Part shown: piece by piece, positions 1 to 35,915 of the stretch | Layout of the letters: every line of letters begins with the position of its first letter | How positions within the stretch are numbered: position 1 is the first letter of the stretch | From: Nitrospirota bacterium | GTDB taxonomy: Bacteria > JACPQY01 | Assembly (NCBI GenBank): GCA_016190245.1 | Contig: JACPQY010000081.1 | Coordinates: 1 to 35,915 of the forward strand | DNA: 35,915 nt | Direction of reading: 5' to 3' | The notes under the pieces: generated by a model | Told to the model about the DNA's origin: nothing | The model's input: only the letters and a program-made list of their open reading frames with translations | The model's database searches: none | Translations under genes and position numbers: made by a program

Positions 1-565
1 CCGGTCGGAGCCGTCAACCCCGAAAGACCCGACGCAGGAGGCGGAGGGTTCACCGCGCCGGATGCGCGGTGCGTCCAGGATGGGACAGGAGGTCATCCGA
101 TCTCCCCAAAACCCATGTACTCAAACTGCAGAGGAACCTTTATTCATACGCTTCGCGAACTAAAGGGGCCGGGGGCAAACCCCGCCCCACCGCTTCCTGC
201 GACGGGGCGGCCCGTTAGGGCGAATAATTCATGCACTTCATCAAGAAAATAGGTACCCCTCTCGAAATACAGTGTGTAATTCATCATTTCTCGTGCATGA
301 ATTATTCGGGTTAGCCCTCTCAACGGGGCCAGGACGAAGGGGTTGCGTGGTTAACCCTTTCATTCGTCGCCCTGGGGCTCTTTCCGGAAACAGTACATGC
401 GGATGTAGGGGACCCAGCGGCCCAATTGCCCCAAGCCCTTTTCCACTGGGAGTGTGTTGGGGTAGCGGCCAGGAGAACTTGTTCATGATGCCGCTGACCG
501 CAGCTTTCTAATCCAGTTTGACAATTCATCCTTGTTTTTCCTTTTTGGTGGCCATCTCCCCCCCA
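1..565. other. Gene-poor stretch left of the decayed transposase
   Basis: I recognise no gene here. Frame 1 is open from the window edge to a TAG near 250, and frame 2 to a TAA near 161, but neither translation resembles a family I know. A GC-rich hairpin (arms 182-188 and 204-210) and the inverted-repeat element at 209-317 lie in it. The remainder up to the transposase stop shows no clear terminal repeat matching the far side of the transposase, so the insertion-sequence boundary cannot be placed. Confidence 0.5.
209..317 (+). repeat. Inverted-repeat element, copy A (88-bp stem-loop core)
   Basis: A perfect 16-bp inverted repeat (arms 221-236 and 293-308, the right arm containing GTGCATGAATTATTCG) encloses a 56-bp spacer; the core is exactly 88 bp. 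A second copy in opposite orientation lies at 12190-12297, also with an 88-bp core. The two copies share the right-arm context (GCATGAAT followed by CGGGTTAG) and the left outer GGCCC context, while the spacers have diverged. Such a pair suggests a short non-autonomous mobile element or a dispersed structural repeat. The parent family is not known to me. Confidence 0.6.
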
Positions 566-1075
566 TTACGCGAGGGCGGGGGCATACCCCGCCCGGTACA
601 GCTTGAGCAGATTGTGGGTGAGGCAGATCAGCCTCCACTCCTGACGCACCTTGCCCCACCCGCGCAATAGAAATCGCCGGAACCCTCACGCCTCCTTGAT
701 CTGACCGAACACCGGCTCCACAATCGCCTTTCGCCTCTTGTACACTGCTTGGCCCTCCTTCGTTCGCAACTTCCAACGCATCTTGTCGGGGAAGGTGGCA
801 TCCTGGGGCAAAGGCCCCCGCCCGGCCGGAATCTCCTCCCCATGCTTCAAACAATCCGGACAGACGTGCGGGTCAATCCCCCGCGCTTGGAGACACTTCG
901 CGTTGTCCTCTGAAAAATATCCGGAGTCCGCGGAGAGCTTCTCGGGCGCCTCGCCCGCGTTCTCTCGAATCGCTTCGATGAGCGGCTCCACCTGTCTCTT
1001 GTCGTTCGCCTCCTGCGTCACCTCACAGGCCACAATCACCTGCTGATCCTCATCCACCGCCGCCTGCGCGTTGTA

Positions 1076-1091
1076 TCCGCCAGCTGGCGGA
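1076..1091. repeat. 16-bp palindrome causing the transposase frameshift
   Basis: TCCGCCAGCTGGCGGA is a perfect palindrome inside the transposase reading frame, after codon 306. Its length (16, not a multiple of 3) shifts the frame, and precise removal rejoins FE to YNAQAAVDE in frame. It belongs to the TCCGCC-N-GGCGGA group found throughout the window. Confidence 0.75.
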
Positions 1092-1532
1092 CTCGAAACT
1101 CTTCGTCGCTCCGTCCTTCATGATCCGACTCTCCGGATCGGTAAAGTTTCTCTGAGCCGCCGGCTCCACCACCGCCCGCGCCGGATCAGAAACGACAGGT
1201 TCCCGCCCCTTCGTCTTCTCCCCCGTCTCCTCCTCCTGGCGTCGACGCTCCTCCATCTTCGCCCGGGCCTCCCGCGCCTGCTCCTCCGCCCCCTCTCGGG
1301 CCTGCGCCTCCAACGCCGCCTTCGCCTCTCGAATCTTCTCAAGCCGAGTCTCCCGGCGACGAAGCTCAGAGGGAAGCTCGTCCCCCCTCACGCCCTTGCC
1401 GTACCGCTTGTCCTCCTCCTCGTCCGCCTGCTGCGCCCCCGCGAGTAACTCCACCACCTGCCACTCCAGCTCCCGCTCCTTCTCCACCATCCGCCCGTAA
1501 CTCATCGCCTTGTGCCTGCTCGCGTTCGCCTT

Positions 1533-1556
1533 CCCGCCTGCCAATTGGCGGGCAGG
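1533..1556. repeat. 24-bp near-palindrome inserted in frame in the transposase
   Basis: A near-palindrome centred on GCCAATTGGC, with CCCGCC/GGCGGG-type arms. It encodes PARQLAGG (codons 152-159) between LDGTKV and KANASRHKAM, a junction that is normally close to continuous in IS1182-type transposases. The 24-bp length keeps the frame. It looks like a longer relative of the TCCGCC palindromes. Confidence 0.65.
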
Positions 1557-1877
1557 CACCTTCGTCCCGTCCAAAGCCACGTGCCCCAACCGAACCATCC
1601 CCGCCTCCCGACACAGCCTCAAAACCTGGATGCACAGCGCACCCAAAGCCACCAAGTGCGTCTGCCGGAAAACACTGATCGTTGAATGGTCCGGATGGGA
1701 CCCGGCACAGATCACACGGAAAGCCACATTCTCGTGGGTCTCCCGCTCCATCCTGCGCGGGGAAGGTATCCCCTTGCAGTAGGCATACAACAAGAGCTTC
1801 ACCATCATCACCGGGTGGTACGGCGGTTGACCCTGCGCGCGCTCCTCGTACCAACGGATAATCGCTGATACGTCCAA

Positions 1878-1892
1878 TCCGCCTGAGGCGGA
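1878..1892. repeat. 15-bp palindrome inserted in frame in the transposase
   Basis: TCCGCCTGAGGCGGA encodes SASGG (codons 40-44) between DVVE and LDVSAI, where the family usually has a shorter junction. The identical 15-mer recurs at 13783-13797 in non-coding DNA. Confidence 0.7.
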
Positions 1893-2206
1893 CTCCACCA
1901 CGTCCGAGATGGAATACACCAGATGATCCTCGGGCAACCAGTCGCCCAGCGATGAGGGCATGAGAAAATTCTGCTTCGCCTCGTAGGGCCGGTACGCTTT
2001 GTCGGTCATTCTCATCTCCTCCTTGGAACCTCTCTTACGATGTTCCTCCGTGAACAGCGCATCCTGAACCATTCTCCTTCTACACCCGCAATCCCCATGC
2101 CACCCTATCCCGACACACTCCTAGCTCGAAGGGTACCTTGCCGAGGACGGCATGGTACTGCGCAAAGAAGCGGGCCAGGACGGCCCCCCATGAACGCGGT
2201 ATTGTT

Positions 2207-2257
2207 CGAGCGTAGTCCAGTCCGCCGCGGCGGACGGACGAAGTCGAGAACCCCGAG
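2207..2257. repeat. Dispersed hairpin repeat with embedded GTCCGCCGCGGCGGAC palindrome
   Basis: The 16-bp palindrome at 2220-2235 sits between GTTCGAG-type and AAGTCGAGAAC-type arms. The flanks are those of the dispersed repeat also seen around 21910-21980, where the two arms lie much closer together. The rest of the 2010-2276 spacer between the transposase and the MbfA-like gene shows nothing else I recognise. Confidence 0.55.
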
Positions 2258-2276
2258 GGCAAAATGCTGGATGCTC

Positions 2277-3233
2277 TCAGATCGAGATTCCCCAGATCCG
2301 CTGGGCAGCGAGGCCGATGAGATACGTCGCGCCCACCGCGCCCGCCACGAGCACAAGGTTCATGGCGACGCGTTTTCGGATCTGCATGCCGGACAGGAAA
2401 GCCAGAACGAGGGACACCAAGGCGACCACCCCCGCCGCAGCCAGGAGCGAGGCGAACACGCCCTCGGCACCGAACAGCACGGGCAGCACGGGCACCACCG
2501 CCCCGAGGAGGTAGCTGAGTCCCACCGTTGCGGCAGCCCTCACCGGCCGCCGGGGGACGACCGCGGTTGGGCGGGCGGAGCCCGAAAGGAACATCGCCTT
2601 GCCCGCCTCGATGTCGAGCATCTCCTTCTCGGAACTCGAGGCAGCGTAGGCCCCCGCCGCCATCGAGAGCGCGCCGGCCACGGCCACGCTCGCGCTCGCC
2701 ATCAACACCAACGCCGGTTGCCTGAGCGCGGCATAGAATCCGCTCACAGCGCCCGCAATCTCCACGAGCCCGTCGTTAAGCCCCAGGAACACGCTCCGAA
2801 CCCTGTCCGGGTCAATTACGCGCTCGGAGTACTGTGTCACGATGGCGTCCTCGTGCTCGAATTCGTCCCGCAGAATCTCCTTCACCGTCTCTCCAAGAGG
2901 CTCGTCCTTCGAGGTCTCCCAGAGGGACAAGTACTTCCGGATGCCGTAGATTTCGATCGCCTCGAGAACGAGGTGCACGGCCGTCGGCCCGAAGAGGCGA
3001 CAGGCCGCGAGGAGAATGCGCAGCTTGATCCTTCTCCCCAGATTGAGGCTGTTCACCTCCTGGCGGAAGAACTTCTGCCATGTGGCCAGATGGCCCTGCT
3101 CCACCGGAATCAGGTCGCCGAGGATCTTCTTGAGTCGGCCCGAGTGGATCTTGTGGAGCTCCGAGTAGAGGGTGAGGTCGAACAACTCGTCAAGAACCAG
3201 AGTGCGCCCCAGCACTGCATCGTCGCGGCCCAT
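2277..3233 (-). CDS. MbfA-like protein: ferritin-like domain fused to VIT1/CCC1 membrane domain
   Basis: The N-terminal half (about residues 10-140) is a ferritin/rubrerythrin-like four-helix domain with two visible EXXH pairs, E45/H48 and E124/H127, plus E16, E25, E91 and E94 as possible diiron ligands. The C-terminal half (about 145-318) is a VIT1/CCC1-type membrane domain that begins with the diagnostic segment RSVFLGLNDGLVE and has about five hydrophobic helices. Family knowledge: MbfA-like proteins export Fe(II) (or Mn) across the inner membrane using the ferritin-like domain as sensor or oxidase. The start is ATG 3233, and 318 aa fits the family. It diverges from the PIF1-like gene with a 134-bp spacer. 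Metal specificity is inferred. Confidence 0.85.
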   Translation of the reverse strand: MGRDDAVLGRTLVLDELFDLTLYSELHKIHSGRLKKILGDLIPVEQGHLATWQKFFRQEVNSLNLGRRIKLRILLAACRLFGPTAVHLVLEAIEIYGIRKYLSLWETSKDEPLGETVKEILRDEFEHEDAIVTQYSERVIDPDRVRSVFLGLNDGLVEIAGAVSGFYAALRQPALVLMASASVAVAGALSMAAGAYAASSSEKEMLDIEAGKAMFLSGSARPTAVVPRRPVRAAATVGLSYLLGAVVPVLPVLFGAEGVFASLLAAAGVVALVSLVLAFLSGMQIRKRVAMNLVLVAGAVGATYLIGLAAQRIWGISI

Positions 3234-3264
3234 GGAATGGGTCTACGACGGGACGCCGCCGCTT

Positions 3265-3297
3265 GCAAGCCCGCCGCGCCTGGAATGGCGGGCAAGC
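3265..3297. repeat. GC-rich inverted repeat in the divergent spacer
   Basis: GCCCGCC (3269-3275) and GGCGGGC (3287-3293) form 7-bp arms with an 11-nt loop, flanked by AAG on both sides. It resembles the CCCGCC-type palindromes at 1533-1556 and 13741-13830 and lies between the divergent MbfA-like and PIF1-like genes. Confidence 0.4.
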
Positions 3298-3367
3298 CCC
3301 GTGTCCGACGGTGGCCGCGTCACCGCTTGATGTTGACGCCGGAGGCGCTCCACGGAACAATCCCCGC

Positions 3368-4687
3368 ATGGGCCACGCGGCCATCCCCTCCACGATCGAG
3401 CACACCCCGGAGTGGGACCGTGCTCTGGATCTCATTGAAAACAGCCGGCGGCACCTCTTCGTGACGGGACGCGCCGGCACCGGCAAGTCCACCCTCCTCC
3501 AGCACTTCCGTAAGCTCACACGCCGGACCGCGGTGGTCCTTGCACCGACCGGCGTGGCCGCCGTCAACGTGACCGGGCAGACCATCCACTCGTTCTTCGG
3601 CTTCAAGCCCGATGTGACCCCCGATCAGGTCAAGCGGCTACGCGGGAACCGCCGGGCTCTCTTCCGCACCCTTGACGTGCTCGTGATCGACGAGATATCC
3701 ATGGTGCGCGCCGATCTGTTCGATGCGGTGGCCCGTTTCCTGGAGTTGAACGGACCGAAACGAGGGCTGCCCTTCGGAGGCGTCCAACTCGTCCTCTTTG
3801 GCGATCTCTATCAGCTCCCCCCGGTCGTGAGGAGCGAGGACCGGCCGCTGTTCGAGGGCTTCTACCCCACACCCTATTTCTTCAGCTCACGCGCCTTCGC
3901 CGCCCTCGACCCCGAATGGGTGGAACTGGACAAGGTCTTCCGCCAGCGCGACACCGACTTCCTCGCCCTCCTCAACGCCATCCGCGACGGCACTGCCACA
4001 GAGGCGGTGCTGGGCGAGCTCAACCGCCGCGTCCGCGAGGACCTGGACCCCGCGACCGCGGAGGAGTACCTCGTGCTAACCTCCACCAACGATCGCGCGC
4101 GAGCCATCAACGCGGCGCGGCTCGCCCGACTCCCGGGCGAGGCCCGTGTCTTCGAGGCGGGCATCAAGGGGGCTTTCGAAGCCCCCGCCTATCCCACCGA
4201 GGCGCGCCTTGCACTCAAGCCTGGGGCTCAGATCATGCTTCTCAACAACGACCCCGAGGGACGATGGATTAACGGTACCGTCGGCCACATCAGGCGGATC
4301 GATCCGGACGAGCCCCGAGTCTCCGTGGTCCTCCAAAACGGAAGCCGAGAAGACGTGCAGCCGCACCGCTGGGACATGTTCCGTTTCCAGCTCGATCCAT
4401 CGGGCGAGAGAATCGAACCCGTCTCGGTGGGGCAGTTCGTGCAGATGCCCATGCGCCTGGCGTGGGCGGTCACCATTCACAAGAGCCAGGGGCTCACGTT
4501 CGACCGGCTCGTCGTCGATCTGACGAGGGGCACGTTTGCGCACGGGCAACTCTATGTCGCCCTCAGCCGTGTGCGCACGCTCGACGGCCTCCTCCTCACC
4601 CGCCCGATCCGAAGGGGCCACATCCTCGTGGATCCGCGAATTCGTGCCTTCGCGGCGGGATTCCAGGAGCGCACGGAGAGGCTGTAG
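3368..4687 (+). CDS. PIF1/RecD-like SF1 DNA helicase
   Basis: A 439-aa ATP-dependent helicase of the PIF1/RecD2-like SF1B group. Walker A GRAGTGKS lies at residues 34-41, and APTGVAAVNV (about 59-68) is the typical motif Ia. VLVIDEISM (about 104-112) is Walker B, and GDLYQLPPV (about 143) is motif III. Near the C-terminus TIHKSQGLTFD and YVALSRVRTLDGL are the UvrD_C_2-type motifs V and VI. Family role: 5'-3' unwinding at replication or recombination intermediates. Start chosen at ATG 3368, since the upstream in-frame extension is not conserved-looking. No good Shine-Dalgarno is near this ATG (a GGAGG lies 22 nt away). It is a single gene, convergent with the kinase at 4773. Confidence 0.88.
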   Translation: MGHAAIPSTIEHTPEWDRALDLIENSRRHLFVTGRAGTGKSTLLQHFRKLTRRTAVVLAPTGVAAVNVTGQTIHSFFGFKPDVTPDQVKRLRGNRRALFRTLDVLVIDEISMVRADLFDAVARFLELNGPKRGLPFGGVQLVLFGDLYQLPPVVRSEDRPLFEGFYPTPYFFSSRAFAALDPEWVELDKVFRQRDTDFLALLNAIRDGTATEAVLGELNRRVREDLDPATAEEYLVLTSTNDRARAINAARLARLPGEARVFEAGIKGAFEAPAYPTEARLALKPGAQIMLLNNDPEGRWINGTVGHIRRIDPDEPRVSVVLQNGSREDVQPHRWDMFRFQLDPSGERIEPVSVGQFVQMPMRLAWAVTIHKSQGLTFDRLVVDLTRGTFAHGQLYVALSRVRTLDGLLLTRPIRRGHILVDPRIRAFAAGFQERTERL

Positions 4688-4715
4688 GGGGGGGCGCCTG
4701 GACCCGCCCGCGCGC

Positions 4716-4739
4716 GGGGAGCATGCAAGCATGCTCCCC
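4716..4739. terminator. Perfect hairpin between convergent genes, possible bidirectional terminator
   Basis: GGGGAGCATGC-AA-GCATGCTCCCC has an 11-bp perfect stem. It lies between the PIF1-like stop (4687) and the kinase stop (4773). There is no T tract, so Rho-independent function is doubtful. The same style of hairpin (GTAGGGGAG ... CTCCCCTAC) occurs inside the MITE-like repeats, so it may simply be a dispersed repeat. Confidence 0.4.
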
Positions 4740-4772
4740 TACGATGCTGCCCGGGAAGGGGGAGCCGCCTCG

Positions 4773-6962
4773 TCAGGCCGCCCCTGGCGCGTCCAAGATC
4801 TCCCGAACCCTGCGCGTGAGGACCGCCGGGGAGAAGGGCTTGGCGATGAAGAGGCCCGCATCGATCCGGTATCCGTGCTGCTGGATCATCTCGCCGGTGT
4901 ATCCCGACATGTAGAGCACGCGGATGCCGGGGCGGATCCCCTTCACTTCGGCCGCCAGTGCGGGGCCGCTCATCTGGAGCATGATCACGTCTGTGAGTAA
5001 CAGTTGGATGCCGGCCTTCTCGTTCCGGCAGATCTCAAGCGCCTCGTTCGGCGTTGCGGCTGCCATCACCCGGTAACCGCTCGCCCTGAGTACTTCCTCG
5101 GTCAGCACGCGCACCCGTTCCTCGTCCTCGACGAGCAGGATCGTCTCCGCGCCACCCCGCGGCCCCGGCGTCGAAACCTTCGCGACCGGCGCGGCTTCGA
5201 CCTCCGCATCCTCTACCCGCGGCAGGTAGAGGGTGAAGGTACTCCCCTGCTCCGGCTCACTCTCTGCAAAGACGGTCCCGCCCGCCTGTTGCACGATCCC
5301 GTACACGGTCGAGAGGCCGAGCCCCGTGCCCTTTCCCTGACCCTTCGTCGTGAAGAACGGCTCGAAGGCGCGTGAGAGGGTCTCCTCGTCCATGCCGATC
5401 CCCGTATCCACCACGGAGAGCCTCACGTACGGCCCCGAAGCCAATCCGTGGAGTTGGGCCGGGCGATCACCCCCAAGAACCTCGCCCGACGTGCTAAGGC
5501 TCAGGCTGCCGCCCCTCGGCATGGCGTCTCGCGCGTTCACCACGAGATTCATCAAGACCTGTTCGAGCTGCACGCGGTCCGCAGCGACGCGGCCGGTATT
5601 TGAGGCCAACCGCAGGCGGAACTCGACGTCGTCCCCCACCAGGCGCCGCAGCATCCGCTCCGCGGACATGATGACTTCGTTGAGATCCAGCACCTGCACC
5701 TGCGTCGGCTGGGCGCGGCTGAAGCTGAGGAGTTGGCGGGTGAGCGACGCCGCGCGATCTCCGTCTTCCTTGATCTCGCTGACGTAACGCCGGAGGGGGC
5801 TGTCCGCCTCGAGCCGGTCGAGAAGCATCTCGCTGTAGCCGAGAATGGTGGTGAGCTGGTTGTTGAAATCGTGCGCGAGACCTCCCGCCAGGCGGCCGAC
5901 GGCCTCCATCTTCTGGGACTGAAGAAGCTGTTGCTCCAGGCGATGCTGATCCTCCTCGCGCTGACGTCGCTCCGTGATGTCGCGAAGGATTCCGACGAAC
6001 ATGCGCCGTCCCGCCATCCTCACCTCGCTGATGGCCAAGTCCACCGGGAACGACTCGCCGTCCTTTCTGCGACCCACCACCTCACGCCCGATCCCGATGA
6101 TCTTCGCCTCCCCGGTTCGCAGATAGCGACCCAGATGGGCGTCGTGCCCGGAGCGATCCGGCTCCGGCATGAGCCGGGAGACGTTCCTTCCCACCGCCTC
6201 GGCAGCCGTGTATCCGAAGATGCGTTCGGCGGCCGGGTTGAACGATTGGATGACGCCCTTTTCGTCGATCGTCACAATCCCGTCCACGGCCGTCTCCACG
6301 ATGGCTCTCATGTGGGCCTCGCTCTCCCGAAGGCGACCGAAGATCGGCCCGCTGAGCACAATGATGAGCCCCGCCCCCAGAACCACCAGGTAGAGCGTGG
6401 ACGCGCCGGCGACGACGCCCGCCCGCAGGTACGGCGCGCGAATCTCGTCCATGTCCACCTTGGCCACAACACCGAGGTTCAGCCCCGCGAGGTGCGTGTA
6501 CGCCGCGAGGACTTGCTTGCCTCGATAGTCGAACCCGATCACGGAGCCGGTCTCGCCCAGCAGGGCGCGCCGCATGGGGGCGCCCCAATCGGAGTCGAAC
6601 GCGATGGGAACAGGAGGCACATCTCCGTGCCGCTCCCGACTCAGCAGAAAGACGATCAGGTCGCCCTCCCGCCGACCCAGCACGATCTCCCCGCTCTCAC
6701 CAAAGCCGGGATAGTGCGCATGGGCGTCCACGACCTGAGCCATCGTTGCGGTCAGCGGGCCACCCGGGAAGTCCGGGTTTCGCGCCACGTTGAACCGGGC
6801 CACCGCCTCCATCAGGCGGGCCTGGCTCTTCACGATCTCCTCGAGGCGATGCCGCTCCTGCTCGATGGCGGTCGTGTACAGGACTCCGATGGCGATCGCC
6901 AGCACGGCCAGCGAGAGAAGCGCCAACACGCCGATGAGGACCAACAGCCACTTCCGCCCCAT
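4773..6962 (-). CDS. Membrane hybrid histidine kinase (sensor, PAS, HisKA, HATPase, REC)
   Basis: 729 aa from ATG 6962, chosen because it lies 34 nt after the regulator stop and directly before TM1; the longer frame would overlap the regulator. Order: TM1 (5-27), periplasmic sensor region (about 30-180), TM2 (182-205), FixL-like PAS (217-330), HisKA with H364 in GLAHDFNNQ, HATPase (N477 in NLVVNARDA, DTGIGM at 519-524, GKGTGLGLS), and a C-terminal receiver with D658 and K708. The PAS closely resembles FixL around LMPEPDRSGHD and IIGIGREV, but the proximal heme His position is Leu281 (RYLRTGE), so heme or oxygen sensing is not supported. It probably phosphorylates its neighbour and its own receiver. 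Confidence 0.9.
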   Translation of the reverse strand: MGRKWLLVLIGVLALLSLAVLAIAIGVLYTTAIEQERHRLEEIVKSQARLMEAVARFNVARNPDFPGGPLTATMAQVVDAHAHYPGFGESGEIVLGRREGDLIVFLLSRERHGDVPPVPIAFDSDWGAPMRRALLGETGSVIGFDYRGKQVLAAYTHLAGLNLGVVAKVDMDEIRAPYLRAGVVAGASTLYLVVLGAGLIIVLSGPIFGRLRESEAHMRAIVETAVDGIVTIDEKGVIQSFNPAAERIFGYTAAEAVGRNVSRLMPEPDRSGHDAHLGRYLRTGEAKIIGIGREVVGRRKDGESFPVDLAISEVRMAGRRMFVGILRDITERRQREEDQHRLEQQLLQSQKMEAVGRLAGGLAHDFNNQLTTILGYSEMLLDRLEADSPLRRYVSEIKEDGDRAASLTRQLLSFSRAQPTQVQVLDLNEVIMSAERMLRRLVGDDVEFRLRLASNTGRVAADRVQLEQVLMNLVVNARDAMPRGGSLSLSTSGEVLGGDRPAQLHGLASGPYVRLSVVDTGIGMDEETLSRAFEPFFTTKGQGKGTGLGLSTVYGIVQQAGGTVFAESEPEQGSTFTLYLPRVEDAEVEAAPVAKVSTPGPRGGAETILLVEDEERVRVLTEEVLRASGYRVMAAATPNEALEICRNEKAGIQLLLTDVIMLQMSGPALAAEVKGIRPGIRVLYMSGYTGEMIQQHGYRIDAGLFIAKPFSPAVLTRRVREILDAPGAA

Positions 6963-6967
6963 CACGA

Positions 6968-6986
6968 CGGGACGAGTCTCGTCCCG
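6968..6986. promoter_or_regulatory. Perfect palindrome between regulator and kinase
   Basis: CGGGACGAG-T-CTCGTCCCG has 9-bp arms and a single central base. It lies in the 34-nt gap between the response-regulator stop and the kinase start. It could form a hairpin in the mRNA that tunes kinase translation or stabilises a processed end, or be an operator. Role unproven. Confidence 0.35.
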
Positions 6987-6996
6987 CCGGTTCGAT

Positions 6997-7701
6997 TCAG
7001 CCTCGGGCGGCAAAACGATACCCCACTCCGCGTACGGTCTCGATGTACTCTCCACCCTCCCCGAGCTTCTCCCTCAGCCGATTCACGTGCGTGTCCACCG
7101 TCCGCGTCACCACCTCGGCATCGATGCCCCACACCTTGTCGAGGAGAACGTCTCGAGTCTGGAGCTGCCCTCGGTGCTTCACGAGGTGCGCCAGGAGGCG
7201 GAACTCCGTCGCCGTCAGTTCCACGGGCCGGCCCTGGACGCTCACGCGGTAGCCTCGCAGATCGATCTCGAACGGTCCAACCTTGACAGACGACTCCACT
7301 TCCCCGGGGTCATCGCCTCGCCGGCGGAGAATGGCGCGCACGCGCAGCACCAACTCGCGTGGGCTGAACGGCTTCGTCACGTAGTCGTCGGCCCCACGCT
7401 CGAATGCCGCCACCTTGTCCGCCTCTTCCCCGCTGCCTGTCAACATGAGGATGGGGATCGCCCGTGTCTCCTCGTCCGCCCGAAGCCGCCGGCAGATCTC
7501 CACGCCCGAGAGATCCGGCAGCCGGATGTCCAAGATGATGAGGTCGGGTTTCCTGCGTTGGGCGGCCTCGATCCCCGTTCGCCCGTCGAAGGCCTCCCTC
7601 ACCTCGAAGCCGGCCAGGGTGAGAGCCTCGCGCAGGAGACCCACCACCTTCCGCTCATCGTCCACCACCAGGATCTTCTCGCCCACGATGCTGGGGATCA
7701 T
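6997..7701 (-). CDS. OmpR/PhoB-family response regulator
   Basis: 234 aa. The receiver domain spans residues 8-122, with the acidic pair D14/D15, phospho-acceptor D58 (LIILDIRLPD), T88 in MLTGS and K110 (YVTKPFSPREL). A winged-helix DNA-binding domain occupies about 135-230 (ELTATEFRLLAHL, RTVDTHVNRLREKL, YIETVRGVGYRF). Start chosen at ATG 7701, immediately before the receiver; an upstream ATG would add an Arg-rich stretch. AAGG lies about 9 nt upstream. It is first in a two-gene unit with the hybrid kinase, so phosphotransfer from that kinase is the natural inference. The 116-bp divergent spacer toward 7818 probably holds promoters for both sides. Target genes are unknown. Confidence 0.92.
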   Translation of the reverse strand: MIPSIVGEKILVVDDERKVVGLLREALTLAGFEVREAFDGRTGIEAAQRRKPDLIILDIRLPDLSGVEICRRLRADEETRAIPILMLTGSGEEADKVAAFERGADDYVTKPFSPRELVLRVRAILRRRGDDPGEVESSVKVGPFEIDLRGYRVSVQGRPVELTATEFRLLAHLVKHRGQLQTRDVLLDKVWGIDAEVVTRTVDTHVNRLREKLGEGGEYIETVRGVGYRFAARG

Positions 7702-7817
7702 ATCGGACCTTCGGATGGAGCGGCAAGGAGCACGGCCCCTGGCCCGCACCCCTGGCCGTCGCCGGGGCACTGACACCGGTCATAGCGGTCTCCCACCCTT
7801 GCCAGCATCCTGTGGTC

Positions 7818-8381
7818 ATGAGCACGCCGGATCGGCGAGCGCGACATGAGAGCGGGACCACCGAAGCGGCCGCCGGCCCGCGGGTCCCGGAGGAGATCCC
7901 TCTTTCCGCTCTTCCTTTCCGGTTGCACCGCTGGGAACTCGTCGAGATGCTGGCGTGGTGCCGGTGCCACGGCGATACGGACGAGCCCATCTCGTTCCTC
8001 GTGGATGAGAGCGACCCGAGCCGCATCACGATCACCGCCGATCGCGCAGGATCGTCCTTTAGGCTCGTCGCGGATTCGGTCTCGGGCCGCCTCCTGGCGC
8101 CTCATCCCACCGGCCCCGAGGCCCCGGCCTTCTGGAGCGACATCTTGCGCCGGGCCCTCGAAGGCAAGATCGAGAGAGGCATCCATCGCAATCTGTTCCG
8201 CTGCAGGGTCTGCGAGGCCACCGTTCAACTCAGGGATCCCCTCGAGGCCTGGTCACACCTGAACGAGCATGAGATCCGCGTGGAGGCCATGGACGCAACC
8301 GCGGGCATGCGGCTCAGGTTGAAAGGCAAGTGGGTCGGCGTGGACAGGTTCTTCAGCCCCGAAGACGGGAGCATCCACTAG
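7818..8381 (+). CDS. Hypothetical protein with a C2H2-like zinc-finger segment
   Basis: 187 aa from ATG 7818; an in-frame GTG two codons earlier is possible. I do not recognise the family. The N-terminus is charged and variable, the middle (about 40-120) looks globular, and residues near 137-160 carry CRVC followed by SHLNEHE (Cys-x2-Cys, then His-x3-His), compatible with a zinc-finger fold. No signal peptide or membrane segment is seen. The stop codon TAG (8379-8381) is made of the first bases of the terminal repeat of the MITE-like element, so the original C-terminus may have been cut by the insertion. It diverges from the two-component regulator. Confidence 0.65.
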   Translation: MSTPDRRARHESGTTEAAAGPRVPEEIPLSALPFRLHRWELVEMLAWCRCHGDTDEPISFLVDESDPSRITITADRAGSSFRLVADSVSGRLLAPHPTGPEAPAFWSDILRRALEGKIERGIHRNLFRCRVCEATVQLRDPLEAWSHLNEHEIRVEAMDATAGMRLRLKGKWVGVDRFFSPEDGSIH

Positions 8382-14516: not shown

Positions 14517-16162
14517 CCTCCAGGCGCCGCGCCACGCTCCCGCGTAGAGGCAAACATCCTGCCGCTGGACCGAGGCGCACGAGGTCCGGGAATCCGGGCG
14601 GTTCCGGGCCGACCTCTCTTCGGGCCGAGCACGCGCGGCGTCTCAGCGAGGAGAAAACGCGACGGATCATCGAGACGGCGAGCGATGCGTTCGTGTCCAT
14701 CGACGAACAAGGGACCATTCTCGAATGGAACCCGCAGGCGGAATCCGTCTTCGGTTGGTCACGCAAGGAGGCCGTGGGGCGCAAGCTGAAGGAAACGATC
14801 ATCCCCCCCTCCTTTCGCGACCTCCACGAGGAGGGCCTGCGGCGGTTCCTGACCTCGGGAGAGGGGCCCTATCTCAACCGTCGGGTGGAACTGGTCGCCC
14901 AGCACAAGAACGGCCATCAGCTCCCGGTGGAGATCTCCATTTCTCCACTCCGTGTGGGGAAGCGGTACGAGTTCAACGCGTTCCTGCATGACATTCGGGC
15001 GCGCAAAGCCTCCGAGGCCCAGATCCGTTTCCACGCGTGGCTGCTGGCGATGGTCCACGACGCCGTCGTCTCCGCAAACGACCGGTTCGTGGTCACCTTC
15101 TGGAACCCTGCCGCGGAGCGGCTCTACGGCTGGACCGAAGACGAAGTGCTGGGGCGCCGGCTCTTCGACTTCCTGCCGACGGAGGTGCTCGGAGCCACGC
15201 CCCGCTCGGCTCTCCGGCGCCTCGTGAAGACCGGCGAGTTCCGAGGGGAGTTCCTTCAGCGCCGGAAGGACGGCCGGATCGTTCCCGTGGAAGTCACAGC
15301 CATGGTGCTGCGCGACGCCCGGAGGCACGTCACCGGGTACGTCTGCGTGGGCCGGGATATCTCCTCCCGCAAGGAAGCGGAGGCCGCTCTGGTCCGGGCG
15401 CAGGTGGAACTCGAAGACCGCGTGCGCGAACGTACCGCCCAGCTATCGTCAACCAACCGCGATCTCCAAACCCTCCTCCACGCGATCTCGCACGACCTGA
15501 CGGAGCCCCTGCGCACCATCGAGAGTTTCGGGCAGCTCCTTCGCGAACGGCACGGGCGGGAGCTGGCCGCCGAAGGCCGTCACCTCCTCCACCGCATGGT
15601 TCGCGCCGCGGATCGCCTGCGCCGCTTCCTCGGCGACATCACCCTCCTTTCCCGCTTCCGGTCCGGCGAGTGCCGCGCCAGGGAGGTGGACGGGCACGAA
15701 GTGGTGAGCCTCGCCTTGGCCCGCCTGGAGGAGCGGATCCGCCAGACCGGAGCCAAGATCAGCGTTCGCGGCCAACTCCCTCGTCTCGCCGTGGAGCCGA
15801 CCTGGGCCACCGAGGCGCTCTACAACCTCCTCAGCAACGCCCTGAAATTTACCCACGGGGGGCGGCCGCCGGAGGTGGAGGTGGGACCCTATCCACCGGT
15901 CGGCCTGCCCTCCCCCACGGTCGGATTCGTCGTGCGCGACCGCGGCCCCGGCGTCCCCGACGACCTGAAGGAACGCATCTTCATGCTCTTCCAGCGCGGT
16001 GTCGATCGCGAGGTGGAGGGAACGGGCGCGGGACTGGCCATCGTGAGGCAGGTGGCGGAGCGCCACGGCGGCTCGGCCTGGGTCCACCCCCGCGTAGGCG
16101 GCGGGTCGGAGTTCTACGTCACGTTTGCGGCCCACCGACGGCGGGTGGGGGGGGGGGACTAG
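14513..16162 (+). CDS. Soluble PAS-PAS histidine kinase, partner of the upstream regulator
   Basis: 549 aa. Start chosen at GTG 14513, which overlaps the regulator stop; a longer frame reaches 14201 but only shadows the regulator. No membrane helices. PAS1 spans about 50-165 (SDAFVSIDEQGTILEWNPQAE), PAS2 about 170-290 (WNPAAERLYGWTEDEVLGRR), then a coiled linker, HisKA with H327 in AISHDLTEPLRTIESF, and HATPase (NLLSNALKFTHGG, DRGPGVPDD, GTGAGLAIV). The HDLTEPLR form of the H-box is typical of bacteriophytochrome-like kinases. The C-terminal codons contain 11 consecutive G (16147-16157), where slippage would change only the last residues and the stop. Signal unknown. Confidence 0.88.
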   Translation: MTSRRRATLPRRGKHPAAGPRRTRSGNPGGSGPTSLRAEHARRLSEEKTRRIIETASDAFVSIDEQGTILEWNPQAESVFGWSRKEAVGRKLKETIIPPSFRDLHEEGLRRFLTSGEGPYLNRRVELVAQHKNGHQLPVEISISPLRVGKRYEFNAFLHDIRARKASEAQIRFHAWLLAMVHDAVVSANDRFVVTFWNPAAERLYGWTEDEVLGRRLFDFLPTEVLGATPRSALRRLVKTGEFRGEFLQRRKDGRIVPVEVTAMVLRDARRHVTGYVCVGRDISSRKEAEAALVRAQVELEDRVRERTAQLSSTNRDLQTLLHAISHDLTEPLRTIESFGQLLRERHGRELAAEGRHLLHRMVRAADRLRRFLGDITLLSRFRSGECRAREVDGHEVVSLALARLEERIRQTGAKISVRGQLPRLAVEPTWATEALYNLLSNALKFTHGGRPPEVEVGPYPPVGLPSPTVGFVVRDRGPGVPDDLKERIFMLFQRGVDREVEGTGAGLAIVRQVAERHGGSAWVHPRVGGGSEFYVTFAAHRRRVGGGD

Positions 16163-16207
16163 CGAAGACCGCGAGGGAGGCTATACTACCAAGCAGTCGG
16201 AGTACTG

Positions 16208-16957
16208 ATGGGGCTACTATCCTGGCTGACCGGCAACAAGGGCGACGCGCCCAAAGGGGCGCTCAGCAACCCCAAGGAAGTGGAGTTCATCCTGCGGACC
16301 GTGATCGCGGAGAGCGCCTCCATCGACATCTCCTTCATCGGGGACGACGCCGCATTCCACACGCGGCTCCTCGAGCGGGGCAAGGAAAAGGGGAAGCCCT
16401 ACCTCGCGATCGGGACGCTCGATCCGCCCGAGGGGAACACCTCCATGAAGCGGAACCGCCCCTTCGAGGTTCTGTTCCGGCACCGCGATGTGGCGTACAC
16501 CTTCCGCGGCTCGCTGCTCGCGGCCGTGGACGGGGGATACAAGATCACCCCCCCCCCGTACCTCATGCGGACCCAGAAGCGAAGCTTCTTCCGGATCATT
16601 CCGTCCTATCAGGACCCAGTCTTCGTTTCTTTCGTCATCCGCGGCGAGACGTACAAGGAAAAGGTTGAGGACGTGAGCGAGGGCGGCTTTTCCTTCTCCA
16701 CCAATCTGGCGGCGGACGTGCTCTCGTCCGGCCTCACACTCGAGAACACCATCCTCTACCTGCCGGACGACACACTGTTTCTCACCTGCATCGTCAAAGC
16801 CCATTTCCCGAGCAAGGATTCCGCCTCGGCCAAGTTCCGCGCCGGGGTCCAGATCCAGAGGATGGACGCCAACGACCAGCAGGCGCTGGCCCGCTACATC
16901 TTCAAGCGCCAGCGCGAGATGCTTCTCGAGGAGCGCGAGGCGGCGAAGAAGGCGTAG
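16208..16957 (+). CDS. PilZ-domain protein, YcgR-like flagellar brake type
   Basis: 249 aa. An N-terminal YcgR-like beta domain (about 20-115) is followed by a C-terminal PilZ domain (about 118-235). The c-di-GMP motifs are present: R-x3-R as RSFFR (about 123-127) and D-x-S-x2-G as DVSEGG (about 156-161). Family role: binds cyclic di-GMP and alters flagellar motor output. TATACT at 16182-16187 could be its -10 box, and CGGAG precedes ATG 16208. A 10-C run (16548-16557) inside codons for TPPP, just before the PilZ domain, is a possible slippage site. The 3' end overlaps the convergent FlhB-like gene by 56 bp. Confidence 0.85.
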   Translation: MGLLSWLTGNKGDAPKGALSNPKEVEFILRTVIAESASIDISFIGDDAAFHTRLLERGKEKGKPYLAIGTLDPPEGNTSMKRNRPFEVLFRHRDVAYTFRGSLLAAVDGGYKITPPPYLMRTQKRSFFRIIPSYQDPVFVSFVIRGETYKEKVEDVSEGGFSFSTNLAADVLSSGLTLENTILYLPDDTLFLTCIVKAHFPSKDSASAKFRAGVQIQRMDANDQQALARYIFKRQREMLLEEREAAKKA

Positions 16958-17252
16958 GCCTCGGCGGACGCAGGCGGTAGACGAAGGCGAGAATCTCGGC
17001 CACAGCGCCGTAGATCTCCGGCGGGACCTCCGCGAAAAGGTCCACTTTGGAGAGGATCTCGACAAGGTCCGGTTCGGATTCGATCGGGATTCGGTTCGCG
17101 CGGGCCAGCTCGATGATGCGCTCCGCCACCAGGCCGCGGCCCTTGGCGGTAACGCGGGGCGCGGCATCCCGCGGGGGCCGGTAGCGCAATGCCACGGCGC
17201 GGCGGAGCTTTCCCGCTTGCCCCCCCCCCGAACCCTTTCCCTCGTCGCCCAT
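16902..17252 (-). CDS. Stand-alone FlhB C-terminal-domain protein (FlhX/FlhB2-like)
   Basis: 116 aa from ATG 17252, 2 bp after the FliK-like stop. The core (about 17-93) resembles the cytoplasmic domain of FlhB/YscU export-gate proteins: AVALRYRPPRDAAPRVTAKG, then LVAERIIELARANRIPI and a final helix AVAEILAFVYRL. The self-cleaving NPTH motif and the membrane part of FlhB are absent, as in known FlhX/FlhB2 proteins that can partly replace FlhB-C. Codons 8-11 contain 10 consecutive G (plus-strand C run 17220-17229), so slippage would abolish the protein. The tail is Pro/Arg/Ala-rich and overlaps the 3' end of the PilZ gene. Confidence 0.82.
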   Translation of the reverse strand: MGDEGKGSGGGQAGKLRRAVALRYRPPRDAAPRVTAKGRGLVAERIIELARANRIPIESEPDLVEILSKVDLFAEVPPEIYGAVAEILAFVYRLRPPRPTPSSPPRAPREASRAGA

Positions 17253-17254
17253 CC

Positions 17255-18379
17255 TCACGCCCTCACATCCACGAGCGCATGCCCCTCCGGTATGAGGATC
17301 TGCACGTCGGACAGATCCTCGACGTTCTCCCTGCGTACGATCCGCGTGTTCAGCCGCGAAGACCATCCCAGACCCTCGAGCGCGCTCTGGAGGGCCGGGG
17401 CACCGGCCTGGATGAGATCGCGCGTCGCCGGCTCGGTGGCGTAGAAGGTCGCGGAAAGTCTGCGATCCGAAAACAACGCGTCCACCTGGATCGAGCCGAG
17501 GCTCGGCATGTCCAATCGAATGAGCACGCGCAAAGGTGTGCGGCGTTCCCCAGCCGCCTCTCCCTGGTCCTTCCCTGCCTCCGGCGTCGGCTTGAAGAAA
17601 TAGACACGCACATCGGCCCACTCGCCGGTCGCCCAGTGGAAAAGGAGCGGGAGGAGTTGGGCCGGCCCCTCCGACCGCGGCACCGCGTTGAGATGGGTCG
17701 CCAATTCGAGGTTGTCGGACAACGACTTCAAACCCGCGGCGAGGTCGGGGTGCGTGGCGAGATCCACGCCCTTGCCCGCGCCTTCGAGAACGCGCTTCAG
17801 GAAGGTGCGCAGGTCCCGGCCGAGATCCCCCGAGCCGGCCCCGCTCTCGGCCCGTCTGCGAAGGAGTGCCTCCCTCCGAAGACCGAGCGACTCCGCGATC
17901 CGCGCCAGATCCGGACGATCCGCCTTCTCTCCATCGAAAACCCACTCCTCGATCGCCCCGCGAATGTCGGCCCATTCATCCCCCTCGCCGGAGCCAATCT
18001 CCCCGAGCTTCGAAAGCAAATTCGGGACCACCTCCGCGAGGTCCGCACGGCTCGGCAGAAGATCCCGAACACGCTGATTCACCGGGTGCATGACGCCCGG
18101 CTCGCGGGCCACGAGCGAGAGCACGACGCGCGGATGAATCTGCCGGATCTCGAGCCGGACGCGATCCCCCGGCTGGAGCGGCGCTTCGGCTCCCGCGGAT
18201 CCCCCCGTGTCGGCGCTGATCGGCAATCCCCGGATATCGATCAAAGCCCGATGGCGGTCGAGCAGCTTGATGACTTGCCCTTCGATGATGTCCCCCTGTT
18301 CGTACTCCCGCTGAGAGCGGCCGCGGATGAGTGCTAGTATATTGAGATCGGCAGCGCCATCGGGAAACTTAGTGACCAT
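17255..18379 (-). CDS. FliK-like flagellar hook-length control protein
   Basis: 374 aa from ATG 18379; the start is uncertain because no clear Shine-Dalgarno is present and the upstream extension is repeat DNA. The C-terminal part (about 230-360) matches the Flg_hook domain style (RVLIRLDMPSLGSIQVDAL, RLSATFYATEPATRDLI, ALQSALEGLGW). The N-terminal part begins with a beta-rich segment (EQGDIIEGQVIKLLDRHRAL, PLQPGDRVRLEI), followed by a mostly helical middle. Family role: measures hook length and switches export specificity through FlhB-C. The FlhB-C-like gene follows 2 bp later, and that pairing supports both assignments. Confidence 0.78.
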   Translation of the reverse strand: MVTKFPDGAADLNILALIRGRSQREYEQGDIIEGQVIKLLDRHRALIDIRGLPISADTGGSAGAEAPLQPGDRVRLEIRQIHPRVVLSLVAREPGVMHPVNQRVRDLLPSRADLAEVVPNLLSKLGEIGSGEGDEWADIRGAIEEWVFDGEKADRPDLARIAESLGLRREALLRRRAESGAGSGDLGRDLRTFLKRVLEGAGKGVDLATHPDLAAGLKSLSDNLELATHLNAVPRSEGPAQLLPLLFHWATGEWADVRVYFFKPTPEAGKDQGEAAGERRTPLRVLIRLDMPSLGSIQVDALFSDRRLSATFYATEPATRDLIQAGAPALQSALEGLGWSSRLNTRIVRRENVEDLSDVQILIPEGHALVDVRA

Positions 18380-18396
18380 GGCTATTGAAGTCCAGT

Positions 18397-18540
18397 CAAG
18401 TCGTGGGACGGCGAGATGGCTTCGCCGCCCGCTTCGCCATCGGCTCGCAGCTTCGGCTCGCCATGACACCCTTCCTCGTCATTGCGAAAAGGCTCGGCGA
18501 CGAAGCAATCTAGTGCGGGAATGACTACACCACTTGTCCA
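18397..18540. repeat. GTCATTGCGA / GAAGCAATC-type dispersed repeat
   Basis: The spacer between the FliK-like and coiled-coil genes holds GATGGC/GCCATC (18415-18420, 18436-18441) and CGTCATTGCGA ... GACGAAGCAATC, a repeat type common between genes in many bacteria. A related repeat with an embedded TCCGCC palindrome lies at 28430-28540. It separates what would otherwise be one flagellar operon. Confidence 0.5.
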
Positions 18541-18596
18541 GGCGTCGACAGTGCCCCCGGTTGGCACCGAGGTGCGGAATGCCCCCTCACCGCGCG

Positions 18597-19115
18597 CTAT
18601 TTTCCGGCCTTCGGGGCGGCCTGCGAACGCTGGCGTAGACCAAGGACGATCTCGAGCTCGCTGCGCGGCAGGCTCAGACGATGGGCGATCTCCGGGATCT
18701 TGACGCCCTCCTCGTGAAGCCGTAGCGCCTGCTCGTACGGATCCTGCCCGCCGTTGGACGCGGCCGCGGCACGCGGCGCCGGCTGCGGCGCCGGAGGCTC
18801 GGGGGCGGACACGCCCCCGCCCATCTGCTTCATCACCTGTCGTGCCTCCACCAGCTTCTCGGCCAGAGCCCGGGTCTGGGTCTGGATCTCCTGAAGCAGT
18901 CGCTCAATCGACCCGCGTTTCTCCTGCATGTCGGTGTGCGCCCGCTGGAGAAACTCCTCCGCCTCCTGAATGAGACGATCGAAAGCCTCGGGAACCTCCG
19001 CCCATTCCTTGGGCGCCTTCGCGCGACGCCGATCGAACAGGATCACAAGACAAAGGAGAAGGAGGATGAAATCCAGTACGATGACGAGCAGGATCGGGTC
19101 GGCGAAATCAGGCAT
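18597..19115 (-). CDS. Membrane-anchored coiled-coil protein of the DUF2802 type
   Basis: 172 aa from ATG 19115. That start overlaps the preceding stop by 8 nt and is preferred over the in-frame ATG at 19142. One membrane helix lies near the N-terminus (about 6-28, ILLVIVLDFILLLLCLVILF). A coiled coil follows (about 40-100), then an Ala/Pro linker and a short C-terminal HTH-like motif (GVKIPEIAHRLSLPRSELEI). This order matches DUF2802-type proteins often found in flagellar clusters. Molecular role unknown. The tight overlap with the upstream coiled-coil gene indicates co-translation. Confidence 0.72.
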   Translation of the reverse strand: MPDFADPILLVIVLDFILLLLCLVILFDRRRAKAPKEWAEVPEAFDRLIQEAEEFLQRAHTDMQEKRGSIERLLQEIQTQTRALAEKLVEARQVMKQMGGGVSAPEPPAPQPAPRAAAASNGGQDPYEQALRLHEEGVKIPEIAHRLSLPRSELEIVLGLRQRSQAAPKAGK

Positions 19116-19431
19116 CCACGTCAATCCGGCCGCCGATGCCAACCGACTGCTTCAACACAAGATCCTCGGCATCCAACTCTTCCTGTGGAACTTCCCCTTC
19201 GCCGCCCTTCCCGCGCTGCCACTGACGACCTCTCTTCCCGTCCTCGTCCACCTTCTTTTTTTCCGACGTCTCCGACTTCTGAACCGTGATTTTCTGGATG
19301 AGTGATTGCTGATTCTGCTGAATGCTGAGCAGCTTCTGCTGCTGCTCCGAGCTGTTGAGCTGCTCGTAGTGGAGCCGCTCAACCTGATTGACCTGGGCCA
19401 GCACGCGCTGGAGGTCGACCCCGCGAACCAC
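19108..19431 (-). CDS. Small coiled-coil protein, first gene of the flagellar minicluster
   Basis: 107 aa from GTG 19431. The N-terminal two-thirds is a Gln-rich helix (VNQVERLHYEQLNSSEQQQK) predicted to form a coiled coil; the C-terminal third is highly charged (Lys/Glu/Gly) and probably disordered. I do not recognise a named family, but small Gln-rich coiled-coil proteins next to FliK and DUF2802 genes are typical of flagellar clusters. A TTGAAA-N17-TACGCT promoter ends 6 nt before the GTG, which would make the transcript leaderless. An internal GTG at codon 10 is an alternative start. Confidence 0.62.
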   Translation of the reverse strand: MVRGVDLQRVLAQVNQVERLHYEQLNSSEQQQKLLSIQQNQQSLIQKITVQKSETSEKKKVDEDGKRGRQWQRGKGGEGEVPQEELDAEDLVLKQSVGIGGRIDVDA

Positions 19432-19437
19432 AAAATA

Positions 19438-19466
19438 AGCGTATCACTCGACACGCTGAATTTCAA
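19438..19466 (-). promoter_or_regulatory. Sigma70-like promoter directly before GTG 19431
   Basis: TTGAAA (19466-19461) and TACGCT (19443-19438) are separated by 17 bp. Only 6 nt lie between the -10 box and the start codon, so transcription would begin at or next to the GTG. The -10 box is weak (three of six bases). Confidence 0.4.
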
Positions 19467-19509
19467 CAGATTGTGATATCTCGTTTTTCTGGGAGTGAGC
19501 CCGGGAACT

Positions 19510-19550
19510 CGACGCTTCTCGATCCGCCGCGGCGGACTCGAAGCATGAGC
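19510..19550. repeat. CGCTTCTCGA / TCGAAGC hairpin repeat with TCCGCC palindrome in the loop
   Basis: TCCGCCGCGGCGGA (19523-19536) lies between CGCTTCTCGA and CTCGAAGCATGAGC. An almost identical unit, including the palindrome, occurs at 21909-21949. The outer arms (GCTTC/GAAGC) make the palindrome the tip of a larger hairpin. Confidence 0.65.
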
Positions 19551-19769
19551 TGGGTTGTTGTTCGAGCGACTCGTGCTACGCAGCGCTCTCTGCTATGCGT
19601 AGCGCTTTCACCCTTCGCAGTAGCAGACTACTGCTACGGAGAACGGGTCGCAGAGCATTGTCGCAGAGCAGCAAGTCGAGAACATGAAGTGCGCTGGATT
19701 GGCGCCCCCCGCCACCTAAAAATACTTGCACGAAAACATACGCGATATCAGCATGATACACGTTTCACC

Positions 19770-19798
19770 TTGATAACGTCCCACGATTCGAGTATGCT
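19770..19798 (+). promoter_or_regulatory. Sigma70-like promoter directly before the SDR gene
   Basis: TTGATA (19770-19775) and TATGCT (19793-19798) with a 17-bp spacer match the consensus at five and four of six bases. ATG 19807 follows the -10 box after 8 nt, so the mRNA would be leaderless or nearly so. No Shine-Dalgarno is visible. Confidence 0.5.
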
Positions 19799-19806
19799 CG
19801 CGCGCC

Positions 19807-20607
19807 ATGTCCTCGATTTTTCGGGATGATTTGCTGAAAGACAAGGTCGCCATCGTCACCGGTGGCGGAAGCGGCATCGGCCTTGCCATCGCGCGAGAAC
19901 TGGGCGGTTTGGGAGCGACAATTTCGATCTGCGGGCGAAAGGCTGAGAAGCTCGAGAGAAGTGTCGAGACCCTGCAACAAGCTAAAATAAAAGTATTTTC
20001 AAAACAGTGTGACATCCGCGAGATCGAACAAGTCGAGTCCTTCGTTGATTTCACTCTTGAAAATGCCGCTGGAATTGATATACTTGTCAACAATGCGGGT
20101 GGGCAGTTTCCTTCACCGGCACTGAACTACTCACCTAAAGGTTGGAATGCAGTCATCAATACAAACCTGACGGGCACATGGTACATGACGCAAACGGTAG
20201 CCAAGAAGTGGATGGCCAATCACGGGGGCAAGGTGGTCAGCATCGTTGCTTGTATGTGGAAAGGATTTCCTGCACTTGCGCACACGGGTGCAGCCCGTGC
20301 AGCAGTGGTCAATCTCACGAAAAGCCTAGCTATCGAATGGGCACAGCTCAAGATCTTGGTGAACTGCGTGGCACCCGGAATCATTCGAAGCAGCGGCCTT
20401 GAGCGCTACCCAGATGAAATTATCAAGGAATCGTGGCGCCGCGTTCCTCTCAAACGGTTCGGCACGGAAGACGAAGTCGCGTGGGCGGTTGCGTACCTCG
20501 CCTCCCCTGCCGGCGACTATTTCACGGGGGCCACGCTTTGCGTTGACGGCGGCCACGCGCACTGGGGCGATTTGTGGCCGATCCCGGATCCCGCTGAGCC
20601 CGCTTGA
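19807..20607 (+). CDS. SDR oxidoreductase resembling trans-2-enoyl-CoA reductase (PECR-like)
   Basis: 266 aa. Rossmann motifs are TGGGSGIG (about 18-25) and NNAGG (about 97-101); a conserved Asn occurs in NTNLTGTWYM. In place of the usual Tyr-x3-Lys catalytic pair the sequence reads HTGAARAAVVNLTKSLAIEW, a pattern characteristic of the peroxisomal trans-2-enoyl-CoA reductase/2,4-dienoyl-CoA reductase branch of SDRs. NCVAPGIIRSSG and CVDGGHAHWG complete the fold. Inferred role: NADPH-dependent reduction of an unsaturated acyl-CoA or related substrate. The gene uses many A/T-ending codons (Lys AAA, Ile ATA, Phe TTT), unlike its neighbours, which suggests horizontal acquisition. It stands before a MoeA-like gene without obvious functional link. 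Confidence 0.82.
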   Translation: MSSIFRDDLLKDKVAIVTGGGSGIGLAIARELGGLGATISICGRKAEKLERSVETLQQAKIKVFSKQCDIREIEQVESFVDFTLENAAGIDILVNNAGGQFPSPALNYSPKGWNAVINTNLTGTWYMTQTVAKKWMANHGGKVVSIVACMWKGFPALAHTGAARAAVVNLTKSLAIEWAQLKILVNCVAPGIIRSSGLERYPDEIIKESWRRVPLKRFGTEDEVAWAVAYLASPAGDYFTGATLCVDGGHAHWGDLWPIPDPAEPA

Positions 20608-20631
20608 AACCGCAATGACGAGGTGAGAACC

Positions 20632-21867
20632 GTGCCTGAAAAGACCCCCGCGTTGGATTATCGCTCCGCCCTGTCGGAGATCATGAAGGGCATCCGACCG
20701 CCCAGGAAGTTCGAGGTTGTGCCGCTATCGCTCGGCCTCAATCGCCTGGCGGCTGAGGCGATCGTCTCGCCGCAGCCTCTCCCGAGCGCGAGCCTGGCGC
20801 GCGTGGAGGGCTATGCGATCCGGGCGGAGGACACGCAGCGCCCCGCCAACGGGACCGAGGCCGTGCTGAAGGTGGTGGGCGTCGTGGGCCAGGGGCGAGC
20901 ACCCAAGCGCTCCGTCGGCCCTCGCGAGACCATCCAGATCGCGTCGGGCTGTCCGGTGCCGCGCGGGGCGAACGCGGTCATCCCCGCCGACCAGGTGATC
21001 CGGCCTCATCGCAACGGTCGCGTTGACCATTCCCGCATCGAGGTTCGCCGAAAAGTGGTCGCTGGGGACAACATCAGCCCGGAAGGGTTTGACATGAAGA
21101 AAGGCGACCTCGTCGTCAAGGAAGGCGCGTCTCTCACACCGCGCACCCTCGCCCTCGCGGCGGCGGTCGGGTTTCAGAAGATGAAGGTCTTCACCCGGCC
21201 GTCGGTGGGCCTCATGCTGATCGAGGAAGGGGCGGCGGCTTGGCGCCCGGCCATCCCCGGCGGACTGAACCCCACCCTGCAACTCCTCGCGACCGAATTG
21301 ATGAACATGGGCGTGAGGGCCCAGATGCTGGGCACGGCGCGGCGGGGACCTTCGCTGCGCGGCCGTCTCCGCGCAGGACTCCACCGGTCGGACATCCTGA
21401 TCGTGGCCGGTTGCCCGGGCGGCGCCCAGATGGAAGAGCAGCTCCGGTTCTTGCTCAAGGAGGGAGACGTGCTCGTCCGCGGCGCGCGCGTGAAGCCCGG
21501 GGAGGCGTTCATGTGCGCCCTCGTGTCGAAGAAGCCGATCTTCCTGATTCCGGGCGACTGCGCGGGCGCCCTCGTGGATTTCGAGGTCTTCCTGCGGCCC
21601 GCATTGCTCCATTACATGGGCTCGACCGAGCCGCTGAGGTCTCCCGTTTCCGCGCTCCTCCAGGAGTCGATTGCGGAGCTCCGGGGACCGGCGAAGTTTA
21701 TCCGCGCCTACACATGGGTGGACCGGGGAACCTACTACACTCTCCCGTCGGGCCAGCAGGGATCCGCGTACCTGCACTCGCTCGCAAGGGCCAATTCGCT
21801 CATCGTCTTGGACGAGGACTCGGACAACCGCCAGATCGGAGACGAGGTCAAGGTCCTGCTGCTGTAG
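20632..21867 (+). CDS. moeA: MoeA-like molybdopterin-binding protein with altered active-site motifs
   Basis: 411 aa from GTG 20632, chosen because GAGGTG lies 6 nt upstream; GTG 20623 is possible. The overall order matches MoeA (MoeA_N, MPT-binding domain, C-terminal beta domain): NRLAAEAIVSPQPLP, then VEGYAI, then SGCPVPRGANAVIPADQV, then VKPGEAFMCAL and FLIPGDCAGALVDFEVFLRP. Key residues differ. The DGYA Asp is Glu in VEGYAI; the S/T-G-DEL loop has become EEGAAAWRP; the GG-x-S-x-G-x2-D loop reads GCPGGAQMEEQ. Canonical molybdate insertion is therefore doubtful. It may be a diverged paralogue binding another pterin-like ligand, or degenerating. It starts 24 nt after the SDR stop. Confidence 0.72.
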   Translation: MPEKTPALDYRSALSEIMKGIRPPRKFEVVPLSLGLNRLAAEAIVSPQPLPSASLARVEGYAIRAEDTQRPANGTEAVLKVVGVVGQGRAPKRSVGPRETIQIASGCPVPRGANAVIPADQVIRPHRNGRVDHSRIEVRRKVVAGDNISPEGFDMKKGDLVVKEGASLTPRTLALAAAVGFQKMKVFTRPSVGLMLIEEGAAAWRPAIPGGLNPTLQLLATELMNMGVRAQMLGTARRGPSLRGRLRAGLHRSDILIVAGCPGGAQMEEQLRFLLKEGDVLVRGARVKPGEAFMCALVSKKPIFLIPGDCAGALVDFEVFLRPALLHYMGSTEPLRSPVSALLQESIAELRGPAKFIRAYTWVDRGTYYTLPSGQQGSAYLHSLARANSLIVLDEDSDNRQIGDEVKVLLL

Positions 21868-21908
21868 GAGGTGCCGTAGCGTCCGGCTTAGAGTGCGTCC
21901 GGAAGCCC

Positions 21909-21982
21909 CACGCTTCTCGATCCGCCGCGGCGGACTCGAAGCATAAGCACGGTTACGGTTCGAGCGAAGTCGAGAACTCCAA
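21909..21982. repeat. Dispersed repeat: palindrome-bearing hairpin plus GTTCGAGCGAAGTCGAGAAC
   Basis: CGCTTCTCGA-TCCGCCGCGGCGGA-CTCGAAGC (palindrome at 21921-21934) repeats the unit at 19510-19550. It is followed by GTTCGAGCGAAGTCGAGAAC, the form of this repeat in which the arms lie close together. It abuts the left-truncated MITE copy 2. Confidence 0.6.
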
Positions 21983-22192
21983 CCTTCGACGGTCACCGCA
22001 ACCCTTGTAGGGGAGGGTGCTTGCACCCTCCCTCCCCTCGGGCGGGTCCGAGGACCCGCCCCTACCACGGTCATTGCCCTGCCATCCTGGCAGGGCCACA
22101 TAGCGTGGTACCTGGCCTTCCTGGGCCAAGGTACGAAGAACCGCCCTGCCCATGGTCGATCCCCCTCCAGGTCGTTTTCAAACAGAGCCTAG
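21983..22192. mobile_element. MITE-like element, copy 2, left end missing
   Basis: Nearly identical to 8397-8633. The right terminal repeat GTTTTCAAACAGAGCCTAG is intact (22174-22192), but the left terminal repeat is replaced by the dispersed repeat ending at 21982. Apart from scattered substitutions and a small change near 22166, the copies differ by two blocks, each being a TCCGCC palindrome in copy 1 and a short loop here (G at 22050, CCTGG at 22086-22090). The hairpin GGGCGGGTCC-G-AGGACCCGCCC is therefore intact in this copy. No coding potential. The whole spacer 21868-22322 holds only repeats and the pgi promoter. Confidence 0.72.
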
Positions 22193-22280
22193 CGCCGGAC
22201 GGTTTTCGCCCGGTGTAAAACCGGGCGCTACCAAAGAGCGTGGCAGGCAAAGGGTCCGCCCCCCCCCGCGTCTCACGCTC

Positions 22281-22308
22281 TTTACAACCGCCCGATTCCG
22301 GCGATAAT
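22281..22308 (+). promoter_or_regulatory. Sigma70-like promoter for pgi
   Basis: TTTACA (22281-22286), a 16-bp spacer and GATAAT (22303-22308) match the consensus at five of six bases in each box. ATG 22323 is 14 nt downstream, implying a leader of only about 8 nt with no room for a Shine-Dalgarno. Confidence 0.55.
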
Positions 22309-22322
22309 CGCGGGTCCAGTCG

Positions 22323-23651
22323 ATGAGGCACACGCCGGCACCGGATCGGATCGCGACGCGCGACCTCACACTCGATTTCTCCTCCCTCGACACTCGTCCT
22401 GCCTCGTTGCCCGCCTCGCGTTCCATCGAGGACCGGACCTACCTCGATCGGGTGTGGGAGGCATGGGAGGGCCTCATGGACTGGACCAGGAGCCCCCGCG
22501 GCGTGACGTTCTTCGACCTCCCCATTCAACCCGGACTAAGCGAACGAACACGATCCACCTGCTCGCCCCTCCTCGGTCGCGACCGCCAATTCGTGGTGAT
22601 CGGCATCGGCGGCAGCACGCTCGGGGCCCGCGGCTTCGTTCGAGCGCTCGCCCCCGAATCCGAGCGGACGGTCTTCTTCTGCGAGAGCCCGGATCCGCAC
22701 GCCGTGCAGGACCTCCTCGGCAAGCTCGATCTTGCGCGGACGTCGTTCGTCGTTACCAGCAAGTCCGGCGAGACGGTGGAGGTTCTCGCCCTCTACACGT
22801 TCTTCCGGGAACGCCTCGAGGCGCAGGGGCTCCCCACGGATGTGTTCCTCTACATCACCGATCCACACCTTGGCGTGCTCCGGCCGCTCGCCTCCCGGGA
22901 AGGAGCTCCCTCCCTGCCTTTCCCGCCGCGCGTGGGCGGCCGCTTCTCCACCCTGGCGGCGCCGGGTCTCGTCCCCGCCCTCCTCGCCGGCCTCTCGCCG
23001 GAGGGAATCCTGGCGGGTGCCAAACGCATGAGATCCATCCTCGCTCCGAGAGGGCGCCCCTCGACCGCCTTCCTTCGCCTCGTGGCCAAGCTCCTTCTCC
23101 TCCACGAACAGTACTCACATGACGCCATCGTGCTCTTTCCGTACGCGTATCGGCTCAGCGACTTCACCCTCTGGCTGGCGCAACTCGTCGCCGAAAGCGT
23201 CGGGAAGAAGAACTCGCGAGACGGACGCGTCGTTCATGAAGGCTTCACGGTGGTGAACGCGTTGGGCCCCCAGGACCAGCACAGTCAGCTTCAACTCTTT
23301 GTCGAAGGGCCGCCGGGACGGATCTTTCTCTTCCTCGACATCAAGGAGACCCCAGGCCGCTACCGGATTTCGAATGCGTACCTGCGACGCGCCCGGCCCC
23401 ACGCCCGCGGCACAGATCTAGCCGAGCTCAACCGACTCGAGTCCGAGGCCACGCGGGCCACGCTGGCCGAGGCCGGCCGCCCGATCCTGCACGTGCGTCT
23501 GCCCTCGCTGACCGAGGGGTCCCTCGGGGCGCTGGCCTTCTTCATGGAGTGTCTGGTGGCCACGCTCGGGTTTGCACTCGAGATAAACCCCTTCGACCAA
23601 CCCGGCATCGCCCGCGGGAAGGAACTGCTGTGGAACAGCCTTACACCTTGA
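22323..23651 (+). CDS. pgi: Glucose-6-phosphate isomerase
   Basis: 442 aa, which fits the shorter bacterial form. It interconverts glucose-6-phosphate and fructose-6-phosphate in the cytosol. Visible signatures are VVIGIGGSTLGARG (phosphate-binding loop), FVVTSKSGETVEVL (PGI signature), QLVAESVGKKN (catalytic Glu) and NALGPQDQHSQLQLF (catalytic His). The C-terminal EINPFDQPGIARGKEL is also typical. It opens a co-directional run with surE (13-nt gap), pcm and membrane genes. Start at ATG 22323 follows the promoter closely. Confidence 0.95.
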   Translation: MRHTPAPDRIATRDLTLDFSSLDTRPASLPASRSIEDRTYLDRVWEAWEGLMDWTRSPRGVTFFDLPIQPGLSERTRSTCSPLLGRDRQFVVIGIGGSTLGARGFVRALAPESERTVFFCESPDPHAVQDLLGKLDLARTSFVVTSKSGETVEVLALYTFFRERLEAQGLPTDVFLYITDPHLGVLRPLASREGAPSLPFPPRVGGRFSTLAAPGLVPALLAGLSPEGILAGAKRMRSILAPRGRPSTAFLRLVAKLLLLHEQYSHDAIVLFPYAYRLSDFTLWLAQLVAESVGKKNSRDGRVVHEGFTVVNALGPQDQHSQLQLFVEGPPGRIFLFLDIKETPGRYRISNAYLRRARPHARGTDLAELNRLESEATRATLAEAGRPILHVRLPSLTEGSLGALAFFMECLVATLGFALEINPFDQPGIARGKELLWNSLTP

Positions 23652-23664
23652 GCCGGCCGCGCCC

Positions 23665-24429
23665 ATGAAACCCCGAGTGCTCCTGACGAACGACGACGGC
23701 ATCGATGCGCCCGGGATCCAGGCGCTGGCCGCGGCCCTGAGCGAGTCTTTCGAGGTCATCGTCGTGGCCCCCTCACGCGAATGGAGCACCACGAGCCACA
23801 CGCTCACGCTGTTCCGCCCCATCGAGGTCCACGAGAGGGCACCCCATCGCTTCGTCGTGGAAGGGACGCCGACGGATTGCGTCCACGTGGCACTCAAGGA
23901 GATGCTGGATCCCCTGCCGGCCCTTGTGGTGTCCGGCATCAACCGCGGGGCGAACATGGGCGAAGACATCACCTATTCGGGCACCGTCGGCGCCGCCATG
24001 GAAGCCTGCCTGTGCGGGGCGAAGAGCTTCGCGGTCTCGGTGATTGAGTGGGAGGACCCGCGCTACGAAGCGGCCGCCGCCTTCGCCTTGCGCTTTGCCC
24101 GGTTCCTCCTGCGGCGCCGTGTTCCGCCCCGAACGTTCTTCAATGTGAACGTCCCGAGCGAGCCCGGCGACCGCCTGCGTGGCGTGGCGTGGACCCGGCT
24201 GGGACGGCGCAGGTATCCGCTCGACGTCCGGCCCTGCCCCCCCCCCGTGGAGAACCCCCGCAACTCGGCGCGCTACTACACGATCGGCGGCGTAGGTCTC
24301 GGGTTCAAGGATGCCCCTGGAACGGATTTCCACGCCGTTCGACGTCGCCGCGTCTCGGTTACCCCCCTCCACCTCGACCTCACGCACTACGCCTTCATGC
24401 CTCGGATGAAGAGCTGGCGCCTCAAGTAG
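23665..24429 (+). CDS. surE: 5'/3'-nucleotidase SurE
   Basis: 254 aa, normal length. Metal-dependent nucleoside 5'- and 3'-monophosphatase associated with stress survival. Metal ligands are visible in the N-terminal LLTNDDGIDAPG (Asp-Asp), in a Ser of the SREWSTTSHTLT region, and in VSGINRGANMGEDITYSGT (Asn). GTPTDCVHVAL is another family motif. A 10-C run (24237-24246) encodes CPPPV in the C-terminal half and could slip. It is followed one base later by pcm, the classic surE-pcm pairing. Confidence 0.95.
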   Translation: MKPRVLLTNDDGIDAPGIQALAAALSESFEVIVVAPSREWSTTSHTLTLFRPIEVHERAPHRFVVEGTPTDCVHVALKEMLDPLPALVVSGINRGANMGEDITYSGTVGAAMEACLCGAKSFAVSVIEWEDPRYEAAAAFALRFARFLLRRRVPPRTFFNVNVPSEPGDRLRGVAWTRLGRRRYPLDVRPCPPPVENPRNSARYYTIGGVGLGFKDAPGTDFHAVRRRRVSVTPLHLDLTHYAFMPRMKSWRLK

Positions 24430-24430
24430 G

Positions 24431-25078
24431 ATGGACTACCCTCGCGCGCGGGCCCGGATGGTGGACGAGCAGCTTCGCGCCCGGGGCATCCGGGATGCCC
24501 GCGTGCTCCAAGCCTTCACCGAGATCCCGCGCCACATCTTCGTCCCCGCCGGGCTCGAGGCCCGCGCGTATGCGGACATGCCGCTTCCGATCGGCGATGG
24601 CCAGACGATATCCCAACCGTTCATCGTCGCCGCGATGGTCGAATCGCTGAAGCTGGAGGGAGACGAGCGCGTCCTCGAGATCGGAACGGGTTCGGGCTAC
24701 ATGACGGCGATCCTCGCCCGGCTGTGCAATCGTGTGTACTCTGTCGAGCGCCTCCAGAAGCACGTGCAGGACGCTCGGTACCGGCTCGAACAGGTCCTCA
24801 GCCTGTCCAACGTGATCCTCCGCGCGGGTGACGGCTCGAACGGCTGGCCCTCGGAGGCGCCCTTCGGGGCGATCCTCGTCTCGGCCGCCAGCCCTATCGT
24901 CCCCCCTCCGCTGGTGGAACAGCTCGGCCGCGGCGGCCGCCTGATCCTGCCGCTGGGAAACGAGAAGGAGCAGCGCCTCACGATGGTCCAACGCGTGGAG
25001 AACGGCAGCACGGGGCACGAAGATCTGGGCGGCTGCCGATTCGTCAAACTCATCGGTGAGCACGGATGGAAGACGTAG
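24431..25078 (+). CDS. pcm: Protein-L-isoaspartate O-methyltransferase
   Basis: 215 aa, normal length. Uses S-adenosylmethionine to methylate isoaspartyl residues for repair of damaged proteins. Motif I VLEIGTGSGYMTAILA (SAM binding) is at about 78-93; the N-terminal RHIFVP, AYADMPLPIGDGQTIS and PFIVAAM motifs are typical. The later GAILVSAASPIVPPPLVEQL and GGRLILPLG motifs complete the family pattern. It is coupled to surE (1-nt gap). Confidence 0.94.
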   Translation: MDYPRARARMVDEQLRARGIRDARVLQAFTEIPRHIFVPAGLEARAYADMPLPIGDGQTISQPFIVAAMVESLKLEGDERVLEIGTGSGYMTAILARLCNRVYSVERLQKHVQDARYRLEQVLSLSNVILRAGDGSNGWPSEAPFGAILVSAASPIVPPPLVEQLGRGGRLILPLGNEKEQRLTMVQRVENGSTGHEDLGGCRFVKLIGEHGWKT

Positions 25079-25087
25079 GCGCCACGG

Positions 25088-25282
25088 ATGACCAAGAAGC
25101 AACTGGAGTACGTCATCGAGATCAGCAAGCTGCTCGGGCTGGGGCTGCTTTCCGCCTGCGCGGCCGACTTCTTCTTCGGGGCGGACCATCTGATCGTGGA
25201 CGTCTTGGGGGTTCTCATCGCAGCAAGCCTTTTGTATGTCGGGTTCAGATTGACGCGATACCTGGGGGGTGATAGTCTCTAG
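25088..25282 (+). CDS. Small two-helix membrane protein, unknown
   Basis: 64 aa from ATG 25088, 9 nt after pcm. After a charged N-terminus (MTKKQLEYVIEISK) there are two hydrophobic segments (about 15-31, and 37-54 with VDVLGVLIAASLLYVGF), ending RLTRYLGGDSL. No family recognised. Its reading frame, location in the pgi-surE-pcm run and membrane-like composition make it plausible. Its 3' end contains a TTGACG element that could be part of a promoter for the next small gene. Confidence 0.55.
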   Translation: MTKKQLEYVIEISKLLGLGLLSACAADFFFGADHLIVDVLGVLIAASLLYVGFRLTRYLGGDSL

Positions 25283-25285
25283 AAT

Positions 25286-25396
25286 ATGGACGAGCGGACA
25301 ATAGGGATCTTGATACTCTATTCCGTCGTAGCCGGCTGGGGACTTTTCGCGATCTGGCAAGTGCGCCGGCACGTCCACACCCACAAGCGCTCGTAA
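25286..25396 (+). CDS. 36-aa single-pass membrane peptide
   Basis: Starts at ATG 25286, three bases after the previous stop. The peptide is MDERTIGILILYSVVAGWGL followed by FAIWQVRRHVHTHKRS. It has one hydrophobic helix (about 6-25) with a positively charged, His-containing tail, giving a clear N-out/C-in topology by the positive-inside rule. No family recognised. Its small-protein pattern and tight packing between two membrane genes support it, though such short frames can be chance. Confidence 0.45.
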   Translation: MDERTIGILILYSVVAGWGLFAIWQVRRHVHTHKRS

Positions 25397-25439
25397 TCCC
25401 GTTTTCCCAACCACCCCTCCCCCGCCGCGCCCTGGCCCG

Positions 25440-26024
25440 CTCCACCGCCTCTACAATTGGGTCCTCTCCTGGGCCGAACATCCGGCCGGCCCGTGGGCGC
25501 TCTTCTTCATCGCCTTCGCGGAGTCGAGCTTCTTCCCCATTCCGCCCGACGTCCTCCAGATCGCCCTCGGCGTAGGGAAACCCCGCCGCTCCTTCCGCTA
25601 CGCTGCGATCAGCTCCGTGGGCTCCGTGTTGGGCGGCATCGCAGGCTACCTTATCGGCTGGGGCCTCTGGTCCATGGTGGACGATTTCTTCTTCACCTAC
25701 ATCCCCGGCTTCACACCGGAGCTGTTCAACCTCGTTGGACGGAAATACCAGGACAATGCCTTCCTCGCGGTCTTCACGGCGGCCTTCACGCCGATCCCCT
25801 TCAAGGTGTTCACAACGGCGGGCGGCGTTTTCGCGATCCCCCTTACCACTCTCGTTGCGGCATCCGCCCTCGGCCGCTCGGCGCGGTTCTTCCTGGTCGG
25901 GGCTCTGATCTTCAAATTCGGCGCGCCGATCAAGGGCTTCATCGACCGATATCTCAACCTCCTCACCATCATCTTCACCATCCTCCTCGTCGGGGGGTTC
26001 ATTGCGGTGAAGCTGATCTTTTGA
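25440..26024 (+). CDS. YqaA/DedA-family membrane protein with no canonical start codon visible
   Basis: About 194 aa. The in-frame translation from 25440 (LHRLYNWVLSWAEHPAG, then FFIAFAESSFFPIPPDVLQ) matches the N-terminus of YqaA-type DedA proteins. Later come GGIAGYLIGWGLW, FTPIPFKVFTTAGG and two C-terminal helices. DedA family role: membrane homeostasis, possibly polyprenyl-phosphate or phospholipid flipping. Between the upstream in-frame stop (25329-25331) and GTG 25617 there is no ATG, GTG or TTG. Starting at 25617 would delete the conserved first third. An unusual start, a frameshift in the C-rich stretch 25415-25435, or a sequence error are the options. GH92 follows 8 bp later. Confidence 0.75.
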   Translation, partial: LHRLYNWVLSWAEHPAGPWALFFIAFAESSFFPIPPDVLQIALGVGKPRRSFRYAAISSVGSVLGGIAGYLIGWGLWSMVDDFFFTYIPGFTPELFNLVGRKYQDNAFLAVFTAAFTPIPFKVFTTAGGVFAIPLTTLVAASALGRSARFFLVGALIFKFGAPIKGFIDRYLNLLTIIFTILLVGGFIAVKLIF

Positions 26025-26032
26025 TCCGCGCC

Positions 26033-28381
26033 ATGCGTCGCGGCGCGCGCGCGATCGCCGCGCTGACCCCCCTCGTTTTCGCCGGGGCGTGTTCGGACAA
26101 CGCCGAGACCGAGCCCGAGTCTGCCCTGGCGATGAGATCCGCCGTCTCGTACGTGGATCCTCTCATCGGATCGGGCGGCGGAGGATTCGCTCAGGGCAAC
26201 GCCTTCCCGGGCGCGACCGCCCCGTTCGGGATGGTCAAGGTCGGGCCGGACACCGCCGGCGAACTGGCCGGGGCCGGGTTCGCCCACACCGCCGGGTACT
26301 GGTACTACGACAGCCTGATCCAAGGTTTCAGCCACACCCACATGCACGGCACGGGTGTGGCCGACTACGGCAGTGTCCTCTTCATGCCCACACTCGGGAT
26401 GAGCACCGCGAAGCTGCGCGAAGAAGGATATGCATCCAGGTTCAGCCGCGATGCAGAGTCTGCCGCCCCGGGGTACTACTCCGTGACGCTCGACAACTCC
26501 ATCCGTGTCGAATTGACCGCGACGGAACGGGCCGCGCACCATCGCTACACGTTCCCGGCCTCCGACGAAGCCACCGTCCTGGTGGATCTCGGTCACGCGC
26601 TCGGGAGCGGGAAGGTCACCACGGCCAACATGGCGATCGACGCTCCCGCGCGGGAAATCTCAGGTTGGCTCCTCAGCGCCGGCGACTTCGTCGGATCGGG
26701 GGGCGCCTTCAAGGTCTACTTCTCCGCCGTCTTCCTCCAACCGTTCGAGCGCAGCGGTGTGTGGATCGGCGGGGACCTCCGCACCGGTGTAGCGCACGCG
26801 GAGTCCGCCGACGAGAGCGGGGTCCGCCTGGGCGGCTATGTCCAGTTCGCGGCGTCGCCCGAGCGGCCGATCGAAGTCCAGGTCGGCATCTCCTACACGG
26901 GTGTGGACGCGGCCCGGGTCAATCGAGAGACGGAAGTCTCGGGCATGACTTTCGAAGACGTCCGGGCGGACACGGAAACACGCTGGGAAGCGCTCCTCCG
27001 CCGTATCGAGGTATTCGGCGGAACCGAACCGCAACGGCGGATGTTTTACACGGCCCTGTATCACACCCTTCTCATGCCCACCCTGTTCATCGATGCGGCC
27101 GGCACCTACATGGGCCTCGACCTCCAAGTCCATCGCGCCGAGGGCTTCCGCTACCACACGGACTTCTCGCTCTGGGACACCTACCGAACTCTGCATCCCC
27201 TGCTCCTTCTCGCCTACCCGGAGATCCAGAGGGACTTGGTCGTGAGCCTCGTCAAAATGTCCGAAGAGGGAGGGATCCTCCCGCGCTGGCCGCTGGCGAC
27301 TCACGAGACGAGCTCGATGGTCGGCTCACCGGCCGATTTCGTGATCGCCGAGAGCTACCTGAAGGGCGTGCGGGACTTCGACGTCGAAACAGCCTACGAG
27401 AAAATGAAGCTCATCGCCGAGTCCCCCCCCCCGCCCGGCGCGAAAGGAAGCGGCCGGAACGGCATTCGCGACTGCATCGAGGTGGGCTACTGCCCGGCCG
27501 ACCGGATGGGCGGGTCCGTCTCCCTCACCCAGGAATACGCCTACGCGGACTTCGCGATCGCCCTCCTCGCCGGGGCCCTGGGCCGGAGCGAGGACCGCGA
27601 CCGCTCTCTCGAACGCTCCCTTCGCTACCGCCTCCTCTGGGATCCGCAAACCGAGTTCTTCCGTCCGCGAACAACCTCCGGCGCGTGGGCCGATCCCGAC
27701 CGCTTCGACCCGGACGGCATCCTCCAGGACCACTATGTCGAAGGCAACGCATGGCAATATCTCTGGCTCGCGCCCCACGACGTGCGCGGCCTTGTCGAAC
27801 TCTTCGGCGGGGGCGACGCGCTCCTGGCGAAGCTGGACAGGTTCTTCGAGCTCTCGCGCGCCTCCACGCCGCAGGCCCTCGTCTCCGGCTCGGCGCGCTA
27901 CGTGATGCCGGATCCGTACTACTGGCACGGCAACGAGCCTGACATGCACGCCGCGTACGTCTACACACTCACCGGCCGGCCTTCGCGCGGGGTGCCGTGG
28001 ATCCGCTGGATCCTCGAGACGAAGTACTCCGATGGTCCGGACGGCCTCAACGGCAACGATGACGCAGGCACGCTCTCGGCTTGGTATGTCTTCAGCGCCA
28101 TCGGCCTCTACCCGCTGGCCGGAACGGACATCTACCTCGTCGGCAGCCCGGTCTTCGAACGAGCCGTCGTGAACCGGCCGGACGGTCTATGGACCCTCGA
28201 CGCGCCGGGAGCCGCGCCCGATCGTCCCTTTGTCCAGAGCGCCCGGCTCGGGAACCGCCGCCTCGCTCGCCCCTGGCTGCGCCACGCCGATCTCCAGGCA
28301 CACCGGCTGCTGCGGCTTGAGATGGGTGTCGATCCGTCCACCTGGGGTGAGAGCGAGCCACTCGATCCCGTGGCGCCGTAG
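26033..28381 (+). CDS. GH92 alpha-mannosidase-like lipoprotein
   Basis: 782 aa from ATG 26033; the same frame is open from 25457, but that part shadows the DedA gene. A lipoprotein signal is present (MRRGARAIAALTPLVFAGAC, lipid Cys at residue 20), so it is probably anchored in the outer or inner membrane facing out. GH92 signatures: YVDPLIGSGGGGF, NAFPGATAPFGMVKVGPDT, GFSHTHMHGTG, FSLWDTYRTLHPLL, YCPADRMGG, HGNEPDMHAAYVY and NGNDDAGTLSAWYVFSAIGL. Family role: Ca2+-dependent exo-alpha-mannosidase (mostly 1,2-linked), releasing mannose from glycans. A 10-C run (27423-27432) encodes a Pro stretch. No other carbohydrate genes are adjacent. Confidence 0.9.
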   Translation: MRRGARAIAALTPLVFAGACSDNAETEPESALAMRSAVSYVDPLIGSGGGGFAQGNAFPGATAPFGMVKVGPDTAGELAGAGFAHTAGYWYYDSLIQGFSHTHMHGTGVADYGSVLFMPTLGMSTAKLREEGYASRFSRDAESAAPGYYSVTLDNSIRVELTATERAAHHRYTFPASDEATVLVDLGHALGSGKVTTANMAIDAPAREISGWLLSAGDFVGSGGAFKVYFSAVFLQPFERSGVWIGGDLRTGVAHAESADESGVRLGGYVQFAASPERPIEVQVGISYTGVDAARVNRETEVSGMTFEDVRADTETRWEALLRRIEVFGGTEPQRRMFYTALYHTLLMPTLFIDAAGTYMGLDLQVHRAEGFRYHTDFSLWDTYRTLHPLLLLAYPEIQRDLVVSLVKMSEEGGILPRWPLATHETSSMVGSPADFVIAESYLKGVRDFDVETAYEKMKLIAESPPPPGAKGSGRNGIRDCIEVGYCPADRMGGSVSLTQEYAYADFAIALLAGALGRSEDRDRSLERSLRYRLLWDPQTEFFRPRTTSGAWADPDRFDPDGILQDHYVEGNAWQYLWLAPHDVRGLVELFGGGDALLAKLDRFFELSRASTPQALVSGSARYVMPDPYYWHGNEPDMHAAYVYTLTGRPSRGVPWIRWILETKYSDGPDGLNGNDDAGTLSAWYVFSAIGLYPLAGTDIYLVGSPVFERAVVNRPDGLWTLDAPGAAPDRPFVQSARLGNRRLARPWLRHADLQAHRLLRLEMGVDPSTWGESEPLDPVAP

Positions 28382-28429
28382 CCTCACCGGTCCCCCGGCG
28401 ATCGAACAAGCGGCGCGGCCGGGCGTCTT

Positions 28430-28540
28430 TCGAGATTGCTTCTCCGCCAGCCGGCGGATCGCAAGATGGCCTTTTCTTGTCATCGCGAGTCCGCCACAGG
28501 CGGAAACGGGCAGCCTGTCCGCCCACTGGCGGATGGCGAT
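28430..28540. repeat. Three TCCGCC-type palindromes in a GATTGCTTC/GCAATC-type repeat before rpsB
   Basis: The near-palindrome TCCGCCAGCCGGCGGA (28443-28458) is flanked by GAGATTGCTTC and TCGCAAG. TCCGCCACAGGCGGA (28490-28504) and TCCGCCCACTGGCGGA (28518-28533) are flanked by CATCGCGAG and TGGCGATC. The flanks are those of the dispersed GTCATTGCGA repeat (compare 18478-18512), so the palindromes again sit inside another repeat. Nothing coding is seen in 28382-28614. Confidence 0.6.
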
Positions 28541-28576
28541 CTCAGAGTGGTCGATCTCTGTCCATCTCCATCCGTT

Positions 28577-28605
28577 TTGCACTTCCCGGCCCACTGTGCT
28601 ATAAG
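28577..28605 (+). promoter_or_regulatory. Sigma70-like promoter for the rpsB operon
   Basis: TTGCAC (28577-28582), 17 bp, TATAAG (28600-28605). The boxes match the consensus at four and five of six bases with ideal spacing. ATG 28615 follows after 9 nt, so the rpsB mRNA would be leaderless or have a leader of a few nucleotides. There is no room for the usual S2-binding leader. Confidence 0.6.
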
Positions 28606-28614
28606 GTCCCGCCG

Positions 28615-29463
28615 ATGGAAGACCTGACGCTGCGCGACATGGTGGATGCCGGGGCCCACTTGGGCCACGTGACCCACAAGTGGAATCCCAAGATGTCGCG
28701 CTACATCTTCGGCTCCAAGCAGGGGATCCACATCATCGATGTCCAGAAGACGATTTCGCTTTTCCAACAGGCCTGCGAGTTCGTGCGCAACATTGCGGCC
28801 CGGGGCGACAAGGTTCTCTTTGTGGGGACGAAGCCCCAAGCCCAGGCCGTGGTCAAGGAGGTCGCCGCGGGGTCAGGCATGGCGTACGTCAATCTCCGCT
28901 GGCTCGGCGGCACCCTCACGAACTACAACACCATCAAGAAATGCATTGACCAGATCAAGAGCCTCACGCAGATGGAGCGCGAGGGATTCAGTCCCGGCCT
29001 GACCAAGAAGGAAATTCAGCGCCTCGTGACCAAACGCAAGAAGATGCAGGAAACGCTCGAGGGTGTGCTTGGACTCGACCGGCTCCCCGGCGCATTGATG
29101 GTGGTGGACTGCACCAAGGAACGGATCGCCGTTCGCGAGGCGATCCGCCTCAAGATCCCCGTGGTGGCCCTCGTGGACACGAACAGCGACCCCGACGAAG
29201 TGGCCTATCCCATCCCCGCGAACGACGACAGCGTTCGCTCCATCCGCCTCTTCCTCACCCGGATGGGCGAGGCGATCCAGGCCGGCAAGCAGCTCTTTGA
29301 GGAATCGCTGATCGAACAGCGCAAGTCGGCCGAACCCGAGGTCCAGGTGGCCCAGACGACCATTGCCGGCGTGAAGGTGGAACGGGGCAAGGTCCGGATG
29401 CGCCGCAGCATCGAGGAACTGATCGCGGCCTACGACGGCAGCCAGGAATCGGATCGCTCGTAG
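28615..29463 (+). CDS. rpsB: 30S ribosomal protein S2
   Basis: 282 aa from ATG 28615; the frame extends upstream to 28477 only through repeat DNA. Signatures: MRDM-like start LRDMVDAGAHLGHVTHKWNPKM, GIHIIDVQKT, VLFVGTKPQA, RWLGGTLTNY, and IPVVALVDTNSDPD followed by IPANDDSVRSI. The C-terminal extension of about 50 residues past the S2 core is basic and probably disordered. It opens the standard rpsB-tsf-pyrH-frr translation cluster, with tsf after 26 nt. Confidence 0.96.
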   Translation: MEDLTLRDMVDAGAHLGHVTHKWNPKMSRYIFGSKQGIHIIDVQKTISLFQQACEFVRNIAARGDKVLFVGTKPQAQAVVKEVAAGSGMAYVNLRWLGGTLTNYNTIKKCIDQIKSLTQMEREGFSPGLTKKEIQRLVTKRKKMQETLEGVLGLDRLPGALMVVDCTKERIAVREAIRLKIPVVALVDTNSDPDEVAYPIPANDDSVRSIRLFLTRMGEAIQAGKQLFEESLIEQRKSAEPEVQVAQTTIAGVKVERGKVRMRRSIEELIAAYDGSQESDRS

Positions 29464-29489
29464 CCGCATTCCAACCGCGCACGATCGCC

Positions 29490-30104
29490 ATGGCCCAGAC
29501 CTCCGAGGTGGATCTGATCCGCCAACTCCGCGAGAAGACCGGCGCGGGCATCATGGAATGCAAGAAGGCGATCGCGGAAGCCACCGGCGATCTCGACAAG
29601 GCCGTGCGGGTGCTCCGCGAGAAGGGGCTCGCTCGGGCCGATCGAAAGGCCCAGCGCGTCGCGGCCGAGGGACTCGTCTGCTCCTACGTTCACGCGGGGG
29701 GACGGATCGGCGTCCTGGTCGAACTGAACTGCGAGACGGATTTCGTGGCCCGGACACCCGAATTCCAGGAACTGGCCAAGGAGCTCGCGATGCAGGTGGC
29801 CGCCTCGAACCCCGCCTGGGTGAGCCGCGAGGACGTGCCCGCTGCGCGGATCGAGGACGAGCGCCAGATCCTGCGCAAAGAAGCCGCCTCCACCGGCAAA
29901 CCGCCGCACGTGGCCGAGAAGATTGCCGAGGGGAAGCTCGAGAAATTTTGCCAAGCCGTCTGCCTGTTGGACCAGCTCTACATCCGCGATCCCAACGTCA
30001 GCGTCAAGGATCTCATCAAACAGCACATCGCCCGTATCGGGGAAAACATCGTGGTCCGCCGGTTCATCCGGTTCGAACTGGGCGAGACCAAGCCGGCGGC
30101 CTAA
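29490..30104 (+). CDS. tsf: Elongation factor Ts
   Basis: 204 aa, the short form of EF-Ts (about 200 aa, as in Thermus-type proteins, against about 280 in E. coli). UBA-like N-terminal domain LIRQLREKTGAGIMECKKAI, then the TDFVAR motif (ELNCETDFVARTPEF), and the C-terminal PNVSVKDLIKQ and GENIVVRRFIRFELG. It catalyses GDP release from EF-Tu. It ends TAA, immediately followed by the pyrH GTG. Confidence 0.96.
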   Translation: MAQTSEVDLIRQLREKTGAGIMECKKAIAEATGDLDKAVRVLREKGLARADRKAQRVAAEGLVCSYVHAGGRIGVLVELNCETDFVARTPEFQELAKELAMQVAASNPAWVSREDVPAARIEDERQILRKEAASTGKPPHVAEKIAEGKLEKFCQAVCLLDQLYIRDPNVSVKDLIKQHIARIGENIVVRRFIRFELGETKPAA

Positions 30105-30839
<735 letters not shown>

Positions 30840-30865
30840 GCCTGCGCATGCGGCGCGGATCGTGC

Positions 30866-30871
30866 TACAAT
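30866..30871 (+). promoter_or_regulatory. -10-like box directly before frr
   Basis: TACAAT (five of six consensus bases) ends 8 nt before ATG 30880. The region 17 bp upstream (TGCGCA) is a poor -35 box. If used, the frr transcript would be leaderless, in addition to read-through from pyrH. Confidence 0.35.
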
Positions 30872-30879
30872 AGCCTCCG

Positions 30880-31452
30880 ATGACTGGCGCCGGCCCGCTC
30901 ATCGAGCAAAACAAGTCGGCCAAGGAAAAGATGGCCAAGGCCGTGGAGGCCTTCAAGCGGGAGCTCGCCACCCTGCGGACCGGCCGCGCCTCTCCCGGCC
31001 TCTTCGACAACATCCGCGTGGAGGCATACGGGAGCCATCTCCCGCTGAATCAAGTCGCCACCATCAACGTCCCCGAGCCGCGGCTCATCACCCTGCAGGC
31101 TTGGGACAAGAGCCTGATCTCTCACATCGAGAAAGCCGTGATCAACTCTCCCCTCGGGCTCGTCCCCTCCGTGGACGGGCAGGTCATTCGTGTGCCGATC
31201 CCTCCGCTGACGCAGGAGCGCCGCGAGGAAATGGTCAAGGTCGCCCGGCACAAGGTGGAGGACTGCCGCGTGGTCATCCGGGGCGCCCGTCGAGACGCGA
31301 AGGAAGCCCTCGAGAAACTCAAGAAGGACGGAAAGCTCCCCGAAGACGACTTGCGCCGGCACGTGGCCGAACTCCAGAAGATCACGGACGAGGCCACCCG
31401 CCTCGCGGAAGACGCGCTCAAGGCCAAGGAAAAGGAAATCCTCGAAACGTAG
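30880..31452 (+). CDS. frr: Ribosome recycling factor
   Basis: 190 aa (family about 185). Releases ribosomes from mRNA after termination, together with EF-G. Signatures: FKRELATLRTGRASPGLFDNI, then YGSHLPLNQVATINVPEPR, then NSPLGLVPSVDGQVIRVPIPPLTQERREE and the C-terminal helix. It lies 40 nt after pyrH. Confidence 0.96.
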   Translation: MTGAGPLIEQNKSAKEKMAKAVEAFKRELATLRTGRASPGLFDNIRVEAYGSHLPLNQVATINVPEPRLITLQAWDKSLISHIEKAVINSPLGLVPSVDGQVIRVPIPPLTQERREEMVKVARHKVEDCRVVIRGARRDAKEALEKLKKDGKLPEDDLRRHVAELQKITDEATRLAEDALKAKEKEILET

Positions 31453-31476
31453 TTCTTCCTTCGCCCCAAGGAACCC

Positions 31477-31836
31477 ATGAACAACCGGGGCGAGATCCTT
31501 CGTTACCTCGAAGCGGAGATCCGATCGGGCACCCCCGCCCACACGCTGCGATTGCTCCACGAGGAGCTCGTCCGCCTTCTGCGGGTGTTGGCTCGGCTCC
31601 CGTCGAACGACCCGGCACGGGAGTCCGCTCACCGGGTCGCAGCGGATATCGTGGAGGAACTCGTGCGCGCCCTGGCCGCAGGGTCCGGATCCCCGTTTGA
31701 GGACCTCCTTTCCGCTTACGCCTCCCTGGGGACGGAACTGGCCGCCACAGGTCGAGCCCCAAGCCCCGCGCGGCTCGCGGAAATGCTGGAACTGATGGAA
31801 CGGATCGGGAAGCTACTGTCTCCGCCGAAGCAGTAG
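31477..31836 (+). CDS. Small helical protein, FliS-like
   Basis: 119 aa from ATG 31477, with AAGGA 6 nt upstream. Predicted all-helical with four or five helices (EILRYLEAEIRSG, HTLRLLHEELVRLLRVL, AHRVAADIVEELVRALA, FEDLLSAYASLGTELA, LAEMLELMERIGKLL). Length and helix arrangement, including the ADIVEELVRAL segment, recall FliS flagellin chaperones, but the sequence match is weak. It follows frr by 24 nt and converges with a charged protein gene; flagellin lies 4 kb away. It may be an unrelated helical protein. Confidence 0.5.
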   Translation: MNNRGEILRYLEAEIRSGTPAHTLRLLHEELVRLLRVLARLPSNDPARESAHRVAADIVEELVRALAAGSGSPFEDLLSAYASLGTELAATGRAPSPARLAEMLELMERIGKLLSPPKQ

Positions 31837-31858
31837 GGCCGCCGGTGCCCCGCGCAGG

Positions 31859-32782
31859 TCAGGCCGGACCGAGCCGGCCCTGTCGGGGACGGATGTCCCC
31901 CATCCCCGTCACGTTCTCGTGGAGGTTGGGGGAAGCCACGAACTCCTGAAGGACCTCCTGGAGCCGGCGAGGGTCGGGCGTTTCAACTCGATTCTGTCGC
32001 TCCCGCTCGCGCACCTGATCCTCATCTCGACGAAGGCGATCGGTATCGTCCTCCCGCTCGATCCTCGCGCGCTCCGTGCGCTCGCGTTCACCCATCTCGC
32101 GATCCGTCTCCGCACGGTGGGAGGTCACCACCTCTTCCTGCACTCGCTCCTGCGCCCGCAGCTCGGGATCGACCTCTTCGCGGAACTCCCGGACCTCCGG
32201 CGGCGTCGCCTCAACCGCACGCAGCCGCTCGGCCACCTCGCCTCGCACGGCCGGGTTTCGCTCGGCGCGCGGCAGGGCCTCTTCGGAACGCACGCCGAAC
32301 CGCGAGGTCTCGCGGATTTGCTGCCGCACCCCTTGCGGGAGAGGCAGCGCCTCTCGGGGTTGCTCCAGCGCCTCCTGCTCCGCCTCTTCCTGGTCTCGAC
32401 GCGTGCGTTCGAGGAGGCCGCTGACGGGCCGGCGGGCCGCAATCACCAGATCGCGCACCCGATCTGCGTTGAACTGTAAACCCTCGATGCGGGACCGATC
32501 CACGCCTTCACGCTCGAGTCGGCCCACGGCCTCGCGCGCGCGCTGGGCGTCAGCCGGGTCGCCGTCCGCGGCCGGGGTTCGCCCACGGCGCAGAGAGACG
32601 ATCGTGTCCGGCCCATCGCCCGCTTCCGCGGCGCGCCGGCCACGGGGCCGTGCGTTCTCGCCGGGCCGTAGGCCTTCGACACCATCGAGCGGGGCCTCCG
32701 CATTGACCACCTGACGCGCCCGGTGCAGCAACTGGGCCACCGCGTCAACTTGGGAGAGCCCCTCTCCCACCCGTTGAGCCAT
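31859..32782 (-). CDS. Highly charged, mostly helical protein of unknown function
   Basis: 307 aa from ATG 32782. Rich in Glu, Arg and Ala, with long stretches likely to be coiled coil or disordered (REEVDPELRAQERVQEEVV, EREDDTDRLRRDEDQVR). No signal peptide, membrane helix or known domain. The N-terminal 60 residues (VDAVAQLLHRARQVVNAEAP) look more ordered. A promoter-like TTGAAA-N17-TAGAGT ends 6 nt before the ATG. It is the last gene of the minus-strand run flagellin, aspS, gpsA and converges with the FliS-like gene (22 bp apart). A flagellar or cytoskeletal role is only a guess. Confidence 0.62.
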   Translation of the reverse strand: MAQRVGEGLSQVDAVAQLLHRARQVVNAEAPLDGVEGLRPGENARPRGRRAAEAGDGPDTIVSLRRGRTPAADGDPADAQRAREAVGRLEREGVDRSRIEGLQFNADRVRDLVIAARRPVSGLLERTRRDQEEAEQEALEQPREALPLPQGVRQQIRETSRFGVRSEEALPRAERNPAVRGEVAERLRAVEATPPEVREFREEVDPELRAQERVQEEVVTSHRAETDREMGERERTERARIEREDDTDRLRRDEDQVRERERQNRVETPDPRRLQEVLQEFVASPNLHENVTGMGDIRPRQGRLGPA

Positions 32783-32788
32783 GCCGGT

Positions 32789-32817
32789 ACTCTAGCAGGG
32801 AACTTCAACTTTTTCAA
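32789..32817 (-). promoter_or_regulatory. Sigma70-like promoter directly before ATG 32782
   Basis: TTGAAA (32817-32812), a 17-bp spacer and TAGAGT (32794-32789), followed after 6 nt by ATG. It lies in a 116-bp AT-richer spacer between gpsA and the charged protein. Geometry is the same as at 19438-19466 and implies a leaderless transcript. Confidence 0.5.
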
Positions 32818-32898
32818 GGAAACCTCACAAACCCCTTCAAGTTTCCTACTGGAACACTTCTATCCTGCGGCCAACGAGTGAAACCTAGGGCCTGGTGG

Positions 32899-33900
32899 CT
32901 AACGGCTCTCAGCCTTCAACTCGCGGGTCATCAACTCCTCCACGGCCCGGCGTGGAGGCAAACCTTCATAGAGAACTTCGTAGACCTTGGTGGTGATGGG
33001 CATTTCGACGCCCAGCTTCAGGCTCATGGCATGGGCTGATCTCGCCGTGTGGACACCCTCGGCCACCATTTTCATCTCGGCCAGGATCGGGGCGAGGTCC
33101 TGCCCCTGACCGAGCTTCATCCCCACGGTCCGGTTTCGACTCAGATCACCGCAGCAGGTCAGCACGAGGTCTCCGAGCCCCGACAGCCCCGCCAGCGTGA
33201 GCGGCCGGCCGCCGAGCCGCACCGCCATACGGGTGATCTCGGCCAGACCCCGGGTGATGAGGGCCGCCCGCGCGTTGTGCCCAAACCGGAGGCCGTCGCA
33301 GATGCCGGCCGCGATCGCGATCACGTTCTTGAGCGCCCCGCCCACCTCCACGCCCACCAGATCCGTGGAGGTGTACGCCCGAAACGAGGGGGTGCTGAAC
33401 AGAGACTGGAGCTGAACCGCGGTTTCTTCACTGGCGGAGGCGATCGTCACCGCGGTAGGCACACCCGCCACAACCTCCCGAGCGAAGCTGGGTCCCGACA
33501 GTGCCGCCAGCCGCTCCGGCGGCGCTCCCGACACCTCGGCGATGATCCGCGCGGGGCTGAGAAACGTCTCCTGCTCTATGCCCTTGCACGCCGCAACCAG
33601 GAGGGCTGTGGGAGCCACCCACCGGCCGGCGGAGGCAAGCGTGGCCCTCAGGGCGGCCGTCGGCGTTACCCAGACGACGACCGCGGCATCGCGCAGCGCG
33701 TCCTCGAGATCGCCGGTGGACCGCACCCGCGCCGGCAGCCTCACGTCCGGCAGATAGCCGGGATTTGACCCCGTTCGACGAATGGCCTCCGCGACTTCCG
33801 GCCGCCGGCACCACAGGGCAACGGGGACCCCCTTCCCGCCAAGAAGATGGGAGAGCGCCATGCCGAAGCTGCCGGCTCCGATGATGGCCACGTTCGTCAC
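32899..33900 (-). CDS. gpsA: Glycerol-3-phosphate dehydrogenase [NAD(P)+]
   Basis: 333 aa from GTG 33900, with GGAGGTGAG just upstream. Reduces dihydroxyacetone phosphate to sn-glycerol-3-phosphate for phospholipid synthesis. Rossmann motif IIGAGSFGMALSHLL (Phe where Trp is common), then ACKGIEQET, LSGPSFAREV, VEVGGALKNVIAIAAGICDG (catalytic Lys), FGHNARAALITRGLAE, GLGDLVLTC and SRNRTVG. Normal length. It follows aspS by 66 bp. Confidence 0.96.
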   Translation of the reverse strand: MTNVAIIGAGSFGMALSHLLGGKGVPVALWCRRPEVAEAIRRTGSNPGYLPDVRLPARVRSTGDLEDALRDAAVVVWVTPTAALRATLASAGRWVAPTALLVAACKGIEQETFLSPARIIAEVSGAPPERLAALSGPSFAREVVAGVPTAVTIASASEETAVQLQSLFSTPSFRAYTSTDLVGVEVGGALKNVIAIAAGICDGLRFGHNARAALITRGLAEITRMAVRLGGRPLTLAGLSGLGDLVLTCCGDLSRNRTVGMKLGQGQDLAPILAEMKMVAEGVHTARSAHAMSLKLGVEMPITTKVYEVLYEGLPPRRAVEELMTRELKAESR

Positions 33901-33966
33901 GCCTCACCTCCTGCCACCGACAACGCCTACCTCCCTTCGCCAGGCCGCCAGGCCCAAGGCGCACAC

Positions 33967-35754
33967 TCAGTCCGAATCGGATCCCACGAGGCGGACGTGC
34001 GCCTCCCGGAGTTGCCGCTCGTCAACGGACGAGGGCGCATCGGTCATGAGGCAGATCCCCTTCTGGGTCTTCGGGAACGGAATCGTGTCGCGGATGGATT
34101 CGAGCCCGGTCAGCAACATGACCAGACGGTCCAGGCCGAAGGCGATGCCGCCGTGCGGCGGTGCCCCAAACTGGAGGGCCTGCAGGAGGAATCCGAACTT
34201 GCGTTCGGCCTCCTCCGGGCCGATCCCGAGCGCCTCGAACACCCGGCGCTGGATCGCGGCGCGGTGATTTCGGATGCTCCCCCCCCCGATCTCCGTGCCA
34301 TTGAGGACAAGGTCATACGCCTGCGCCCGGACCGAGCCCGGGTCGGATTGCATCCGATCGAGATCCTCCCACCTCGGGGCCGTAAAGGGATGGTGCATCG
34401 CCACCCATCGTTTCTCTTCCTGGCTGAACTCGAACATCGGGAAATCGGTGACCCACACGAAATCGAAGCGTCCCTGGGGGACAAGATTCAACTCGCGGGC
34501 GAGGTCTCGACGGAGGCGCCCCAGGACGCCCGCCGCTACGTCGCGGGAATCGGCGACCAGAAACAACAGAGAACCGGGCGCGGCGTTCGTCCGCCGTACC
34601 AACTCCCCGCCCTCCTGCGAGGACATGAACTTGGCGATCGGTCCCGACCATCCCTCGCCCTCCCGACGCAGCCAGGCCAGCCCCGAGGCTCCAAAGGTCT
34701 TGGCCCACTCGGCGCGACGGTCTAGTTCCGACCGGCTCCACTCCTTGCCGCCGGGGGGGAGTAGGAGGCCGCGAATGGTCCCACCTTTGGCAAGGGCACC
34801 TGCAAAGATCTTGAACGCGGTTGAGCGGAAGAGGTCGTCCAGGACAAGGATTTCCAATCCGTATCGAAAGTCCGGGGCATCGGTGCCGAAGCGCGACATC
34901 GCCTCGGCATAGGCCATCCTCGGGATGGGCCGCGGGAGGTCCGTGTGTAGGACCTCTTCGAAGATGCGCGCGAAGAGCCCCTCGATCAGATCACAGATCT
35001 CATCCGGCGTCGTGAAAGAAAGCTCGATGTCGAGCTGGGTGAACTCGGGTTGCCGGTCCGCTCGCAGATCTTCATCGCGGAAGCAGCGCACGATCTGAAA
35101 GTATCGGTTCATGCCGGCCACCATCAGGAGCTGCTTGTAGAGTTGGGGGGACTGGGGGAGCGCGTAGAACCGGCCCGGGTTGAGCCGGCTGGGCACGAGA
35201 AAATCCCGAGCGCCTTCCGGTGTGCTCTTGGATAGCATGGGGGTTTCGATCTCGAGAAAGCCCTGGGAGGAGAGATACGACCGCATGACCTGGCAAATCT
35301 CGTGCCTCGCGCGAAGGACCTTCTGCATGCGCGGCCGCCGGAGGTCGAGGTAGCGGTATTGCAGGCGCGTGTTCTCGCCGGCATCCAAGTCGTCCTCGAT
35401 CGGGAACGGCGGAGGGACGGCCTCGTTGAGAACATCGAGTCGCTTCACGTGGAGCTCCACCTGACCGGTCGGCAGCCCGGGGTTCTCCGTCCCTTGAGGC
35501 CGAGGGGCGACCTCTCCCACAGCGGCCAGGACAAACTCGCTGCGAACCTGTCTCGCGGTCGCGTGGGCCTCGGGCGCGCGCTCGGGATCGATGACGAGCT
35601 GCGTGAGGCCGGCGTGATCTCGCAAGTCGATGAACAGGATCCCCCCGTGGTCGCGGATCGAATGGGCCCAACCCATGAGGGTGGCGACGCGGCCCACGTG
35701 GGCCGCCCTGAGCTCGCCGCAGGAATGAGTGCGCTGTAGGTCGCCGACATTCAT
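33967..35754 (-). CDS. aspS: Aspartyl-tRNA synthetase (bacterial type)
   Basis: 595 aa, the bacterial form. N-terminal OB anticodon-binding domain (MGWAHSIRDHGGILFIDLRD), class II motif 1 (GFLEIETPMLSKSTPEGARDF), motif 2 (CFRDEDLRADRQPEFTQLDIE), a GAD insertion domain (about 280-420) and motif 3 (FGLDRLVMLLTG) near the C-terminus, followed by SIRDTIPFPKTQKG. Whether it also charges tRNA-Asn cannot be decided from what is visible. A 9-C run (34279-34287, plus strand) encodes GGG in NGTEIGGGSIRNH. It is read away from the flagellin terminator. Confidence 0.96.
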   Translation of the reverse strand: MNVGDLQRTHSCGELRAAHVGRVATLMGWAHSIRDHGGILFIDLRDHAGLTQLVIDPERAPEAHATARQVRSEFVLAAVGEVAPRPQGTENPGLPTGQVELHVKRLDVLNEAVPPPFPIEDDLDAGENTRLQYRYLDLRRPRMQKVLRARHEICQVMRSYLSSQGFLEIETPMLSKSTPEGARDFLVPSRLNPGRFYALPQSPQLYKQLLMVAGMNRYFQIVRCFRDEDLRADRQPEFTQLDIELSFTTPDEICDLIEGLFARIFEEVLHTDLPRPIPRMAYAEAMSRFGTDAPDFRYGLEILVLDDLFRSTAFKIFAGALAKGGTIRGLLLPPGGKEWSRSELDRRAEWAKTFGASGLAWLRREGEGWSGPIAKFMSSQEGGELVRRTNAAPGSLLFLVADSRDVAAGVLGRLRRDLARELNLVPQGRFDFVWVTDFPMFEFSQEEKRWVAMHHPFTAPRWEDLDRMQSDPGSVRAQAYDLVLNGTEIGGGSIRNHRAAIQRRVFEALGIGPEEAERKFGFLLQALQFGAPPHGGIAFGLDRLVMLLTGLESIRDTIPFPKTQKGICLMTDAPSSVDERQLREAHVRLVGSDSD

Positions 35755-35768
35755 GTCCGTCGGCGCGG

Positions 35769-35797
35769 ACTATATCAGGCGCGTCCGTCCCTGAAAA
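35769..35797 (-). promoter_or_regulatory. Promoter-like elements for aspS overlapping the flagellin terminator tail
   Basis: TTTTCA (35797-35792), 17 bp, TATAGT (35774-35769), then 14 nt to ATG 35754. The -10 box is good (five of six) and the -35 weak. The -35 coincides with the T-rich tail of the terminator for the upstream flagellin gene. Confidence 0.45.
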
Positions 35798-35826
35798 GAA
35801 ACCCCCCACCATGGGCTGGTGGGGGG
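35792..35826 (-). terminator. Rho-independent terminator of the flagellin gene
   Basis: On the minus strand CCCCCCACCA-GCCCA-TGGTGGGGGG forms a perfect 10-bp GC-rich stem with a 5-nt loop, followed directly by TTTCTTTTCA. It lies 33 bp after the flagellin stop, in the right orientation. Confidence 0.85.
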
Positions 35827-35859
35827 GGAGGTAACACCATGGACGGAAAGCTTCAGCGG

Positions 35860-35915
35860 CTATCCGAGCAGCGTGAGCACCGCCTGCGGAATCAGGTTGG
35901 CCTGCGCCAGCGCCG
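35860..35915 (-). CDS. fliC: Flagellin C-terminus (partial, runs off the window)
   Basis: The last 17 codons read ALAQANLIPQAVLTLLG followed by TAG (35862-35860). This is the hallmark C-terminal helix end of bacterial flagellin (typically A-x2-QAN-x-x-PQ-x-x-L-x-LL), which packs in the D0 domain of the filament. The rest lies beyond the right edge. A strong terminator follows. It supports the presence of a flagellar apparatus together with the cluster at 16.2-19.4 kb. Confidence 0.88.
   Translation of the reverse strand, partial: ALAQANLIPQAVLTLLG

Follow-up and report, generated by a model that had tools for sequence, protein, structure and literature searches.

The window examined here, the whole stretch of 35,915 bp analysed from a draft Nitrospirota genome, contains a broken IS1182-like transposase gene in which three short palindromes lie within the coding region. 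These raise the question of whether such segments are ordinary residues of the transposase, products of chance or local mutation, or insertions of a repeat that is dispersed in the genome. We consider it probable that they are insertions of short dispersed palindromic repeats, comparable to Rickettsia palindromic elements (RPEs) or REPs, which would have moved as hairpins.

Three palindromic sites in an IS1182-like transposase pseudogene

The pseudogene occupies window positions ~600-2072 on the minus strand and has the domain pair of IS1182-type transposases, with DUF772 (PF05598, 3.7e-18) in its N-terminal part and DDE_Tnp_1 (PF01609, 4.1e-10) in its C-terminal part. It is a single copy in its own genome (3.29 Mb, 86 contigs) and is split over two reading frames, 1050-2072 (340 aa, DUF772) and 686-1057 (123 aa, DDE_Tnp_1). 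Homologues for comparison were drawn from 20 loci (Acidobacteria, Dehalococcoidia, WOR-3, Syntrophaceae and others), along with three more from other genomes. When the 340-residue product is aligned with 14 homologues (40-59% identity), its only private insertions are ASGG at residues 62-65 and PARQLAGG at residues 173-180, and both coincide with palindromes. An earlier note on this DNA had placed three palindromes in the gene, all of which were found where it put them, and had read the segments as insertions that intact IS1182-type relatives should lack. None of the 14 homologues carries either segment, and they align without them at the same places, so that the outcome which the note named as a refutation, relatives with these segments, did not occur. 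It should be noted that at the DNA level the empty site in the transposase is inferred, because the transposase homologues are only 40-61% identical.

Site 1 (1878-1892; TCCGCCTGAGGCGGA on the plus strand, TCCGCCTCAGGCGGA on the minus strand) has the form TCCGCC-N2-4-GGCGGA and codes for SASGG on the minus strand. Homologues have a single residue here (E, A, S, Q etc.) where the transposase has S followed by ASGG. The palindrome is therefore an in-frame insert as claimed, with a net gain of 12 bp (four residues) in place of the 15 bp implied by an added SASGG. Site 2 (1533-1556; CCCGCCTGCCAATTGGCGGGCAGG on the plus strand, CCTGCCCGCC-AATTGG-CAGGCGGG on the minus strand) codes for PARQLAGG on the minus strand. 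It is a clean in-frame gain of 24 bp, with K-V-PARQLAGG-K-A-N-A-S replacing the homologues' K-V/I-K-A-N-A-S, so that the addition of exactly eight residues agrees with the original description. Site 3 (1076-1091, minus strand) is a perfect 16-bp palindrome of the TCCGCC family, TCCGCCAGCTGGCGGA, and shifts the frame. Homologues read F-x-Q-(A/G/C)-Y-N around it, and the transposase has F-E, then the palindrome, then Y-N. The 16 bp thus stand in place of 6 bp (two codons), a net gain of 10 bp. Since they replace rather than merely join, exact excision drops two residues kept in the homologues; the frame is indeed broken at this site, and the proposal that precise removal restores the homologous sequence fails by those two residues.

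In single-stranded folding, sites 1 and 3 each form a stable small hairpin. Translational bypass of hairpins has been reported in Magnusiomyces mitochondria, as mentioned in PMC6649704. Bypass of site 3 was considered and is disfavoured, as removal of the hairpin loses two homologue residues and a stop codon lies downstream.

An in-frame TGA also interrupts the C-terminal DDE part of the gene at 686-688 (minus strand). Homologues have a sense codon here, for Arg or another residue; in each of the 8 homologues found at that position it is Arg. This stop is a lesion independent of site 3, which is therefore not the sole lesion of the transposase. Because of this separate stop, the palindromes need not have killed the gene, as had been suggested.

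Repeat families behind the three sites

The repeats were surveyed in a sample of 807 kb, consisting of ~770 kb of genome stretches and the window, with a GC content of 64.6%. Each of the three transposase palindromes is a member of a family of repeats in this genome. The pattern TCCGCC-N2-4-GGCGGA occurs 73 times in the sample, compared with two occurrences of the swapped arms GGCGGA-N2-4-TCCGCC. Likewise, TCCGCC-NNN-GGCGGA has 57 copies in the whole genome and the pattern read backwards has none. Spacer length peaks sharply at 2-4, giving a unit of 14-16 bp, and 49 palindromes with distinct flanks remain after copies with shared flanks are removed. In the window, TCCGCCTGAGGCGGA with up to two mismatches gives six strand-matches at three places (0.35 expected; none of 100 shuffles reaches six). 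Most copies are intergenic; about one sixth of those listed are genic by a rough codon-usage call. The flanks vary, with nothing shared among them, and neither a GTAG nor a CGTC tag was found at either end of the palindromes.

Site 2 has a different source. An ungapped search with its 24-mer returned only itself as a close match, and a gapped search with its arms then linked it to R1, a GTAG-tagged REP. Of the 11 occurrences of the arms CCTGCCCGCC...CAGGCGGG in the sample, nine are the apical stem of R1; site 2 corresponds to that apical stem alone, without the tag. In the R1 copies listed, GTAG precedes nine and GTGG precedes one, so that a terminal tag stands beside the stem-loop as in other GTAG REPs. 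Because site 2 matches the R1 apex and sites 1 and 3 match the TCCGCC family, the three sites are not one element. Based on these matches, two of the segments are assigned to a minimal TCCGCC-N2-4-GGCGGA family and the third to the apical hairpin of a GTAG-tagged REP.

The two families also meet outside the transposase. The R1 copy at 13739-13830 (plus strand) of the window holds TCCGCCTGAGGCGGA at 13783-13797 inside its loop. Further R1 copies were seen at L040, L057, L058, L060, L062, L065, L068, L075 and L039, with loops that usually hold TCCGCCACGGCGGACGGA; the loop in L039 is short and lacks this sequence. R2, an intergenic repeat of the GAGATTGCTTC...TCGCAATGAC type, includes three TCCGCC palindromes at 28443-28533 (plus strand). 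TCCGCC palindromes also lie in R4, a larger repeat of the CCTCACCCT...GGGTGAGG type seen at L010, L038, L054, L059 and L075, which inside genes encodes peptides rich in P, G and E (PSP...GGEGQGEE). Overall, 13 of the 49 palindromes are enclosed by a larger stem, 6 bp or longer. The expected number is 4.2, and the highest reached in 200 shuffles is 11, which indicates a moderate preference for the loops of other hairpins.

Filled and empty copies, intact genes and rival explanations

Filled and empty copies of palindrome sites exist within this genome. The intergenic repeats at window positions 8397-8606 and 21983-22164 are 96-99% identical and differ by two palindromes. At site A (8458-8483, plus strand), GGGTCCA[TCCGCCACGGCGGACGGA]AGGACCC carries an 18-bp insert at the apex of a larger hairpin, and folding gives a nested hairpin; the empty counterparts are GGGTCCGAGGACCC at ~22043 of the window and GGGTCCAAGGACCC at ~8530 of L042. 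At site B (8519-8532, plus strand), TCCGCCGCGGCGGA stands in place of CTGG in the paralogous copy at ~22087. This second site lies in a repeat, R3, in which 14 bp replace 4-5 bp, and more filled and empty R3 relatives were seen. R2 likewise has a nested 18-bp insert, TCCGCCACGGCGGACTGG, at four loci, and the filled/empty pairs at site A and in R2 differ by a net gain of exactly 18 bp. A CTGG duplication is confined to the nested R2 copies. A general rule of target-site duplication was considered and dropped, as there is none at site A, site B or the transposase sites and net sizes vary (+12, +24, +10, +18).

Palindrome-encoded segments are not peculiar to the pseudogene. An ABC exporter (L038:552-2468, minus strand) has a ~30-aa segment, PAAGIPSPRRGPARRSAGPPRRNGGEGEGEE, that is absent from a 55%-identical orthologue in G001, a genome of the same family. 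A thioesterase (L061:14188-15051, minus strand) has a TCCGCC-encoded segment bearing SASGG, absent from its 52%-identical orthologue in G001. In a MoxR/RavA-type ATPase (L010:859-2127), a palindrome cluster coincides with ~39 aa that are additional relative to RavA; in this region the alignment with a more distant homologue in G087 is poor. In all three genes the reading frames are open and the domains are kept. Hence tolerance in dead genes does not by itself account for the inserts, and the idea that the palindromes concentrate in a dead gene does not hold as a rule. Insertion is not the only route to a TCCGCC palindrome, since equal-length substitution can produce one: in a kelch-like repeat protein (L075, 19131-19685), two repeats carry TCCGCCTTGGCGGA at a position that is occupied in the sister repeats by 14 unrelated bases, with no change in length.

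The main rival to insertion is local mutation, in which template switching at the replication fork, with the complementary strand as template, perfects a near-palindrome in place from a pre-existing TCCGCC or TCC, with no mobility. Several features of the transposase sites suit this explanation. At site 3 two codons have given way to the palindrome, which could be completed from an ancestral TCCGCC by the gain of its second arm alone. Site 1 could likewise be reached from an ancestral ...GAG TCC TTG... (cf. D-S-L-D in L024) by a gain of just 12 bp. The net insert sizes also vary. Template switching, however, predicts no preference for a particular arm, whereas the same arm sequence is found at 49 sites whose flanks are unrelated and the swapped-arm palindrome is nearly absent. 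Moreover, site A and the nested R2 site carry the whole element, with both arms, as 18 bp relative to the empty copy. We therefore regard local mutation as improbable, though it deserves more weight than the other alternatives.

The palindromes could instead have been brought by the IS lineage itself, as functional parts or loops, and would then be ordinary residues of a transposase subfamily. In favour of such an origin, the genome has a single copy of the element and thus no second one to show its state at arrival. Against such an origin, both in-frame segments are absent from every homologue aligned, and SASGG is also TCCGCC-encoded in the unrelated thioesterase, whose orthologue lacks it. 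The loci of the transposase relatives contain no TCCGCC palindrome, and the motif therefore belongs to the host genome rather than to the IS. Taken together, these observations make an IS-borne origin quite unlikely. The least credible explanation, with hardly any probability left to it, is chance palindromes in GC-rich coding DNA. A GC content as high as that of this genome does make GC-rich palindromes common, and the 24-bp site 2 is imperfect. Chance is nevertheless already refuted by the excess of the motif over the genome-wide controls (57:0 and 73:2) and by the coincidence of the sole private insertions with palindromes. The 340-aa frame itself has six short perfect palindromes, compared with a mean of 1.1 in shuffles of synonymous codons, of which 2 in 1000 reach six.

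Proposed mechanism, known systems and distribution

Under the preferred reading, insertion of dispersed palindromic repeats, a short hairpin sequence would copy itself, with most copies going to intergenic DNA and to the loops of other hairpins. A palindrome landing in a gene would survive if the frame is kept and stops are avoided, or if the gene is dispensable. Movement may proceed as single-stranded hairpins, either through a RAYT-type (Y1) transposase acting in trans or through capture during replication repair or at the fork. The genome has eight matches to Y1_Tnp genes of RAYT type, all above the cut-off, as might be expected where GTAG REPs occur. At the four of the eight RAYT loci examined, no R1 or TCCGCC copies lie within ~1.5 kb of the gene, in contrast to the arrangement of a REPtron. 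We would tentatively suggest, as a possibility that we ourselves hold to be doubtful, that TCCGCC-N2-4-GGCGGA is a mobile unit of its own and among the smallest known, which may have entered hairpin loops and genes, crossed distant lineages and added peptides to working proteins.

Among known systems, the SDRs of cyanobacteria are very small mobile repeats, each a few tens of bases long. They would be similar in kind, with another sequence and host. The nearest parallel in kind is the RPE, with which the earlier note aptly compared the transposase segments. As in Rickettsia, dispersed palindromes lie in frame in unrelated genes, are absent from orthologues and would supply extra peptides to intact genes. 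RPEs, however, measure ~150 bp and usually lie within genes without breaking the frame (PMC10969869, which refers to the work of Ogata et al. 2000 and 2002), whereas the units here are 14-24 bp, have a sequence other than that of the RPE family and are mostly intergenic in a draft genome of an unrelated bacterium. REPs, whose length is given as 20-40 bp, lie within ORFs and add amino acids in several bacteria including Rickettsia conorii (PMC3733652). The present genome resembles GTAG REP systems in that R1 has a GTAG tag and a stem-loop, RAYT-type genes are encoded and the arms of site 2 are those of the R1 apical stem. The TCCGCC palindromes, unlike such REPs, are shorter, untagged and found within REP loops instead of being REPs. 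Although the TCCGCC unit would act in the manner of an RPE or an intragenic REP, its lack of the REP tag and its shortness relative to RPEs set it apart from both.

More remote likenesses can be drawn to the organelle palindromic repeats of Volvox carteri (PMC2670323), which are also short, selfish-looking hairpins spread in non-coding DNA, although those occur in organelle genomes and have an unrelated sequence. Cyanobacterial HIP1 (GCGATCGC; PMC4390886) is likewise a short palindrome in high copy across the genome, but its frequency is tied to methyltransferases, whereas the present palindromes each add a net 10-24 bp. A literature text search on both TCCGCC-family arm sequences returned no description of the family among the top matches. 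Intragenic REPs have been described before (PMC3733652); what is new is the size of 14-16 bp, the lack of a tag and the patchy spread. The best-known palindromes within protein-coding sequence come from Rickettsia and from a limited number of genomes with REPs; here a much smaller unit is found in the same role in an unrelated bacterium, in intact and dead genes.

Across 386 genomes, the TCCGCC motif is near control level in most and strongly enriched in a scattered few. The highest counts are in G074 (78 motifs compared with 2 controls) and in G344 of the same genus (47 and 1), followed by G056 (43 and 1), G087 (40 and 1), G177 (34 and 0), G207 (33 and 0) and G117 (28 and 0). This patchy presence across distant bacteria may reflect shared descent, transfer or convergence. 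Enrichment of the same 15-base sequence in scattered unrelated lineages provides a simple marker for how tiny hairpins move and for how often they supply new protein segments. No clean filled/empty orthologous pair was obtained between G074 and G344, in which the palindromes lie in rearranged intergenic mosaics. In these two genomes nearly all spacers have a length of 3, and TCCGCCTNAGGCGGA is the predominant core. Their mosaics (L090-L129) are dense in this core, often as partial tandem units (TCCGCCTNAGGCGGACCTNAGGCGGA), and are rearranged between the two species.
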